A stretch of DNA of 64,000 nt, taken from NCBI RefSeq assembly GCF_010993735.1, contig NZ_WQNI01000018.1, positions 1 to 64,000 of the forward strand, read 5' to 3'. Positions 1 through 64,000 of this stretch are shown piece after piece; the stretch's first letter is position 1; the number at the start of each line of letters is the position of its first letter. Both the position numbers and the translations under genes were made by a program. The notes under the pieces were generated by a model. The model saw nothing but the letters and a program-made list of their open reading frames with translations, did not search any database and was not told where the DNA came from. This stretch comes from Chelativorans alearensis (GTDB lineage: Bacteria > Pseudomonadota > Alphaproteobacteria > Rhizobiales > Rhizobiaceae).

Positions 1-480
1 CCCGACGCGCTCGCGGCCGCCGCCGCGCTCGACCACGGCCCCGTCGACCTGCCGGGGCCGACCGGCGAGGCAAACGCCCTGCAGCTCGTCCCGCGCGGCC
101 GCGTCCTTTGCCTGGGCGCGGAGGGTGAGGCGCTCGCCGCGCAGGTGGTGCAGGCGCTCGCTGCGGGCAACGCGGTCCTGGCGGTCGGCGAGGGTGCGAG
201 CGCGCTCCTGCAGCCGCTCATGAAGGAAAACCTGCCGCTTGCGGTCATCGACGGCGCGGTGGCGCCGGAGAGCCTGGAAAACCTGCCGGTCGATCTCGTC
301 GCCGCCACCGGCGACAAGGCGTGGCTTGCCACGCTGAGACGCGCGCTCGCCCGTCGCGAAGGGCCGATCGTGCCGCTGGCGACGGAGACCATCCTTCCCG
401 CCGCCTACGTGCACGAACGGGCCGTCTGCGTCGACACCACGGCAGCGGGCGGCAACGCGAGCCTTCTGGCGGCTGTGTGA
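1..480 (+). CDS. putA: PutA C-terminal part, bifunctional proline dehydrogenase / glutamate semialdehyde dehydrogenase (5' partial)
   Basis: The reading frame is open from base 1 to a TGA at 478-480, so only the last 159 residues are present. The end, VCVDTTAAGGNASLLAAV, matches the conserved C-terminus of trifunctional or bifunctional PutA (TAAGGNASL), and the stretch PRGRVLCLGAEGE is typical of the domain that follows the aldehyde dehydrogenase module. PutA oxidises proline to glutamate at the inner membrane in two coupled steps. The catalytic domains lie outside the window, so activity cannot be judged. No downstream partner is co-directional; the next gene is convergent. Confidence 0.85.
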   Translation, partial: PDALAAAAALDHGPVDLPGPTGEANALQLVPRGRVLCLGAEGEALAAQVVQALAAGNAVLAVGEGASALLQPLMKENLPLAVIDGAVAPESLENLPVDLVAATGDKAWLATLRRALARREGPIVPLATETILPAAYVHERAVCVDTTAAGGNASLLAAV

Positions 481-529
481 GAATTTGGTTCCAGGCGCAG
501 CCTAACCAAGCGCGGCATCCCGCCCTCGT

Positions 530-635
530 CCTTCGACAGACTCAGGATGAGGGCTGTGTTTTGCGCCCTTACGTCGGCGTTGGGGCTTGCGCCGGCGTCG
601 CCTTGCCTTCACCCTCATCCTGAGCCTGTCGAAGG
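530..635. repeat. Inverted repeat, family A copy 1
   Basis: Arms at 530-553 and 612-635 are 24 bp long and complementary except for one mismatch, with a loop of about 58 bp. It lies between putA and the convergent heme monooxygenase gene. The flank GAAGGCACGC on the right recurs beside the repeat at 36731-36849, so the two belong to one dispersed family. It could act as a bidirectional transcription barrier; this is inference. Confidence 0.8.
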
Positions 636-641
636 CACGCA

Positions 642-956
642 CTATGCCCCCTCGACCGCCGTAAACCCTTCAAACACCGGCGGACCCTTATACAGCCCCC
701 TGTTCTGGCCGGCGTTCTTGTGCGCATTGCGAAAATTCTCCGACTTCGTCCACGCCACGAAATCCTCGTGGCTCCGCCAGATCGTGTGCGAGGCGTAGAG
801 CGTGTAGCCTTCCTCGGCATTGCTCGGCCCGCGCAGCAGGCGGAACTCGACGAAGCCGGGCATCTCCTTGAGGCTCGAATCCCGGTTCTTCCATACGTCT
901 TCGAACGCCGCCTCGGAGGCTTCGAGCACCTTGAAGCGGTTCATCGCGATGAACAT
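642..956 (-). CDS. hmuQ: IsdG/HmuQ-type heme-degrading monooxygenase (ABM domain)
   Basis: A 104-residue antibiotic-biosynthesis-monooxygenase fold protein. Asn6 (in NRFKV), Trp69 (FVAWT) and His79 (NAHK) sit at the spacing of the Asn-Trp-His triad that defines IsdG, MhuD and rhizobial HmuQ/HmuD heme oxygenases. The predicted reaction is oxidative opening of heme to release iron in the cytosol. It is the last gene of the operon hmuR-hyp-exbB-exbD-exbD-tonB-hyp and starts 11 bases after its neighbour, which supports a role in using imported heme. The start at 956 (MFIAMNRF) is preferred over one five codons upstream. A generic quinol monooxygenase is the alternative. Confidence 0.8.
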   Translation of the reverse strand: MFIAMNRFKVLEASEAAFEDVWKNRDSSLKEMPGFVEFRLLRGPSNAEEGYTLYASHTIWRSHEDFVAWTKSENFRNAHKNAGQNRGLYKGPPVFEGFTAVEGA

Positions 957-967
957 GCCTGATCCTT

Positions 968-1198
968 TCACTCGCTCTTTGCGCCTGCCTTGGCTTCCGG
1001 CACGGGAAACGGCAGCACATTGCCGGAAAGCGCTCCGGCCAGCGCCGGTATCGGGCTGGGCCCAGCCTGCCGGCCAATCTCGGCCATCTTGGGATTTGCT
1101 TCAATGGCGGTGCGGTGACGCAGGAGCGCCAGCAGTTCGGGCCTGAGCCCGTCGCCACGCGGAGCGGCCAGTTGGTGGAGCCTTTCGAAGGGAAGCAT
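968..1198 (-). CDS. Small conserved-position hypothetical protein of heme operon
   Basis: A 76-residue protein that I do not recognise. No signal peptide or membrane segment is evident. It is rich in Ala, Pro, Leu and Arg and ends in a hydrophilic AKAGAKSE tail. It lies between tonB (15-base gap) and the heme monooxygenase gene (11-base gap) on the same strand, so it is very probably co-transcribed with the heme-uptake operon. A role as a heme carrier or an accessory to the monooxygenase is possible, but nothing in the sequence shows it. Confidence 0.6.
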   Translation of the reverse strand: MLPFERLHQLAAPRGDGLRPELLALLRHRTAIEANPKMAEIGRQAGPSPIPALAGALSGNVLPFPVPEAKAGAKSE

Positions 1199-1213
1199 CG
1201 TCGATCCTTGTTC

Positions 1214-2125
1214 TTAGCGGGTGAAGGCGAGCGGCACCGTGAAGGGCCAGGACGAGCGTCCGGCGCCGTCGGGAATGGCCGGGAAGGGCGCGGCCCGCTG
1301 CACGCTCTCAATGGCCGCCTGGTCGAGGATCGGCGAGCCGGAGCTGCGCACGACGCGGATGCCGCTCACCGCCCCGTTGCCGGCGACGGTGAAGGCCACG
1401 CCCACCTCGCCGCGCAGCCGCTCGCGCTGCGCGGCACGCGGATAGCGCAGCGCCCGCCGCAGCCTGGAGACGATCTTGCCGGGATAGTTCGAGACGGCGG
1501 CGTTGCCGATCGCCGTTGCGCGGGCGGCCGTCCGGCCGCTGTTCGCCCTGGCGCTCTGCCCATCCTCTGAGGAGCCGCGCCTGGCGTCCTGGCTGTCGCG
1601 CCCGCCGGAGCCGGCGGAACGTTGCGCCTGTCGCCGCACCGGCGGCTGCACCGCGGCCTGCCTCGTCTCCTTCGGCGGCTCGTAGTCGGGGCGCGGCGTC
1701 GGGCGCGGGACGTCCACTATCGCCGTCACCGTCTCCTCGGGCTCGGCGGGCTCGATCTCGGCCGCCTCCGGCTCGGAGGGTTCGGCCTCCTGCGTTTGCG
1801 CGTCGGGCGTCGTCTCGGCCTCGGCCGGGACTACGGTCTCGACCGGAGGAACCGCCGTTACGACCGGCGCTTCGACCGCCGTCGTCTCGGTGGGCTCGAC
1901 CGGTGCGGCCTCCACCGGCGCCTCGGTCACGGGCTCCACCGTCTCGGCCGGCGTTCCCGCCGCCGAAAGATCGGCGAAGGCGTTGCCCGCCATGGCGATC
2001 TCGATGCTGGAGCCCCCGGCAATCTCCACCTCCGGCTCGCGCGGCAGCATGAAGACCGCCGCGCCGGCATGGATCACGCCGGAAAGGCCGAGCGCCAGGC
2101 CCCATTTCCACGCATTGCCCTTCAT
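1214..2125 (-). CDS. tonB: TonB family energy-transducing protein
   Basis: 303 residues with TonB architecture: one N-terminal membrane anchor (about residues 8-27), a long Pro/Glu/Val/Thr-rich periplasmic spacer (about 50-160), a linker, and a C-terminal TonB domain from about 215. The C-terminal domain shows YPRAAQRERLRGEV and the GxVxxxxVxxSSG pattern. TonB carries proton-motive energy from ExbB-ExbD to the outer-membrane receptor. The start overlaps the stop of exbD by four bases, implying translational coupling. Its position downstream of the heme receptor suggests a TonB dedicated to heme uptake, although it could serve other receptors. Confidence 0.92.
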   Translation of the reverse strand: MKGNAWKWGLALGLSGVIHAGAAVFMLPREPEVEIAGGSSIEIAMAGNAFADLSAAGTPAETVEPVTEAPVEAAPVEPTETTAVEAPVVTAVPPVETVVPAEAETTPDAQTQEAEPSEPEAAEIEPAEPEETVTAIVDVPRPTPRPDYEPPKETRQAAVQPPVRRQAQRSAGSGGRDSQDARRGSSEDGQSARANSGRTAARATAIGNAAVSNYPGKIVSRLRRALRYPRAAQRERLRGEVGVAFTVAGNGAVSGIRVVRSSGSPILDQAAIESVQRAAPFPAIPDGAGRSSWPFTVPLAFTR

Positions 2126-2535
2126 TCGGCCGTCCGCTCCGTGACGATGCTGATCTTGCCGGCACCGGCCTGCCGCAGGGCGCCGACGATCTCGATCAGC
2201 CTGGTCGCCGGTAATTCGCGGTCGGCCGCCATCTTCACCTCGAGAGCGCCTTCCGCCGCATCCTCCGCCTTGAGCGCATCCACATAGCTCGCCGCGTCCG
2301 TCGCCCGCCCGTGGGCGCGCAATTCGCCATCGCGCGTCACGAAAAGCGCGTCCGGGGGCTCGGCGTGTTCGGCCGCCGCCGTCGAGATCAGGTCGACATC
2401 GCGCTCGAGCGGCGGCGTCAGGGTGCCGGCGACCAGGAAGAAGATCAGCATCAGGAACACGACGTTGATCAGCGCGATCGTGCTTTCGCGCCGGCGGGCG
2501 GGCAGGGGACGGGAAAGACGCAGCATGGCATTCAC
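2122..2535 (-). CDS. exbD: ExbD-type biopolymer transport protein (second copy)
   Basis: 137 residues: a short cytosolic N-terminus, one membrane helix (about residues 20-42, INVVFLMLIFFLVAGTL) and a periplasmic domain. The ExbD-conserved Asp normally at the start of the helix (D in LIDVIF of the neighbour) is replaced here by Asn (ALINVVFLML). This is notable because that Asp takes part in proton coupling. The gene overlaps the preceding exbD by four bases and tonB by four bases. It may form a mixed complex with the other ExbD; that is inference. Confidence 0.85.
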   Translation of the reverse strand: MNAMLRLSRPLPARRRESTIALINVVFLMLIFFLVAGTLTPPLERDVDLISTAAAEHAEPPDALFVTRDGELRAHGRATDAASYVDALKAEDAAEGALEVKMAADRELPATRLIEIVGALRQAGAGKISIVTERTAE

Positions 2536-2915
2536 CTCGCGACGGTAAGGTTGAGGGTCGTCTCGCCCCGGATGCGCTCGATCGCCGTGACGAGCTCCTG
2601 TGAGGTCACCTCGCCGCGCACCAGGAGAACGGCGCGCGCGGCGCCTCGTTCCTGCAAACGTTTCAACTCGGCCACGGCCTCGTCGGCGCCTGCCGAAACA
2701 CCGTTCACCTGCCAGTCGCCGCCGTCGAGGCGGATCAGGACGTCCGGCGCCTCGGCGGCCGTCCCGGCGGAGGCTGCCCCGCCGGTCACCTCCACCTCGG
2801 CGAAGCGCACGAAGGTGGAGGACAGCATGAAAAAGAGCAGCAGCAGGAAGATGACGTCGATCAGCTGCGTCAGCGGCAGCGGGCGGCGGCGGGCGGCGGC
2901 AAGGTCAATGCGCAT
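2532..2915 (-). CDS. exbD: ExbD-type biopolymer transport protein (first copy)
   Basis: 127 residues if translation starts at MRIDLAAARRRPL (2915), which gives a normal ExbD N-terminus. Longer readings would run far into exbB. The single helix carries the conserved Asp (QLIDVIFLLLLFFML) expected to take part in proton transfer with ExbB. A periplasmic C-terminal domain follows. The start overlaps the exbB stop by 11 bases. It is the partner of ExbB and TonB in the inner-membrane energy complex. It differs clearly in sequence from the next exbD, so this is an old duplication rather than a recent one. Confidence 0.88.
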   Translation of the reverse strand: MRIDLAAARRRPLPLTQLIDVIFLLLLFFMLSSTFVRFAEVEVTGGAASAGTAAEAPDVLIRLDGGDWQVNGVSAGADEAVAELKRLQERGAARAVLLVRGEVTSQELVTAIERIRGETTLNLTVAR

Positions 2916-3606
2916 GGCCGACCCCCGCGACCGCATCCAGTGCTCCATCCCTCGCCCGCTCCCGCCCGCGGCTTTCAACGCCGTGCGAAAGCACCGCACC
3001 GGTCATGGTCTCGATCGCCACGCGCTCGTTTTCCAGCCGCGTCTCGAACCAGGTGAGCACCAGCGAGACGGGCATGGCGACGGCAAGGCCCGTCGCCGTG
3101 GTGAGCAGCGCCACCCAGATGCCGCCGGCCAAAAGCGACGGGTCGACCGCGTTGCCCGCCTCCTGGAGCTGGCGGAAGGCCTCGATCATGCCGAGCACCG
3201 TGCCGAACAGGCCGAGCAACGGCGCCACCTGGGCGATGGCGTCGAGCGCCCGGAAGCCGCGCTGCAGGTCGTGCAGACGGGTCAGCGCGATGCGGCCCAC
3301 GTCGTCCTCGATCTCGGCTTTCGGCACGTTCCTGAGGGCGGCAAGGCGCATGCAGGCGGCAAGCGCCGTGCCGGCCGGCGAGCGGTCGCCCTCGAGCGCG
3401 CCGCGCGCCTCGCCGTAGCCCTCGTGGAACCAGGCGTGGAGCGCGCGCTCGGCGCGCCCGTGCCGGCCGACGCGCTCGCGCCAGAACTGCACGAGCTTCA
3501 GGAGGATGAGCGCCAGCGCGAAGACCGACAGGACGATCAAGAGGGCGACCACGGGGCCGCCCAGCGTCAGGAAGGAGGCGATGGTATCGAACAGTCCGGC
3601 GGGCAT
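2905..3606 (-). CDS. exbB: ExbB / MotA-TolQ-ExbB proton channel family protein
   Basis: 233 residues with three predicted membrane segments: one near the N-terminus (about 15-38) and two in the C-terminal half. The C-terminal half has the family signature (VAPLLGLFGTVLGMIEAF, then GIWVALLTTATGLAVAMP). It forms the pentameric proton channel that energises TonB. It lies between a small exported protein upstream (gap 43) and exbD downstream (overlap). TolQ is the alternative, but the operon with a heme receptor and TonB favours ExbB. Confidence 0.92.
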   Translation of the reverse strand: MPAGLFDTIASFLTLGGPVVALLIVLSVFALALILLKLVQFWRERVGRHGRAERALHAWFHEGYGEARGALEGDRSPAGTALAACMRLAALRNVPKAEIEDDVGRIALTRLHDLQRGFRALDAIAQVAPLLGLFGTVLGMIEAFRQLQEAGNAVDPSLLAGGIWVALLTTATGLAVAMPVSLVLTWFETRLENERVAIETMTGAVLSHGVESRGRERARDGALDAVAGVGHAH

Positions 3607-3649
3607 CTTTGTCTTATCCTTTCGCTGGCTTGTCTGCTTGCTTGAATGT

Positions 3650-4075
3650 TCAGGTGCCGAAGGCGACGCTGCCGCGCGTTTCGGTCTTGAGTGCGTCCAT
3701 ACAGGCGTTCTCGCCGCCCTCGCAGGCCGTCGCCCCGTTGATAAGGACGCGGCCGAGCCCTTCGCAGTCGATGTCGGGAAGGTCGAACTGGCGCACCTTG
3801 GTCTGGCCGTCGGGCAGGTCCTTGAAGTCGAGCACCGTCAGGCGCTCGACCAGCCCGTCCGTGCCGAACAGCGCCACCTCGTAAGCGGCCCGCTCGATGT
3901 CCTCGCCCAGCCGGTTGGCGGCGACGAAGGTCAGCCGGCAGCCGCGCTCCGTCGCCTCCGCCCCGTTGAGCTCGAGGGAAAGGGAAGGCGGCTCGCCGCC
4001 GCCCTGGGCGCCGGCGGTGAGGGTGCCCGCCGTCAAAAGAAGCGCCATCGAGGATGTCCGTGCAACGCGCCCCAT
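3650..4075 (-). CDS. Small exported hypothetical protein of heme operon
   Basis: 141 residues from ATG at 4075, two bases after the receptor stop and preceded by a GGTGG ribosome-binding site. GTG codons at 4081 and 4084 are possible alternatives. The N-terminus (GRVARTSSMALLLTAGTLTAGAQG) reads as a secretory signal peptide, so the mature part should be periplasmic or exported. Four Cys in the mature part could form disulfides. I do not recognise the family with certainty. Its position between the TonB-dependent receptor and exbB suggests a periplasmic accessory of heme transfer. Confidence 0.7.
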   Translation of the reverse strand: MGRVARTSSMALLLTAGTLTAGAQGGGEPPSLSLELNGAEATERGCRLTFVAANRLGEDIERAAYEVALFGTDGLVERLTVLDFKDLPDGQTKVRQFDLPDIDCEGLGRVLINGATACEGGENACMDALKTETRGSVAFGT

Positions 4076-4077
4076 GA

Positions 4078-6243
4078 TCACCACCCGAACTGCTTGGCCA
4101 GCGAGACCTTGAAGGTCCGGCCCTTGGCGGGATCGTTGTGGAGGAACTCCTTGTACTGCTTGTCGAAGATGTTATCGACGCCGAGCCCCGCCTCCCAGCC
4201 GGCGAACTTCCCGTCGTCCGGCTTCCAGGTCAGGAAGACGTCGTGAACGTCGAAGGACTTGGCGAAGCGGCGCGAGCTGTCGGTCCAGTTTGCCTCCGAC
4301 GAGCGCCGTGCCCGGTCCTGCGGCGCGGCCACGATGCGCGCCCTCCAGCCGAAGCGCAGGTCGTGCTGGGGTAATTTGCCGCCGAGCGTCAGGGACAGTT
4401 CGTGCGGGGCGATGGTGGTCAGATAGTCGTCCGTGTCCCGGTCCTTGCCGACCACATAGGAGTAGCCCGCTTCGGCGAAGACGTGGTCGGCGTCGTAGGC
4501 TGCCTCGACCTCGAAGCCGTAGATTTCGGCGCTTTCGATGTTCACATAGCCCGGCACCGGGACGAAGCCCGTCTGCCCGTCGAGCGCCGGGTTGGTGTCG
4601 ATGAGGTCGTTGACGCGGTTGTAGAAGCCGGTCGTCTTGATCTGCAGGCTGTCGCCCGGCTGCGCCAGATCGTAACCGGAAACGGCGAAGCCGGCTTCGA
4701 AATTGTTCGAGCGCTCCTTCTTCAGGTCATAGCTCGGCAGATAGGCCGTGCGCGAGCCGGCGGTCGAGAACACTTCGTCGATCGTCGGAAAGCGCTCGGT
4801 GTGCGCGATGGAGCCGAAGATGGCGAAAGTGTCGTTGAAGCGGTAGTGCGCGGCGATCTTGGGCGAGAAGGCGAAGTCTTCCTCCGCCTCGCCGAGGTCG
4901 GTCGAATCGTCGGGCGACAGCCGGTGCCAGTCGATGCGCATGCCGGGGATGAGGGTCAGCCGCTCGTTCCAGACGAACTCGTTCTGGACGAACACGCCCG
5001 ACTTCAGGTCCTCGCCCTCGGGGTGGAAGGTGATGCCCACCGGCGTGCCCGTGAGGTCCACCGCCTCGGCGCTGCGGATCTGATAGGCGGTCTGCCAGCC
5101 ATAGGTGAGGTAGTTTTCCCAGCCCTCGCCGTGCCATTCGCTGGTGTTCTCGGCGTTGAACTGCCAGGTCTGGTAGCCGTAGTCGGTGTCGCAGAAGAGA
5201 GCGCTGGTGGCGCAGGTGAGGAAGGGCGGAACGCCGGAGGCATCCCTCTGCTCCACTGTCGTGTCGGAGAAGGAGGCCGACAGCTTCAGGTCGAGCCAAT
5301 CGTTGTCCGAGAACGGGTTTTCATAAGAGACGACGGCCGTCTTGTCGATCACGTGGCGGTCGACCGTGCCGAAACCCGACACCGTGCCGCCGGAGACGGA
5401 TCCGCCCACCTGCGCATAGTCCTGGTCGTCCGCGTCCGAATCCCACTGCTGGTAGGAAAGCCGCAGCGTTCCCTCGTCGCCGACCTTGAACGTGCCCTTG
5501 GCAAGGCCCGACCAGGCCTCGAAATCGGAACTGCGGATGGTGGTTCCGTTACCGGTGACATAGGGATCGGCGCGGCGGTAGTTGCCGGTGAGCAGGAACT
5601 CGGCGTTCTCGCCCATGCGCTGGGCGAGGATGACCGAGCCGAGCCAGCCATCCTTGTTGGAGTTGTAGCTGCTCTTCAGGCGCAGGGCGCCGTTCTGGCC
5701 GTCGGCGATGAAGTCGGAGGCGTCCTTGGTCTCGAACCGGATGACACCGCCCAGCGCGCCCGAGCCGTAGAGCGTGGAGGAGGCGGGACCGCGCAGCACC
5801 TCCACCCGCTTGTAGAGCTCCGGCTCGGAGAAGAAGCCGCCCATGCGGTATTGCTCGTAATATTTCGTCACCCCGTCGACGGTGACGATGATGCGGCCCT
5901 CCTCGTTGGCCGATTCGGGCGCGCCGATGCCGCGGATGTTGAACGTCTGGCCGAAGACGCGGTCGGAACCGGAGGTGTTGACGCCCGGCACGCGCTTCAG
6001 CATCTCGCCCACGGTCATGGGCTGCTCCTCGTCGATGTCTTGCTGGTCGACAACGGTCACCGATTGCGGCGTGTCGATCGCCACCTTCTCGACGCCCGCA
6101 CCCACCACCAGCCGCTGCAGCGCGGTGACGCCGATCGCGTTGTCGGCGGCCTGTTGTGCCGCAGCACCATGCATTGAAAGAACGGTCATGACAGCCGCCC
6201 CGCCGAGCGTCGCCGTCCTGTGTCGAGCCAGTAGCCCCTTCAT
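4078..6243 (-). CDS. hmuR: TonB-dependent outer-membrane heme/hemoglobin receptor
   Basis: 721 residues from ATG 6243, which has AGGGG eight bases upstream; a GTG at 6264 is the longer option. Order: signal peptide ending near AAAQQ, a TonB-box-like segment (VTALQRLVV), a plug domain (VTVVDQQDIDEEQPMTVGE, then GEMLKRVPGVNTSGSD and the VRGPASSTLYGSGALGG-type plug end), and a 22-strand barrel ending in Trp (KQFGW). The family is the hemoglobin/heme receptor type (BhuR, HmuR). It imports heme across the outer membrane. It starts the leftward operon from an iron-responsive-looking divergent promoter. Confidence 0.9.
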   Translation of the reverse strand: MKGLLARHRTATLGGAAVMTVLSMHGAAAQQAADNAIGVTALQRLVVGAGVEKVAIDTPQSVTVVDQQDIDEEQPMTVGEMLKRVPGVNTSGSDRVFGQTFNIRGIGAPESANEEGRIIVTVDGVTKYYEQYRMGGFFSEPELYKRVEVLRGPASSTLYGSGALGGVIRFETKDASDFIADGQNGALRLKSSYNSNKDGWLGSVILAQRMGENAEFLLTGNYRRADPYVTGNGTTIRSSDFEAWSGLAKGTFKVGDEGTLRLSYQQWDSDADDQDYAQVGGSVSGGTVSGFGTVDRHVIDKTAVVSYENPFSDNDWLDLKLSASFSDTTVEQRDASGVPPFLTCATSALFCDTDYGYQTWQFNAENTSEWHGEGWENYLTYGWQTAYQIRSAEAVDLTGTPVGITFHPEGEDLKSGVFVQNEFVWNERLTLIPGMRIDWHRLSPDDSTDLGEAEEDFAFSPKIAAHYRFNDTFAIFGSIAHTERFPTIDEVFSTAGSRTAYLPSYDLKKERSNNFEAGFAVSGYDLAQPGDSLQIKTTGFYNRVNDLIDTNPALDGQTGFVPVPGYVNIESAEIYGFEVEAAYDADHVFAEAGYSYVVGKDRDTDDYLTTIAPHELSLTLGGKLPQHDLRFGWRARIVAAPQDRARRSSEANWTDSSRRFAKSFDVHDVFLTWKPDDGKFAGWEAGLGVDNIFDKQYKEFLHNDPAKGRTFKVSLAKQFGW

Positions 6244-6329
6244 CTCTTTACCCCTGATGTTCACGCGGCCTGATGCTGGCTCGCCCTGAAATCCAGGCTT
6301 GCTGGCGTGCCTTGCCCCCGGCGGGCTAA

Positions 6330-6392
6330 TTTGTTGACTTGATTTGTCCGGTATTGCAGTGTCTATAAAACATGATACTTTCTGTCAACAAA
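6330..6392. promoter_or_regulatory. Divergent iron-responsive promoter region of hmuR and hemP
   Basis: TGA at 6373-6375 and TCA at 6385-6387 are separated by exactly nine bases, matching the IRO-box consensus TGA-N9-TCA of the rhizobial iron regulator RirA. On the minus strand TTGACA (6388-6383) and TAGACA, 17 bases apart, form a promoter for hmuR that overlaps this site. On the plus strand TTGATT (6339-6344), 17 bases, TCTATA (6362-6367) could serve hemP. A perfect 9-bp inverted repeat, TTTGTTGAC at 6330-6338 and GTCAACAAA at 6384-6392, brackets the region. Binding by RirA or Irr is inferred. Confidence 0.6.
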
Positions 6393-6472
6393 TGCTCCGT
6401 GCGAAATATTCCGCCGTTGCGGCGGGGCGGGCGGGCGAAGATTTCACGTGACGAGGAGAGAGGGTTCAGACC

Positions 6473-6676
6473 ATGAGAAGCGACATTTCGGCCGACAGGA
6501 TTCAGCCCGTGCCCGTCCGTCAGGGCGTCGATTTTCGCAATAGCGGCGCAATCCCGGATCGCACCGTCACCAGCGACGACCTTTTCTGCGGCCGCCGCGA
6601 GATCGCCATCGAGCATGCCGGATCGTTCTACCGCCTGAAGATCACGCGGCAGGGCAAGTTGATCCTCAACAAGTGA
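6473..6676 (+). CDS. hemP: Hemin uptake protein HemP/HmuP
   Basis: 67 residues. The C-terminal half has the HemP pattern: a Ser/Thr-Asp-Asp-Leu-Phe box (SDDLFCGRREI), then IxHxGSxYRL and TRQGKLILNK at the end. Family members are small cytosolic proteins, and in Bradyrhizobium and Sinorhizobium HmuP is needed for expression of the heme receptor. It is the first gene of the rightward operon and overlaps hmuS by four bases. The start is ATG 6473. Confidence 0.9.
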   Translation: MRSDISADRIQPVPVRQGVDFRNSGAIPDRTVTSDDLFCGRREIAIEHAGSFYRLKITRQGKLILNK

Positions 6677-7746
6677 CGGTGGCGGACATGACGGTGAAGA
6701 CGGTTCTTCAGCCCGAGGACATCCGGCGCAAGCGCGCCGAGAACCCGAAGATGCGCGAGCGCGACCTTGCCCGGATCCTGGGCATTTCCGAAGCCGAGCT
6801 GGTGGGCGCCCATTGCGGCCACGGTGCAACGCGCATCGCCCCGCGCGTGGCGGATTTTCTCGCCGGCATGCCGGCCGTCGGCAACGTGATGGCGCTGACG
6901 CGCAACGAAAGCGCCGTGCACGAGAAGATCGGCGTCTACGAGAATGCGAAGGCAACGGACAAAAGCGCCATCGTGCTCGGCAAGGACATCGATCTGCGGA
7001 TCTTCCCCTCGCAATGGGCGCACGCCTTCGCGGTGGAGAAGCGGGACGGCAGCGACGTGCGCCACTGCCTGCAGTTCTTCGACCAGGCGGGCGATGCTGC
7101 GCACAAGGTGCACTTGCGGCCCGATTCGAATTTCTACGCCTACCAGAACCTTATCGAGGCGCTGGCCTCGGCGGACCAGAGCCCCGATGTGCAGGTGGGG
7201 CCCGTCAAGGAAAGCGGGCCGCCGCAAGAGAGCGACGACACGGTGACGCAGACGCTGCGCGAGCGCTGGAGCGCCATGACCGACGTGCACCAGTTCGCCG
7301 GCATCCTGCGCACGCTGAAGCTTTCGCGCCGCCAGGCCGTGCGCATGATCGGCGAGGAGTACGCCTGGCGGCTCGACGAAGGGGCGCTGCCGGCGATGAT
7401 GAGCCATGCCGTGCAGCAGGAAATCCCCATCATGTGCTTCGTCGGCAGCCGCGGCTGCATCCAGATCCATTCCGGCCCGATCGCCAATGTGAAGACGATG
7501 GGCCCTTGGCTCAACGTCATGGACCCGACCTTCCACCTGCATCTGAGGCTCGACCACGTGATGGAGGTGTGGTCGGTGCGCAAGCCCAACAGCGACGGCC
7601 ACGTCACCTCGCTCGAAGCCTACGACGGCAACGGCCGCCTCATCATCCAGTTTTTCGGCAAAAGGCAGGAAGGCGAGGACGAACGCGGCGAATGGCGCTT
7701 CCTCATGGAGCACCTGCCGCGCGTGCCGCGGGCGACGGCGGCTTGA
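6673..7746 (+). CDS. hmuS: Hemin-degrading / heme chaperone factor HmuS (HemS/ChuX family)
   Basis: 357 residues from GTG 6673, overlapping the hemP stop by four bases; ATG 6688 is the alternative. It has the two repeated HemS/ChuS halves, with conserved segments such as GAVMALTRN-like VMALTRNESAVHEKIG in the first and GSRGCIQIHSGP plus NVMDPTFHLHLR in the second. Family members bind imported heme in the cytosol and hand it on or degrade it. The IsdG-type enzyme encoded at the other end of the island could accept heme from it. It is followed by a 126-bp palindromic element before hmuT. Confidence 0.93.
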   Translation: MTVADMTVKTVLQPEDIRRKRAENPKMRERDLARILGISEAELVGAHCGHGATRIAPRVADFLAGMPAVGNVMALTRNESAVHEKIGVYENAKATDKSAIVLGKDIDLRIFPSQWAHAFAVEKRDGSDVRHCLQFFDQAGDAAHKVHLRPDSNFYAYQNLIEALASADQSPDVQVGPVKESGPPQESDDTVTQTLRERWSAMTDVHQFAGILRTLKLSRRQAVRMIGEEYAWRLDEGALPAMMSHAVQQEIPIMCFVGSRGCIQIHSGPIANVKTMGPWLNVMDPTFHLHLRLDHVMEVWSVRKPNSDGHVTSLEAYDGNGRLIIQFFGKRQEGEDERGEWRFLMEHLPRVPRATAA

Positions 7747-7766
7747 CGTTATGGGACTCCTTATGG

Positions 7767-7892
7767 CCGCGCGTCATCCCGGAAGCCAGAGCGAAGCGGA
7801 GGCTGTCCGGGACCCATTCCGGAACATGGAAGAGTCACGGAATGGGTCCCAGCTCGCGGTCGCTCTGCTCCCTTGGCCGGGATGACGCGCGG
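7767..7892. repeat. 126-bp palindromic element between hmuS and hmuT
   Basis: Perfect 16-bp outer arms (7767-7782 and 7877-7892, CCGCGCGTCATCCCGG and its complement) enclose a perfect 12-bp inner pair (7809-7820 and 7839-7850). The segments between arms are partly complementary, so the whole could fold into one long hairpin. It sits inside the hmuSTUV transcription unit. No other copy was seen in the window. Confidence 0.85.
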
Positions 7893-7966
7893 TTGTGGAG
7901 CAACGCGTGGAAGAGGGAACAAGGGCTCCGCGGTACCTCCGAGAGGCGATCATTAGGATAAAGGCT

Positions 7967-8860
7967 ATGTTGAAAAATTCCGTTCCCCTCCGCCTACTCG
8001 GCGCCCTCATCGCCGCCGCTCTCCTGGCAGCCCCCACCAACGCCGCCGAAGACCTCCCCCAGCCCTTCGAGGACACCTCGCGCCTCGTCTCCATCGGCGG
8101 CTCGCTGACGGAGATCGTCTATGCGCTGGGCGAGGAAGAGCGCCTCGTGGCGCGTGATTCGACCGGCACCTTCCCGCCCGAGGCGCAAGACCTGCCCGAT
8201 GTCGGCTACATGCGCGCCATTTCGCCGGAGGGCGTGCTTTCCGTCACGCCGAGCGCCATCCTGGCGCTGGAAGGCAGCGGCCCGCCCGAGGCCATGGAGG
8301 TGCTGGAAAAGGCGAGTGTGCCGCTCGTCGTGGTCCCCGAAACCTTCGACCGCCAAGGCATCCTGCGCAAGATCCGCTTCGTCGGCGCCGCCCTCGGCGC
8401 GAGGGAGAAGGCGGACGCGCTTGCCGCCACGGTGGAACGGGACATCGAGACCGCCGAGCGCCTGACGGACGGCGTCGCCGAGCCCAAGCGCGTGCTCTTC
8501 ATCCTCAGCATGCAGGGCGGGCGCATCATGGCGTCGGGGAAGGGCACCGCCGCCGACGGCATCATCGCCATGGCCGGCGGCGTCAACGCCGTCGACGGGT
8601 TCCCCGGCTACAAGCAGGTCTCGGAAGAAGCGGTGGCCGAGGCACGGCCCGACGTCATCCTGATGATGGACCGCGGCGGCGACCACGGGGCCGCCGACGA
8701 GGAGCTTTTCAGCCATCCGGCCATCGCGCCGACGCCGGCTGCCCGCGACAGGGCGGTCGTGCGCATGGACGGCGGCTATCTCCTCGGCTTCGGCCCGCGC
8801 ACCGCCAGCGCCATCCGCGACCTTGCCGCCGCCCTCTACGGCCCGCCGGCGGCGAACTGA
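7967..8860 (+). CDS. hmuT: Periplasmic heme-binding protein of heme ABC importer
   Basis: 297 residues from ATG 7967. This start gives a clean signal peptide (about residues 5-25, cleavage after TNAA); the frame stays open upstream to 7895 but into the repeat. The mature protein has the two-lobed cluster A-III fold of ShuT/PhuT/HmuT. The motif DVGYMRAISPEGVLS holds the Tyr that ligates heme iron in ShuT and PhuT. It delivers heme to HmuUV in the inner membrane. It is separated from both neighbours by palindromic repeats. Confidence 0.92.
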   Translation: MLKNSVPLRLLGALIAAALLAAPTNAAEDLPQPFEDTSRLVSIGGSLTEIVYALGEEERLVARDSTGTFPPEAQDLPDVGYMRAISPEGVLSVTPSAILALEGSGPPEAMEVLEKASVPLVVVPETFDRQGILRKIRFVGAALGAREKADALAATVERDIETAERLTDGVAEPKRVLFILSMQGGRIMASGKGTAADGIIAMAGGVNAVDGFPGYKQVSEEAVAEARPDVILMMDRGGDHGAADEELFSHPAIAPTPAARDRAVVRMDGGYLLGFGPRTASAIRDLAAALYGPPAAN

Positions 8861-8882
8861 GACGAGGACACGCACCGATGGC

Positions 8883-8934
8883 CCCCTCTCTTGCAAGTTC
8901 CAAGGGCTTGGCTTCGCCAAATCCAAGAATTTGC
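8883..8934. repeat. TTGCAA-type palindromic repeat, family B copy 1
   Basis: The sequence reads CCCCTCTCTTGCAAG, a stem, TTCG-like loop, then CCAAATCCAAGAATTTGC. It matches the left arm and core of the near-perfect hairpin at 51472-51534, with a diverged right end. It lies in the hmuT-hmuU gap, between 8860 and the hmuU start. Confidence 0.75.
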
Positions 8935-9002
8935 TTCCGAGCTTGTCGACGAACTCCCCCGCCGGCCGTTTCCTCCTTCTTGCCCTCCAACAGGCCTCAC
9001 CC

Positions 9003-10091
9003 ATGCCAGCCGGGATGATCTCCCTGCGCGGCCTGAGCAGCGCCCCTGTGGGCGACCGCTCGGCGCGGGCGCGGCTGGCGATTGCGCTTCTTGTCGCAAT
9101 GCTTGTCGTGGTCGCCGCGGTCAGCACCGCCACCGGCGCCTCGGATGCCTCCGTCCTCGGCGTCATCAAAGGCTGGTTCCATACCAGCGAGGAGGCGCTA
9201 TCGGCGCGCGACCGGCTCATCGTCTATGAAATCCGCCTGCCGCGCGTCGCGCTCGGCATCCTCGTCGGCGCCGCACTCGCCGTCTCCGGGGCTCTCATGC
9301 AAGGGCTGTTCCGCAATCCCCTGGCCGATCCGGGCATTGTCGGCGTTTCGGCGGGCGCGGGGCTCGGCGCCATCACCGTCATCGTTCTGGGAAGCACGGT
9401 GCTCGGCCCCGTCGTCGCCGTGTTCGGCATCTACGCCCTGCCGCTCGCCGCTTTCGCCGGCGGCCTGGTGACCACGCTAACCCTCTACCGTATCGCCACG
9501 CGCCAGGGCCAGACGTCGATTGCCACTATGCTCTTGGCCGGCATCGCGCTCGGCGCGCTTTCCGGCGCCCTGTCGGGCATCCTGGTCTACATCGCCGACG
9601 ACCGGCAGTTGCGCGATCTCACCTTCTGGGGGCTGGGTTCGCTCGGCGGCGCCACCTGGACCAAGATCTGGGCCGCCGGTCCCATCATCCTTGCAGCGCT
9701 CGCCGCCGTTCCCTTCCTCGCCCGTGGCCTCAACGCCCTGGCGCTCGGCGAGGCCTCGGCCCGCCATCTCGGCATCCCCGCCCAGCGCATGAAGAACACC
9801 GCCATCCTCGCCGTCGCCGCGGCCACGGGCGCGGCCGTCGCCGTTTCCGGCGGCATCGGCTTCGTCGGCATCGTCGTGCCGCACCTGCTCAGGCTCGTCA
9901 TCGGCCCCGACCACCGCTACCTGCTGCCGGCCTCGGCACTCCTCGGCGCCAGCCTGCTTCTCCTGGCCGATGCCGTCAGCCGCACCATCGTCGCGCCGGC
10001 GGAGCTGCCCATCGGCATCGTCACCGCCGTCTTCGGCGCTCCCTTCTTCCTGTGGGTGCTCCTGCGCCGCCGCGGCATCCTGGACCTCTAG
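9003..10091 (+). CDS. hmuU: Heme ABC transporter permease (FecCD/BtuC family)
   Basis: 362 residues from ATG 9003; ATG 9015 is also possible. Earlier in-frame codons would translate the repeat. It shows the FecCD layout of about ten membrane helices. Conserved pieces include RLPRVALGILVGAALAVSG and MQGLFRNPLADPGIVGVSAGAG at the first loops, and GGIGFVGIVVPHLLR near the end. It forms the inner-membrane channel for heme with HmuV and HmuT. Its TAG stop is fused to the start of a RIME-like repeat. Confidence 0.93.
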   Translation: MPAGMISLRGLSSAPVGDRSARARLAIALLVAMLVVVAAVSTATGASDASVLGVIKGWFHTSEEALSARDRLIVYEIRLPRVALGILVGAALAVSGALMQGLFRNPLADPGIVGVSAGAGLGAITVIVLGSTVLGPVVAVFGIYALPLAAFAGGLVTTLTLYRIATRQGQTSIATMLLAGIALGALSGALSGILVYIADDRQLRDLTFWGLGSLGGATWTKIWAAGPIILAALAAVPFLARGLNALALGEASARHLGIPAQRMKNTAILAVAAATGAAVAVSGGIGFVGIVVPHLLRLVIGPDHRYLLPASALLGASLLLLADAVSRTIVAPAELPIGIVTAVFGAPFFLWVLLRRRGILDL

Positions 10092-10191
10092 AGCATGATC
10101 CCGAAAAGTGGACACCGGTTTTCGGAAAAGATCATGCTAAAACAAAAGGATGGACCATGATGGCGATTCAGCGAAGCGTCATCGTGATCCA
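10092..10191. repeat. RIME-like double palindrome, copy 1 (between hmuU and hmuV)
   Basis: Palindrome 1 has arms AGCATGATC at 10092-10100 and its complement at 10130-10138, with inner arms CCGAAAA (10101-10107) and TTTTCGG (10119-10125). A second imperfect palindrome follows at about 10151-10190. This is the two-palindrome layout of rhizobial intergenic mosaic elements. It begins right at the hmuU stop (TAG then AGC). Confidence 0.85.
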
Positions 10192-10203
10192 GCGGAAAAA
10201 ACC

Positions 10204-10995
10204 ATGATCGAAGCCCGCAACGTCACCGTCTCCTTCGGCCGCACGCGCATCCTTTCCAGCGTCGGCTTCACCGCCGAGCCTGGCCGCGTGACGGCCATCG
10301 TCGGCCCCAACGGCTCGGGCAAGTCGACGCTCGTCAAGGCGCTCTCGGGCGATCTTCCCTATGGCGGCAGCATCACCCTCAACGGCCGCGAACTGGCGCA
10401 GATGAAGCCGGTGGAAGCGGCAGCCTTGCGCGCCGTGCTGCCGCAGGCCGTCGCGCTCTCCTTCCCCTATACGGTGCGCGAAGTGGTGCGGCTGGGGCTG
10501 ATGGGCGGGCGCTCGGGCGCGCTCGCCGGCCAGGACGAGCACCTGCCGGAACGCGCGCTCGCCAAGGTGGACCTCTCCGGCTTCGCTGGCCGCTTCTACC
10601 AGGAGCTTTCCGGCGGCGAGCAGCAGCGCGTGCAGCTTGCCCGTGTGCTATGCCAGGTGTGGGCGCCGGTGCTCGAAGGCCGCCCCCGCTACCTCATCCT
10701 CGACGAGCCGATCTCCAGCCTCGACATCAAGCACCAGCTTCTCGTCATGAAGATCGCCCGCGAGTTCGCGGCGCGCGGGGGAGGGGTGGTCGCCGTCCTG
10801 CACGATTTGAACCTGACCGCCGCCTTCGCCGACCACGTGCTCGTCATGCGCCGCGGCACGAGCGCGGCGGCGGGAGCGCCGGACGCGGTGATGCAGGACG
10901 CGCTTCTGTCCGAAGTATTCGACTGCCCCTTGAAGGTCGGCGCTGTGCCGGCAGGGGCGACACCGTTCGTCCTGCCGCAGGCCGTACTGGCCTGA
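10204..10995 (+). CDS. hmuV: Heme ABC transporter ATP-binding protein
   Basis: 263 residues from ATG 10204 (MIEARNVTVSFGRTRIL); the frame upstream runs through the RIME element. Walker A is GPNGSGKST, the signature LSGGEQQR, Walker B YLILDEP, and the switch His lies in AVLHDLNL. It powers HmuU for heme import. The typical HmuV spacer VLEGRPRYLILDEP is present. It is the last gene of the rightward operon. Confidence 0.94.
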   Translation: MIEARNVTVSFGRTRILSSVGFTAEPGRVTAIVGPNGSGKSTLVKALSGDLPYGGSITLNGRELAQMKPVEAAALRAVLPQAVALSFPYTVREVVRLGLMGGRSGALAGQDEHLPERALAKVDLSGFAGRFYQELSGGEQQRVQLARVLCQVWAPVLEGRPRYLILDEPISSLDIKHQLLVMKIAREFAARGGGVVAVLHDLNLTAAFADHVLVMRRGTSAAAGAPDAVMQDALLSEVFDCPLKVGAVPAGATPFVLPQAVLA

Positions 10996-11311
10996 GCGCC
11001 CTTTTTGCGCCGCACAATTATTCGTTTGCACTTTCGCCCGTCATGCGCCATATGGGCCCCATAGGCGCATGGGCCGGACCCTCCGGCTTTCTCGCAAAGA
11101 GACTGGTTGCGTCTCATTCTCCCTAACGTTCCCTTTGGACCGGCAGGCGGGAAAAGCCCCGGGCGGCAACGCTTCGGGCGCGACAGCGCAGCCGCGCGGA
11201 GCACGTCTCCGCCGCCTTGTCGTCCATCCAGAACCCATTTCGGCAGGTTGCGCCCTGCCGCAATCCGATTCGCGCGCCGAACCCCGGCGCCGCTTATGAA
11301 AGAGATAAGAA
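10996..11311. other. 316-base spacer between hmuV and helicase gene
   Basis: No gene was seen. A 28-base near-perfect palindrome lies at 11043-11070: ATGCGCC and GGCGCAT flank TATGGG and CCCATA with one unpaired C. A small GC hairpin (CCGGACCCTCCGG) follows at about 11074-11086. The rest is GC-rich and may be the long 5' leader of the RNA helicase gene, as such genes often have; this is inference. Confidence 0.5.
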
Positions 11312-12652
<1,341 letters not shown>

Positions 12653-12834
12653 CGCACCTGAGCCGGCGATCGCAACGGTCGCCGGCCTCCCGCCAGGCGC
12701 ATCGCCGCATTCTGGCCCCCGTCACCGCCCATCCTGGCACAATTGCCTGGCCACTCCCCCTGCGATAGACCTCGAGCCGGCCCGCGCACCGCTTCGCACG
12801 CCTGCGCGCAAAAGGGCCGGGAGGAGGAGCATCG

Positions 12835-14058
12835 ATGGCAGGAATTGCCGCGCTGGCGGCGGCTTACGTCCTTTCGCAGTTCTACCGCTCCTTCCTTGCC
12901 GTCCTCACCCCCGCGCTGACCGCGGAGCTTGGCGCTACCAAGGCCGATCTCTCCGCCGCCTCTGGCGCCTGGTTCGCCCTCTTCGCGCTGATGCAGTTCG
13001 CCGTCGGCGTGTCGCTCGACCGTTACGGCCCGCGCCTGACGGCCGGCATATTGCTTGGCCTTTGCGGAGGCGGCGGCGCCTTCCTCTTCGCCTTCGCAAC
13101 CCAGCCCTGGATGGTGATCGCCGCCATGGCGCTGATCGGCATGGGCTGCGCGCCCGTGCTCATGGCCTCCGTCTTCATCTTCGCGAAATCCTTTTCGCCG
13201 GCCCGGCTGGCGGTCCTCACCTCCTGGATGATGGCCATCGGCACGATGGGCAACGTCGTCGGCGCTTCGCCCCTGGCGGCCGCGGCCGAGGCCTTCGGAT
13301 GGCGCGAGGTGATGGCGGGGTTGGGCATCATCACGCTCCTCGTGGCCGGCGGGATCCTCCTGATCGTGCGCGACCCGGTACGCGAGGAAGGTGCTGCCGG
13401 CAACCCCGGCCTCGGCGGCTATCTCGAACTCATCCGGCTCAGGGCCCTGTGGCCGATCATCCCGCTCGCCGCGCTGAACTACGCCGCCGCCGCCGGCATC
13501 CGCGGCCTGTGGGCGGGGCCGTATCTCGCCGACGTCTATGGCGCCGACGCGCTGCTCATCGGCCAGGTCACCCTTTTCATGGCGCTCGCCATGGCCGCCG
13601 GCACCTTCATCTACGGCCCGCTCGACACAATCTTCAGAACGCGCAAATGGGTGGCGGCGGCGGGCAATACGCTCGGCGCCGCCGCCGTCGCCTGGCTCGC
13701 CGTCTTTCCGCTCGCCGGAGTCGGCGCGGCGACGGTCGCCCTCGTCTTGGTCGGGCTCACCGGCGGCAGCTACGGCGTGATCATGGCCCATGGCCGCGCC
13801 TTCATGCCCGCGCATCTGACGGGGCGCGGCGTCACGCTGCTCAATTTCTTTTCCATCGGCGGCGTGGGCCTGATGCAGTTCGCCACCGGCGCCGTCGTCA
13901 CCGCGTCCACCGTGCCGGCGGAGCCGGCCGTCGCCTACCGCACGCTGTTCGTCTTCTATGCCGGCGTGCTTCTGGCGAGTGTTCTGGTCTATCTTTTTTC
14001 GCGCGACGCCCGGCCGGAGCCTATCTCTCGGCCGTCCCCCCGGCCGGCGGAGCGCTGA
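12835..14058 (+). CDS. MFS transporter
   Basis: 407 residues with about 12 predicted membrane helices. The loop 2-3 signature is recognisable (GVSLDRYGPRLTAG, related to the MFS GxLaDrxGrr motif). GGAGGAG lies just upstream of ATG 12835. Substrate is not evident; the sequence resembles the nitrate/nitrite and cyanate-type or general metabolite MFS groups only loosely. It is a single gene between the helicase and cysK. Confidence 0.85.
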   Translation: MAGIAALAAAYVLSQFYRSFLAVLTPALTAELGATKADLSAASGAWFALFALMQFAVGVSLDRYGPRLTAGILLGLCGGGGAFLFAFATQPWMVIAAMALIGMGCAPVLMASVFIFAKSFSPARLAVLTSWMMAIGTMGNVVGASPLAAAAEAFGWREVMAGLGIITLLVAGGILLIVRDPVREEGAAGNPGLGGYLELIRLRALWPIIPLAALNYAAAAGIRGLWAGPYLADVYGADALLIGQVTLFMALAMAAGTFIYGPLDTIFRTRKWVAAAGNTLGAAAVAWLAVFPLAGVGAATVALVLVGLTGGSYGVIMAHGRAFMPAHLTGRGVTLLNFFSIGGVGLMQFATGAVVTASTVPAEPAVAYRTLFVFYAGVLLASVLVYLFSRDARPEPISRPSPRPAER

Positions 14059-14209
14059 AACCTTGAGGGAAAATCGTCTTCCCACCGCCGCCCGCGCCGA
14101 ACCGTATGCCAGCAGGGGGTATGCCGGCGCAAAAACACGCCTTGTCGAGGCTGACGGCGGCTTTTAGGCTTCGCCGGCAAAACGAGGCCGGAAAAACGAG
14201 GAATCCCCC

Positions 14210-15250
14210 ATGCAGCCTTCGGTGATCGAAACCATCGGCAACACGCCGCTCATCCGCCTCAAACGCGCCTCCGAGGAAACGGGGTGCGAGATCTACGGCA
14301 AGGCCGAGTTCATGAATCCCGGCCAGTCCGTGAAGGACAGGGCAGGGCTCTTCATCATCCGCGACGCGGAGAAGAAGGGCCTGCTTCGGCCCGGCGGCGT
14401 CATCGTCGAGGGGACGGCGGGCAACACCGGCATCGGCCTCACCGTGGTCGCCAAGGCGCTCGGCTACCGCACGGTGATCGTCATCCCCGAGACCCAGAGC
14501 CAGGAGAAGAAGGACGCGCTGCGCGTCCTCGGCGCCGAATTGATCGAGGTGCCGGCGGTGCCCTACCGCAACCCCAACAACTACGTGAAGGTCTCCGGCC
14601 GCCTTGCCGAACAGCTCGCCCGCACCGACCCCAACGGCGCCATCTGGGCCAACCAGTTCGACAATGTCGCCAACCGCGACGGCCACCGGGCGACGACCGC
14701 GCAGGAGATCTGGCGCCAGACGGAAGGCAAGGTCGACGGCTTCGCCTCCGCCGTCGGCACCGGCGGCACGCTCGCCGGCGTCGCCGACGGCCTCAGGGAG
14801 AAGAAGCCGGGCGTCAAGATCGCGCTCGCCGATCCCATGGGCGCGGCGCTCTACAGCTACTATACGACCGGCGAATTGAAGGCCGAGGGAAGCTCCATCA
14901 CCGAAGGCATCGGCCAGGGCCGCGTCACCGCCAATCTCACCGGCTTCCGCCCCGACTTCTCCTACCAGATCCCCGACGCCGAGGCGCTGCCCATCGTCTT
15001 CGACCTCGTTCAGGAGGAGGGCCTGTGCCTGGGCGGCTCCACCGGCATCAACATCGCCGGCGCCATCCGCCTGGCAAAGGAGATGGGCCCCGGCCACATG
15101 ATCGTCACCGTGCTCGCCGACTACGGCACGCGCTACCAGTCCAAGCTCTTCAACCCCGTTTTCCTCCGCGAAAAGGGGCTCCCCGTCCCGGACTGGATGG
15201 AGAAGGAGGTGGCGATCCCGGTGCCGTACGAGGAGGTGCCGGCGCAGTAA
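14210..15250 (+). CDS. cysK: Cysteine synthase A (O-acetylserine sulfhydrylase)
   Basis: 346 residues. The PLP lysine is in NPGQSVKDRAG (Lys42), and the phosphate loop binding the substrate carboxylate is EGTAGNTG. GTGGTLAG binds the PLP phosphate. The reaction is O-acetylserine plus sulfide to cysteine and acetate in the cytosol. It is about 30 residues longer than E. coli CysK at the C-terminus, typical of the rhizobial form. Cystathionine beta-synthase-like enzymes are related, but no CBS domain is present. It appears to be transcribed alone. Confidence 0.92.
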   Translation: MQPSVIETIGNTPLIRLKRASEETGCEIYGKAEFMNPGQSVKDRAGLFIIRDAEKKGLLRPGGVIVEGTAGNTGIGLTVVAKALGYRTVIVIPETQSQEKKDALRVLGAELIEVPAVPYRNPNNYVKVSGRLAEQLARTDPNGAIWANQFDNVANRDGHRATTAQEIWRQTEGKVDGFASAVGTGGTLAGVADGLREKKPGVKIALADPMGAALYSYYTTGELKAEGSSITEGIGQGRVTANLTGFRPDFSYQIPDAEALPIVFDLVQEEGLCLGGSTGINIAGAIRLAKEMGPGHMIVTVLADYGTRYQSKLFNPVFLREKGLPVPDWMEKEVAIPVPYEEVPAQ

Positions 15251-15320
15251 GGTGGATGGAGGGCGCGGTGTGACCCCCTCAAACACGCGTTTGGAAGATC
15301 TGGGCAGCCCTTCCGACTCA

Positions 15321-15344
15321 CCTCTCCCCCTCGAAGGGGAGAGG
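15321..15344. repeat. Short GC palindrome downstream of cysK
   Basis: CCTCTCCCC at 15321-15329 pairs perfectly with GGGGAGAGG at 15336-15344 around a six-base loop. There is no T-run, so it is not a classic terminator. Similar CTCCCCC/GGGGGAG hairpins occur in the palindrome at 51974-52095. Confidence 0.6.
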
Positions 15345-15501
15345 AGTAGGCGCCCGGCACTACGGCCGGCACTCCTCGCCCCCACAAACGGGCGCGTCCA
15401 CCGGCATTCCGCCACGGCTTGAACGGAAATCGAAAACGCGCCGGTTCCAATATGATTATCGCCGGATTACGGTTCGCCGGACCGTTTCATTGGAGGATGC
15501 C

Positions 15502-16251
15502 GTGGAGCAGATGACGCGCACCGAAGCGCTTTTTCGCGACCAGCCCTATCTCACCTCGACGCAGGCCGCCGTTCTCGGCATAAACGACCGCGGCGGCGTC
15601 ATCCTCGACCGCACGGTCTTCTACGCCACCTCCGGCGGCCAGCCAGGCGATACGGGCCGCTTTTTGCGCTCCGACGGCTCGAAGATCGCCGTCGCGGCCA
15701 CCGTGACCGGCCTCACCAAGGACGAGATCATCCATGTGCCGGCGGCGGGCGAGCCGCTGCCCGAGGTGGGCGAAACGCTGAAGCTCGAGCTTGATTGGGA
15801 CCGCCGCTACCGGCTGATGCGCATGCACACCGCCTGCCATCTCTTGAGCGCCATTTGCCCCTTTCCCATCACCGGCGCCTCGGTGGGGGAGGAGGATTCG
15901 CGCCTCGATTTCGACCTGCCGGACGCGGGCTTCACCAAGGAAGGGGTGACGGAAGAGCTGATGGCGCTGGTCGCCGCCGACCATCCCGTCTTCACGCGCT
16001 TGATCGACGAGGAGGAACTTGCCGCCAACCCATCGCTGGTGAAATCGAAGAACGTGCGCCCGCCGGTCGGCACCGGCCGCATCCGCCTCGTCTGCATCGG
16101 CGAGGGCTCCTCAGTCGACAGCCAGCCCTGCGGCGGCACGCATGTGGGGCGCACGGGCGAGATCGGCGAGATCCACATCGGCAAGATCGAGAAGAAGGGG
16201 CGGGAGAACCGCCGCTTCCGCATCCGCTTCGGGCCGTTGCCAGGCAAGTGA
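15502..16251 (+). CDS. Alanyl-tRNA editing protein (AlaX family)
   Basis: 249 residues from GTG 15502, which lies five bases after GGAGG (15492-15496). TTG 15490 and ATG 15511 are the other choices. Zinc ligands are visible: the HxxxH motif in MRMHTACHLL and the CxxxH motif in QPCGGTHVG. These are the editing-domain signatures of AlaRS and free-standing AlaX. It hydrolyses Ser-tRNA(Ala) or Gly-tRNA(Ala) in the cytosol. The GG[QP]PGD substrate loop (SGGQPGDTG) is present. The stop codon lies inside a repeat. Confidence 0.9.
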   Translation: MEQMTRTEALFRDQPYLTSTQAAVLGINDRGGVILDRTVFYATSGGQPGDTGRFLRSDGSKIAVAATVTGLTKDEIIHVPAAGEPLPEVGETLKLELDWDRRYRLMRMHTACHLLSAICPFPITGASVGEEDSRLDFDLPDAGFTKEGVTEELMALVAADHPVFTRLIDEEELAANPSLVKSKNVRPPVGTGRIRLVCIGEGSSVDSQPCGGTHVGRTGEIGEIHIGKIEKKGRENRRFRIRFGPLPGK

Positions 16252-16364
16252 GTAGTGATTAGTGAGTAGCGAGTAGAGGTTTGCCGACACGTTGGCTCTA
16301 AATCATGTCGGATCCGCATATGGCTGTTTGTTCACTATTCACTACTCACTATTCCCTACTCACT
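16247..16364. repeat. GTGAGTA-rich inverted repeat
   Basis: The left arm, 16247-16276, is a run of GTGAGTAG-like units. The right arm, about 16331-16364, is its complement with few mismatches (TTCACTA and CACTACTC units). The loop is about 54 bases. The TGA stop of the AlaX gene (16249-16251) lies in the left arm. Confidence 0.75.
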
Positions 16365-16393
16365 GGTGCCACTCCATATCCCTGGAGAACCAC

Positions 16394-17245
16394 ATGAGCC
16401 AGAAGAGCCCTTTCATCGTTTCCGCCGACTGGCTGGAAGAACGCCTCCACGAGCCGGGACTGTCGATCCTCGATGGTTCCTGGTATCTGCCTGCGCAAGG
16501 GCGCAACGCGCGCGCGGAATACGAAGCGGCCCACATCCCGCGCGCCGTGTTCTTCGATCACGATCTGGTGGTCGATCCCGACTCCGACCTGCCGCACGCC
16601 CTGCCGGAACCGCTCACCTTCGAGCGCTTCGCCAGTTCCATGGGCATTTCCGAGCGCGATACCATCGTCGTCTACGACGGTTCGGGTCTCTTCTCCGCTC
16701 CGCGCGTGTGGTGGCTGTTCCGGGTGATGGGTGTGGAGGAGGTGTTCGTGCTCGACGGCGGGTTCGACCGCTGGCGCGCGGAAGGCCGCCCGGTGACGAG
16801 CGAGCCGACGAAGATCGCGCCCACCGCCTTCCTGCCGCATTTCGACAGGACCCGCGTTGCCCGGCTCGCCGACATGCGGCGGATCGTCGAGGAAGGCAGC
16901 GCGCAGGTCGCCGATGCGCGGCCCGCCGGGCGCTTTACGGGCGCGGAGCCGGAGCCGCGCGCCGGCATGCGCTCCGGCCATATGCCGGGCGCGATCAACG
17001 TGCCGGCCACATCGCTTTCCGAGGACGGCAGCCTGCTGCCGCCGGGCCGCCTGCGCAAAAGACTGGAGGACGCGGGGCTCGACCTTGAAAAGCCGGTGGT
17101 CACCTCCTGCGGATCGGGCGTGACGGCGGCGGTCATCACCTTGGCGCTCGAATCGCTTGGCCACCGCGACAACCGCCTCTACGACGGCTCGTGGAGCGAG
17201 TGGGGCGGGCGCGACGACACGCCGGTCGTCGCGGGGTCCGAGTGA
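16394..17245 (+). CDS. sseA: 3-mercaptopyruvate sulfurtransferase (rhodanese family)
   Basis: 283 residues from ATG 16394, which follows a CTGGAG site; the open frame upstream would run through the repeat. Two rhodanese domains are present. The first ends with the interdomain CH2-type motif, and the second carries Cys239 in SCGSGVTAAV. CGSGVT at the catalytic loop is typical of mercaptopyruvate sulfurtransferase rather than thiosulfate sulfurtransferase. It moves sulfur from 3-mercaptopyruvate to thiol acceptors. Its stop overlaps the GTG start of the next gene. Confidence 0.9.
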   Translation: MSQKSPFIVSADWLEERLHEPGLSILDGSWYLPAQGRNARAEYEAAHIPRAVFFDHDLVVDPDSDLPHALPEPLTFERFASSMGISERDTIVVYDGSGLFSAPRVWWLFRVMGVEEVFVLDGGFDRWRAEGRPVTSEPTKIAPTAFLPHFDRTRVARLADMRRIVEEGSAQVADARPAGRFTGAEPEPRAGMRSGHMPGAINVPATSLSEDGSLLPPGRLRKRLEDAGLDLEKPVVTSCGSGVTAAVITLALESLGHRDNRLYDGSWSEWGGRDDTPVVAGSE

Positions 17246-17814
17246 ACGCCGTCCTCAAGCAGCGCGGCGGCCGCACGCTGCGCGCCACCGTCATCCATCT
17301 GGAGATGGCGGCGCCGCCGCGCACCTATCCGGCCATACCCTCGGGGCGGCAGCTTGCGCTCCTGCGCTGCCACGACATGCCGCTTCACTTCTACCGCTAC
17401 CTATACGACCGCGTGGGCCGCGAATGGCACTGGACGGCGGCGCTGAACCTTTCCGACACGGCGTTGGCCGAGCGTCTTCAAAGCGCGCAGACGGACATCC
17501 ACGTCCTCAACATGGAGGGATGTCCCGCGGGCTTCTTCGAATTGCGGCTTCTGCAGGGCGAGGAATGCCGGCTGGTGCATTTCGGCCTGATGGCGCATGC
17601 CGTCGGCACCGGGCTCGGCCGCTGGTTCCTGGGTGCCGCCATTCGCACCGCCTGGTCGCATGGGCCGCGCCTGGTCTCGGTGGAGACTTGCACGCTCGAC
17701 CACCCGGCCGCACTCGGGCTCTACCAGAAGATGGGCTTCAGCCCCGTATGGCGACGGGAGGAGACCGTCACCGTGCTCTCTCCCGAGGCGCGGGCGGCGG
17801 TGCTTCTGCGCTGA
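17242..17814 (+). CDS. GNAT family N-acetyltransferase
   Basis: 190 residues from GTG 17242, which overlaps the sseA stop by four bases. The acetyl-CoA-binding region is in HFGLMAHAVGTGLGRWFLG (the RxxGxG/A pattern), followed by SVETCTLDHPAALGLYQKMGF, the usual GNAT end. The substrate is unknown. Translational coupling to sseA suggests a shared unit, perhaps coincidental. Confidence 0.85.
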   Translation: MNAVLKQRGGRTLRATVIHLEMAAPPRTYPAIPSGRQLALLRCHDMPLHFYRYLYDRVGREWHWTAALNLSDTALAERLQSAQTDIHVLNMEGCPAGFFELRLLQGEECRLVHFGLMAHAVGTGLGRWFLGAAIRTAWSHGPRLVSVETCTLDHPAALGLYQKMGFSPVWRREETVTVLSPEARAAVLLR

Positions 17815-17902
17815 TCGCATCGTTCTCGACCGCTCGTGAATCGGGTGGCCGGGCGGCCGGCGATCGCTAGTCTTCTTCTCCTTCGAAAGCTGGAGAAGAA
17901 CC

Positions 17903-18376
17903 ATGGGCCTCATACGTTTCATCGCCATGCCGACGCGGCAGGCGCGCGCTTTTCAAGGTGGCGGCATCGACGCCTACGGCAACCCGCCGGAGCGCCGCAT
18001 CTCGGACGGCGACGGCGTTCCCTGCCGCCACTGCCTGCGCCATGTGCCGGCAGGGCGGCCCTACCTGGTGCTCGCCTACCGGCCATTCCCCGACCTCCAG
18101 CCCTACGCGGAGACGGGACCGGTCTTCCTGTGCGCGGATGAATGCCCGCAGGCGGAAGAGAGCGACGTGATGCCGGAAATGCTTCGCGCCTCCACGGAAT
18201 TCCTGCTGCGCGGGTATGGCGCCGACGACCGCATCGTCTACGGCACCGGCGCGGTGACGCCGAAGCAGCACGTCTGCACGCGGTCGCATGAACTCCTGCA
18301 GCGGCCAGAGGTCGCCTACCTTCACCTGCGTTCGGCGAAAAACAATTGCTACCAGTGCCGCATCGAACGCGCATAA
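17903..18376 (+). CDS. DUF1203 domain-containing protein
   Basis: 157 residues preceded by GGAGAAG. The layout matches DUF1203: an N-terminal IRFIAMPT, a CRHCL pair of Cys in the first third, [28 protein letters not shown] in the middle, and a Cys-containing end (CYQCRIERA). There are several conserved Cys, perhaps for metal. The function is unknown. It ends at a shared terminator with the convergent ald gene. Confidence 0.85.
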
Positions 18377-18377
18377 A

Positions 18378-18412
18378 AAAATGCCCGCCAGGGGTGGCGG
18401 GCAGTTTTTTCG
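18378..18412. terminator. Bidirectional terminator between DUF1203 gene and ald
   Basis: TGCCCGCC (18382-18389) pairs with GGCGGGCA (18396-18403), with an A-run before and TTTTTT after. It works as an intrinsic terminator on both strands for the two convergent genes. Confidence 0.9.
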
Positions 18413-18430
18413 GGAGGAAAGGCGGCAGGC

Positions 18431-19546
18431 TCAAGCGGCCAGCGCGGCCTTCGGCTCGGCCATCTCGTAGCCCAGCGCCTCGGCCACCGCGCGATTGGTG
18501 ATGCGGCCCTTGTGGACGTTGAGGCCGCCCCGCAGGTTGGGGTCGTCGGCGAGCGCCTTCAGGCCCCTGTCGGCGAGTTGCAGGCCGTAATGGAGCGTGG
18601 CGTTGTTGAGGGCGTGGGCCGAGGTGACGGGGACCGCTCCCGGCATGTTGGCAACGCAGTAGTGGATGATGCCGTCCACCGCGTAGGTGGGGTCGGAATG
18701 GGTGGTCGGATGCGAGGTCTCGAAGCAGCCGCCCTGGTCGATGGCGACGTCGACGAGCACGGCGCCGGGTTTCATGCCCGACAGCATCTCGCGGGTGACG
18801 AGCTTGGGTGCCGCGGCACCCGGAATGAGCACGGCGCCGACGATCACGTCGGAGGAGAAGCATTCCTCTTCCAGCGCCTCGACGGTGGAATAGCGTGTAT
18901 GCACGCGCCCGGCAAAGATGTCGTCGAGCTGGCGCAGGCGCGGGATGGAGCGGTCGATGATGGTGACGTCGGCTCCCAGTCCCACCGCCATCTTGGCGGC
19001 GTTGAGGCCGACGACGCCGCCGCCGATGATGGCGACCTTGCCCGGCAGGACGCCCGGCACGCCGCCCAGGAGGACGCCGCGCCCGCCATTCGCCTTCTGA
19101 AGTGCGGTAGCGCCGGCCTGGATGGCGAGCCGCCCGGCGACCTCGGACATCGGCGCCAGGAGCGGCAGGCCGCCGCGCTCGTCCGTCACCGTCTCATAAG
19201 CGATGGCGCTCACGCCCGATGCGACCAGCCCCTTGGTCTGCTCCGGGTCCGGGGCGAGATGCAGATAGGTGTATAGGATCTGGTCCTCGCGCAGCTGCAC
19301 CCATTCGGAAGCCTGCGGCTCCTTGACCTTCACGATCATGTCCGCCCTGGCAAAAACCTCGTCGGCGGTCTTGGCGATCGCGGCGCCGGCTGCACGGTAA
19401 GCATTGTCGTCGGCGCCGATGCCAGCACCGGCGCCCGTCTCCACCAGCACGTCATGGCCATGCGCCACGTATTCGCGCACCGAGCCGGGGGTGAGGCCCA
19501 CGCGGTACTCGTGGTTCTTGATTTCCTTGGGGCATCCGACGCGCAT
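18431..19546 (-). CDS. ald: Alanine dehydrogenase
   Basis: 371 residues from [20 protein letters not shown] (start at 19546); 13 extra upstream codons are open but not typical. The family N-terminus, the pyruvate-binding KVKEPQ segment and the NAD-binding [20 protein letters not shown] are all seen. It converts L-alanine to pyruvate and ammonia with NAD+ in the cytosol. An Lrp-type regulator is divergent from it, the common arrangement of ald with AldR. Confidence 0.94.
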
Positions 19547-19674
19547 TTCGAGCGATCTCCAGCATGTGACGGGTTCGATACGCAAAGGTATCGCAAGTAG
19601 CCCCGCACGTCCTTGCGAAGTGGTTTGCCTTGTCGGCCCGCTTTCGTTATTTCTTGCGTAAAATATAGGTATCG

Positions 19675-20166
19675 ATGGAGAAAATACGAAGGATGCCGCT
19701 CGACAGGATTGATATTGCCATTCTCGACACGCTCCAGCAGGACGGCCGCATTTCCAATGCAGCGCTTGCGGAAAAGGTGGGGCTTTCGCAATCGGCCTGC
19801 TCGCGCCGGCTCGACAATCTGGAGAAAACGGGCGTCATACGAGGCTATCACGCCCAGCTTTCCAACGCCGCATTAGGACATCGAATGACGGTGATCGTGC
19901 ACATCTCGCTCACCGGCCAGTTCGAGAAGACGCTGACCGAGTTCGAGGCGGCGGTGAAGCGCTGCCCCAACATCCTGTCCTGCCACCTGATGTCGGGTGA
20001 ATACGATTACATCCTGAGGATCGCCGCACGCGACCTGGAGGACTACGAGCGCATCCACAAGGAATGGCTGACGGGGATGCCGCACGTCATCAAGATCAAT
20101 TCCTCCTTCGCGCTGCGCGAGGTGATCGACCGCACGGCGATCGGCATCCGGCCGGAAATGGCTTGA
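19675..20166 (+). CDS. aldR: Lrp/AsnC family transcriptional regulator (probable ald regulator)
   Basis: 163 residues: N-terminal winged HTH ([20 protein letters not shown], then [20 protein letters not shown]) and a C-terminal RAM ligand-binding domain with the GEYDYILRI motif. It is divergent from ald across 128 bases, so it probably controls ald in response to alanine. ATG 19675 is used; the ATG at 19693 (MPLDRID) is a plausible shorter start. Confidence 0.85.
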
Positions 20167-20182
20167 TGTTCGAGCCCTGCTG

Positions 20183-21520
20183 TCAGTCGGCCGGCAGGCC
20201 GGCTATCCCGTCTGGCAGCTTTTGCGGCTGTTTCATGATGATCTCGCGGTGCGGGTAGGGGATCTGGACGCCGTTTTCCTTGAAGGCGTCCCATAGAGCC
20301 AGGAACACCTTGCCGCGGATATTGGTCAGTCCCTGCTGTGGATCGCGGATCCAGAACCGCAGCACGAAATCGAGGGACGAATCGCCGAAGCCGGTGAGCC
20401 AGCAGACCGGGCGGCGGCTCTCTTCCACACGGCCGACACCCGCTGCGGCCTCGATCGCCAGTTCGATGACCTTGTGCGGGTCGGCGTCATAGGAGACGCC
20501 GAATTCCACGTCGAGACGAACCAGCTCGTCCGAGAACGACCAGTTGATCACCCGCTCGGTGATGAAATCCTCGTTGGGAATGAGGTATTCGCGCCCGTCG
20601 CGCGTTATCACGGAAACGAAACGCGCCCGCAGTTCGCGGATCCAGCCGAATGTCTCACCGAGCGAGATCGTGTCGCCCGGCTTGATCGACTTGTCGAGCA
20701 GGATGATGATGCCGGAAATGAAATTGGAGACCACCTTCTGCAGGCCGAAGCCGAGCCCGAGGCCGACGGCGCCGGAAAAGACGGTAAGGGCGGTAAGGTC
20801 GATGCCGACGGTGGAAAGGGCGACGGCGCCGGCGATCAGGATCACGCCGATCTTGGCGACCTTGCCGACCAAGACGCGGATCGATGGCGTAAGGTCCGTC
20901 GTCTGCTGCACCCTTTCGTCGAGAAAATTGCCGGCAAGCACTGAGATCCACAGTGCAGCCGCCAGCACCAGCAGCGATTTCAGGACAACCAGTGCCGACA
21001 GCCTGAAGTCGCCCAGGGGGAGGGCGAGCGAATCGAGAAGGGCCGCGATCGGCTGGTCGAGGCCGAGGATGACCAGCGCGGCATAGACCCACACCAACCA
21101 AGCGACAATGCGCGCGGCGAGCCTGTTGCGGATGACGCGCGACAGAACGGAGGCAGCGATCCAGGCCGCGGAGAGCGACAGCACCACCGCGATCAGCCAG
21201 CTGCGGCTCGGCCAGGTGACGGCGCGCATGACCGACAGAGCCAGGAACAGGAGCGCCGCGAAGATGATCCAGTCCGTCTGCTGGATAAGCGCTACCGCGA
21301 TGCGCATGAAGCCCCGGTGGCCGTGGATCTGGCGTGCCCGGTCCTCCAGCCTCGGCACGACCCTGCGCGACAGGAACTTGGCGCCCGAAAAGACGATCAG
21401 GATGATGACAAGCTGATAGGCGAACCAGGGTTCGGTTACCTGGTTGAAACCTTGCTCCAGCAGGCCGAGGAGCGAATTCGCAAGCCCGCCCAGATCGGGA
21501 GCCTCAACTGGCTGTTCCAT
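20183..21520 (-). CDS. Mechanosensitive ion channel family protein (MscS type)
   Basis: 445 residues from [12 protein letters not shown] (21520); the 22 upstream codons are basic and unlikely. About five N-terminal membrane helices precede the pore-lining TM3-like segment ([20 protein letters not shown]) and the beta domain ([34 protein letters not shown]). It acts in osmotic downshock or membrane-tension responses at the inner membrane. The end overlaps no neighbour; it converges with the Lrp-type gene with a 16-base gap. Confidence 0.9.
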
Positions 21521-21701
21521 AACCAACCCCTTGCCTTTTGCGCCCCTCGACCGTCGAATACTAAGGTCACCGCCACGGCCCGACAACTGTGGCGGAAGGG
21601 GCCCGCTTCGTCACGCTGCCGTCACTCGAATTTGCTGGACTGGGCAGGCATTAGGCGCAACACTTCTTCCTTGTTATCAAGGCCTGCCAGAGAGGGAATT
21701 C

Positions 21702-23678
21702 ATGTCCGCGACGCACCATCCCATTTCCCGCCGTTCCTTCCTTGCCGGAGCCGGAGCGACGGGTGCGCTGATCGCTCTTCACCCCTTCTCCGCGCGGGCG
21801 GCCGCCAATCAGGCGCACCTGCGCATCATGGAGACGACGGACCTGCACGTGCACGTCTTCCCCTACGACTATTACGCCGACAAGCCCAATGACACGATGG
21901 GACTGGCCCGCACGGCGACGATCATGGACCAGATTCGCGCCGAGGCGACCAATGCGATGCTGATCGACAACGGCGATTTTCTCCAGGGCAACCCGATGGG
22001 CGACTACGTCGCCTACGAGCGCGGCATGAAGGAGGGCGACGTCCACCCGATCATCAAGGCCATGAACACGCTCGGCTACGACTGCTCCACCCTCGGCAAC
22101 CACGAATTCAACTACGGCCTCGACTTCATGTTCAAGGTGCTGGCCGGCGCCAATTTCCCGTTCGTCTGCGCCAACCTGACCAAGGGCGGGCTTGCCGCCA
22201 ACGCGCGCGACGACGAGCTTTTCCTCAAACCCTACATCATCCTCGACAAGACGCTTACGGACGGAGCGGGGGAAGAGCATCCCATCCGCGTCGGTCTCAT
22301 CGGCTTCGTGCCGCCGCAGATCATGACCTGGGATTCGAGGCACCTCACCGGCAAGGCGATGACGCGCGACATCGTCAGGTCCGCCGAGGCCTGGGTGCCG
22401 CAGATGAAGGAGGAGGGCGCGGACATCGTCATCGCGCTTTCGCACTCCGGCGTCGGCCCGGCGCAATACGAGGAGAACCTTGAGAATGCCTCGCTGCTGG
22501 TGGCCGGCGTCGATGGCATCGACGCGGTTGTGACCGGTCATAGCCATCTCGATTTTCCGGGATCGAAGTTCGACGGCGTTGAAGGGGTGGACAATGCCAA
22601 GGGCCTGATCGGCGGCAAGCCCGGCGTGATGGGCGGCTTCTGGGGCTCGCATCTCGGGCTTATCGACCTGATGCTCGAGCGCGACGGCAATGCCTGGCGG
22701 GTCATCGGCTCCACCAGCGAGGCGCGGCCCATCTTCAATCGCGTCGAGCGGGCGGTCGAGCCGACGGTGGAGAGCAAGGCGGACGTGGAAGAGGCGGTGC
22801 GCGAAGACCATCAGGCGACGCTCACCTACGTGCGCACGCCCGTCGGCAAGACGTCCGCGCCGCTGCATTCCTATTTCGCGCTCGTTGCCGACGACCCGTC
22901 GGTGCAGATCGTCTCGAAGGCGCAAGTCTGGTATATCAAGGACATGCTGAAGGACACGGAGTACAAGGATATTCCCGTGCTTTCGGCGGCCGCCCCCTTC
23001 AAGGCGGGCGGGCGCGGCGGTCCCGACTACTATACCGACGTTCCGGCGGGCGACGTGGCCATCAAGCACGTGGCCGACCTCTACCTTTATCCCAACACCG
23101 TACAGGCGGTGCTCGTCACCGGGGCGGATGTGAGGGAATGGCTGGAGCGGTCGGCCGGCATCTTCAACCAAGTCGAGCCGGGCAAGGCGGACCAGCCGCT
23201 GTTGAACACGGCCTTCCCTTCCTACAATTTCGACGTGATCGACGGTGTGACCTATGCGATCGATCTCAGCCAGCCGTCGCGCTATTCATCGGACGGGGAG
23301 CTGATCAATCCCGACGCCCACCGTATAACGGACCTGATGTTCGACGGTGAACCCATTGACCCGGAACAGAAATTCGTCGTCGCCTCCAACAACTACCGCG
23401 CCGGCGGCGGCGGCAACTTTCCCGGCATCGGGCCGGACAAGCTGATCTTCGAGGCGCCCGACACCAACCGCGACGTGATCGTGCGCTACATCATCGAAGA
23501 AGGCACCATCAACCCGTCAGCCGACGCCAACTGGCGTTTTGCGCCGCTGGAGAACACGTCGGTTCTGTTCGAAACCGGGCCGAAGGGCGCCGAGTTCGCG
23601 GCCGACGTGGAAGGGGTTTCGATCGAGCCGGCGGGTGAGGGGCAGGAGGGCTTCGCACTCTACCGCATCGCCCTATGA
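21702..23678 (+). CDS. cpdB: 2',3'-cyclic-nucleotide 2'-phosphodiesterase / 3'-nucleotidase (CpdB-like), Tat-exported
   Basis: 658 residues from ATG 21702, 5 bases after AGAGGGAA. A twin-arginine signal ([18 protein letters not shown]) directs it to the periplasm. The metallophosphatase domain shows [31 protein letters not shown] and TGHSHLDF. A 5'-nucleotidase C-terminal domain follows from about residue 400, with [15 protein letters not shown]. It releases nucleosides and phosphate from external nucleotides. It is divergent from the mechanosensitive channel gene. UshA-type 5'-nucleotidase is less likely. Confidence 0.88.
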
Positions 23679-23772
23679 GCGGTGGGGTGAGCGGCGGGCG
23701 CGGCAGCGCGGCACATTGACAACCTCCCCTCCGGCGCACGAGTCCTGCAGGTGAGAAAGCCGGAGGCCGCCC

Positions 23773-24096
23773 GTGATTCGCCACATCGTTTTTTTCAGTG
23801 CCCGAAAGCGCGAGGACGTCGAGCGCATCGCCGAGGAACTGGGTATGCTGGGGCAGATCCCGCATTCGGATTTCTTCGAGATAGGCATCAACCGCAAGGT
23901 CGATCAGCTTGGCGGGGAGGTCGACGTGGTGGTCTATGGCGAGTTCCGCGACGAGGCGGCGCTCGCCGCCTACAAGGCGCACCCCATCTATGCCGAGTGC
24001 ATCACCAAGGTGCGCCCGCTGAGGGAGATGCGGCTGGCCGCGGACTTCGTTTCCAAGGCCGGTGCCGCCGGTTCGGGCGGCCGGAAAGGGCGTTGA
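23773..24096 (+). CDS. Dabb family (stress-responsive alpha/beta barrel) protein
   Basis: 107 residues from GTG 23773. IRHIVFFSARK at the N-terminus and the segment VVVYGEFRDEAALAAYKAHPIYAE fit the Dabb domain of small dimeric alpha/beta barrel proteins. The function is not known. The C-terminus (KAGAAGSGGRKGR) is disordered. No operon partner is apparent. Confidence 0.7.
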   Translation: MIRHIVFFSARKREDVERIAEELGMLGQIPHSDFFEIGINRKVDQLGGEVDVVVYGEFRDEAALAAYKAHPIYAECITKVRPLREMRLAADFVSKAGAAGSGGRKGR

Positions 24097-24126
24097 AGCG
24101 TCCGGCCTGGCGCGGCATGGCAACGC

Positions 24127-24229
24127 CAGACCGTTCATCTTTTCATGGAACCGATGAGCGGGTCCAACTCTTTAGTTTTGTTGCAATTCCGGACGAAAAC
24201 CGGTGTCCGCTTTCCCGGAATCGCTCTGG
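24127..24229. repeat. RIME-like double palindrome, copy 2 (reverse orientation)
   Basis: Read on the minus strand it starts AGAGCGATTCC and has the ACCGGTTTTCG and GGAATTGC pieces of the other copies, followed by a second palindrome (GCTCATCGG, ATGAACG). It lies between the Dabb gene and tRNA-Asn. Confidence 0.8.
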
Positions 24230-24272
24230 AAACCGTGCAATTCCGGTATTTCAACGTCGGTAAAGGAGAAAA

Positions 24273-24347
24273 TGGCTCCCCGGGCCGGATTCGAACCAGC
24301 GACCAACCGGTTAACAGCCGGTTGCTCTACCGCTGAGCTACCGGGGA
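24273..24347 (-). tRNA. tRNA-Asn (anticodon GTT)
   Basis: On the minus strand a 7-bp acceptor stem (TCCCCGG with CCGGGGA), a D-arm (GCTCAGCGGTAGAGC), the anticodon loop with GTT (CTGTTAAC), a T-arm with GGTTCGAATCC, and an encoded CCA (TGG at 24273-24275 on the plus strand) are all present. The length is 75 bases. Confidence 0.95.
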
Positions 24348-24465
24348 ATGCCTGTGCTCTGGCGCGTGGCTATAGCAAAGAGCTTTCACTTTTGCAAAGC
24401 GCCATCGGCGACTTTTTTCCACTATTTTCGAGGGCGGCCTCGCATTCGCCGCTGCATGGCCACAT

Positions 24466-24831
24466 ATGGGGGAACGCCGGACGGGCGGCAAGAGGGAACC
24501 CGGGCGGGAGGAGGCTGAATGGAATGGACAACGCAAGCCAATGCAACAGCACAACACCTCGCCGCAAGACGCTGACGATGATCGGCGCAGGAAAAAGCGG
24601 CCGCACGTCTCCATAGCCGGGCGGCGCCTGCCTATCCCGCATTCCCGTCCGGCGCGGCTCTTGAGCGGCGGTGTGCTGGTCCTGCTCGGCATTTTCGGCT
24701 TCCTGCCGGTTCTCGGCTTCTGGATGATCCCCGTGGGCCTGCTTATCCTTTCCTACGACCTGGCCGCTATCAGACGGTGGCGGCGGCGCCTCGAGGTCTG
24801 GTGGCACCGGCGAAAGGGAAGGCGGGACTGA
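24466..24831 (+). CDS. Small membrane protein, possibly PGPGW-like
   Basis: Up to 121 residues from ATG 24466; ATG 24541 (MQQHNTSPQDADDD) gives 96 residues. A basic hydrophilic N-terminus is followed by a hydrophobic hairpin (about residues 65-95, VLVLLGIFGFLPVLGFW and MIPVGLLILSYDLA) and a strongly basic tail of Arg and Trp. This resembles small PGPGW-type transmembrane proteins, but the Pro-Gly-Pro-Gly-Trp box is not exact. It stands alone between the tRNA genes. Confidence 0.55.
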   Translation: MGERRTGGKREPGREEAEWNGQRKPMQQHNTSPQDADDDRRRKKRPHVSIAGRRLPIPHSRPARLLSGGVLVLLGIFGFLPVLGFWMIPVGLLILSYDLAAIRRWRRRLEVWWHRRKGRRD

Positions 24832-25028
24832 CGGGCGCCGCGGCCGGATGCGATCACCGTCAACGACAATCGCCTGGCGTGTTCCCATTCTGCCGTCCCG
24901 ATACTACATGAAGCGCGGGGGAAGGCGCTTGCCGAAGATGCGCAGGAAACCGTCAGTAATCACATATGTCGGCTTGACGCGAATTTCGGCGCCACCTATT
25001 GAACCTCCTCGCCGCTCATGGGCGGCAT

Positions 25029-25102
25029 GGCCTCGTGGCGGAGTGGTTACGCAGAGGACTGCAAATCCTTGCACCCCGGTTCGATTCCGGGCGAGGCCTC
25101 CA
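25029..25102 (+). tRNA. tRNA-Cys (anticodon GCA)
   Basis: The acceptor stem is GGCCTCG with CGAGGCC, the D-arm TGGCGGAGTGGTTACGCA, the anticodon loop ACTGCAAAT carries GCA, the T-arm is GGTTCGATTCC, and CCA is encoded at 25100-25102. The length is 74 bases. Confidence 0.95.
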
Positions 25103-25187
25103 GTTTTGACACCGACGGTGCGGCAGCGGCCCGCACTTTGAGGGGAAAGGGTGCGCGCCCGGCGCGCCGGAGACGGGAACGAGGGTG

Positions 25188-25862
25188 ATGAACGCCGATT
25201 TTTCCGTGCAGCGCGCCAAGATGATCGAGGGCCAGCTTCGCACGCGCGACGTGACCAACGTGCCGCTTCTTGAGGCGTTTCGCGAAACGCCCCGCGAGGC
25301 CTTCGTGCCCAGCCGGCGCCGCAGTCTTGCCTATATCGACGAGGATTTGGAAGTTTCGGCGGCCACCGAGGGTCAACCGGCGCGCTACCTCATGGAGCCG
25401 GCGCAGTTCGCACGGCTGGTGCAGCTTGCCGGCGTGAAGCCATCGGATCTCGTTCTCGATATCGGTTGCGCGACGGGCTACTCGACCGCCATCATCTCCC
25501 GGATCTCGAGCTTCGTTGTGGCGCTGGAGTGCGATCCGGCCCTGGCCGAGACCGCCGCCTCCACCCTTGCCGAGCTCGACTGCGTCAACGTTACGGTCGT
25601 CACCGGCCCGCTGGAGAAGGGGCACCCGAGCGAAGCGCCCTACGACGTGATCTTCATTGGCGGCGCCGTGGAGACCGTGCCCGACGCGATTCTCGACCAG
25701 TTGGGTGAGGGCGGCCGCCTGGTCGCGGTGGTCGGCCACGGCAATGCGGCAAGGGCGCATCTGTTCGTCAAGGAGGACGGGGTATTGTCGTGGCGGGAGG
25801 AGTTCAATGCCGCGGTGAAGCCGCTGCCAGGCTTCGAGCGGGAGAAAGGATTTGTTTTTTGA
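25188..25862 (+). CDS. Protein-L-isoaspartate O-methyltransferase family protein
   Basis: 224 residues from ATG 25188 (GTG 25185 is one codon upstream). The SAM-binding motif I is LVLDIGCATGYSTAI, and the N-terminus (MIEGQLRTRDVTNVPLLEAF, with the conserved REAFVP) is Pcm-like. This group in Rhizobiales lies upstream of tolC and popZ and is distinct from the classical pcm later in the window. It may methylate isoaspartyl residues or be a divergent methyltransferase. Confidence 0.85.
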   Translation: MNADFSVQRAKMIEGQLRTRDVTNVPLLEAFRETPREAFVPSRRRSLAYIDEDLEVSAATEGQPARYLMEPAQFARLVQLAGVKPSDLVLDIGCATGYSTAIISRISSFVVALECDPALAETAASTLAELDCVNVTVVTGPLEKGHPSEAPYDVIFIGGAVETVPDAILDQLGEGGRLVAVVGHGNAARAHLFVKEDGVLSWREEFNAAVKPLPGFEREKGFVF

Positions 25863-26043
25863 GAGGCGGCGTGTTGCGAATGCGCAACGGATTTGATCGG
25901 GCTTATGATGTAACCTCTCGCTCGTAGAACCGGAATCATGCGGCTTGCTCGCGTGCCCGGGGGGTGCTCAAGGCCGCAAAGGCCCAGAAAAACAAGCCGT
26001 ACGGGCACGAGAGGCCCGTGCGAAGCACAATGTGAGGTTGGTC

Positions 26044-27408
26044 GTGCCGTTCTTTCGCCGTTGCTTGCTCCCTGTTCTTGCTGTTTCAGCCCTTGTTCTC
26101 GCTCCCGTTCCGGCCAGCGCCGAGACAATCGAGGGGGCCCTCGCCAAGGCTTACCAGAACAATTCCAGTCTCAATGCCTCGCGCGCCGGCGTCCGCGTGA
26201 CGGACGAGGATGTGGCGATTGCCAAATCGGGTTTGCGGCCGCGCATCTCGGCAACCGGCTCCTTGCAACTGAGGAGCACCGATGGCACGGAAATCCGCAC
26301 CGGTGAGTTCGGCATCAACCTGCAGCAACCGATCTTCGACGGCTTTCAGACGCGCAACAACACCCGCGCGGCGGAAGCCCAGGTGCGCGCCGCCAACGAA
26401 TCGCTGCGCAACGAGGAATTGAACACCCTGTTCGACGCCGCGAGCGCGTACATGGACGTCATCCGCGACCGTCAGATCTCCGTGTTCAGGGCCCGCAACC
26501 TCGAATTTCTGGAAGAGCAGGTGCGCTCGGCGCGCTCGCGTTTCGAAGTGGGCGAGGGCACACGCACCGACGTGGCCCAGGCCGAGGCGAGCCGGCAGGC
26601 CGCCCTGGCGCAACTTTCGGCGGCGCGCGCGCAAGTTGACGCGAGTGCGGCGACCTATCGGGAGCTGGTGGGCGAGGAGCCTGGCACGCTGAAGATGCCG
26701 AGCCCGCTGACGAGGCTTCTGCCGTCGAGCCTGGAGCAGGCGGTGGGGTTGGCGCTCGCGCAGCATCCGGCCATCGTCGCCAGGCAGCATCAGGTGGACG
26801 CGGCGGCTTTCTCGGTGAAGGCGAGGGAAGGCACGCTCCTGCCGAACCTTTCGGCAACGGCGGGTTTGAGCAGGAACTACCAGGATCCGAGCCAGGGACT
26901 GGACGGGGACACCACCTCGGACTCCGCCAGCATCGGACTTACGCTGACCGTGCCCATCTATCAGGGCGGCGAGGCCTCGGCGCGGGTCCGCCAGTCGAAG
27001 GAATCGCTCGGCCAGGCGCGCATCAACGTCGATGTGACCCGTGACACCGTGCGCCAGGCCATCACATCGGCCTGGACCCAGTACCGGGCGGCGGTCGAGA
27101 GCGTGTCGGCCAACCGGGAACTAGTCAATGCCGCGCAGCTCGCACTTAACGGTGTCATCGAGGAGCGGGACGTCGGACAACGCACCACGCTCGATGTGCT
27201 GGACGCCCAGGCCGACGTCATCGACGCGCAGATCGATCTCGTGGAGTCCCAGCGGAACGTGGTGGTGGCGAGCTACGCCATCGTTTCGGCCATGGGGCGG
27301 CTTTCGCCGAGCCAGCTTGGCCTTCAGGTTGCCACCTATCGGCCGGAAGAGCATTACAACGCCGTCAAGGACAAGTGGTTCGGCCTGCGCACGCCGGACG
27401 GGCGGTAA
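26044..27408 (+). CDS. tolC: TolC family outer-membrane efflux protein
   Basis: 454 residues from GTG 26044, with GAGG at 26034-26037; GTG 26032 and TTG 26038 are alternatives. The signal peptide ends at PASAETIEGALAKAYQNN. Two OEP repeats contain heptad-rich helices (VRAANESLRNEELNTLFDAA, then GQARINVDVTRDTVRQAITSAW). It forms the trimeric outer-membrane duct for tripartite efflux or type I secretion. Partner pumps are not in the window. Confidence 0.9.
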   Translation: MPFFRRCLLPVLAVSALVLAPVPASAETIEGALAKAYQNNSSLNASRAGVRVTDEDVAIAKSGLRPRISATGSLQLRSTDGTEIRTGEFGINLQQPIFDGFQTRNNTRAAEAQVRAANESLRNEELNTLFDAASAYMDVIRDRQISVFRARNLEFLEEQVRSARSRFEVGEGTRTDVAQAEASRQAALAQLSAARAQVDASAATYRELVGEEPGTLKMPSPLTRLLPSSLEQAVGLALAQHPAIVARQHQVDAAAFSVKAREGTLLPNLSATAGLSRNYQDPSQGLDGDTTSDSASIGLTLTVPIYQGGEASARVRQSKESLGQARINVDVTRDTVRQAITSAWTQYRAAVESVSANRELVNAAQLALNGVIEERDVGQRTTLDVLDAQADVIDAQIDLVESQRNVVVASYAIVSAMGRLSPSQLGLQVATYRPEEHYNAVKDKWFGLRTPDGR

Positions 27409-27565
27409 TGCGCTCGGGGCAGTCCCGGCAACTCCTGTGTGAAAGAGCCGTAAATCCGCGTTGAGGGATTCTCACCCGCGCAAGCCTTCGTTACCCTTGT
27501 GTGGTGATTCGCAAGGACGTTCTGTCCGCGACAGAGCGGTCGGATGATCGGCGGGGGCAGATAAA

Positions 27566-28210
27566 GTGGCGGAATTATCGGCAATGGCACAGGCAGGCAG
27601 TGCGCAGCGTGAACCCTCGATGGAGGAGATACTGGCGTCGATCCGGCGCATCATCGAGGATGGCGAATCCGGACACAAGGACGCCAAGTCCGAGGCGGAC
27701 GGCAGCCGCGAGGTTGAAGCCTTCCGCGATGAACTGAAGCCGGCCGCCACATCGCAGCCGGAGCCGGTTGCGGAAAAGAAGGTACCGGAAGCGAAGAACG
27801 AAACCGGCCGCGCCTTCGAATGGCTGCAACCGGAAAGCCGAGAGCCGGATGCCACCGCGGCGGACAAGACCGGCGGCGAGGAGCCAAAGGCCGCCGCGTT
27901 GCGTCCGGTCGATACGTCCGGGGCGTCGCAATCGCCAGTGGGCGAGCCTGTGCGGCAAGCAGCGGCGCCTGCCCCCCAGCCTTCCGGAGACAACCGCCCG
28001 GCCATTCTATCGGAAGTGTCCGGCCGCAAGGTCGCGGCCGCCTTCGAGGAGCTCAGCGAGGCCTTCGAGGCAAGCCGCCGCAAGAGCCTTGGCGAGGCCG
28101 CCGAGGAAATGCTGCGCCCGATGCTGCAGGAATGGCTCGACAACAATCTGCCGCAGCTGGTGGAAAGGCTGGTGCGCGAAGAGATCGAGCGCGTGGCCCG
28201 CGGGGCATAG
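27566..28210 (+). CDS. popZ: PopZ-type polar organising protein (DUF2497)
   Basis: 214 residues with the PopZ layout: an N-terminal helix (EPSMEEILASIRRIIEDGE), an acidic, Pro/Ala-rich disordered middle (about 35-145), and a C-terminal helical oligomerisation domain (VAAAFEELSEAFEASR, then MLRPMLQEWLDNNLPQLVER). PopZ forms polar condensates that hold the chromosome-segregation machinery and kinases in alphaproteobacteria. The start is GTG 27566 after GGGGG; ATG 27584 is the shorter option. It lies between tolC and valS, as in relatives. Confidence 0.88.
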   Translation: MAELSAMAQAGSAQREPSMEEILASIRRIIEDGESGHKDAKSEADGSREVEAFRDELKPAATSQPEPVAEKKVPEAKNETGRAFEWLQPESREPDATAADKTGGEEPKAAALRPVDTSGASQSPVGEPVRQAAAPAPQPSGDNRPAILSEVSGRKVAAAFEELSEAFEASRRKSLGEAAEEMLRPMLQEWLDNNLPQLVERLVREEIERVARGA

Positions 28211-28541
28211 GACCGGTCATTCCTTCTTCATCCCGGGCTAGCCTTCTGCCTGTTCCCGGTTGTGGGGCGCGGGTAGTCGGCTTTCGGACGATTGCCAGCG
28301 CTTCTGCGCTGGTGCTCTGATGCAAACAGGTGGTACTGTCTGCCGAGATCGCACCACTACGGCGCCGTGCGTCCTTTCAGACACTACACAAGGGGCGCTG
28401 TAAGCTATTGAAACTGCGCATCGTGCTTTCCGAAACCGATTCCGGCTTTCGGGCCGGTGCCGTAGTCACGGTTGACTTGCCCTGACCCTTCGGCTTTACA
28501 CCGGGCACATATCAATACGCCGGCAAGCGCGGACATCCCTC
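28211..28541. other. 331-base spacer between popZ and valS
   Basis: No gene was seen. A perfect 7-bp hairpin with a TTCT loop lies at 28295-28312. A likely valS promoter is TTGACT (28472-28477), 17 bases, TTTACA (28495-28500). I see no T-box or other riboswitch pattern. Confidence 0.5.
28472..28500 (+). promoter_or_regulatory. Probable valS promoter
   Basis: TTGACT and TTTACA are separated by exactly 17 bases and lie 42 bases upstream of the valS ATG. This fits a housekeeping promoter; no other candidate nearby is as good. Confidence 0.5.
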
Positions 28542-31325
28542 ATGCTTGAAAAGACCTATGACGCCGCGGGCGTCGAGAAGAAAATCGCCGAACGCTGGGA
28601 AGAGGCGGGCGCCTTCGCCGCCGGCGCCGGGGCCGAACCCGGCGCGGAAACCTTCACCATCGTCATCCCGCCGCCCAATGTGACCGGCTCGCTGCACATC
28701 GGCCACGCGCTCAACAACACGCTGCAGGACATCATGGTCCGCTTCGAGCGCATGCGCGGCAAGAACGTCTTGTGGCAGCCGGGCATGGATCATGCCGGCA
28801 TCGCCACGCAGATGGTGGTCGAGCGGCAGCTGATGGAGCGCCAGATAAACCGGCGCAAGCTCGGCCGCGAGAAGTTCATCGAGAAGGTCTGGGAGTGGAA
28901 GGAGGAGTCCGGCGGCGCCATCATGAACCAGTTGAAGCGCCTCGGCGCCTCCTGCGACTGGGACCGTGAGCGCTTCACCATGGACGAGGGGCTTTCGAAG
29001 GCCGTTCTCGAAGTGTTTGTCACGCTTTACAAGCAGGGGCTCATCTACCGCGACAAGCGGCTGGTCAACTGGGATCCGAAGCTTCTCACGGCGATCTCCG
29101 ATCTGGAGGTGGAGCAGGTCGAGGTCAATGGCCATCTCTGGCATTTCCGCTACCCGATCGAAGGTATGGCCTTCGACCCCGAGGACCAGAGAACCTATCT
29201 CACCGTCGCCACGACGCGGCCCGAGACGATGCTGGGCGACACCGCCGTCGCGGTGAACCCGGACGACGAGCGCTACAAGCACCTGGTCGGCAAGAACGTC
29301 ATCCTGCCCATCGTCGGGCGGAGGATTCCCATCGTCGCCGACGAATATTCCGACCCGGAAAAGGGCAGCGGTGCGGTGAAGATCACGCCCGCGCACGATT
29401 TCAACGATTTCGAGGTCGGCAAGCGGCATCGCCTGCGCGCGATCAATGTCATGACCGCCGAGGCGGCCATCGATATCCTGGAGAACGAGGATTTCCTCGA
29501 AGGCCTCGAGCCGACCGGGATGCAGCGCGGCGTGTGGCAGCAGTTGCAGGGGCTCGACCGGTTCGAGGCGCGCAAGCTGATCGTCAGGATCATGGAAGAG
29601 GGCGGGCTGGTCGGCAAGATCGAAGACCACGTCCACATGGTGCCGCACGATGAGAAGTCGAAATCGACGATCATCGAGCCGTTTCTCACCGACCAGTGGT
29701 ACGTCGACGCCAAGACGCTCGCCAAGCCGGCGATCGAATCCGTGCGCGCCGGGCGCACCTCCTTCGTGCCGAAGAACTGGGAGAAAACCTATTTCGAGTG
29801 GATGGAAAACATCCAGCCCTGGTGCATCTCGCGTCAGCTCTGGTGGGGACACCGGATTCCGGCCTGGTACGGCCCCGACGGGCAGGTCTTCGTCGAGAAG
29901 GACGAAGAGACGGCCCTGGAAGCGGCCATCCAGCACTACATCGCGCTGGAAGGGCCGTGGAAGGCCTGGGTGGAGGAGAAGCTCGAGAATTTCGCCCCCG
30001 GCGACATCCTGACCCGCGACGAGGACGTGCTGGATACCTGGTTCTCGTCGGCGCTATGGCCCTTCTCGACGCTCGGCTGGCCGGACAAGGCGCCGGCGCT
30101 CAAGACCTATTATCCGACCTCCGTTCTCGTCACCGGGTTCGACATCATCTTCTTCTGGGTCGCCCGGATGATGATGATGAGCCTGCATTTCATGGACGAG
30201 GAGCCGTTCCACACGGTCTACGTCCATGCGCTGGTGCGCGACAAGAACGGCGCCAAGATGTCGAAGTCGAAGGGCAACGTCATCGACCCGCTGGAACTGA
30301 TCGATGAGTACGGCGCCGACGCGCTGCGCTTCACGCTGGCTATCATGGCCGCCCAGGGGCGCGACGTGAAGCTCGACCCGGCGCGGGTGGCAGGCTACCG
30401 CAACTTCGGCACCAAGCTGTGGAACGCCACGCGCTTCGCGCAGATGAACGGCGTGGCGCGCGATGCCACGTTCCGGCCGGAGAACGCCAAGCTGGCGATC
30501 AATCGCTGGATATTGACGGAGCTGACGAAGGCTGCGGCGGCGGTGACCGACGGCATCACCTCCTACCGGTTCAACGATGCGGCGGGCGCGGCCTACCGTT
30601 TCGTCTGGAGCCTGTTCTGCGATTGGTACCTGGAACTGCTCAAGCCCGTCTTTTCCGGCAAGGACGAGGCGGCCAAGGCCGAGGCGCGGGCTTGCGCGGC
30701 CTATGTGCTGGACGACATCTACAAGCTTCTCCACCCCATGATGCCCTTCATGACGGAGGAATTGTGGGCGCTGACGGCGGGCGAGGGCGGCCGCAACGAC
30801 CTCCTGGCCCTGACGCGCTGGCCGCGGCCGGGCTTCGAGGACGACGAGGCGGCAGCCGACATCAACTGGCTGGTCGATCTCGTCTCCGGCATCCGTTCCG
30901 TGCGCGCCGAGATGAACGTGCCGCCTGCATCCGTGGCGCCGCTGATCGCCGTCGGTGCGGACGAGACGACGCGGGCGCGTCTTGCCCGCCACGATCCGGC
31001 CATCCGGCGGCTGGCGCGTGTCGGCGAGGTGGGCTTTGCCGGGGAAGCGCCGAAAGGTTCGGCACAGATCCTGCTGGGCGAGGCGACCTTCTGCCTGCCG
31101 CTCGGCGACCTCATCGACCTTAAGGCCGAGGTTGCGCGGCTGGAGAAGGAAATCGCCAAGATGGCGGGCGAGGTCCAGCGCCTGGAAAAGAAGCTCGGCA
31201 ATGACAAGTTCGTCGCCAATGCGCCGGAGGAGATCGTCGCCGCCGAGCGCGAGAAGCTGGCCGAGTTCGTCGAGGCCAGGACGCGGCTCGAAGCCGCCCT
31301 GGCGCGCGTGCGCGAGGCGGGCTGA
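28542..31325 (+). CDS. valS: Valyl-tRNA synthetase
   Basis: 927 residues. The class I motifs are SLHIGHALN (HIGH) near residue 46 and AKMSKSKGN (KMSKS) near residue 569. The inserted CP1 editing domain (about 190-380) and a C-terminal coiled coil (about 860-925, with KLGNDKFVANAPEEIVAAE) are also present. It charges tRNA(Val) in the cytosol. It has normal length and no odd feature. It is transcribed alone after popZ. Confidence 0.97.
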   Translation: MLEKTYDAAGVEKKIAERWEEAGAFAAGAGAEPGAETFTIVIPPPNVTGSLHIGHALNNTLQDIMVRFERMRGKNVLWQPGMDHAGIATQMVVERQLMERQINRRKLGREKFIEKVWEWKEESGGAIMNQLKRLGASCDWDRERFTMDEGLSKAVLEVFVTLYKQGLIYRDKRLVNWDPKLLTAISDLEVEQVEVNGHLWHFRYPIEGMAFDPEDQRTYLTVATTRPETMLGDTAVAVNPDDERYKHLVGKNVILPIVGRRIPIVADEYSDPEKGSGAVKITPAHDFNDFEVGKRHRLRAINVMTAEAAIDILENEDFLEGLEPTGMQRGVWQQLQGLDRFEARKLIVRIMEEGGLVGKIEDHVHMVPHDEKSKSTIIEPFLTDQWYVDAKTLAKPAIESVRAGRTSFVPKNWEKTYFEWMENIQPWCISRQLWWGHRIPAWYGPDGQVFVEKDEETALEAAIQHYIALEGPWKAWVEEKLENFAPGDILTRDEDVLDTWFSSALWPFSTLGWPDKAPALKTYYPTSVLVTGFDIIFFWVARMMMMSLHFMDEEPFHTVYVHALVRDKNGAKMSKSKGNVIDPLELIDEYGADALRFTLAIMAAQGRDVKLDPARVAGYRNFGTKLWNATRFAQMNGVARDATFRPENAKLAINRWILTELTKAAAAVTDGITSYRFNDAAGAAYRFVWSLFCDWYLELLKPVFSGKDEAAKAEARACAAYVLDDIYKLLHPMMPFMTEELWALTAGEGGRNDLLALTRWPRPGFEDDEAAADINWLVDLVSGIRSVRAEMNVPPASVAPLIAVGADETTRARLARHDPAIRRLARVGEVGFAGEAPKGSAQILLGEATFCLPLGDLIDLKAEVARLEKEIAKMAGEVQRLEKKLGNDKFVANAPEEIVAAEREKLAEFVEARTRLEAALARVREAG

Positions 31326-31693
31326 GCGCCCGCCAGCGGGCCGGGCCGATTCGCCCCGGCCCCTCCGCGGGGGTCCCGAAAGCGCAAAAGAGGTAGTGCG
31401 TAGACCGCCTCTTCCTCCATGGTTCATCTTTTTGGAGGGATGTCACGTTTTTGCAACAGCGGCTTCGACTGCCGGCGTTTGTTGCTGAAAAACGGCCGAT
31501 TTGCGGCCAAAATGGGCATGGCCTCGCCACGTTTTGCACCGCCGCAGCACCTCTTGTCCGCCAAAATGGGGCTTACGTACAGGTAAAAGCTGGCCTTCTC
31601 CCGCTGCGCGACGCGCGAAGTTAATTGTCTGCGATAATAGCCTTGTTATCCTGCCTTCACACGAGCGTTTAAAGGTAAGGGAGGGTCCTCGTA
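31326..31693. other. 368-base spacer between valS and fadL-like gene
   Basis: No gene was seen. A GC hairpin without T-run lies at 31338-31362 (GGGCCGGG with CCCGGCCC). The 11-base word GCCAAAATGGG occurs twice, at about 31506 and 31560, 54 bases apart. AT-richer sequence at about 31620-31660 (TTAATTGTCTGCGATAATAG) is a likely promoter for the porin gene. Confidence 0.45.
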
Positions 31694-32845
31694 ATGCGTT
31701 TCAGTCTTTTGGGATATTCGGCTTTGACCGCCGTGCTCATCGCGGGCAGCGCCCAGGCCAACGGGTTTTCGCGCGGCACGGCGGATACGGATATTCTTTA
31801 TGACGACGGGAATTTCACTTTCCGCGCCGGCGCGATCTATGTCACGCCCAGCCACAAGCTGGAGTCGACCCCAACCGCGGCGCCCAATCCGGCCATTGAG
31901 GGGCATAACTATCTTGAAAACTACATCATCCCGACGGGGGCGGTGAAGTTCGGATTCACCGAAAACCTGGCCTGCGCGGGAACCTTCACGACCCCCTATG
32001 GCGCGAATTCCAGCTACGATTCGTTTTATGGTCCTTCCGGCAAATTGCTGGAAGAGTTCACGGTCGCGGAATTCGGCGCCACATGTGCCGTCTTCTTGCC
32101 CGTCGGGCCTGGGCGCCTCGCCATTCTGGGCGGCGCGTTCATCGAGTCGTTCGATTACACGCTGGAGGCCGAACCGTTGCTCCTTGGCGGAGCTCCGCTG
32201 AGTGTCGATCTTGATAGCCGTGCCTATGGCTGGCGAGCGGGCATCGGTTATGAGATTCCCGAATACGCGTTCCGCGCCGAACTCATGTACCGGTCGGGAA
32301 CGACGCATGACGCCACGGGCAGCGGGGTGTTTATCCATCCGGTGTTTGGTCCTGTCCCGCTTTCGGCGGACGGCAATGGCGAGCTTCCCCAAAGCGTGGA
32401 GTTGAAGCTTCAATCGGGCATCGCGCCGGGCTGGCTTGCTTTCGGTTCAGTCAAATGGACGGATTGGTCCGTGAATGAGACGCTGGATCTGTCCGTATCG
32501 AACCCCGCCGTTGGAACGATTGATAGTCTCAATCAATATTATTGGGACGACAGCTGGACCATCACCGCCGGCGTCGGTCACGCCTTCACGGAAAAGGTCT
32601 CCGGTTCGGTTCTGCTGCAATGGGACCAGGGCGTCAGCACCGGGTTCGACCTGCGTGGAGACAAGTGGATGGTCGCAGCGGGCGCCAGCTTCAAGGATTC
32701 GCTTGGCGGCGAGTTGCGCCTCGGGGCCGGCGCCGTCCACCTGGCTTCGGTGGACATCGACGATCCGACCGCGATCAATGCGGGAGCTTCCGCCGATTCC
32801 GGCTGGGCCGGCATCTTCTCGGCCTCCTACAAGGTGAAATGGTAA
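31694..32845 (+). CDS. FadL/OmpP1-family outer-membrane transport protein
   Basis: 383 residues from ATG 31694, with AAGGGAGGG upstream. The signal peptide ends at AQA, and the mature protein begins NGFSRGTADTD. This resembles the N-terminal hatch start of FadL-type porins (NG-F-). The barrel strands alternate with aromatic girdles, and the last strand is SASYKVKW. Its role is uptake of long-chain fatty acids or other hydrophobic compounds across the outer membrane. It is followed by a terminator. Confidence 0.85.
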   Translation: MRFSLLGYSALTAVLIAGSAQANGFSRGTADTDILYDDGNFTFRAGAIYVTPSHKLESTPTAAPNPAIEGHNYLENYIIPTGAVKFGFTENLACAGTFTTPYGANSSYDSFYGPSGKLLEEFTVAEFGATCAVFLPVGPGRLAILGGAFIESFDYTLEAEPLLLGGAPLSVDLDSRAYGWRAGIGYEIPEYAFRAELMYRSGTTHDATGSGVFIHPVFGPVPLSADGNGELPQSVELKLQSGIAPGWLAFGSVKWTDWSVNETLDLSVSNPAVGTIDSLNQYYWDDSWTITAGVGHAFTEKVSGSVLLQWDQGVSTGFDLRGDKWMVAAGASFKDSLGGELRLGAGAVHLASVDIDDPTAINAGASADSGWAGIFSASYKVKW

Positions 32846-32876
32846 TACCGCGGCAGATCCGTTCGATCTGCATCTC

Positions 32877-32902
32877 GACCCGGCCTTCGTGCCGGGTCTT
32901 TT
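32877..32902 (+). terminator. Intrinsic terminator of fadL-like gene
   Basis: GACCCGGC (32877-32884) pairs with GCCGGGTC (32891-32898) around a six-base loop, followed by TTTTCTT. It is 31 bases after the stop codon. Confidence 0.85.
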
Positions 32903-33012
32903 CTTGTGCGGCGAGCGGCCGGAAGTTGCGGCAAATTGCGTCGAAGGGCTTGAAACCGAAGCCGAACTACCGCAGATAGATGGGGTATGTCACCCGGGCC
33001 GGGCCCCTCTGG

Positions 33013-33063
33013 CAGGCAAGGCGTTGCCTGTGATGTCGGACCGATCGACAACGCGCTAACGCG
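33013..33063 (+). promoter_or_regulatory. Structured leader upstream of terC-like gene
   Basis: A perfect hairpin, CAGGCAA (33013-33019) with TTGCCTG (33024-33030), and a second, CGCG-CTAA-CGCG (33052-33063), lie in the 180 bases before the Alx/TerC gene. Alx-type genes in E. coli have a yybP-ykoY manganese riboswitch in this place. I cannot match its consensus, so this stays a candidate leader only. Confidence 0.3.
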
Positions 33064-33084
33064 GCGCAACCTTCAACCCAACAA

Positions 33085-34014
33085 ATGACATTGCATGATT
33101 GGCTGTGGCCCGGCTTCCTGGCGTTCGTCGCCATTATTCTCTTTGTCGACCTTTTCGTTCTTCACCGCCGGGATCACGTCATCTCGACGTCCGGGGCGTG
33201 CCGTACCGTGGGCGCCTATGTGGGACTGGCGATGCTGTTCGCCGCCGGGGTGTTCGCCTTTGCTGGCGCTGACCGGGGAGCCGAGTTCCTTACCGGCTAT
33301 CTGATCGAGCAGGCGCTTTCCCTCGACAACATCTTCGTCATCGCGCTCATCTTCACCTATTTCAAGGTGCCGGCGGAAGCCCAGTACCGGGTGCTGTTCT
33401 ATGGCATCGTCGGCGCCATCGTCATGCGGCTGTCGCTCATCGTGCCGGGCGTGAAGCTGGTGGACCAGTTCCACGTGGTGGCCATGGCGCTGGGCGGGCT
33501 CCTCATCTTCTCCGGCTTCAAGATGATGACGAGTGGCGACGACATGGTCGACCCCGGCGAAAGCTTCGCCGTCAAGTTGCTCATGCGCACCGGCCGTGTC
33601 ACGCCGGAATATGACGGGGCGAAGTTCCTCACCCGCCGCAACGGCCTTCTCTACATGACGCCGCTCTTCGTCGTGCTGGTAACGGTCGAGATCACCGACC
33701 TCGTCTTCGCTGTGGACTCCATTCCGGCGGTGCTGGCGGTTTCAAACGATGCCTTTATCGTCTTTTCCTCCAATGTCTTCGCCATCCTCGGCCTGCGCGC
33801 GCTGTTCTTCGTGCTGTCGGGCATGCTGCGCACCTTCCGCCACCTGAAGACCGGGCTGTCGCTGGTTCTCGTCTTCATCGGCCTGAAGATGCTGTTTGCC
33901 CAATATATCGAGATTCCCTCGATGGTGGCGCTCGGCGTGACCGCGCTCATTATCGGCGCCTCGGTGGTGGCCTCCATACTGCATCGCGAGGAGAGCTCCG
34001 AGACGGAGCGTTAG
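33085..34014 (+). CDS. TerC/Alx family membrane protein
   Basis: 309 residues with about seven to nine membrane helices. It has the Alx-type signature: Asp residues in ALSLDNIFVIALIF and TDLVFAVDSIPAVLA, which line the proposed metal pathway. Family members export manganese or assist metal loading, and some respond to tellurite or alkaline pH. The segment between helices (MMTSGDDMVDPGE) is typical of the redox-switched Alx subgroup. Transcribed alone. Confidence 0.88.
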   Translation: MTLHDWLWPGFLAFVAIILFVDLFVLHRRDHVISTSGACRTVGAYVGLAMLFAAGVFAFAGADRGAEFLTGYLIEQALSLDNIFVIALIFTYFKVPAEAQYRVLFYGIVGAIVMRLSLIVPGVKLVDQFHVVAMALGGLLIFSGFKMMTSGDDMVDPGESFAVKLLMRTGRVTPEYDGAKFLTRRNGLLYMTPLFVVLVTVEITDLVFAVDSIPAVLAVSNDAFIVFSSNVFAILGLRALFFVLSGMLRTFRHLKTGLSLVLVFIGLKMLFAQYIEIPSMVALGVTALIIGASVVASILHREESSETER

Positions 34015-34027
34015 CCCGCGTCCTATC

Positions 34028-34061
34028 TGCCGATCCGCTATCAAAATGTTGCGGATCGGCA
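34028..34061. repeat. 11-bp perfect inverted repeat between terC-like gene and ilvD
   Basis: TGCCGATCCGC at 34028-34038 pairs with GCGGATCGGCA at 34051-34061, with a 12-base AT-rich loop. There is no T-run. It lies 14 bases after the terC-like stop and 150 bases before ilvD. It could be a stem that protects the upstream RNA or an operator. Confidence 0.6.
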
Positions 34062-34212
34062 ACACTTTCTCAAGATGCTATGCGCTAGAACTGTGCGGGG
34101 ACGATACGTCAATTTCCCGCCATAAACCGGGCGCACCGAAAACATCTCTCGGACCGCGCCATTACGAAAACGCGTGTCAGGAGAAGCCGCAAAGCTGCGG
34201 CAAAGGTGAATT

Positions 34213-35937
34213 ATGGACGCTCGAGCGATTTCAAAGGCAAAACTTCCCAGCCGCCACGTGACCGTCGGCCCGGCGCGTGCGCCGCATCGGTCCTACCTCT
34301 ACGCCATGGGCCTTTCGCCGGAGGAGATCGCACAGCCGCTGGTAGGCGTCGCTACCTGCTGGAACGAAGCCGCTCCGTGCAACATTTCGCTGATGCGCCA
34401 GGCGCAGGTGGTCAAGAAGGGCGTGGCCGCCGCCAGGGGCACGCCGCGCGAGTTCACCACCATCACCGTCACCGATGGCATCGCCATGGGCCATCAGGGC
34501 ATGAAGGCCTCGCTGGTGTCGCGCGACGTCATCGCCGATTCCGTCGAGCTGACCATGCGCGGCCACTGCTACGATGCCCTGGTGGGGCTCGCCGGCTGCG
34601 ACAAGTCGCTGCCCGGCATGATGATGGCCATGGTGCGGCTCAACGTGCCGTCGGTCTTCATCTACGGCGGCTCCATCCTGCCCGGCACCTTTCGCGGGCG
34701 CCAGATCACCGTCCAGGACGTTTTCGAGGCCGTGGGCCAGCATTCGGTCGGGACCATATCCGACGACGACCTTTCCGAGATCGAGCAGGCGGCGTGTCCC
34801 TCGGCCGGCTCTTGCGGGGCGCAATTCACCGCCAACACCATGGCGACGGTGGCAGAGGCCATCGGCCTGGCGTTGCCCTATTCCTGCGGCGCGCCGGCGC
34901 CTTACGAGATGCGCGACCGCTTCAACTACGCTTCGGGCGAGAAGGTGATGGAGCTGATCGCCAAGCAGATCCGCCCGCGCGACATCGTCACCCGCAAGGC
35001 GCTGGAGAACGCGGCGGCCGTGGTCGCCGCCTCGGGCGGCTCGACCAACGGGGCGCTGCACCTGCCGGCCATCGCCCATGAGGCGGGCATCAAGTTCGAT
35101 CTCTTCGACGTGGCGGAGATCTTCAAGAAGACCCCTTATATCGCCGACCTGAAGCCGGGCGGCAAATATGTCGCCAAGGACATGTTCGAGGCTGGCGGCA
35201 TCCCGCTTCTGATGAAGACGCTGCTGGATAACGGCTACCTGCACGGCGACTGCATGACGGTGACCGGCCGCACGGTGGCCGAGAACATGGAGCGCGTTCA
35301 GTGGAACGACGCGCAGGACGTGGTGTACCCGGCCAACAAGCCCATCAGCCCCACCGGCGGCGTCGTCGGCCTGAAAGGCAATCTGGCGCCCGAGGGGGCC
35401 ATCGTGAAGGTCGCCGGCATGAAGAACTTGAGGTTCTCCGGTCCGGCGCGCTGCTTCGATTCGGAAGAGGAGTGCTTCGCCGCCGTCAACGAGCGCCGCT
35501 ACGAGGAAGGCGAAGTGCTGGTGATTCGCTACGAGGGCCCCAAGGGCGGCCCCGGCATGCGCGAGATGCTGGCCACCACCGCCGCCCTCTACGGCCAGGG
35601 CATGGGCGACAAGGTGGCGCTGATCACCGACGGTCGCTTCTCAGGCGCCACGCGTGGCTTCTGCATCGGCCATGTGGGGCCGGAGGCCGCCACCGGCGGG
35701 CCCATCGGCCTTCTGCGTGATGGCGACGTCATCACCATCGATGCGGTGGAAGGCACGATCGATGTGGCACTCAGCGAGGAAGAGCTTGCCGAGCGCCTGA
35801 AGGGCTGGACGCCCCGCGAAACGGACTACCAGTCCGGCGCGATCTGGAAGTACGCGCAGACGGTCGGTTCGGCTCGCTACGGCGCCGTGACCCATCCCGG
35901 CGGGGAGAAAGAAACCCACTGCTATGCGGATATCTAA
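34213..35937 (+). CDS. ilvD: Dihydroxy-acid dehydratase
   Basis: 574 residues with AAAGGTGAA upstream. The Fe-S cysteines are in GCDKSLPG and the SAGSCG motif ([11 protein letters not shown]), plus [10 protein letters not shown] at the N-terminus. [21 protein letters not shown] is the conserved C-terminal signature. The enzyme makes 2-keto acids for valine, isoleucine and pantothenate synthesis. At 574 residues it belongs to the shorter, plant-like/alphaproteobacterial class, which probably holds a [2Fe-2S] cluster. The stop lies inside exoR. Confidence 0.95.
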
Positions 35938-36718
35938 GCAAATCACGGGCGGCTTTGCCGCCGCCGCACTGGTGCTGATGGGCCCCATCGGCCCTGCGCT
36001 CGCGCTCGATGAGAACGTGGTGGTGCAGCAGCCGCGCAGCCCTTGGGACGTCTTCCGCTTCGGCTTCTCCGCCTACAAGAGCGGCAAGAAGGAAGAAGCG
36101 GTGGAGGCCTACCGCTACGCCGCCGAGAACGGCCAGGTCGGCGCGAGCTGGAAGCTTGCCCGCATGTATGCCGAAGGCGACGGCGTTGCCCGCAACGACT
36201 ACGAGGCCTTCAAGTTCTTCTCCGAGGTCGCCCAGCAGGATGTGCGGCCCGGCAGCCGTGACGAAAGCTATGTCTCGGACGCGCTGGTGGCCGTCGGCCG
36301 GTATCTTAAGACGGGGATTCCCGGTTCGCCCGTCGAGGCCAATCCGGCCGCCGCGCAGCAGTATTTCATGCGTGCGGCCGCTGCATACCGCAACGCATCG
36401 GCGCAATACGAGCTCGGCCACATGTTCCTGACCGGCGAGGGCGGGACGCAAAACGTCCAACAGGCCGCACGCTGGCTGCAGCTCTCCGCCGAGAAAGGCC
36501 ATGCCGGTGCCCAGGCGACCCTCGGCAACCTCCTGTTCCATAGCGGCAAGGTCGTGCGCGGGTTGGCACTGATGACCGCAGCACTGGAGCGGGCGGCACC
36601 TGCCGACGTTCCCTGGATCCGCGCCATGCAGGAGGAGGCATTCGCCGTGGCCGCCGAATCCGACCGCCGCACGGCCATCGCGCTGGCCGAGGATTATCTG
36701 TCGAACGGGATGGAATAG
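35924..36718 (+). CDS. exoR: ExoR, periplasmic regulator of exopolysaccharide and ExoS-ChvI signalling
   Basis: 264 residues. The signal peptide (residues 1-28, ALALDEN cleavage) is followed by several Sel1-like repeats ([50 protein letters not shown]), as in Sinorhizobium ExoR. In that species it holds back the ExoS sensor kinase in the periplasm and so represses succinoglycan and controls motility. The start overlaps the ilvD end by 14 bases, the known rhizobial neighbour order. A generic Sel1-repeat protein is the alternative. Confidence 0.88.
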
Positions 36719-36730
36719 TGCTGAGGCCCG

Positions 36731-36849
36731 CCCTCGTGGTTCGACAAGCTCACCATGAGGGCTTCCGTGCGCGCCCAACCTTCAACGTCGAGGCTTGCAC
36801 GACGGTGATCTGCCTTCGCCCTCATGGTGAGCTTGTCGAACCACGAGGG
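36731..36849. repeat. Inverted repeat, family A copy 2
   Basis: Perfect 32-bp arms at 36731-36762 and 36818-36849 enclose a 55-base loop. It is followed by GAAGGCACGC, the same flank as at 530-635. It lies downstream of exoR. Confidence 0.9.
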
Positions 36850-36872
36850 TGAAGGCACGCGCCTATGTCTTA

Positions 36873-36975
36873 GAGCAATTCCAGGAAAAGTGGAAACCGG
36901 TTTTCCGTCCGGAATTGCGTGAAATCAAAAGGTTAGATCCTTTCATCGTTTCTGTGAAATGATGAAAGGATCTAA
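36873..36975. repeat. RIME-like double palindrome, copy 3
   Basis: Palindrome 1 spans 36873-36917 (GAGCAATTCC to GGAATTGC around ACCGGTTTTCC). Palindrome 2 has perfect 14-bp arms TTAGATCCTTTCAT (36933-36946) and its complement (36962-36975). The stop codon of xthA (36972-36974 on the minus strand) lies in the right arm. Confidence 0.9.
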
Positions 36976-37751
36976 ATCAGCTCCACCACCACCGGCACGT
37001 GGTCCGACGGCTTTTCCCAGGCACGGGTGTGCTTCTGCACGGCGGTTGAAGACAGCCGGTCCGCGGCCTCCGGCGACAGCATCAGGTGGTCGATGCGGAT
37101 GCCGTTGTTCTTCTGCCAGGCGCCGGCCTGGTAGTCCCAGAAGGTGTAGACGCCCGGCTCGTCGTTGACGGCGCGCAGGGCGTCGGTCATGCCGAGATTG
37201 GCAAGCCTGCGGAAGGCCTGCCGGCTTTCCGGCTGGTAGAGTGCGTCGCCGAGCCATGCCTCGGCGTTCTTGGCATCGGCCGGTTCAGGGATGACGTTGT
37301 AGTCACCCGCAAGCACCAAAGGCTCCTCCAGCGCCAGCCGCGCCTTTGTCCAGCCTTCGAGCCGTTCCATCCAGCCGAGCTTATAGGCGAATTTCTCGCT
37401 GGCGACCGGGTTGCCGTTGGGCAGATAGAGCGAGGCGACCCTGAGGGCGCCCGTCTCGGTGGAGAAGACCCCTTCGATGAAGCGCGCCTGCTCATCCGCG
37501 TCGTTGCCCGGAAGGCCACGGTTGACCTCGTCGAAGCGTAGCTTCGACAGGATCGCGACGCCGTTGAAGCCCTTCTGGCCACTGGTTTCCACGTGGTAGC
37601 CGAGGGCTTCTATCGGCTCGCGCGGAAACTGCTCGTCGACGGACTTGATCTCCTGCAGGCAGACGATGTCGGGCCCCGCCTCCTGCAGCCAGTGCAAGAG
37701 ATTGTCGATGCGCGCCTTGACGCCGTTTATGTTCCAGGTGGCGATCTTCAT
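36972..37751 (-). CDS. xthA: Exodeoxyribonuclease III (AP endonuclease)
   Basis: 259 residues, the usual length. The metal and active-site motifs are visible: WNINGVKARI at the start, CLQEIKSVDEQFP, and DYNVIPEPADAKN near residue 150. Near the C-terminus RIDHLMLSP and the final DHVPVVVEL carry the conserved Asp-His. It acts in base-excision repair at abasic sites. The terminal stop codon is in a RIME-like element. It is divergent from the permease gene across 122 bases. Confidence 0.95.
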   Translation of the reverse strand: MKIATWNINGVKARIDNLLHWLQEAGPDIVCLQEIKSVDEQFPREPIEALGYHVETSGQKGFNGVAILSKLRFDEVNRGLPGNDADEQARFIEGVFSTETGALRVASLYLPNGNPVASEKFAYKLGWMERLEGWTKARLALEEPLVLAGDYNVIPEPADAKNAEAWLGDALYQPESRQAFRRLANLGMTDALRAVNDEPGVYTFWDYQAGAWQKNNGIRIDHLMLSPEAADRLSSTAVQKHTRAWEKPSDHVPVVVELI

Positions 37752-37873
37752 GCAGAGCTTGTTTCTCTTTCAAAAAAACCATGGGTGGTGACATGTGCAA
37801 CTCTGCGTGATCTTTTCACGTCCGCCAACAAAAAAAGATAACGAAAGGGCGGTTATCAGAGAGGGGTCACACA

Positions 37874-39244
37874 ATGACAGGAGCGACAGTCGACCTGCGT
37901 GCAAGCCCGGATGAGCTGCGCGCAAGGCTCAGGAATCCCGATTATACGCCACCGCTTGCGCAGGCTGTGCCGCTTGGCATCCAGCACGTGCTGGCAATGT
38001 TCGTCTCCAACGTTACGCCCGCCATCATCGTCGCGGGTGCGGCCGGATTCGGTTTCGGCTCGAACTCCCCCGACTTTCCCAACCTCATCTACATGATCCA
38101 GATGTCGATGCTGTTCGCTGGCATTGCCACACTTTTCCAGACGGTCGGACTGGGGCCGGTCGGCGGCCGCCTGCCGATCGTGCAGGGAACGAGCTTCGCA
38201 TTCCTGCCGGTCATGATACCGATCGTGGCGGGGCAGGGCGTCGCCGCGATGGGAGCGCTGATGGGCGGGGTCGTCATCGGCGGCATTTTCCACTTCCTGC
38301 TCGGCACCTTTATCGGCCGGCTGCGCTTTGCATTGCCGCCGCTCGTCACCGGTCTGATCGTACTCATGATCGGCCTCGCGCTGATCAAGGTCGGCATCCA
38401 GTATGCCGCGGGCGGCGTGCCGCTGATCGGCACACCGCAGTATGGCAGCCTCGCCAATTGGAGCGTCGCTCTGGTGGTCATCGTCGTCACGCTGCTCCTG
38501 AAATTCTTCACCAGGGGCATGTGGTCGATTGCCGCTGTGCTCCTCGGCCTGATTGCCGGCTATCTGGTCGCGCTCGCCATGGGGATGGTGAGCTTCGCCA
38601 ATGTCGGCAGTGCCGGCTGGGTAGCGGTGCCGGTTCCCTTCAAATGGGGCTTCGACATAACGGCGGCCGCGGTGATCGGCATGTGCTTCATGGCTGTCGT
38701 CTCGGCGATCGAGACGGTCGGCGACGTGTCGGGCATCACCAAGGGCGGCGCCGGCCGCGAGGCGACGGAGAAGGAGATCGCGGGCGCGACCTATGCCGAC
38801 GGCCTCGGCACCTTCGTGGCAGGCATCTTCGGCGGGCTTCCCAACACCTCCTTCAGCCAGAACGTCGGTCTCATCTCCATGACCGGCGTCATGAGCCGCC
38901 ATGTGGTGACCTATGGCGCGATCTTCCTGATCGCCTGCGGGCTGATCCCCAAGGTCGGCGCGCTGATCTCGACCGTGCCGATCACGGTCTTGGGCGGTGG
39001 CGTGATCGTCATGTTCGGCATGGTGGCGGCAGCCGGCGTCAACATGCTTTCGGCGGTCAAGTGGAACCGGCGCAACATGGTGATCTTCGCCGTGTCGTTG
39101 TCGGTCGGTCTCGGCCTTCAGCTGGAGCCCGGCGCCCTGCAGCACCTGCCGAAGACGGCACAGATCCTGCTCACTTCGGGCCTGCTGCCATCCGCTTTCC
39201 TGGCGATCGTGCTCAACCTCATCCTGCCGGAAGAGGTGGATTAG
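37874..39244 (+). CDS. Nucleobase:cation symporter-2 family permease (xanthine/uracil type)
   Basis: 456 residues with about 14 membrane helices. Family motifs are present: GLGPVGGRLPIVQGTSF at TM3 and GLPNTSFSQNVGL in the NCS2 signature region, where Gln and Asn bind the base. The NTSFSQNVG form suggests purine (xanthine or uric acid) uptake rather than uracil, but the choice is an inference. A shared terminator follows. Confidence 0.9.
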   Translation: MTGATVDLRASPDELRARLRNPDYTPPLAQAVPLGIQHVLAMFVSNVTPAIIVAGAAGFGFGSNSPDFPNLIYMIQMSMLFAGIATLFQTVGLGPVGGRLPIVQGTSFAFLPVMIPIVAGQGVAAMGALMGGVVIGGIFHFLLGTFIGRLRFALPPLVTGLIVLMIGLALIKVGIQYAAGGVPLIGTPQYGSLANWSVALVVIVVTLLLKFFTRGMWSIAAVLLGLIAGYLVALAMGMVSFANVGSAGWVAVPVPFKWGFDITAAAVIGMCFMAVVSAIETVGDVSGITKGGAGREATEKEIAGATYADGLGTFVAGIFGGLPNTSFSQNVGLISMTGVMSRHVVTYGAIFLIACGLIPKVGALISTVPITVLGGGVIVMFGMVAAAGVNMLSAVKWNRRNMVIFAVSLSVGLGLQLEPGALQHLPKTAQILLTSGLLPSAFLAIVLNLILPEEVD

Positions 39245-39267
39245 GAGCCCAAGGATGGAATCGAAAA

Positions 39268-39289
39268 GGGCCCGCATTGCGGGCCCTTT
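39268..39289. terminator. Bidirectional terminator between permease gene and erpA
   Basis: GGGCCCGC (39268-39275) pairs with GCGGGCCC (39279-39286) around ATT, with AAAA before and TTT after. It serves the two convergent genes. Confidence 0.85.
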
Positions 39290-39295
39290 GCCTGA

Positions 39296-39646
39296 TCAGA
39301 TGGAGAAGCTGGTGCCGCAGCCGCACGAAGCGACCGCGTTTGGATTCTTGATCTGGAAGGACTGGCCGATGAGGTCGTCGACGAAATCGATGACCGAACC
39401 GCCCATATAGACGAGCGACAGGTCGTCGATCAGCACCAATGCGCCGTCCTTCTCGATGGCGACGTCGTCGTCGTTGCGGCTGTCGGCAAGGTCGAACCTG
39501 TAGGAGAATCCCGAGCAGCCGCCGCCCTCCACGGACACGCGCAGCCCAATCTTGCCGGGCTCGTCGCCGAGGATCTTGGCGATGCGCTTGGCCGCGGCTT
39601 CAGTCAGTTCCACGCCCTTCATGTCGATTTTGGCATCAATGCCCAT
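39296..39646 (-). CDS. erpA: Iron-sulfur cluster assembly/insertion protein (ErpA/IscA family)
   Basis: 116 residues from ATG 39646 with AAGGTGAT upstream. The three conserved Cys are GGGCSGF and CGCG near the C-terminus ([12 protein letters not shown]). A-type carriers deliver Fe-S clusters to client proteins. The downstream start in the long frame is clear because the upstream part is basic and in the dgt promoter region. It is divergent from dgt, as in other Rhizobiales. IscA or SufA are the other names. Confidence 0.9.
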
Positions 39647-39717
39647 GGAGATCACCTTGCATTCGCTTATGTCGAATAGGTATGAACGGCGAGGCGGCGA
39701 GTCAACAAGCGGCGGAT

Positions 39718-40938
39718 ATGGCAAGCCCGGCACATCTTCATGGCATCGGCTTCGGCTACCGGCCGCGCGCGGTCTATGCCTGTGATCCGGCGCTCTCGCG
39801 CGGGCGCTTTTGCGAGGAGCCCGAAAGCCCGACGCGCACGCCCTTCCAGCGCGACCGTGACCGCATCATCCATTCCACGGCCTTCCGCAGGCTCAAGCAC
39901 AAGACGCAGGTCTTCATCGCGCATGAGGGCGATCACTATCGCACGCGGCTTACCCACTCCATCGAGGTGGCGCAGATCGCCAGGGGACTCGCCCGCGCCC
40001 TTTGCTGCGACGAGGACCTGGCCGAGGCGGTGGCGCTGGTGCACGATTTCGGCCACACGCCCTTCGGGCATACGGGCGAGGAGGCGCTGAACGACAAGAT
40101 GGCGCCATGGGGCGGCTTCGACCATAACGCCCAGTCGCTGCGCGTCGTCACCAGGCTGGAGCGCCGCTACGCGGAGTTCGACGGTCTCAATCTGGCGTGG
40201 GAGACGCTGGAGGGGCTCGTCAAGCACAATGGGCCGCTGACCGACAGGCAAGGCAATGGCCTCAACGGCCCCGTGCCGCAAGCCATCCGCGACTATTCGG
40301 AACTGCAGGACCTCGAACTTTCCCGCTTCGCCAGCGTGGAGGCGCAATGCGCGGCGATTGCCGACGACATAGCCTACAACGCACACGACATCGATGACGG
40401 CCTGCGCGCCGGCCTCCTGACGCTCGACATGCTGCGCGGGGTGGACCTGCCGGGGCGGATCCTGCGCGCGGTCGGGGAGCGTTATCCCGACCTTGACCCG
40501 GTGCGCACCGGGCACGAGTTGATGCGCCGGCAGATCACGGCCATGGTCGAGGATGTCATCGACACGGCGCGCGAGACCCTCGATGCCTTGCAGCCGCGCT
40601 CGGTCGAGGACGTGCGCGACGCCGGGCGGACATTGGTCACCTTCTCACCGGCCATGGCGGTGGAGGAGAAGGCGCTGAAGTCCTTCCTCTACGCAAACCT
40701 ATACCGCCACCCGGACGTGCTTGAGGTGCGCAGCCGCGCCGACCGCGTCGTGCGCGATCTGTTCGACGCCTATTTCGCCAATCCGCGCGAGATGCCGGAA
40801 GGCTGGCGCGAGGGGCTCGACCGGGCAGAGGAGCGCGTCAAGGCGCGCGATGTAGCGGACTTTTTAGCAGGAATGACCGATACCTATGCACTCAAGGAGC
40901 ACGAGCGCCTGTTTGACCGCACACCCGATTTGCGATAG
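39718..40938 (+). CDS. dgt: Deoxyguanosinetriphosphate triphosphohydrolase-like protein
   Basis: 406 residues from ATG 39718; ATG 39682 gives 12 more residues. Both have weak GG-rich sites upstream. HD-domain metal ligands are in [14 protein letters not shown] and [17 protein letters not shown] (the His...His-Asp...Asp set). The start [20 protein letters not shown] is typical of the bacterial dNTPase family. It hydrolyses dNTPs to deoxynucleosides and triphosphate, which keeps nucleotide pools in balance. Confidence 0.92.
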
Positions 40939-40998
40939 GGCGCAGGCCACTTGCGGCGGCGCGTGCTGCCGCGCGGTTCTCAATCCGGGACATCGTCC

Positions 40999-42756
40999 AT
41001 GAACATCTTTGCCGATTTTTCCGATCGGGTCGTCAAGGCCGTCAACGCGCTGGGGCTTGAGCCGAAGGAGGGCGGGGCGCTCGATCTCTCCCGCGTGGCG
41101 GTGGAGCCGCCGCGTGATGCCAGCCACGGGGATCTCGCCACCAATGCAGCGATGGTGCTGTCGAAGGCGGTGGGCGAAAACCCGCGCGCGCTGGGCGAGC
41201 GGCTGGCCGCGGTGCTGGCCGAAGACCCCGACGTGATGGAAGCGAGCGTGGCCGGCCCCGGCTTCGTCAATCTGCGCCTCGGCGACGCGTTCTGGCAGGC
41301 CCGGCTCGGCGAGATGCTCGATCTTGGTACCGACTACGGCCGCTCGACGGTCGGCACGGGGCACAAGGTGAACGTCGAATATGTCTCGGCCAACCCGACC
41401 GGCCCGATGCATGTCGGCCACTGTCGCGGCGCCGTGGTGGGCGACGCGCTGGCCAACCTTCTGGCTTTCGCGGGCTACGACGTCGTCAAGGAATACTACA
41501 TCAACGACGCTGGTGTGCAGATCGATGCGCTGGGGCGGTCGGTGATGCTGCGCTACCGCGAGGCGCTGGGTGAAGAGATCGACGCCATCCCCGAGGGGCT
41601 TTATCCGGGCGATTATCTCAAGCCGGTCGGCAAGGCGCTGGCCGACGAATTCGGCACGAGGCTGCAGTGGATGCCGGAGCCGGAGGCGCTGGAAATCGTC
41701 AAGGACCGCACCATCGACGCCATGATGGCGATGATCCGTGAGGATCTCGCCGCCCTCAACGTGCATCATGACGTCTTCTTCTCCGAGCGCTCCCTTCATG
41801 CCGGCAATGGCGGCGTGATCCGCTCCGCCGTCAACGACCTGACCATGAAAGGTCATGTCTACAAGGGCAAGCTGCCGCCGCCCAAGGGGCAGTTGCCGGA
41901 AGACTGGGAGGACCGGGAGCAGACGTTGTTCCGGTCGACGGAAGTGGGCGACGACATCGACCGGCCGCTGATCAAGTCGGATGGCAGCTTCACCTATTTC
42001 GCCGCCGACGTGGCCTACATGAAGGACAAATACGCGCGTGGCTTCGAGCACCTGATCTATGTGCTGGGCGCCGACCACGGCGGTTATGTCAAGCGGCTGG
42101 AGGCGCTCGCCCGCGCCATCTCCGACGGCAAGCTGAACCTGACGGTGGTTCTGTGCCAGCTCGTCAAGCTCTACCGCGGCGGCGAGCCGGTGCGCATGTC
42201 GAAGCGGGCAGGGGAGTTCGTCACCCTGCGGGACGTCATCGACGAGGTGGGGCGCGACCCCGTGCGCTTCATGATGCTCTACCGCAAGTCCGACGCGCCG
42301 CTCGACTTCGACTTCGCCAAGGTGACCGAGCAGTCCAAGGACAATCCGGTTTTCTACGTGCAGTACGCCTCGGCGCGCTGCCACTCGGTCTTCCGCCAGG
42401 CGCGCGAGCAGCTTGGCGTCGAGAATTTCGACCGCGCCGCCATGCGCGCGGCACTGCACCTGCTCAAGGACGAGGGCGAAGTCGCGCTCATCCGCAAGCT
42501 GGCGGAGTACCCGCGACTCATCGAAAGCGCGGCCCAGGCGCTGGAGCCGCACCGCATCGCATTCTACCTCTACGACCTTGCCAGTCAGTTCCATGCACAG
42601 TGGAATCGCGGCACGGAGACAGACGACTTACGTTTTGTTAAGGTTAACCACCCAGAGTTGACCCACGCCAGGCTGGGCTTGGTGCAGGCTGTCTGCGACG
42701 TCGTGACGTCAGGGCTGGCGCTCGTGGGTGCGGAGGCGCCGGCGGAGATGCGCTGA
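40999..42756 (+). CDS. argS: Arginyl-tRNA synthetase
   Basis: 585 residues from ATG 40999; the 16 upstream codons are not typical. [15 protein letters not shown] is the HIGH-region (HVGH), and MSKRAGEF the KMSK-like motif. An N-terminal additional domain (about 1-115) and a C-terminal DALR anticodon-binding domain (from about 465) complete the class I enzyme. The neighbours dgt and the SPOR gene keep the known rhizobial order. Confidence 0.96.
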
Positions 42757-42855
42757 TCGTGGACAGAGACTGTCACCATTTGCCCACAATGCGCTGGTAG
42801 GGCCAACCAAGTATAGTGCGACGTTGCCCGCGTCCGACCGAGTGTGGGAAAAGGC

Positions 42856-45717
42856 ATGGCTGACAGTAATTATTCGAATGCCAGAGGGCCGAGAGATCTG
42901 GCGCAAGACGATCCGTTTGCTGAACTGACACGGATCATGGGCCACGACGCGCGTGCCATTCCAAAGTCGGAGCCGGAGCAAGAAGAACCGGCAGACAATC
43001 TTACCCTCGAACTAGAGAACGAGTTGCTGGGGGATCTGGCCGACGAGACAGATCAGGCCTATGCAGCCGATACAGCGCTCGATGAGGAGGAGGCCAGCTT
43101 CCGGCAGTATGCTCAGGCGCCCGAGCCCGACCTTACGGCCGAGGAGACCGCGGAACCCGACCCCACCCTCGACGACACGTTCGAGAGTGCATTCGACGAC
43201 GTGTTCGCCGTCGGCGAACCCGCCGCGATCGAGGATAGTGAGGCGGCCGACGATGCCGATGCCGAGCCTGCCGCGTTTGCGGAGGAGGGCGGTGCAGAGG
43301 ATCGCGCCGGAGATGATCGGTTCATGATCCGCGAAGAGGATCTGGCGACGCTTGATTCCGACTTCGCCATGTATGGTCAGGAGGCCGAGGCCGCAGCAGC
43401 CGACGGCGACGAGCCGCCGGCCTCCGAAGAGGCTGAATACGGTGCCCCGCTCGGGAATGACGAGCCTCTGTACGACCATGAGCCCGAGGCCGCGGCAGCC
43501 ATCGGCGACGAGCCGCAGGCCCCTGAAGAGGCCGAGTACGGTGCCCCGTTCGAGAATGACGAGCCTCCGTACGACCATGAACACAATGCCGCAGCAGCCG
43601 TCAGCGACGAGCCGCAGGTCCCTGAAGAGGCTGCCGAATACGGTGCCCCGTTCGGGAATGACGAGCCTCTGTACGGCCATGAGCCCGATGCCGCAGCAGC
43701 CATCGGCGACGAGCCGCAGGCTCCTGAAGAGGCCGAGTACGGTGCCTCGTTCGGCGACGACGAGCCTCTGTACGACCATGAACCCGATGCCGCTGCAGCC
43801 ATCAGCGATGAGCCGCAGGCTCCTGAAGAGGCTGAGTACGGTGCCTCGTTCAGCGATGATGAGCCCTTGTACGACCGCGAGGCCGATGCCGCGGCAGCCA
43901 TCGGCGACGAGCCGCAGGCTGCTGAAGAGGTCGAATACGGCGCTTCGTTCAGCGATGACGAGCCTGTCCCCGAAGAGCCCGAGTACTTCTCTGCCGCCGA
44001 TGCGGCCGGAGCGACCTATAGCCAGGCCCCGGAAGACGGCTGGATGGCTGCTTCCACGCGGGCTGAAGACGACGCGGACGTGCCGGCGGATGAACCGCAG
44101 GCGGGTAGGGAAGGCGGCGATGTTCTGGGTGAGTGGTCGCCGGAAGCCCTTTTTGCCGGCCTGGGTGATCAGGATTGGCATCAGGGCGGTGAAGGCGATG
44201 CGGAGCCGGAGGCCCCGGTAGCCGATCCCATGCCACCGGAGGTCGATACGATCGAGGTGCCCGAAGGCGCCGTCGCCCTGGCCGATAACTTCGATGTGCC
44301 CGAGGTTCCCTATCAGAAGGAAGAGGTGAAGGCGGAGCTCGACGAGATCGAGGAGATGCTGGCTGGCGCTTTCGGCGAAGGGAACGACGCGGCCGACGGG
44401 CTGGACGATGGGTGGATGGAAACCGCTCCCCGCCCGGCCGAGGCACCGCAGGAGCCCGACGACGATGAGATCGACGACTATCTTGCCGCCGGCATCGGTG
44501 CAGGCGTGGGAGCCGGGATTGCCGCCTACGCGGCACAGCAGTCAGGCGAAGACGTTTACGGCCACCCTGTTTCCGCACACGATCGGGGCATGCGGGAGTG
44601 GAGCGCGGCTTCCGACGAGTTGAAGCCGGCGCCTGGCGCCGCACCGCCCGTGGCCGAGGGCGGACGCCTCTTCGGTTCACGCGCGGTAATGGCGGCTGCG
44701 ATCGTCGGCGGTGTCGCCATCTTGGGCGGCGTGACGATGTTCGCGCTCACCTTCAGCGGAGGTGACGCCGAAGAGCCGGCGCTGGTGAAGGCGGACGACA
44801 CGCCGGTGAAGGTGAAGCCCGAGAATCCGGGCGGCACGACCATCCCCAATCAGGACAACCAGGTCTACAGGCGCGTATCCGGCGAAACCCAGGAGGCCGA
44901 GCCAGGGCAGACGCGGCTCGTCTCGACCACCGAGGAGCCGGTCGACCTGCCCGCCGCCGAGCCGCAGACGAGTGACAACGGGGCGGCCAAGCTGGAGGAA
45001 CGGCTGGAGAATCCCGTCGAGGAGGCTACCGGCGGTAACGAAACGGCGACGCTCACGCCGCGCCGTGTCCGCTCGTTTGTCGTGCAGCCGGACGGCACGA
45101 TGGTGCCGAACGACGTACCGGAGCCGGTCGAGACGGCGAATGACAACGCCGACAGCGTGGCGAGCGCTGCTGCCGCGAACGATCCCGAGACACTGGCCGC
45201 CACGCGAACCGAAGCGACGGATGAGCCATCCGCCGCAAGAGAGGACGCGCAGGCCGCCGCTGGCGACAACACCGTCGAGACCGCCGCTCCGAACGCGGTT
45301 TCGGTGCCGCGTTCCGGGCCGATCCCACCTGCGCGGCCGAGCAATATCGCCCCGGCGCAGCAGCAGGCCAACGCGCAGCCCCCCTCCACCAATGCCAACG
45401 CGCAGGCGCAGCAGCAGAGCACGCCCACGCAGGTGGCCGCCGCCCCGCCGCAGCCCACGCAGACGGCTGCAGAGCCCGGTTGGTCGGTGCAGATCTCCTC
45501 GCAGGCCAGCGTCGAAGGCGCGCAACAATCATACCAGGAACTGGCACAGCGCCACGGCAACCTGCTGCAGGGCAAGGGCGTGAACATCGTCAAGGCCGAT
45601 ATCGAGGGCAAGGGCACCTATTACCGGGTGCGCATTCCATCCTCTTCGAAGGACGAGGCGATCCGGTTGTGCGAACAACTCAAGGCGGCTGGCGGAAGCT
45701 GCTTCGTTTCAAAGTAG
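42856..45717 (+). CDS. SPOR domain-containing membrane protein with acidic tandem repeats
   Basis: 953 residues from ATG 42856; a GTG four codons upstream is possible. The order is a long acidic cytosolic region with six tandem repeats of about 33 residues (about 178-372), one membrane helix near residue 620 (AVMAAAIVGGVAILGGVTMF), an Ala/Pro/Gln-rich periplasmic linker, and a C-terminal SPOR domain from about residue 870 (WSVQISSQ to GGSCFVSK). SPOR domains bind denuded septal peptidoglycan. Homologues in this locus are usually large, acidic and poorly conserved in the N-terminal part. A terminator follows. Confidence 0.9.
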   Translation: MADSNYSNARGPRDLAQDDPFAELTRIMGHDARAIPKSEPEQEEPADNLTLELENELLGDLADETDQAYAADTALDEEEASFRQYAQAPEPDLTAEETAEPDPTLDDTFESAFDDVFAVGEPAAIEDSEAADDADAEPAAFAEEGGAEDRAGDDRFMIREEDLATLDSDFAMYGQEAEAAAADGDEPPASEEAEYGAPLGNDEPLYDHEPEAAAAIGDEPQAPEEAEYGAPFENDEPPYDHEHNAAAAVSDEPQVPEEAAEYGAPFGNDEPLYGHEPDAAAAIGDEPQAPEEAEYGASFGDDEPLYDHEPDAAAAISDEPQAPEEAEYGASFSDDEPLYDREADAAAAIGDEPQAAEEVEYGASFSDDEPVPEEPEYFSAADAAGATYSQAPEDGWMAASTRAEDDADVPADEPQAGREGGDVLGEWSPEALFAGLGDQDWHQGGEGDAEPEAPVADPMPPEVDTIEVPEGAVALADNFDVPEVPYQKEEVKAELDEIEEMLAGAFGEGNDAADGLDDGWMETAPRPAEAPQEPDDDEIDDYLAAGIGAGVGAGIAAYAAQQSGEDVYGHPVSAHDRGMREWSAASDELKPAPGAAPPVAEGGRLFGSRAVMAAAIVGGVAILGGVTMFALTFSGGDAEEPALVKADDTPVKVKPENPGGTTIPNQDNQVYRRVSGETQEAEPGQTRLVSTTEEPVDLPAAEPQTSDNGAAKLEERLENPVEEATGGNETATLTPRRVRSFVVQPDGTMVPNDVPEPVETANDNADSVASAAAANDPETLAATRTEATDEPSAAREDAQAAAGDNTVETAAPNAVSVPRSGPIPPARPSNIAPAQQQANAQPPSTNANAQAQQQSTPTQVAAAPPQPTQTAAEPGWSVQISSQASVEGAQQSYQELAQRHGNLLQGKGVNIVKADIEGKGTYYRVRIPSSSKDEAIRLCEQLKAAGGSCFVSK
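43387..43971 (+). repeat. Six tandem copies of a 99-bp in-frame repeat
   Basis: Unit starts are at 43387, 43486, 43585, 43687, 43786 and 43885. Each encodes about 33 residues built around DEPQAPEEAEYGA and DDEPLYDHEPD. The third unit has one extra Ala codon. Copies 2 to 5 are the most alike, and the copies differ by scattered substitutions. Confidence 0.95.
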
Positions 45718-45740
45718 CCGGGTAGACGCAAGACCTGTGA

Positions 45741-45766
45741 AACCGCCGCCCTCCGCGGCGGTTTTT
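45741..45766 (+). terminator. Intrinsic terminator of SPOR gene
   Basis: AACCGCCGC (45741-45749) pairs with GCGGCGGTT (45755-45763) around CCTCC, followed by a T-run (45762-45766). Confidence 0.9.
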
Positions 45767-45857
45767 GCTTGCATGAACTGCATGGCCGGCTTGCGCCAAT
45801 GGTCGCCGCCCCGCACTCGGAGGTGCCAATGCCGGCGCTAGCCGCTATGATTCCTGC

Positions 45858-46877
45858 ATGAGCGAATCAAAAGCAATGATCCTGGGCGCTGCCGGCACGC
45901 GGCTTGGCGCCGACGAAGCGGCCTTCTACCGCGATGAGCGGCCCTGGGGCTTCATCCTTTTTGCGCGCAATATCGCCGAGGCCGATCAGGTGCGCGATCT
46001 GGCGGCGGCGATGCGCGAGAGCGTGGGCAGACCGGACGCGCCCATTTTCGTCGATCAGGAGGGCGGGCGGGTGCAGCGGCTGCGTCCTCCGCTGGCGCCG
46101 GACTATCCCCCTGCGGCGGCGCTCGGGGGGCTTTGCGGCCGGGACAAAGCGGCCGGCTTGCGCGCTGCGTGGCTGATGTCGCGCCTTCACGCCTTCGATC
46201 TGGCGCGTCTTGACCTTTCGGTCGACTGCCTGCCGGTGCTCGACGTGCCGGTGCCCGGCGCGCACGATGTGATCGGCAAGCGCGCCTATTGCGGCGCGCC
46301 GGAAGTGGTGGCCGCGCTCGGCCGCGCGGCAGCGGACGGGCTGTTGGCGGGCGGTGTCCTGCCGGTGATGAAGCACATTCCCGGCCACGGGCGTGCCGGC
46401 GCGGATAGCCACCATGCATTGCCGCGCGTCGAGGCGCCGCTCGAGGAGCTGCGCGCGCGCGACTTCGTGCCCTTCAAGGCGCTTTGCGACCTGCCCATGG
46501 CGATGACGGCGCATGTGGTGTACACGGCGGTCGACCCGGACAACCCGTCCACCACCTCGGCGCGGGTAATCGCCGATATCATCCGCGGCGAGATCGGCTT
46601 CGACGGGCTCTTGATGAGCGACGACGTGTCGATGAACGCGCTTTCTGGGGATTACGGCGCTCGCGCGCAGGCAATCCTTGCGGCCGGTTGCGATGTCGTT
46701 CTTCACTGCAACGGCGTGATGGACGAGATGCAGGCCGTCGCCCAACGAACGCCGGAATTGACGGGCAAGGCAAAGGCGCGGGCGGATGCCGCGCTTGGCA
46801 TGCTCGGCCGGCGCGACGACACGGACGAAGCCGCCGCGCGGGCTGAATTTGCGAGCCTGTTCGAGGCTGCGGCCTAG
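45858..46877 (+). CDS. nagZ: Beta-N-acetylhexosaminidase (NagZ, GH3)
   Basis: 339 residues. The GH3 NagZ signature KHIPGHGRAGADSHHALPRV carries the catalytic His of the flexible loop, and the nucleophile Asp is in MSDDVSMNAL. It removes GlcNAc from anhydromuropeptides in the cytosol during cell-wall recycling. The TAG stop is fused to a RIME-like element. Confidence 0.93.
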   Translation: MSESKAMILGAAGTRLGADEAAFYRDERPWGFILFARNIAEADQVRDLAAAMRESVGRPDAPIFVDQEGGRVQRLRPPLAPDYPPAAALGGLCGRDKAAGLRAAWLMSRLHAFDLARLDLSVDCLPVLDVPVPGAHDVIGKRAYCGAPEVVAALGRAAADGLLAGGVLPVMKHIPGHGRAGADSHHALPRVEAPLEELRARDFVPFKALCDLPMAMTAHVVYTAVDPDNPSTTSARVIADIIRGEIGFDGLLMSDDVSMNALSGDYGARAQAILAAGCDVVLHCNGVMDEMQAVAQRTPELTGKAKARADAALGMLGRRDDTDEAAARAEFASLFEAAA

Positions 46878-46980
46878 AGCAATTCCAGGAAAGGTGGAAA
46901 CCGGCTTTCCGTCCGGAATTGCGACAAAACGGCGAGTTGGGCCCGTTCATCGATTCCATGAAACGATGAACGGCCTAGAC
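46876..46980. repeat. RIME-like double palindrome, copy 4
   Basis: Palindrome 1 spans 46876-46922 (AGAGCAATTCC to GGAATTGC around ACCGGCTTTCC). Palindrome 2 pairs GGCCCGTTCAT (46940-46950) with ATGAACGGCC (46966-46975) with one bulged base. It lies between nagZ and scpA. Confidence 0.88.
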
Positions 46981-47004
46981 GCGGGAAGAAGGAACGGCTG
47001 AGAA

Positions 47005-47859
47005 GTGGCCGAGGCAGCGAAGAAGACGGCGGGGCAGGGGGGAACGGGCAAGCCCATCCCTTTTGATAAGCTGTGGGCGCAGGAGGGCGAGCGCGGCGTC
47101 TCCGAGCCGGCGCTGACCGTCGATGTCGAAGGCTTCGAGGGGCCGCTCGACCTGCTTCTGCATCTGGCGCGCAACCAGAAGGTCGATCTGGCGCGCATTT
47201 CCGTCCTGGCGCTGGCGGAGCAGTATCTCACCTTCGTCGAGCGGGTGCGGCGTATGCGGCTGGAGCTTGCGGCCGACTATCTGGTGATGGCGGCCTGGCT
47301 CGCCTATCTGAAGTCGCGCCTCCTGATCCCCCAGCAGAAAGACGACGAAGAGCCCTCCGGCGAGGAAATGGCCGCGCTGCTGCAGTTCCGCCTGAAGCGG
47401 CTGGAGGCCATGCGCGACGCGGCCGCCCGCCTCGTCAACCGCAACCGGCTGGGGCGCGACGTCTTGGCCCGCGGCATGCCCGAGCCGGTGGTCGTTCAGA
47501 AAAAGAGCGACTATTCGGCAACCCTCTACGACCTCCTGACCGCCTATGCCGGCCAGCGCCAGCGCCGCGCCATCACCAACGTGCAGATCGCCAAGCGCGG
47601 CGTGTGGTCGTTGAAGCAGGCGCGCGACATCCTCACCCGCATGGTCGGCGAACTCTCCGATTGGACCGCGCTCGACCGCTTCCTGATCGCCTATCTGACG
47701 CGGCCGGAGGATCGGAAGACGGCGGTTGCCAGCACCTTCGCCGCGAGCCTGGAATTGGTGCGCGAAGGGGCATTGGAAATCCGCCAGCACGAGCCCTTCG
47801 CACCGCTCTACATGCGAAACGGGCCCAAGCGGCCGCTAAACAACCGGGAAATGCCATGA
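47005..47859 (+). CDS. scpA: Segregation and condensation protein A
   Basis: 284 residues from GTG 47005. The N-terminal SMC-binding helix region starts at FEGPLDLLLHLARNQKVDLARISV, the ScpA hallmark, and a winged-helix C-terminus follows. With ScpB it forms the kleisin complex that compacts and separates chromosomes through SMC. The stop overlaps scpB (ATGA). Confidence 0.95.
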   Translation: MAEAAKKTAGQGGTGKPIPFDKLWAQEGERGVSEPALTVDVEGFEGPLDLLLHLARNQKVDLARISVLALAEQYLTFVERVRRMRLELAADYLVMAAWLAYLKSRLLIPQQKDDEEPSGEEMAALLQFRLKRLEAMRDAAARLVNRNRLGRDVLARGMPEPVVVQKKSDYSATLYDLLTAYAGQRQRRAITNVQIAKRGVWSLKQARDILTRMVGELSDWTALDRFLIAYLTRPEDRKTAVASTFAASLELVREGALEIRQHEPFAPLYMRNGPKRPLNNREMP

Positions 47860-48593
47860 ACGAGAGCGCGAACGTGGTTCCATTCCGCGCCGAGGACAAC
47901 GGGTCGGCGGAGGACGCGCGGCAGCGGCCGGCGGGCGGCATCGCCTTCGCCGAGGCCAAGCGCATGGCCGAAGCTTTGGTCTTCGCAAGCGCTGAGCCCG
48001 TGCCTTCCAAGGCGCTGGCCGAGCGGCTGCCGGACGGCACCGACATCGCGGCGGTCATGGAGGAACTGAAAAGCGACTATACGCGCCGCGGCGTCAATCT
48101 CGTGCGCGTGGACGACTGCTGGGCCTTCCGCACTGCCGGCGACCTCGCGTTCCTGATGAGCCGCCAGTCGACGCAGCAGAAGAAATTATCGCGCGCCGCC
48201 CTCGAGATGCTGGCCGTCATCGCCTATCACCAGCCGGTCACGCGCGCCGAGATCGAGGAGATCCGCGGCGTGGAGACCTCCAAGGGCACGCTCGACATCC
48301 TTCTGGAGACCGGCTGGGTGCGCATGCGCGGGCGCCGCCGCACGCCCGGCAGGCCCGTCACCTACGGCACGACAACCGATTTTCTCGACCATTTCGGCCT
48401 CGAAGAACTGCGCGATCTGCCTGGGCTCGACGAATTGAGGGGGGCGGGGCTGCTTTCTTCCCGCATGCCCACGAACTTCTCCGTGCCGCAGCCGCCGGCC
48501 GACGCGGATATGCTCGGCGAGGACGAGGATCCGCTCACCGATATCGACCTTGAAGAGCTCGGCCTGTTGACACCGCGTGTCGAGGGTGATTGA
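47856..48593 (+). CDS. scpB: Segregation and condensation protein B
   Basis: 245 residues from ATG 47856, which overlaps the scpA stop by four bases. The two winged-helix domains are seen, with LSRAALEMLAVIAYHQPVTRAEI and the GRPVTYGTT segment. A longer open frame upstream is not coding. It partners with ScpA and SMC. The C-terminal tail is acidic. Confidence 0.95.
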   Translation: MNESANVVPFRAEDNGSAEDARQRPAGGIAFAEAKRMAEALVFASAEPVPSKALAERLPDGTDIAAVMEELKSDYTRRGVNLVRVDDCWAFRTAGDLAFLMSRQSTQQKKLSRAALEMLAVIAYHQPVTRAEIEEIRGVETSKGTLDILLETGWVRMRGRRRTPGRPVTYGTTTDFLDHFGLEELRDLPGLDELRGAGLLSSRMPTNFSVPQPPADADMLGEDEDPLTDIDLEELGLLTPRVEGD

Positions 48594-48641
48594 CCGCTTC
48601 CGGCGCACGGAAAGCGCCGGAAGGATGAGAACGCCATAACG

Positions 48642-49745
48642 ATGAGCGAGACGGACGAAAAGCCGGCGCGGGTGACCGCCGGGGTGACCTTCGCCGCCCG
48701 CCTGGCGTTCGAAAAGGTCAGCCACCGCTTCGCGCCGGACCAGATCACACTCGATGACGTGACGCTGACCGCCGAGCCGGGCGAGGTCTTGTGTCTCCTG
48801 GGGCCGTCGGGCTCCGGCAAGACGACGCTTCTGCGGATTGCCGCCGGCATCGAGACCCAGAGCTCCGGCCGCGTGCTCCTCAACGACCGGGAGATTGCCG
48901 GGCCCAACGTCTTCCTGCCGCCCGAGCAGCGCTCCATCGGCCTCGTCTTCCAGGATTTCGCGCTCTTTCCGCATCTCACCATTCTCGACAACGTGCGCTT
49001 TGGCCTCACGGCGCTGTCGCGCGAGGAGGCTAGGAGCGAGGCGATGATCGCGCTCAGGAGGGTAGGGCTGGAGGGCTATGCCGGGGCCTATCCGCATGTG
49101 CTTTCGGGCGGCGAGCAGCAGCGCGTGGCGCTCGCCCGGGCGCTTGCCCCGCGCCCCGCGGTGCTTTTGATGGACGAGCCGTTCTCCGGCCTCGATTCCA
49201 GGCTCAAGGACACGGTGCGGGCCGAGACGCTCGCCATCCTGCGCCAGAGCCGGGCGACGGCAATCGTGGTGACCCACGATGCGGAAGAGGCAATGCGGCT
49301 CGGCGACCGCATCGCGCTCCTGCGGGCCGGGCGGCTGGTGCAGGTGGGAACGGCCGAGGAACTCTACCTGAGGCCGGCCGATCTCTTCGTCGCCGGCTTC
49401 TTCTCCGAGCTCAACCTTTTCGAGGCGCGAATGGCGAACGGGGCGGCCGATACGCCGCTCGGCCGGTTTGCCGCGCCGGATCTGGCCGACGGGACGCCGG
49501 TGACGGTGGCCATCCGGCTTTCCGGGTTCGAGGTGGGCGAGGAAGGGCAGGGCGTGCCGGCGCGGATCATCTCCAGGCGCTTTCTCGGCGTGGTGATGCT
49601 TCTCGAACTGGCGGTCGAGGGGAGCGAGGATCACGTGCGCGCCCGCATCCGCCGCAGCCAGCTCGCACCCGGTGTGCGCGACATATCGCTCAACGTGCGC
49701 CCCAGCGACGTTCTAGTGTTTGAAAGACGGCGCGAAAGCGCATAA
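48642..49745 (+). CDS. FbpC-like ABC transporter ATP-binding protein with TOBE domain
   Basis: 367 residues. Walker A is GPSGSGKTTL, the signature LSGGEQQRVALARAL, Walker B VLLMDEPFSGLDS, and the switch His is in VVTHDAEEAMRLGD. A TOBE-like C-terminal region (from about 280, with IRLSGFEV and FLGVVMLLEL) suggests a sugar, iron or molybdate-type importer. There is no permease or binding protein next to it, so the ATPase is an orphan. It lies between scpB and tatA. Confidence 0.85.
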   Translation: MSETDEKPARVTAGVTFAARLAFEKVSHRFAPDQITLDDVTLTAEPGEVLCLLGPSGSGKTTLLRIAAGIETQSSGRVLLNDREIAGPNVFLPPEQRSIGLVFQDFALFPHLTILDNVRFGLTALSREEARSEAMIALRRVGLEGYAGAYPHVLSGGEQQRVALARALAPRPAVLLMDEPFSGLDSRLKDTVRAETLAILRQSRATAIVVTHDAEEAMRLGDRIALLRAGRLVQVGTAEELYLRPADLFVAGFFSELNLFEARMANGAADTPLGRFAAPDLADGTPVTVAIRLSGFEVGEEGQGVPARIISRRFLGVVMLLELAVEGSEDHVRARIRRSQLAPGVRDISLNVRPSDVLVFERRRESA

Positions 49746-49787
49746 ATCAGAACGACAACTGAACTTCAGGCAAAAGAGATCATAATC

Positions 49788-50006
49788 ATGGGTTCCCTAT
49801 CGATCTGGCACTGGCTCATCGTGCTTGTGGTGGTTCTGCTCCTGTTCGGCCGCGGCAAGATCCCCGAGCTGATGGGCGACATGGCAAAGGGCATCAAGAG
49901 CTTCAAGAAAGGCATGTCCGACGACGAAGCCGAAGAGGCCAAGACCGTCGAGCACCAGGCCAACGAGCCGGTGAAGAACGCCAAGGAAAAGGCGAGCAAG
50001 TCCTGA
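49788..50006 (+). CDS. tatA: Sec-independent translocase subunit TatA
   Basis: 72 residues: a short N-terminus, one helix (about 4-20, [25 protein letters not shown]), then an amphipathic helix and a charged tail. The [12 protein letters not shown] hinge is typical of TatA. It forms the pore or weakened membrane region of the twin-arginine system. It starts the tatABC operon. Confidence 0.96.
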
Positions 50007-50048
50007 CGCTGACCTTGGCGCCAGCCGCCGTATCCTTGGAAACGACCG

Positions 50049-50609
50049 ATGTTTGACTTGGGATGGCCTGAACTTCTTGTCATCGCGATCGTGCTGATCG
50101 TCGTCGTCGGGCCGAAGGATCTGCCCGGCGTCCTGCGCGGCTTCGGCCGCACGACGACCAAGCTGCGCGCGATGGCAGGCGACTTCCGCAAGCAGTTCGA
50201 TGAGGCGCTGCGGGAGGCCGAGCTCGAGGACGTGAAGGGCCTTGTCGACAATGCGCGAAAGCTCGACCCGCGCGGCGAGATCAAGAAGCATCTCAGCCCC
50301 CTCGAAAAGGCGGGGCGTGACGTCCGAAGCGGGCTTGACGAGGCGATGAAACCGAAGGCAACTCCGGCGGCTGCCGAGGCGAAGCCCGCCGTGCCGGCGA
50401 GCGAGAAGCCTGCACCCGCCGAGCCCACGGTGGCCAAGTCTACTGCGGCCAAGCCCGCCGCGGTCAAGCCCAAGACGGCGAAACGCACCGCCAAGCCTGC
50501 GACGAAAGCCACCGCGACGAAGAAGGCGCCGAGCGCCAAACCCACCGCCAGGCGGGCAGAGGCCAAGCCCGCCGCGCGCGGGAAGAAGACAACGGGAACC
50601 GCGTCGTGA
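50049..50609 (+). CDS. tatB: Sec-independent translocase subunit TatB
   Basis: 186 residues. The N-terminal MFDLGWPELLVIAIVLIVVV, with the conserved Glu in GWPELL, is the TatB signature. The amphipathic helix (GRTTTKLRAMAGDFRKQF) follows, and then a long Lys/Ala/Pro-rich tail from about residue 95. TatB and TatC bind twin-arginine signal peptides such as that of the CpdB-like protein. The stop overlaps tatC by four bases. Confidence 0.95.
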   Translation: MFDLGWPELLVIAIVLIVVVGPKDLPGVLRGFGRTTTKLRAMAGDFRKQFDEALREAELEDVKGLVDNARKLDPRGEIKKHLSPLEKAGRDVRSGLDEAMKPKATPAAAEAKPAVPASEKPAPAEPTVAKSTAAKPAAVKPKTAKRTAKPATKATATKKAPSAKPTARRAEAKPAARGKKTTGTAS

Positions 50610-51451
50610 GCGCCAAAGAAGACGACGATATCGATAAGTCATCAGCGCCGCTGATGGAGCACCTGATCGAGCTGCGCTCGCGTCTCATGTGGGCGATCGC
50701 CGCCTTCTTCGTCGCGTTTCTCGTCTGCTTCTTCTTCGCCAAGGGCATTTTCAACCTCCTGGTCATCCCCTTCCAGTGGGCGAGCGAGTGGGCGGGCCTC
50801 GATTCGCAGAAGGTCGACCTCATCTACACCGCGCCGCAGGAGTTCTTCTTCACGCAGATCAAGCTCGCCATGTTCGGCGGGCTGGTGCTGGCCTTCCCGG
50901 TGATCGCCATGCAGGTCTACAAGTTCGTGGCGCCGGGCCTCTACCGCAACGAAAGGCGGGCCTTCCTGCCCTTCCTCGTCGCCTCGCCCATCCTGTTCCT
51001 GATCGGCGGCAGCCTGGTCTATTTCTTCTTCATGCCCATGGTCATGTGGTTCTTCCTGTCCATGCAGCAGGTGGGGCCGGGCAACGAGGTGCAGATTTCG
51101 CTTTTGCCGCGCGTTTCCGAATATCTCGGCCTCATCATGACGCTGATCCTGTCCTTCGGCCTGGTCTTCCAGCTGCCCGTGGTCACGACGCTGATGGCGC
51201 GGGTGGGGCTCCTGACAGCGCAAGGCCTGGTCGACAAGCGCAAATACGCCATCGTCGCCGCCTTCGTGGTCGCCGCGGTGCTCACCCCGCCCGACCCGGT
51301 GAGCCAGATCGGTCTCGCGGTTCCCACCATCCTTCTCTACGAGATCGCCATCTGGAGCGCCCGGATGGTGGAGCGCAGACGCGAGAGGGAAGAGGCGGAA
51401 AAAGAGAAGGCCGAAGCCTCGGCCGAGGGCAAGGCCAACCCCGCCGAATAG
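50606..51451 (+). CDS. tatC: Sec-independent translocase subunit TatC
   Basis: 281 residues from GTG 50606. Six membrane helices are predicted. Conserved pieces include the first periplasmic-loop start PLMEHLIELRSRL, YTAPQEFFFTQIKL, RNERRAFLPFL and VVAAVLTPPDPVSQIGLAVP. It is the signal-peptide receptor of the Tat system. A charged C-terminal tail (EAEKEKAEASAEG) follows. Confidence 0.96.
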   Translation: MSAKEDDDIDKSSAPLMEHLIELRSRLMWAIAAFFVAFLVCFFFAKGIFNLLVIPFQWASEWAGLDSQKVDLIYTAPQEFFFTQIKLAMFGGLVLAFPVIAMQVYKFVAPGLYRNERRAFLPFLVASPILFLIGGSLVYFFFMPMVMWFFLSMQQVGPGNEVQISLLPRVSEYLGLIMTLILSFGLVFQLPVVTTLMARVGLLTAQGLVDKRKYAIVAAFVVAAVLTPPDPVSQIGLAVPTILLYEIAIWSARMVERRREREEAEKEKAEASAEGKANPAE

Positions 51452-51459
51452 AAGAGCGC

Positions 51460-51497
51460 GCTGGCGAGGCGCCCCTCTCTTGCAAATTCTAAGACTT
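51460..51497 (+). repeat. Direct repeat left of DUF559 gene
   Basis: This 38-bp sequence (GCTGGCGAGGCGCCCC then TCTCTTGCAAATTCTAAG) recurs at 51911-51949 with one extra C. The two copies flank the DUF559 gene, and their second halves are the left arms of the family B palindromes. Confidence 0.9.
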
Positions 51498-51534
51498 AGC
51501 CTTCGGCTAAATCTAAGAATTTGCAAGAGAGGGG
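51472..51534. repeat. TTGCAA-type palindromic repeat, family B copy 2
   Basis: The 30-base left arm beginning CCCCTCTCTTGCAAATT pairs with the right arm ending AATTTGCAAGAGAGGGG, with two mismatches and a TTC loop. It is the most complete of the four copies. It starts 20 bases after tatC and could act as its terminator or as an insertion scar. Confidence 0.9.
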
Positions 51535-51544
51535 GCCGACAACC

Positions 51545-51910
51545 GTGCCACGCCAGCCCATCCCACCACCCCACCGCACCTTCGCCCGCACCATGCGCGC
51601 CGACGCGACCAAGCCCGAAACCCTCCTCTGGCAAGCCCTCCGCAACAAGCAGCTCGAAGGCCTGAAGTTCAAGCGCCAGGTACCGCTTAACGGCACCATC
51701 CTCGATTTCGTCTGCTTCGAGGCGCGGCTGATCGTCGAGGTGGACGGTGGCCAGCATGCCGAATCCGCGCCGGATGCCGAACGCGACAGACGCTTCGAGG
51801 ACGAAGGCTTCAAGACCCTGCGCTTCTGGAACGACGAGGTAGCGAGGAACCTCGACGGCGTATGCCTGACGATCCTGCACGAGGCGCAGGGGCGGCTGGG
51901 CGACGGGTAG
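51545..51910 (+). CDS. DUF559 domain-containing protein (Vsr/endonuclease-like fold)
   Basis: 121 residues from GTG 51545; ATG 51593 is shorter, and TTG 51521 lies inside the repeat. It has the DUF559 pattern: FARTMRADATKPETLLWQAL, then GLKFKRQVPLNGTILDFVCF, VEVDGGQHAE and TLRFWNDEV. In Vsr-like nucleases the Asp in ILDF and the Glu and Gln of VEVDGGQH are expected catalytic residues. The protein is inferred to nick or cut DNA, but no substrate is known. It is between tatC and serS, flanked by direct repeats and palindromes, which suggests an inserted cassette. Confidence 0.8.
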   Translation: MPRQPIPPPHRTFARTMRADATKPETLLWQALRNKQLEGLKFKRQVPLNGTILDFVCFEARLIVEVDGGQHAESAPDAERDRRFEDEGFKTLRFWNDEVARNLDGVCLTILHEAQGRLGDG

Positions 51911-51949
51911 GCTGGCGAGGCGCCCCCTCTCTTGCAAATTCTAAGACTT
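51911..51949 (+). repeat. Direct repeat right of DUF559 gene
   Basis: A 39-bp copy of the sequence at 51460-51497 with one additional C in the C-run. It begins right after the DUF559 stop codon (TAG at 51908-51910). Confidence 0.9.
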
Positions 51950-52145
51950 GGCATTCGCTAAGCCCAAGAATTTGCTTTCTCCCCCACCAAGGGGGAGATA
52001 GGCGCGTTGCACGACCGCCTGTGCCAATCTCCGACGTTGGCGAGTGGCAAGAGCATCGGCGCCGCCGCTATCTCCCCCTTGGTGGGGGAGAAAGCGATTT
52101 CTTAGGTTTAGCGAAGCTAAGCCTTAGAAATCGCAAGAGAGGGGG
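51922..52145. repeat. 224-bp nested inverted repeat, family B copies 3 and 4
   Basis: Outer arms are CCCCCTCTCTTGC (from about 51924) and GCAAGAGAGGGGG (to about 52145). Inside each arm is a TTGCAA-type mini-palindrome. Inside these are perfect 28-bp arms (51974-52001, 52068-52095). The central loop is about 66 bases. Confidence 0.9.
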
Positions 52146-52277
52146 TCCCGCCATCCACCCCCCACACCACCGGCGCACATTCCCGCCCTCGCTCATCTCC
52201 ACCTGGTCGAACACCCGGCTCCTCTCCTTCAGTTCCTCCGCCAGCGGCGGCAGCCGCCGCTGCATGTCTGTCAGCAC
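52145..52277 (-). pseudogene. Possible short gene truncated by the repeat
   Basis: A minus-strand frame begins at ATG 52277 with AGGTG about ten bases upstream. It codes for a basic and acidic helical N-terminus (MQRRLPPLAEELKERSR) followed by a Trp-Cys-containing WCGGWMAG. At 52145 it runs into the palindrome and ends at 52068. The first 44 codons look protein-like. I do not recognise the family. It may be the remnant of a gene cut by the repeat, or noise. Confidence 0.3.
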
Positions 52278-52359
52278 CTGTCAGGAATGTTTTCCTATAC
52301 CCATTCACGCCCCTCCCGACCCGTGCGATAATCCGCCACTTGGACGAAAGGAGGCGGCC

Positions 52360-53220
52360 ATGGACGGAACTGCGGCAATCGAGCGGGATCGCGTGGCGCT
52401 GAAGCGCATCGTGGCTTCCCTCGTGGCCATGGCCGGGCTTGCCGTGGGGCCTCATCCCGAGGCGCGGGCCGAGGGCGAGCCGCCAAAGACCCTGCCCCGC
52501 CATCTCTGGCGCGCCATCCTCCGCCTGCTGCGCCCGACTGAGGCCGCCGCGCGGCGGCTGGTCATCGCCGCCGCACGCGGTCTCACCGTCTGTCTGCCGC
52601 CCCCGCGCAAACAGAGGCCCGCAAGCCCGGCGCCGCTCCTGCGCAGCCTCGGCATCGCCGTGATGGCCTCGCCCGCGGACCTCTCCGCCATAGCGCGCAG
52701 AGCGAGGGCGGAAGCCAGGCGCGCCGCCGCCCCCGCCCGTCCGCGAAGCGTGAGCCTGCCGCTCTTCGACCCGCTGCGGCTTTCTCTGAGCCCTGAGCTT
52801 GCCGAAGGGGGCCGCGGCCGCCATGGGCCCGCGCACGCCGTCCCGCGCATCCTGTTTCCCGGCCTCATCGAGCCGTCTCCCCTCCCGCGGCCGCCATCGC
52901 GCGACGATCCCGTCAGCGCCGCGCGTCTTGGCCAGCGGCTGGCGGCACTCGCCGCCGCCCTTGACGATCTGCCGGGGCAGGCCAGGCGCTTTGCCCGCTG
53001 GAAGGCGCGCCGCGATCTGGGGCTTACGCGCCGCACCGCACCGCTGCGCGGCGGCCGGCCGCCCGGCGGCCGGCTGTCCCGCTTCGACCCGTCCGACGTC
53101 CGCGACGCCGCAGGCGCGCGAGGACAAAAAGCACCCCGCAACGTCCGCGAGGTCGACGAGATCCTGGCGCACGCCCATTCGCTGGCCCTGTACGCGCTGG
53201 AGAGCCCCGATACCTCATGA
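52360..53220 (+). CDS. Hypothetical protein, Arg/Pro/Ala-rich
   Basis: 286 residues from ATG 52360, with GGAGG eight bases upstream. It has no signal peptide and one hydrophobic segment near residues 17-32 (IVASLVAMAGLAVGPHP), then LPRHLWRAILRLLRPTEAAARR, a basic Pro-rich middle and a C-terminus with RFARWKARRDLGL. Codon use looks normal for this chromosome. I do not recognise the family or function. It lies between the DUF559 cassette and serS on the same strand. Confidence 0.55.
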   Translation: MDGTAAIERDRVALKRIVASLVAMAGLAVGPHPEARAEGEPPKTLPRHLWRAILRLLRPTEAAARRLVIAAARGLTVCLPPPRKQRPASPAPLLRSLGIAVMASPADLSAIARRARAEARRAAAPARPRSVSLPLFDPLRLSLSPELAEGGRGRHGPAHAVPRILFPGLIEPSPLPRPPSRDDPVSAARLGQRLAALAAALDDLPGQARRFARWKARRDLGLTRRTAPLRGGRPPGGRLSRFDPSDVRDAAGARGQKAPRNVREVDEILAHAHSLALYALESPDTS

Positions 53221-53516
53221 CACGGGCGGCACGGACCGGCTTTCGGCGGAGCATTTCAACAAGCTTGGAGATGGGGTAATCGGCCTTGCCGGTTGCCCAT
53301 GGAGGCATTGGGTATGGAAAGGAGCAGCTGCGGTGAAACCGATCGCACGCTCCGGATGTCCCCGCGCGCTCATCCGAGTTCGCAGCTCGGAGGGCGCCTC
53401 AACGCCCTTGCGTCATCCTCGATTGCGGTTTACCCCCTCTGCGTCTTCTCCGGCGGCACTTGCCGGAAAGAGCGCCAAGGGGCGCTGCCCGACCAGTCAC
53501 AGGAATCGTTCACGCC

Positions 53517-54959
53517 ATGCTCGACATAAGATGGATTCGCGAGAACCCCGAAGCCCTCGTGCTCGCGCTCAAAAAGCGCGGTCAGGCGGAGGCCGAGGCG
53601 CGCTCTACGGTCGAGAAGGTGATCGCCGCCGACGAGGCCCGCCGCACGCACCTCACGAAGCTGCAGGAAGCCCAGGAACGCCGCAACGCCGCCTCCAAGG
53701 AGATCGGCAAGGCAATGGGCACGGGCGATCAGGCGCTGGCCGAGAAGCTGAAGGCCGAGGTGGCGGAGCTGAAAAGTTTCGTGCAGGACGGCGAGGCGAA
53801 GGAGCGCGAGCTTGACGCAAGCCTGCGCGATCAACTCGCCAGCATCCCCAACGTGCCGCTCGACGACGTGCCGGAGGGCGCGGACGAGAGCGACAATGTC
53901 GAAGTGCGCCGCGTCGGAGACCCGAAGCGCGCCAATTCCTCGAAGGAGCACTTCGAGCTAGGCGAAGCGCTGGGGATGATGGATTTCGAGCGCGCCGCGA
54001 AGCTCTCGGGGTCGCGTTTCACCATCCTTTCGGGTGGGCTCGCCCGCCTCGAACGCGCCCTCGGCCAGTTCATGCTCGACCTGCACACGACCGAACACGG
54101 CTACACGGAGGTGCAGCCGCCGCTTTTGGTGCGCGATGAGGCGATGTTTGGGACCGGGCAGTTACCGAAGTTTAAGGAAGATCTCTTTCCAACGCCTGCG
54201 GGCACGTGGCCGGAGAAATACCTATATGAGGCGATCAAGGGGACTCTCGATGCCTTTGACTCAGCACAGACAATTGATCTGGAGCGTGTGAAGCGAGCCA
54301 CGTCTAGTAGCTGGTCTCATGCGCTTCGTGATCTAAGGAACACAAGGCGCTGGATGATCCCCACCGCCGAAGTCCCCCTCACCAACCTCGTCCGCGAGGA
54401 AATCCTCGACGCCGAAAAACTCCCTCTCCGCTACACCGCGCTCACCCCCTGCTTCCGTTCCGAGGCCGGCTCGGCGGGCAAGGATACGCGCGGCATGCTG
54501 CGCCAGCATCAGTTCTACAAGGTGGAGCTTGTGTCGATCACCGACGCCGAATCCTCACTCCAGGAGCACGAGCGCATGACCGAATGCGCCGAGACGGTGC
54601 TGAAGAAGCTCGGCCTTCCCTTCCGCACCGTCGTCTTGTGCACCGGCGACATGGGCTTCGGCGCTCAGAAGACCTATGACATCGAAGTCTGGCTGCCCGG
54701 CCAGAACGCCTACCGCGAAATCTCCTCCTGCTCGGTCTGCGGCGATTTTCAAGCGCGCCGCATGAACGCGCGCTATCGTGCGGCCGGCGGGAAGCAGACG
54801 CAGTTCGTCCACACGCTTAACGGCTCGGGCGTGGCGACGGGCCGCGCCCTCATCGCCGTCATGGAAAATTACCAGAACGAGGACGGTAGCATTAGCATTC
54901 CTGAAATCCTCCAGCCCTATATGGGAGGGATGACACGGATCGAGGCTGTGAGAGGCTAG
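53517..54959 (+). CDS. serS: Seryl-tRNA synthetase with an extra insertion
   Basis: 480 residues from ATG 53517 ([14 protein letters not shown]); usual bacterial length is about 425-430. The N-terminal coiled-coil arm (about 30-105) and the class II motifs are present: [31 protein letters not shown] (motif 2) and [19 protein letters not shown] (motif 3). Between LPKFKEDLF and MIPTAEVP about 50 extra residues are inserted (about 225-278). DNA at about 54144-54350 is AT-richer and uses TTA, CTA, TCT, AGT and AGG codons rare elsewhere here. It probably remains functional, since all motifs are intact. Confidence 0.93.
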
Positions 54960-54961
54960 CG

Positions 54962-55720
54962 TTGCGCATTCTTCTGACGAACGACGACGGCATCCACGCC
55001 GAAGGGCTCCAAGTGCTGGAGCGCATCGCCCGCACGCTGTCGGACGACGTGTGGGTGGTGGCGCCGGAGACGGACCAGTCGGGCTTCGCGCATTCGCTGT
55101 CGCTGTCCGAACCGCTCCGGATACGCAAGATCGACGACCGGCACTATGCGCTGCGCGGCACGCCGACCGATTGCGTCATCATGGGCGTGCGCAAGGTGAT
55201 GGATGCCCCGCCGGACCTGATCCTGTCTGGTGTCAACAACGGCACCAATCTCGCCGACGACGTCACCTATTCCGGCACCGTCGCGGGCGCCATGGAGGGC
55301 ACGCTGCTCGGCATCCGCGCGATCGCGCTCAGCCAGGCCTACGATTTCGCCGAGGATATCCGCTATATCCCGTGGGACACGACCGAGGCCGTTGCGCCGC
55401 CGCTCCTGAAGAAGCTGGTCGCCACCGATCTGCCCAAGGGCGTGTTCCTCAACGTCAATTTCCCCAACTGTCCGCCCGAGGAGGTGAAGGGCACCATCGT
55501 CACCTCCCAGGGCAAGCTCGTGCACGGGCTGTGGATCGACGAGCGCAAGGACGGTAGGGGCTTTCCCTATTACTGGCTGCGTTTCGGCCGCAAGGAGGAG
55601 GAAGTGCGCAAGGGAAGCGACCAGGCCGCCGTGCGCGACGGCTATATCTCCGTCACGCCGCTGCATCTCGATCTCACCGCGCACGAGGTGCGCGAACGGC
55701 TTTCGAAGGCGCTTGCGTGA
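54962..55720 (+). CDS. surE: 5'/3'-nucleotidase SurE
   Basis: 252 residues from TTG 54962, with GAGAGG seven bases upstream and the serS stop two bases before. The N-terminal [14 protein letters not shown] is the SurE metal site (Asp-Asp), and [18 protein letters not shown] is the second signature. It removes phosphate from nucleoside monophosphates and is linked to stationary-phase survival. The stop overlaps pcm by four bases, the classic surE-pcm pair. Confidence 0.93.
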
Positions 55721-56367
55721 CGGCAATGGACGACGAACGCGAGGGCTTTGCCGCATTCATGCTGCGCTGCCGTCAACGCGGCATCGCCTCGAACGCGCTT
55801 TTTTCGGCGATGGAGGCGACGCCACGCGCCGGCTTCGTGCCCGCCGAATGGCAGAAATGGACGTGGTCGAACCGCACGGTGCCCATCGAGTGCGGCGAGA
55901 CGCTGGAGGCCTGCGACCTGCAGGCGACCGTGATCGACGCGCTGGAACTCCAGCCGGGCGTGCGCGTCCTGGAGATCGGCACGGGGTCCGGCTATACGGC
56001 CGCGGTGATGGCTAAGCTGGCGGAGCGTGTCCTGACCGTCGACCGCTACAAGACGCTGGTCGAACAGGCGCATCTGCGCCACGAGGCATTCGGCCTCGAA
56101 AATATCATCGCTCGTCAGGAGGATGGCCTGAACGGCGTCGCCGACGGTCCCTTCGACCGCATCGTCGTATGGGCCGCCTTCGAGGAGCCGCCGCGCCGCT
56201 TCGTCGATCTTCTGACCAGCGGGGGTATCATGGTGGCGCCCGTCGGCCCGGCCGAGGATGTGCAGGTGATGGCCAGGTTCCAGAAGATCGGCAGCCGTTT
56301 CGAGCGCGCCGACCTCGAACCCGTGCGCCTGCAGCCGCTGATCAAGGGCGTTGCCGAAGCCCTTTAG
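55717..56367 (+). CDS. pcm: Protein-L-isoaspartate O-methyltransferase
   Basis: 216 residues from GTG 55717 overlapping the surE stop; ATG 55726 is the shorter choice. Motif I is [16 protein letters not shown], and the N-terminal part has the RAGFVP and EAxDLQ-like ([16 protein letters not shown]) segments of Pcm. It repairs isoaspartyl residues in aged proteins using SAM. It is a paralogue of the protein encoded at 25188-25862. Confidence 0.9.
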
Positions 56368-56444
56368 CGGATTAACCGGCCAGTAACATTAACGCGCTTT
56401 AATCATCCCTGTTTCGAGTAACGGGATAAGTGCGGGTAGTATCC

Positions 56445-57692
56445 ATGCGTTTCGGCATCACAGGACAACATCGAAGCACTCTGGCACGAGGCGCGGCTGT
56501 CCTCGTGGTGGGTGGTATCGCCGCCGGCTGCACCTCGGGCGCCGCCAGCCTGAACGACGGCCTCGTCACCAATTCCACCAGCAGCAACGCTCCGGTCATG
56601 GTGGCCCAGGCGGATCAGCCTTACCCCGGCGATGCGCAGTCCGGCCGGCGGCAGCAGCCCCGTTACGGAAGGATCGTCCGCCCGCAGGTGCCGGTGGGCG
56701 GCGCAATGCAGAGCAGCAGCGCGCCGGCAGCACTTCCCAGCCCTTCCTCGCCGGTCTACTCCGCGCCGGCCGCAAGCCAGCCAACCGTGTCTTCCCAGCC
56801 GTTGCCCCCGCCGGCAAGCGCGCAGAGCTCCGCGCCCGCCGCCGCCAGCCCGCAGCAGGCGCGCGGCGAGCAGCAGCCCGCTCCCACTCCGCCGCAGCCG
56901 GCCAGCCAGGCGGCGGTGCTGCCGCAAGCACCGAAACCGCAGGACAAGAGCCGCGGCCAGACCGGCAACACGTCGCCATTGGCCGGCGGTGCCTACACGG
57001 TGGCCTCCGGCGACACGCTCTACGGCATCTCCCGCAAGACCGGCGCCAGCGTTGAAAGCATCAAGCGGGCCAACGGTCTTTCCAGCGGCGTCATTCAGAT
57101 CGGCCAGAAGCTGACCATTCCATCCGCCGGCGCGACGGTGGCAAATGCGGCGCCGGCGAAGCCTGAGCAGCCGAAGGCGGCCGATCCGGTCACCACGGCC
57201 TCTGCATCCCCAGCCAAGAAAGAGCCGGAGAAATCCCAGGTCTCCACCTACACGCCGCCTACCGACGATAAGGCGGCGAAGGAGGACGAATCCACCGAAG
57301 TTGCCGCGCTGACGCCCGATTCCACCGGCGTCGGCCGCCTGCGCTGGCCGGTACGCGGCCGCGTCGTCTCGAATTTCAGCGGCGGCAGCAGCGACGGCAT
57401 CGATATCGCCGTGCCCGAGGGCACCTCCGTGCGGGCGGCGGAAAACGGCGTCGTCATCTATTCCGGCGACGGGCTGAAGGGTTTTGGCAACACCGTCCTG
57501 GTGCGCCACGAGGATGGGTTGGTGACCGTCTACGGCCACGCCTCGGGCCTGAAGGTAAAGCGCGGCGACAACGTCAAGCGCGGCCAGGAGATCGCGCTCT
57601 CGGGCATGAGCGGCGAGGCCGACAGTCCCAAGCTGCATTTCGAGGTGCGCCAGGGCACCAGCCCGGTCGACCCGATGGGCTATCTCGAATAG
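56445..57692 (+). CDS. nlpD: LysM/M23 peptidase-family lipoprotein (NlpD/LppB-like)
   Basis: 415 residues from ATG 56445; GTG 56430 is five codons upstream. The lipobox is VGGIAAGC. A long Pro/Gln/Ser-rich linker precedes a LysM domain (about 180-226, YTVASGDTLYGISRKTGA) and a C-terminal M23 domain (about 310-410). In the latter the usual metal-binding HxxxD is degenerate (GIDIAVPEGTSVRA), while YGHASGL and LHFEVR remain. NlpD-type proteins with incomplete metal sites activate amidases at the septum. Confidence 0.9.
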   Translation: MRFGITGQHRSTLARGAAVLVVGGIAAGCTSGAASLNDGLVTNSTSSNAPVMVAQADQPYPGDAQSGRRQQPRYGRIVRPQVPVGGAMQSSSAPAALPSPSSPVYSAPAASQPTVSSQPLPPPASAQSSAPAAASPQQARGEQQPAPTPPQPASQAAVLPQAPKPQDKSRGQTGNTSPLAGGAYTVASGDTLYGISRKTGASVESIKRANGLSSGVIQIGQKLTIPSAGATVANAAPAKPEQPKAADPVTTASASPAKKEPEKSQVSTYTPPTDDKAAKEDESTEVAALTPDSTGVGRLRWPVRGRVVSNFSGGSSDGIDIAVPEGTSVRAAENGVVIYSGDGLKGFGNTVLVRHEDGLVTVYGHASGLKVKRGDNVKRGQEIALSGMSGEADSPKLHFEVRQGTSPVDPMGYLE

Positions 57693-57695
57693 GAG

Positions 57696-57713
57696 GGCGG
57701 GGCATGCCGCCCC
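57696..57713. terminator. Short GC hairpin between nlpD and DUF815 gene
   Basis: GGGCGG (57696-57701) pairs with CCGCCC (57708-57713) between two convergent genes. No T-run follows, so termination is uncertain. Confidence 0.35.
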
Positions 57714-57714
57714 G

Positions 57715-58593
57715 TCAGTCCTTGAGGTTCCTTCCCAGCCGGCCGGCCAGGTCCTGGATGAATTGCCAGGCGACACGGCCCGAGCGGCTGCCGCGGGTGG
57801 TCGCCCATTCCAGAGCTTCCGCGCGCAGCGCTTCAGCCTCGATCGGCAGCGCGTGGTAATGCGCGTAGCTCTCGATCATGGCGAGATATTCGTCCTGCGA
57901 GCATTTGTGGAAGCCGAGCCACAGGCCGAACCGGTCCGACAGGGATACCTTCTCCTCCACCGCTTCGGACGGGTTGATGGCCGTCGAGCGCTCGTTCTCG
58001 ATCATGTCGCGCGGCAGGAGGTGGCGACGGTTCGATGTGGCATAGAGGATGACGTTGTCCGGGCGTCCCTCCACACCGCCCTCAAGCGCCGCCTTCAGCG
58101 ATTTGTAAGACGTGTCGTCCCGGTCGAACGACAGGTCGTCGCAGAACAGGATGAAGCGGTGCGCATCCGCCTTCACCAGGGCCATGAGCCTGGGCAGGCC
58201 TTCGATGTCCTCGCGGTGGATCTCGATAAGCTTCAGGGGGGCGGCACCCTTCTTCCGCGTCCGGTTGACCTCGGCGTGCACCGCCTTGACCAGCGACGAC
58301 TTGCCCATGCCGCGCGCACCCCACAGAAGGGCGTTGTTGGCCGGCAGGCCGGCGGCAAAACGCCGCGTGTTGTCGGTGAGGATGTCGCGCACCCGGTCGA
58401 CGCCGTGCATGAGCGACAGGTCGACGCGGTTGACCTTGCCAACCGGCATCAGCGATCCGCTCTCGGCCTGCCAGACGAAGCAGTCGGCTTCCTCGAAGCG
58501 CGGTTCGCTCGTGCGGGCAGGGGCCATGCGGGAGATGACGTCGATCAGCCGGTCCAGCTTCTGGTTCAGCGCTTCGAGGGTCTTTTCGCTCAT
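57715..58593 (-). CDS. DUF815 family AAA ATPase
   Basis: 292 residues from MSEKTLEALNQKLDRL (58593); 20 upstream codons are open but atypical. The Walker A is WGARGMGKSSLVKA and Walker B FILFCDDLSFD, followed by the sensor NVILYATSNRRHLLP. The order fits the DUF815 group of AAA+ proteins. Function is unknown; the neighbour order nlpD-DUF815-yajC is kept in relatives. It is divergent from yajC. Confidence 0.88.
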   Translation of the reverse strand: MSEKTLEALNQKLDRLIDVISRMAPARTSEPRFEEADCFVWQAESGSLMPVGKVNRVDLSLMHGVDRVRDILTDNTRRFAAGLPANNALLWGARGMGKSSLVKAVHAEVNRTRKKGAAPLKLIEIHREDIEGLPRLMALVKADAHRFILFCDDLSFDRDDTSYKSLKAALEGGVEGRPDNVILYATSNRRHLLPRDMIENERSTAINPSEAVEEKVSLSDRFGLWLGFHKCSQDEYLAMIESYAHYHALPIEAEALRAEALEWATTRGSRSGRVAWQFIQDLAGRLGRNLKD

Positions 58594-58628
58594 GATCACT
58601 CTTCGAGCCGCGGTCGGTTCACATGTCA

Positions 58629-58642
58629 GTACCGTACGGTAC
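58629..58642. promoter_or_regulatory. Perfect 14-bp palindrome upstream of DUF815 gene and yajC
   Basis: GTACCGTACGGTAC reads the same on both strands. It lies 36 bases upstream of the DUF815 start and 165 bases before yajC. Such palindromes are typical TetR-family operators, but no TetR gene is nearby. Confidence 0.4.
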
Positions 58643-58806
58643 GGTTCTGTCACAGCCGCCCGTGATTTGCAAGCTTGGCGCCGCGTGACAGCAAAGCGGG
58701 GAGAGCGGCCGCGGACAGTTGCAAACGGGGTGCGAACATCTATATTCCCGCGCGAGCTTGACGGGCGGGCATTTCCGGCCCTTTCCGCATTTTCTAGGAG
58801 TTTTTC

Positions 58807-59148
58807 ATGCTTGTAACACCGGCTTATGCCCAGGCGGGCGCAGGAGCACCCGACATTTTCGTCAGCATCCTGCCGTTCGTGCTGATTTTCGTGATCATGT
58901 ATTTCCTTATCATCAGGCCGCAGCGCCAGCAGATGAAGAGGCGCACCGAGATGTTGGCGGCAGTGCGCCGGGGCGACACGGTGGTCACCGGCGGTGGGCT
59001 TGTCGGGAAGGTGACCAAGGTCATCGGCGACAACGAGCTCGAGGTGGATCTGGGCGGCGGCGTCAAGGTGACGGCGGTGCGCGCCATGCTCGCCGAGGTG
59101 CGGGTCAAGGGCGAGCCGGCGGCACCTGAGAAGACCGCCAAGAAATAG
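58807..59148 (+). CDS. yajC: Preprotein translocase subunit YajC
   Basis: 113 residues. The single helix (about 18-38, ILPFVLIFVIMYFLIIRPQRQQ) with the RPQ end, and KRRTEMLAAVRRGDTVVTGGGLVGKV, are the YajC signatures. It associates with SecDF in the inner membrane. It starts the yajC-secDF-Mth938-phytoene-synthase-like operon. Confidence 0.95.
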   Translation: MLVTPAYAQAGAGAPDIFVSILPFVLIFVIMYFLIIRPQRQQMKRRTEMLAAVRRGDTVVTGGGLVGKVTKVIGDNELEVDLGGGVKVTAVRAMLAEVRVKGEPAAPEKTAKK

Positions 59149-59198
59149 CCCTATTGCAGGCGGAAGGCCGGGCCTGAGCCCGAACGAAAAGAGGCAGC

Positions 59199-61754
59199 AT
59201 GTTACATTTCCCGCGCTGGCAGACGTTTCTCATTTGGCTGGCCGTGGCGCTCGGCGTTGCCTACGCTGCCCCGAACATCCTTCCGCAATCCTACTTCTCC
59301 CCGCTGCCGGGCTGGGCGCCCTCGCGGCCCATGACGCTGGGGCTCGACCTGCAGGGCGGCTCGCACATCCTGCTGCAGATCGACCGTGGTGAGTTGATCG
59401 CCGAGCGTCTGACGAGCACCCGCGACGACGTGCGCCGGCTCCTGCGCGGCGAACGCATCGGCTATACCGGCCTGTCCGCCTCCGGGCGGGCCGTGCAGGT
59501 GCGCGTCCGCGATGCAAGCGAGGTGGAAGCGGCCAGAGAGGCGCTGGACGAGTTGGTGCAGCCCGTCGCCTCCGGCCTGTTCGGCTCCGGCACGGTCAGC
59601 GAATTGACGATGACGGAACCGGAGCCCGGCCTTCTGCGGCTGGAGCTGACGGAGGAGGGGATCAGCTACCGTCTGGCCACTGCGCTCGAGCAGTCGATCG
59701 AAGTGATCGGCCGCCGCGTCAACGAACTGGGCACCACTGAGCCCGTCATTCAGCGCCAGGGCGATGACAGGGTGCTCGTCCAGGTGCCGGGCCTCGACGA
59801 CCCCGAGCGCCTCAAGGACATCCTCGGCCAAACGGCCAAGATGACGTTCCAGATGGTGGACCAGTCGGTGCCCGTCCAGGAGGCGATCCAGGGCAGGCCG
59901 CCGGCCGGCACGACGGTGATGTACTCGATGGACGATCCGCCCGTGCCATACCTCATCGAGGACCGCGTCATCGTTTCGGGCGAGAGCCTCGTCGACGCTC
60001 AGGCCACCTTCGACCAGCGCACCAACGAGCCCGTCGTCTCCTTCCGGTTCGACACCAGGGGCGCCACCCGTTTCGGGCAGGCAACCCAGGAGAATGTCGG
60101 TCGCCTCTTCGCCATCATCCTCGACGGGCAGGTGATCTCGGCACCGCAGATCCGCGAGCCGATCCTTGGCGGCAGCGGCCAGATATCCGGCAACTTCACT
60201 GTCCAGACCGCCAACGACCTTGCCGTGCTTCTACGCGCCGGCGCATTGCCGGCGACGCTCACCGTGATCGAGGAGCGCACGGTGGGCCCCGGGCTCGGGC
60301 AGGACTCCATCGATGCCGGCAAGATCGCCTCGATCATCGGCGCGGCGCTTGTCGTCGTTTTCATGATCGCCGCCTACGGGCTGCTCGGCATCTTCGCCGT
60401 TGTCGCGCTCGTGGCGAATATCTGCATGATCGTGGCCATCCTCTCCGGCTTGGGCGCGACCCTGACGCTGCCCGGCATTGCCGGCATCGTGCTGACGATG
60501 GGGATGGCGGTCGATTCCAATGTGCTCGTCTTCGAGCGCATACGCGAGGAACGGGCGGCCGGCCGGTCGATCATCCAGGCGGTGGATTCCGGCTTCTCGA
60601 AGGCGCTGGGTACCATCGTGGATGCCAACGTCACCACGCTGATCGCCGCCGTCATCCTTTTTTATCTCGGCACGGGTCCGGTGCGCGGCTTCGCCGTGAC
60701 GCTGGCCATCGGTATCGTCACGACCGTTTTCTCCGCCTATACGCTGACGCGCTGGATGGTGGCCGAGTGGGTAAAGCGGCAAAGGCCCAAGGCGCTGCCG
60801 CGCATGCCGCTTCAAGTCGTGCCGACGGAGACGAGCGTCGGCTTCATGTGGCTGCGCCGCCTTACCTTCACGTTGTCGGCGGCGGCATCCATCGCCGCGC
60901 TCGCGCTCTTCGTCACCGTCGACATGAACTACGGCATAGACTTCAAGGGCGGCTCGAGCATCGAGGTTCAGGCGCACGAGGGCAATGCCGACCTTGCCGA
61001 TATCCGCAGCCGCCTCTCCGGCCTCAATCTCGGCGAGGTGCAGGTGCAGGAGTTCGGCGACCCGCGCGAGGTGCTGATCCGCGTCCAGGCGCAGGACAGC
61101 GGCGAAAATGCCGAGCAGAGCGTCATCACCAAGGTGAGAAGCGAACTTGAGAGCGACTATACCTTCCGCCGCGTCGAGGTGGTGGGGCCGACGGTCTCCG
61201 GTGAACTTGCACGTGCCGGCACCATCGCCGTTCTGGTGTCGTTGCTGGCGATCCTGATCTACATCTGGCTGCGCTTCGAGTGGCAGTTCGCCGTGGGCGC
61301 GATTTTGGCGACGCTGCACGACGTCATCATGACGATCGGCTTCTTCGTCATCACCGGCATCGAGTTCAACCTCACGAGCATTGCAGCCATCCTGACAATC
61401 GTCGGCTATTCGCTGAACGACACGGTGGTGGTCTATGACCGCGTGCGCGAGAATTTGAGGCGCTTCAAGAAGATGCCTCTGCCGCAGTTGCTCGACCTGT
61501 CGATGAACCAGATGCTGTCGCGCACGCTCATGACCTCCGTGACGACGCTTCTGGCGCTGGTGGCGCTTTATGCCTTCGGTGGCGAGGTCATCCGCTCCTT
61601 CACCGCGGCCATGATCTTCGGCGTCGTCATCGGCACCTACTCGTCGATCTTCATCGCCGGTCCGCTGCTCATTCTGTTCAGGATGCGGCCCTCGGTGGCG
61701 GAGCCCGGCCCGAAGGAAGAGAAGAGCGTCGACGAGGTGGCGGCAAAGGGATGA
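59199..61754 (+). CDS. secDF: Fused protein translocase subunit SecDF
   Basis: 851 residues joining SecD (about 1-530) and SecF (about 545-851). It has twelve predicted membrane helices. SecD motifs: LGLDLQGGSHILLQID at the start, and GIVLTMGMAVDSNVLVFERI in the TM4 region. SecF motifs: GIDFKGGSSIEV, and VGYSLNDTVVVYDRVREN. The proton-driven partner of SecYEG pulls proteins across the membrane. Many bacteria have separate genes; fusion is usual in Rhizobiales. The stop overlaps the next start by four bases. Confidence 0.95.
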   Translation: MLHFPRWQTFLIWLAVALGVAYAAPNILPQSYFSPLPGWAPSRPMTLGLDLQGGSHILLQIDRGELIAERLTSTRDDVRRLLRGERIGYTGLSASGRAVQVRVRDASEVEAAREALDELVQPVASGLFGSGTVSELTMTEPEPGLLRLELTEEGISYRLATALEQSIEVIGRRVNELGTTEPVIQRQGDDRVLVQVPGLDDPERLKDILGQTAKMTFQMVDQSVPVQEAIQGRPPAGTTVMYSMDDPPVPYLIEDRVIVSGESLVDAQATFDQRTNEPVVSFRFDTRGATRFGQATQENVGRLFAIILDGQVISAPQIREPILGGSGQISGNFTVQTANDLAVLLRAGALPATLTVIEERTVGPGLGQDSIDAGKIASIIGAALVVVFMIAAYGLLGIFAVVALVANICMIVAILSGLGATLTLPGIAGIVLTMGMAVDSNVLVFERIREERAAGRSIIQAVDSGFSKALGTIVDANVTTLIAAVILFYLGTGPVRGFAVTLAIGIVTTVFSAYTLTRWMVAEWVKRQRPKALPRMPLQVVPTETSVGFMWLRRLTFTLSAAASIAALALFVTVDMNYGIDFKGGSSIEVQAHEGNADLADIRSRLSGLNLGEVQVQEFGDPREVLIRVQAQDSGENAEQSVITKVRSELESDYTFRRVEVVGPTVSGELARAGTIAVLVSLLAILIYIWLRFEWQFAVGAILATLHDVIMTIGFFVITGIEFNLTSIAAILTIVGYSLNDTVVVYDRVRENLRRFKKMPLPQLLDLSMNQMLSRTLMTSVTTLLALVALYAFGGEVIRSFTAAMIFGVVIGTYSSIFIAGPLLILFRMRPSVAEPGPKEEKSVDEVAAKG

Positions 61755-62140
61755 GTGGTGGAATGCAGATCCGCGCGGCCCACTTTCCAGGCCGCGCCGC
61801 GATCGATGCCTATGGCAATGGCGGTTTCCGCTTTGCCGAGATGTCGCATCGCGGCTCGATCCTGTGTCTTCCCTCCGGCATTCACGGCTGGTCGGCGGCG
61901 GACGCTGCGGCGCTGGGCGAAGAGGATTTCGCCCGGCCGCTGGCGGAGGCCGACGCCATCGAAATCCTGCTGGTGGGAACGGGCAGGACGCTCCTGTCTC
62001 TGCCTCCCGCGCTTCGCTTGAGGCTGAAGGGAGCGGGAATGGCCGTCGAGACCATGGCCACCGGGGCGGCGGTGCGCACCTTCAACGTGCTTCTGGCGGA
62101 AGAGCGCGCGGTCGCCGCGGCACTGATCGCCGTCGATTGA
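61751..62140 (+). CDS. Mth938-like domain protein (NDUFAF3-related)
   Basis: 129 residues. IDAYGNGGFRFAEMSHRGSIL, EILLVGTG and GMAVETMATGAAVRTFNVLLAEERAVAAAL fit the Mth938/DUF498 fold. The human homologue NDUFAF3 is an assembly factor of respiratory complex I, and association with secDF in alphaproteobacteria is known. It overlaps the secDF stop by four bases, and the next gene starts after one base. It probably works in membrane-complex assembly; its bacterial role is inferred. Confidence 0.88.
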   Translation: MSGGMQIRAAHFPGRAAIDAYGNGGFRFAEMSHRGSILCLPSGIHGWSAADAAALGEEDFARPLAEADAIEILLVGTGRTLLSLPPALRLRLKGAGMAVETMATGAAVRTFNVLLAEERAVAAALIAVD

Positions 62141-62141
62141 T

Positions 62142-62984
62142 ATGGGCCCGGCCGAAACCGAGGCGCTTGCGATCGTCCGCCAGGCCGATCCCGACCGGTA
62201 TCTCGCCACCCTTTACGCACCGGCGGCGCGGCGCGGCGCGCTCTTTTCGCTCCACGCCTTCAATGCTGAAATCGCGGCGGTGCGCGACCGCGTCAGCCAG
62301 CCGCTTCCCGGCGAGGTGCGCCTGCAGTGGTGGCGCGACGTGCTGGCGGCCGGCGATCCGGAGGCGGCGGGCGGCCACCCTGTAGCGGCCGCTCTTCTCA
62401 ATACGGTGCGCACCCATCGCCTGCCGGTCGCCGCCTTCCAGAACATGCTGGAAGCGCGCATCTTCGACCTCTACGACGACCCCATGCCGAGCCGTACGGA
62501 CCTTGAAGGCTATTGCGGCGAGACGGCATCGGCGCTGATCCAGCTCTGCGCTCTCGTGCTCGACGCCGATGCGGCGGAACGGACGGCGGCGCTCGCCGGC
62601 CACGCCGGCTGCGCGCAGGCGATCGCCGGCCTTCTGCGGCTCTTACCGATCCACCGCCGCCGCGGGCAGTGCTATATCCCGCTCGACATGCTGCAGGCGG
62701 CCGGCATCACGCGTGAGGCGCTGGTTGCCGGCGAAGACCGTGAGGGCGCGGCGCGGGCGGTGGCAGCCATGGCAGCGCTCGGGCGCGAGCATCTGGCGGC
62801 TTTCCGCGAGGGCGCGGGAGCGCTGCCCGGCTCGCTCCGCCCGGCCTATCTGCCCGTAGCGCTTGCCGGGGCTTATCTCGGCCGCATCGAAAGCGGTACC
62901 GTCGATCCGCTGGAAGACGTTGCCGCCATCTCTCCCCTATACCGCCACTGGCTGCTTTTGAGCCACGCCATGCGCGGCTGGTAG
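62142..62984 (+). CDS. Squalene/phytoene synthase family protein, probable NDUFAF6-like pseudoenzyme
   Basis: 280 residues with the squalene/phytoene synthase fold (FSLHAFNAEIAAVRDRVSQP, EVRLQWWRDVL, CYIPLDML). The Asp-rich motifs that bind Mg-diphosphate in true synthases are missing: the first reads FNAEIAAVRD and the second LLRLLPIHRRRGQ. The same loss is found in human NDUFAF6, a complex I assembly factor. Next to a Mth938 homologue this suggests a role in respiratory complex assembly rather than carotenoid or hopanoid synthesis. Confidence 0.8.
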   Translation: MGPAETEALAIVRQADPDRYLATLYAPAARRGALFSLHAFNAEIAAVRDRVSQPLPGEVRLQWWRDVLAAGDPEAAGGHPVAAALLNTVRTHRLPVAAFQNMLEARIFDLYDDPMPSRTDLEGYCGETASALIQLCALVLDADAAERTAALAGHAGCAQAIAGLLRLLPIHRRRGQCYIPLDMLQAAGITREALVAGEDREGAARAVAAMAALGREHLAAFREGAGALPGSLRPAYLPVALAGAYLGRIESGTVDPLEDVAAISPLYRHWLLLSHAMRGW

Positions 62985-63068
62985 GGAAGGCGCGCCCCAT
63001 TTCCGCCTCGCTTTTTTGCTTAAGCACTGTTTTCTTTTAATCTTTTGTGGGCGACGGGAGTTTTTGAT

Positions 63069-64000
63069 ATGACAGAATTGGCCGATATGAGGGACGCCGA
63101 CACAGGTTGGCGCGCTGTATTTCTAGAGATGTTGACTGGCGTTCGCGCCGCTACCCTGCGCTTTCCGGTAACGATAATCCTGCTCCTGGCGGCGGCGTTG
63201 CAGGCGAATTTGCTGATCGAGGATATCCGTCTTTTCGGCACCGTGGGGGAGGATCTCGTCCTCGGCCTCATGGGCGGGGCGGTGGCGGCGCTGGCTCTGG
63301 CGCTGTCGGGCGAGGCGCGCGGGCACTCGGCCGCGACAAGGGGCGTGGCAAGCCTCGTGGCGGGCCTGGCCGCGGCCACCGCCCTCACGCTGCACGAATG
63401 GTTTTTGGTGGGGCCGCCCCTTGTAGCGGCCCTTCTCGGCCTCGTGCTGGTGGCGCCCTTCGTGTGGCGCGGCAGCGGTGGCTCCTTCTGGATGTTTTCC
63501 GCGCGCGCGGCGTTTGCCGCCTTGCTCGGCCTTCTGGCGCTCCTGCTCCTTGCCGGCGGCATTTCGGCGATCCTGGCAAGCCTCACCTATCTGTTCGGCC
63601 TTCCCGTGCCGGACGATCTCTACCAGCATGTCTGGGCCTCCGCCGGCCTTTTCGCCGCCCCGCTTTTCGCGATGGGGCAGTTGCCCGACCGGTTCGACGA
63701 GCAACCGGGCGTGGCGGCGAGCGGCTTCATGGACCGCGGCATGCGCGCGCTGGGCGACTTCCTCGCCGCGCCGCTTCTCATCCTCTATGCGGTGATTCTG
63801 CACCTTTACGCATTGAGGATCGTCATCACCGGCGAGGTGCCGCAGGGTCAGATCGGCTGGCTCGTACTCGCCTATGGGGTCTGCCTGTTCGGCGCGCTCA
63901 TTCTGTGCAATCCCTTCTTCGGCCGGGCGCGCGCGCCGACGCGGCTTTTCCTGCGCTTCTGGCCGTTCTGCCTTCCCGTCCCGCTCATCCTTTTATTCTA
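63069..64000 (+). CDS. DUF4153 domain-containing membrane protein (3' partial)
   Basis: The frame opens at ATG 63069 and is still open at the window end, giving 310 residues. A short cytosolic N-terminus is followed by at least seven hydrophobic segments (from FPVTIILLLAAALQANLL to LILCNPFFGRA). The pattern LADMRDADTGWRAVF, RFP and LHLYALRIVITGEVPQGQ fits DUF4153, a large polytopic membrane protein of unknown role. It is 84 bases after the phytoene-synthase-like gene. Confidence 0.8.
   Translation, partial: MTELADMRDADTGWRAVFLEMLTGVRAATLRFPVTIILLLAAALQANLLIEDIRLFGTVGEDLVLGLMGGAVAALALALSGEARGHSAATRGVASLVAGLAAATALTLHEWFLVGPPLVAALLGLVLVAPFVWRGSGGSFWMFSARAAFAALLGLLALLLLAGGISAILASLTYLFGLPVPDDLYQHVWASAGLFAAPLFAMGQLPDRFDEQPGVAASGFMDRGMRALGDFLAAPLLILYAVILHLYALRIVITGEVPQGQIGWLVLAYGVCLFGALILCNPFFGRARAPTRLFLRFWPFCLPVPLILLF

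Follow-up and report, generated by a model that had tools for sequence, protein, structure and literature searches.

PIT elements were reportedly described by Hoyne et al. Under the names TM or TMECO, these intrastrand-triplex repeats are recorded in E. coli and in more than 260 genomes (Holder et al. 2015, PMC4666352, accessible part). The same accessible text links the 23 TMECO motifs of E. coli to genome instability and states that mobility genes were never found around TMECO sites (PMC4666352). Another described family of palindromes, the REPs associated with RAYTs, carries a GTAG tag (PMC3733652, accessible part). RAYTs are HUH Y1 transposases.

We analysed a DUF559 gene of Chelativorans alearensis, and the palindromes beside it, in a window of 64,000 nucleotides (the term denotes the whole stretch of DNA under analysis). 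Like the REP/RAYT systems (REPtrons, REPINs), the locus has one small gene of nuclease type with copies of a dispersed extragenic palindrome on both sides, and gene-less palindromes and inverted pairs are scattered over the genome. The two differ in the enzyme, which is HUH Y1 in RAYTs and would here be a mobilising protein of the PD-(D/E)XK type. They also differ in the repeats, since those of DUF559 are CTCCC-type sequences, often with a G-rich third tail, or are derived from them, whereas the REPs of RAYTs are GTAG-tagged (PMC3733652, accessible part). No match to PF01797 (HUH Y1 transposase) was found in the window's genome, and the window gene encodes none. Because the HUH transposase is absent, the DUF559 system is not a member of REP/RAYT; the comparison with REP-associated transposases made in the original prediction was apt in architecture, with an enzyme from another superfamily.

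Homing enzymes act at homologous sites, and in this respect I-Bth0305I (3r3p), a homing endonuclease of Vsr fold, differs from the DUF559 system, whose palindromes lie at unrelated sites. VsrA of Caulobacter and NGO0050 (PDB 3hrl) also share family or fold with the window protein, but the published account of VsrA presents it as a Vsr-like nuclease of mismatch repair, and its accessible part contains no word that begins with "palindrom" (PMC12907096). The palindromes considered here overlap the published TM/PIT repeats: the sequence CCCTCTCCC..GGGAGAGGG..GGGTGAGGG is identical in a number of DUF559-flanking palindromes, whereas the window's own element, with CTCCCCC/GGGGGAG arms, is a derivative lacking the simple third-strand G-rich tail. 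The overlap is with known repeats; their tie to DUF559 was not found in the open-access literature in PMC.

The DUF559 gene and its repeats between tatC and serS

The sequence GCTGGCGAGGCGCCCC(C)TCTCTTGCAAATTCTAAGACTT occurs at 51460–51497, left of the gene, and again at 51911–51949, right of it, both by direct reading and in an independent repeat search (Table 1). These are the 38-bp and 39-bp repeats, each leading into a hairpin, that had been noticed from the sequence at the outset. The right copy had also been said to start at the stop codon; it has one additional C and does adjoin the stop, but begins at the base following the TAG (51908–51910). The left copy runs on into a near-perfect palindrome of 63 bp, which folds as single-stranded DNA with an MFE of -27.6 kcal/mol (z -12.1; 0 of 200 shuffles equally stable). 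The right copy corresponds to the first hairpin in a larger, 223-bp inverted structure (-86.9 kcal/mol, z -14.6 in the same type of fold; 53-nt inner arms 89% complementary), in which an inverted pair of hairpins flanks an inner TTTCTCCCCC/GGGGGAGATA repeat. The gene lies between the single and the double palindrome, and the unit has no clean TIR pair. The direct repeat at the locus arises because two palindromes of the same family share their orientation, and both layouts occur elsewhere; the 451-bp stretch bounded by the direct repeat, initially taken as the mobile unit, is therefore not retained as such. The 12 bp GCTGGCGAGGCG common to the left and right sides lie outside the palindromes and are accounted for by none of the readings discussed below.

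Table 1. Features of the window at and around the DUF559 locus
Feature	Coordinates	Strand	Evidence
tatC, left neighbour	50606..51451	+	ORF list; single tatC match in each of 16 genus genomes
GCTGGCGAGGCG left copy, 12 bp outside palindrome	51460..51471	+	sequence read, repeat search
63-bp palindromic element, single-hairpin form	51472..51534	.	inverted repeat I2, 93% complementary; fold z -12.1; dispersed
DUF559 nuclease gene (predicted), 121 aa with the likely GTG start	51545..51910	+	PF04480 E 3.3e-36; start by homologue; AF2 model
GCTGGCGAGGCG right copy, immediately 3' of stop codon	51911..51922	+	sequence read, repeat search
223-bp compound palindromic (MITE-like) element, inner CTCCCCC/GGGGGAG inverted repeat	51923..52145	.	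sequence read, repeats, fold
Compound element, left hairpin	51934..51975	.	I8
Compound element, right hairpin	52094..52134	.	I6
Further hairpin copy within window	8883..8934	.	C10:8883-8934, genome search
Frame homologous to post-tatC frame of G015, 79% identity	52361..53220	+	ORF list, comparison
serS, right neighbour	53517..54959	+	ORF list, genus comparison

The window protein belongs to DUF559, with a PF04480 match above the curated cut-off; a sub-threshold match to PF18741 is the only other Pfam result. Its similarity to REase_MTES_1575 is below the cut-off of that family, as is that of YcjD. The reading frame is open from a TTG at 51521, inside the palindrome. Among the matches listed, the nearest relative (L052) reads MPRQPIPPPHRTF after a stop, and for this reason the GTG at 51545 is the likely start codon, which would place the palindrome upstream of the gene. 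The AF2 model matches 3hrl (NGO0050), I-Bth0305I (3r3p) and Vsr, with Hjc scoring lower. It points to a Vsr-type fold, in line with the nuclease that the original prediction had named, and the protein is predicted to be a small single-domain PD-(D/E)XK (Vsr-like) nuclease. Six residues (E25, D54, E65, D67, H71, D77) are invariant in an alignment of 36 sequences, made of the window protein and 35 others chosen from the 80 loci described in the next section, and are candidates for the active site. The DUF559 stretch of a MAG labelled Nitrospira (L076) has an internal stop codon and is possibly a decaying gene.

As had been suggested at the outset, we searched the tatC–serS junction in relatives: all 15 other genomes of the genus have the gap without the gene and without the palindromes. 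In 14 of them the gap spans 51–161 bp and contains neither a DUF559 match nor a palindrome of the CCCTC[AT]CTTGC type. The nearest genome (G015, TatC 96% identical) has a homologue of the 52361–53220 frame after tatC, and its gap holds other inserts too; its 3.8-kb locus gave no DUF559 match and no palindrome of that type. The idea of a cassette between tatC and serS thus stands for the gene and its palindromes, but the gap in the window also contains the 52361–53220 frame. We regard this frame as part of the same insertion-prone gap and not necessarily of the cassette. Together with the region upstream of it (CTGTCAGGAATGTTTTCCTAT...), it is a repeated unit, which recurs beside palindromes at C4:176804 (L010, where the frame is visible) and partly at C32:281250 (L016). 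A different inverted element, GTCATCCCGG/GTCATTCCGG...CCGGGATGACG, lies in G015 after tatC (L133) and at the site of a dispersed copy discussed below (L213). It is reminiscent of REPs of the CGTC type, reportedly without a transposase of their own (PMC3733652, accessible part).

The closest DUF559 relatives among the matches listed are 64–81% identical to the window protein and lie elsewhere in genome context; loci L031–L065 have no tatC, tatB or serS within the flanks examined. Close relatives of the window gene sit between palindromes at these other sites. Certain DUF559 sites are common to several species, so movement would be occasional and not frequent.

Linkage of DUF559 genes and palindromes across genomes

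DUF559 genes are linked to palindromes at the scale of the locus, the two co-occur across genomes, and both are present in the window at a site that is empty in relatives. At the first of these scales, we used the best 80 of 479 confirmed relatives by similarity to the window protein (14 close, 66 distant), and a class-wide sample of 30 loci drawn by Pfam score. In the 80 loci, pyrimidine/purine (Y/R) palindromes occur in 49 of the 62 intergenic segments beside DUF559 versus 8 of the 144 others (odds ratio 64, p 9e-27). In the 250 bp flanking the gene on each side, these best 80 of 479 relatives have CTCCCC-type palindromes at 4.0 and 4.5 per kb; at distances over 500 bp the density is 0–0.4 per kb. 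All 14 of the 14 close loci have a Y/R palindrome on one side or both, as do 59 of the 66 distant and 26 of the 30 class-sample loci, with both sides occupied in 7, 36 and 12, respectively; the corresponding control windows have one in 4/164, 16/779 and 1/118 cases. Labels of the distant loci include Bradyrhizobium, Nitrobacter, Nitrospira, Chloroflexi, Scalindua, Actinomycetota, Spirochaetota, Azospirillum, Luteimonas and others, and may err, since many of these loci are from MAGs. Plasmid-borne DUF559 genes have Y/R palindromes on both sides in Deinococcus and upstream in Azospirillum; the one in Picosynechococcus has a CCCCCAA/TTGGGGG palindrome downstream. The pairing of DUF559 with hairpins, which was to be sought in other genomes, is therefore far wider than the window locus.

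The palindromes are arranged around the gene in both inverted and direct layouts, the clearest cases being perfect inverted pairs that resemble TIRs. Over 148 loci, inverted repeats outscore direct ones in 74 and score lower in 59 (p 0.22); scores of at least 25 are reached by inverted repeats in 40 loci and by direct repeats in 36. The tails of the palindromes point inward in 39 cases and outward in 16, with 139 having none (p 0.003 on the assumption of independent palindromes, which they are not). Five paralogues opened in G027 show at least three palindrome variants, and four of them have a matched palindrome on each side. The palindrome beside the gene in G075 is unlike the dispersed palindromes listed for that genome, and an opened DUF559 gene of G210 has no palindrome. 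The layout returns as a strong variant at a DUF559 locus of G087 (L197), where CCCCCTTT...AAAGGGGG palindromes lie within an inverted repeat scoring 52.

Some of the DUF559 loci recall insertion sequences and their MITEs in the inverted terminal sequences around the gene, in gene-less copies with similar ends, and in empty sites. The difference is in the target-site duplication, of which none was evident by eye in L228–L231 or in the flank loci inspected. Filled and empty sites formed no pair close enough to give exact ends, and neither a transposition event nor an exact element end was found in the loci compared. We know of no IS that uses a PD-(D/E)XK enzyme of the DUF559 type alone.

At the scale of whole genomes, we searched 289 genomes of the class for DUF559. 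Matches of E 1e-10 or better were found in 71, including the window's genome, and none in 196; the 22 with weaker matches (E 1e-10 to 1e-3) were left out of the 2x2 table. Palindromes were counted with the pattern CCTCYCCCN{2,12}GGGRGAGG, and the backward pattern served as control. At least three copies are present in 63/71 gene-bearing versus 21/196 gene-less genomes (odds ratio about 66, p 1e-33), and in 4/22 of those with weak matches; the median number of copies is 17 with the gene and 0 in each of the other two groups. The backward pattern occurs 0–3 times almost everywhere, the exceptions being G071 (68) and G184 (9). Of the 27 families that include both gene-bearing and gene-less genomes, 21 have more copies in the gene-bearing ones, 4 have fewer and 2 the same; for the 13 such genera the numbers are 10, 2 and 1. 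The association is present in all four genome-size bands. The Y1 transposase (PF01797), taken as a control, is not associated with the palindromes (19/58 vs 69/231).

Eight of the 71 gene-bearing genomes have fewer than three copies of the pattern. We opened five of them. In all five, variant Y/R palindromes lie near the gene: G087 and G184 have them on both sides, and G104, G160 and G283 on one. Conversely, 15 of the 196 gene-less genomes carry at least five copies, and even at an E of up to 10 none of these 15 shows DUF559 above the cut-off. Absence of the gene may be overstated in these counts: the genome search gave no PF04480 match in the E. coli control, though ycjD of MG1655 scores 167 bits, so either the control strain lacks the gene or the first search was incomplete. 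Hairpins of the window type without a full DUF559 gene, which the original prediction had thought would speak against the coupling, do occur, with 32 pattern matches in G011 and 7 in G007. G007 keeps a truncated DUF559 stretch, and G011 has no DUF559 above the family cut-off at E up to 10; we read these hairpins as orphans.

Dispersed and gene-less copies in the window's genome

The window palindrome is dispersed in its genome. Merging of 27 two-strand matches gave, as a lower bound, some 14 hairpins distributed over about 9 places. Paired hairpins occur at four other places (C1, C32 and twice in C33), one of the partners having an E of 0.2. A second DUF559 gene of this genome, at C33:107235-107555 (L047), is bounded by a perfect 40-bp inverted repeat, TTCCCCTCCCCCTTGAGGGGAGGGGTTAGGGGTGGGGGTA. 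Its palindromes differ from that of the window gene and carry GGGGAGGGGTTAGGGGTGGGG, with two arms and a third G-rich repeat, which is the form of TM/PIT. The pattern CCCTCCCCN{2,8}GGGGAGGG, which fits them, has 82 sites (0 for the backward control) and is also found in G015 (111), G007 (32) and G011 (3).

Gene-less copies have ends like those of this gene-bearing one. We took 19 copies from the listed pattern sites for comparison with the second gene. Three of them, picked for their spacing (L229, L230 and L231), have short spacers without a gene and ends oriented as in the second gene, and are thus MITE-like; their two ends match the 40-mer at 27+36, 37+37 and 36+37 of 40 positions, respectively. 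The other 16 are mostly head-to-head pairs with their tails outward. Many of the head-to-head pairs in L232–L247 lie within a longer repeat with the outer sequence TGAGTCCTTG... / GGCTTCGCC..., a second-level mosaic.

One gap with a dispersed copy could be compared between genomes of the genus. At this orthologous gap, G000 has the 63-bp palindrome and G007 a compound one. The spacer is 5–7 bp in G003, G005, G008, G011 and G012, 46 bp in G009 and 74 bp in G010, and G015, G006, G001, G004 and G014 carry other sequence of 40–191 bp; the palindrome arm motif is absent from these loci other than G000 and G007. The search for the site gave no match in G002 and G013. Judging from this comparison of G000, G007 and the spacers at a single gap, the 63-bp form resembles a compound form reduced to its two outer halves, with the middle missing.

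DUF559 as a candidate mobiliser of palindromic repeats

We think it rather likely that the DUF559 gene and the adjoining palindromes are two halves of one genetic system, in which the nuclease acts at the palindrome and drives its dispersal. By analogy with REP/RAYT, DUF559 would probably be the cognate, mobilising nuclease of the palindromes, with a Vsr-like enzyme in the place of the HUH transposase. What we infer is direct recognition of the palindrome, as an extruded or single-stranded hairpin or as duplex, followed by a cut or nick at the palindrome that would drive dispersal. Host repair or replication would then insert a copy elsewhere. A palindrome-bounded gene and gene-less copies (single hairpins, paired hairpins and MITE-like inverted pairs) would in this manner spread through intergenic DNA; one such unit would have been placed in the tatC–serS gap of the window, and loss of the gene would leave palindromes behind as orphans.

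The main rival explanation is that DUF559 is a structure-specific or repair nuclease (Vsr- or Hjc-like) that serves the host and is retained where palindromes abound, while another enzyme spreads them and the flanking copies act as operator or terminator. The modelled fold, near Vsr and with a lower match to Hjc, would agree with such a role. So would the proposal that VsrA of Caulobacter, a DUF559 protein, is a mismatch-repair nuclease (PMC12907096, accessible part) and the view that the CCCTCTCCC palindromes of Enterobacter 638 are probable terminators (PMC2869309, accessible part). We nevertheless consider it unlikely: the close relatives of the window gene are found between palindromes at sites other than tatC–serS, the ends of gene-less copies resemble those of the second gene-bearing unit, and the Y1 transposase, the sole other mobile family compared, lacks the association.

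It is improbable that DUF559 is a mere passenger, i.e., a dispensable gene in gaps that tolerate insertions and accumulate palindromes through some unrelated mobiliser. Palindromes are in few of the other gaps of the same loci (8/144 vs 49/62 beside DUF559), their presence across genomes follows the gene (odds ratio about 66), and four of the five opened G027 paralogues have their own matched pair, even if the tatC–serS gap does tolerate insertions, as indicated by the other inserts in G015. The gene could also encode a toxin, a restriction enzyme or a selfish killer, with the palindromes as protective or regulatory sites and no transposition. We find this very improbable, because gene-less dispersed copies and empty sites fit mobility better and the neighbours of the window gene in the ORF list, tatC and the 52361–53220 frame, do not suggest a partner gene; the predicted PD-(D/E)XK nuclease fold and the sub-cut-off similarity of the window protein and YcjD to REase_MTES_1575 are the points in its favour.

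The pairing of nuclease and palindrome across very distant bacteria suggests that DUF559 is the missing partner that spreads common orphan repeats. We give roughly even chances to the broader proposal that DUF559 represents a widespread undescribed class of mobile elements, consisting of a lone PD-(D/E)XK nuclease gene between palindromic, often potentially triplex-forming ends, and is the missing mobiliser of the TM/PIT repeats. Were this true, repeats treated so far as orphan structural motifs would have DUF559 as their mobiliser. Intergenic DNA of bacteria often contains CCCTCTCCC-type palindromes, and a cognate gene family makes their abundance a testable genetic question. It also gives nucleases of an uncharacterised family a possible function, and suggests that palindrome-spreading systems can be driven by a second enzyme fold in addition to the HUH transposases of REP/RAYT.

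The gene and the published motifs can be seen side by side in E. coli. YcjD of MG1655 is a DUF559 protein (167 bits) and shares 42% identity with the window protein across 108 positions. The stop codon of ycjD overlaps a degenerate CCCTCTCCC palindrome, and TMECO no. 9 (1351204–1351239) lies 167 bp downstream of the gene, a position on which the published listing and the sequence record concur. The motif near ycjD has two palindromic arms and a third G-rich repeat. By our own arithmetic, with 23 motifs in 4.64 Mb, a given gene would have a motif no farther than 200 bp away by chance in about 0.2% of cases. The ycjD region is present in 3362 of 5426 E. coli genomes; in strains ATCC 25922 and TUM13066 (L179, L180), ycjD and the triplex motif are absent upstream of fabI, and TetR and RND-efflux genes are found there instead.
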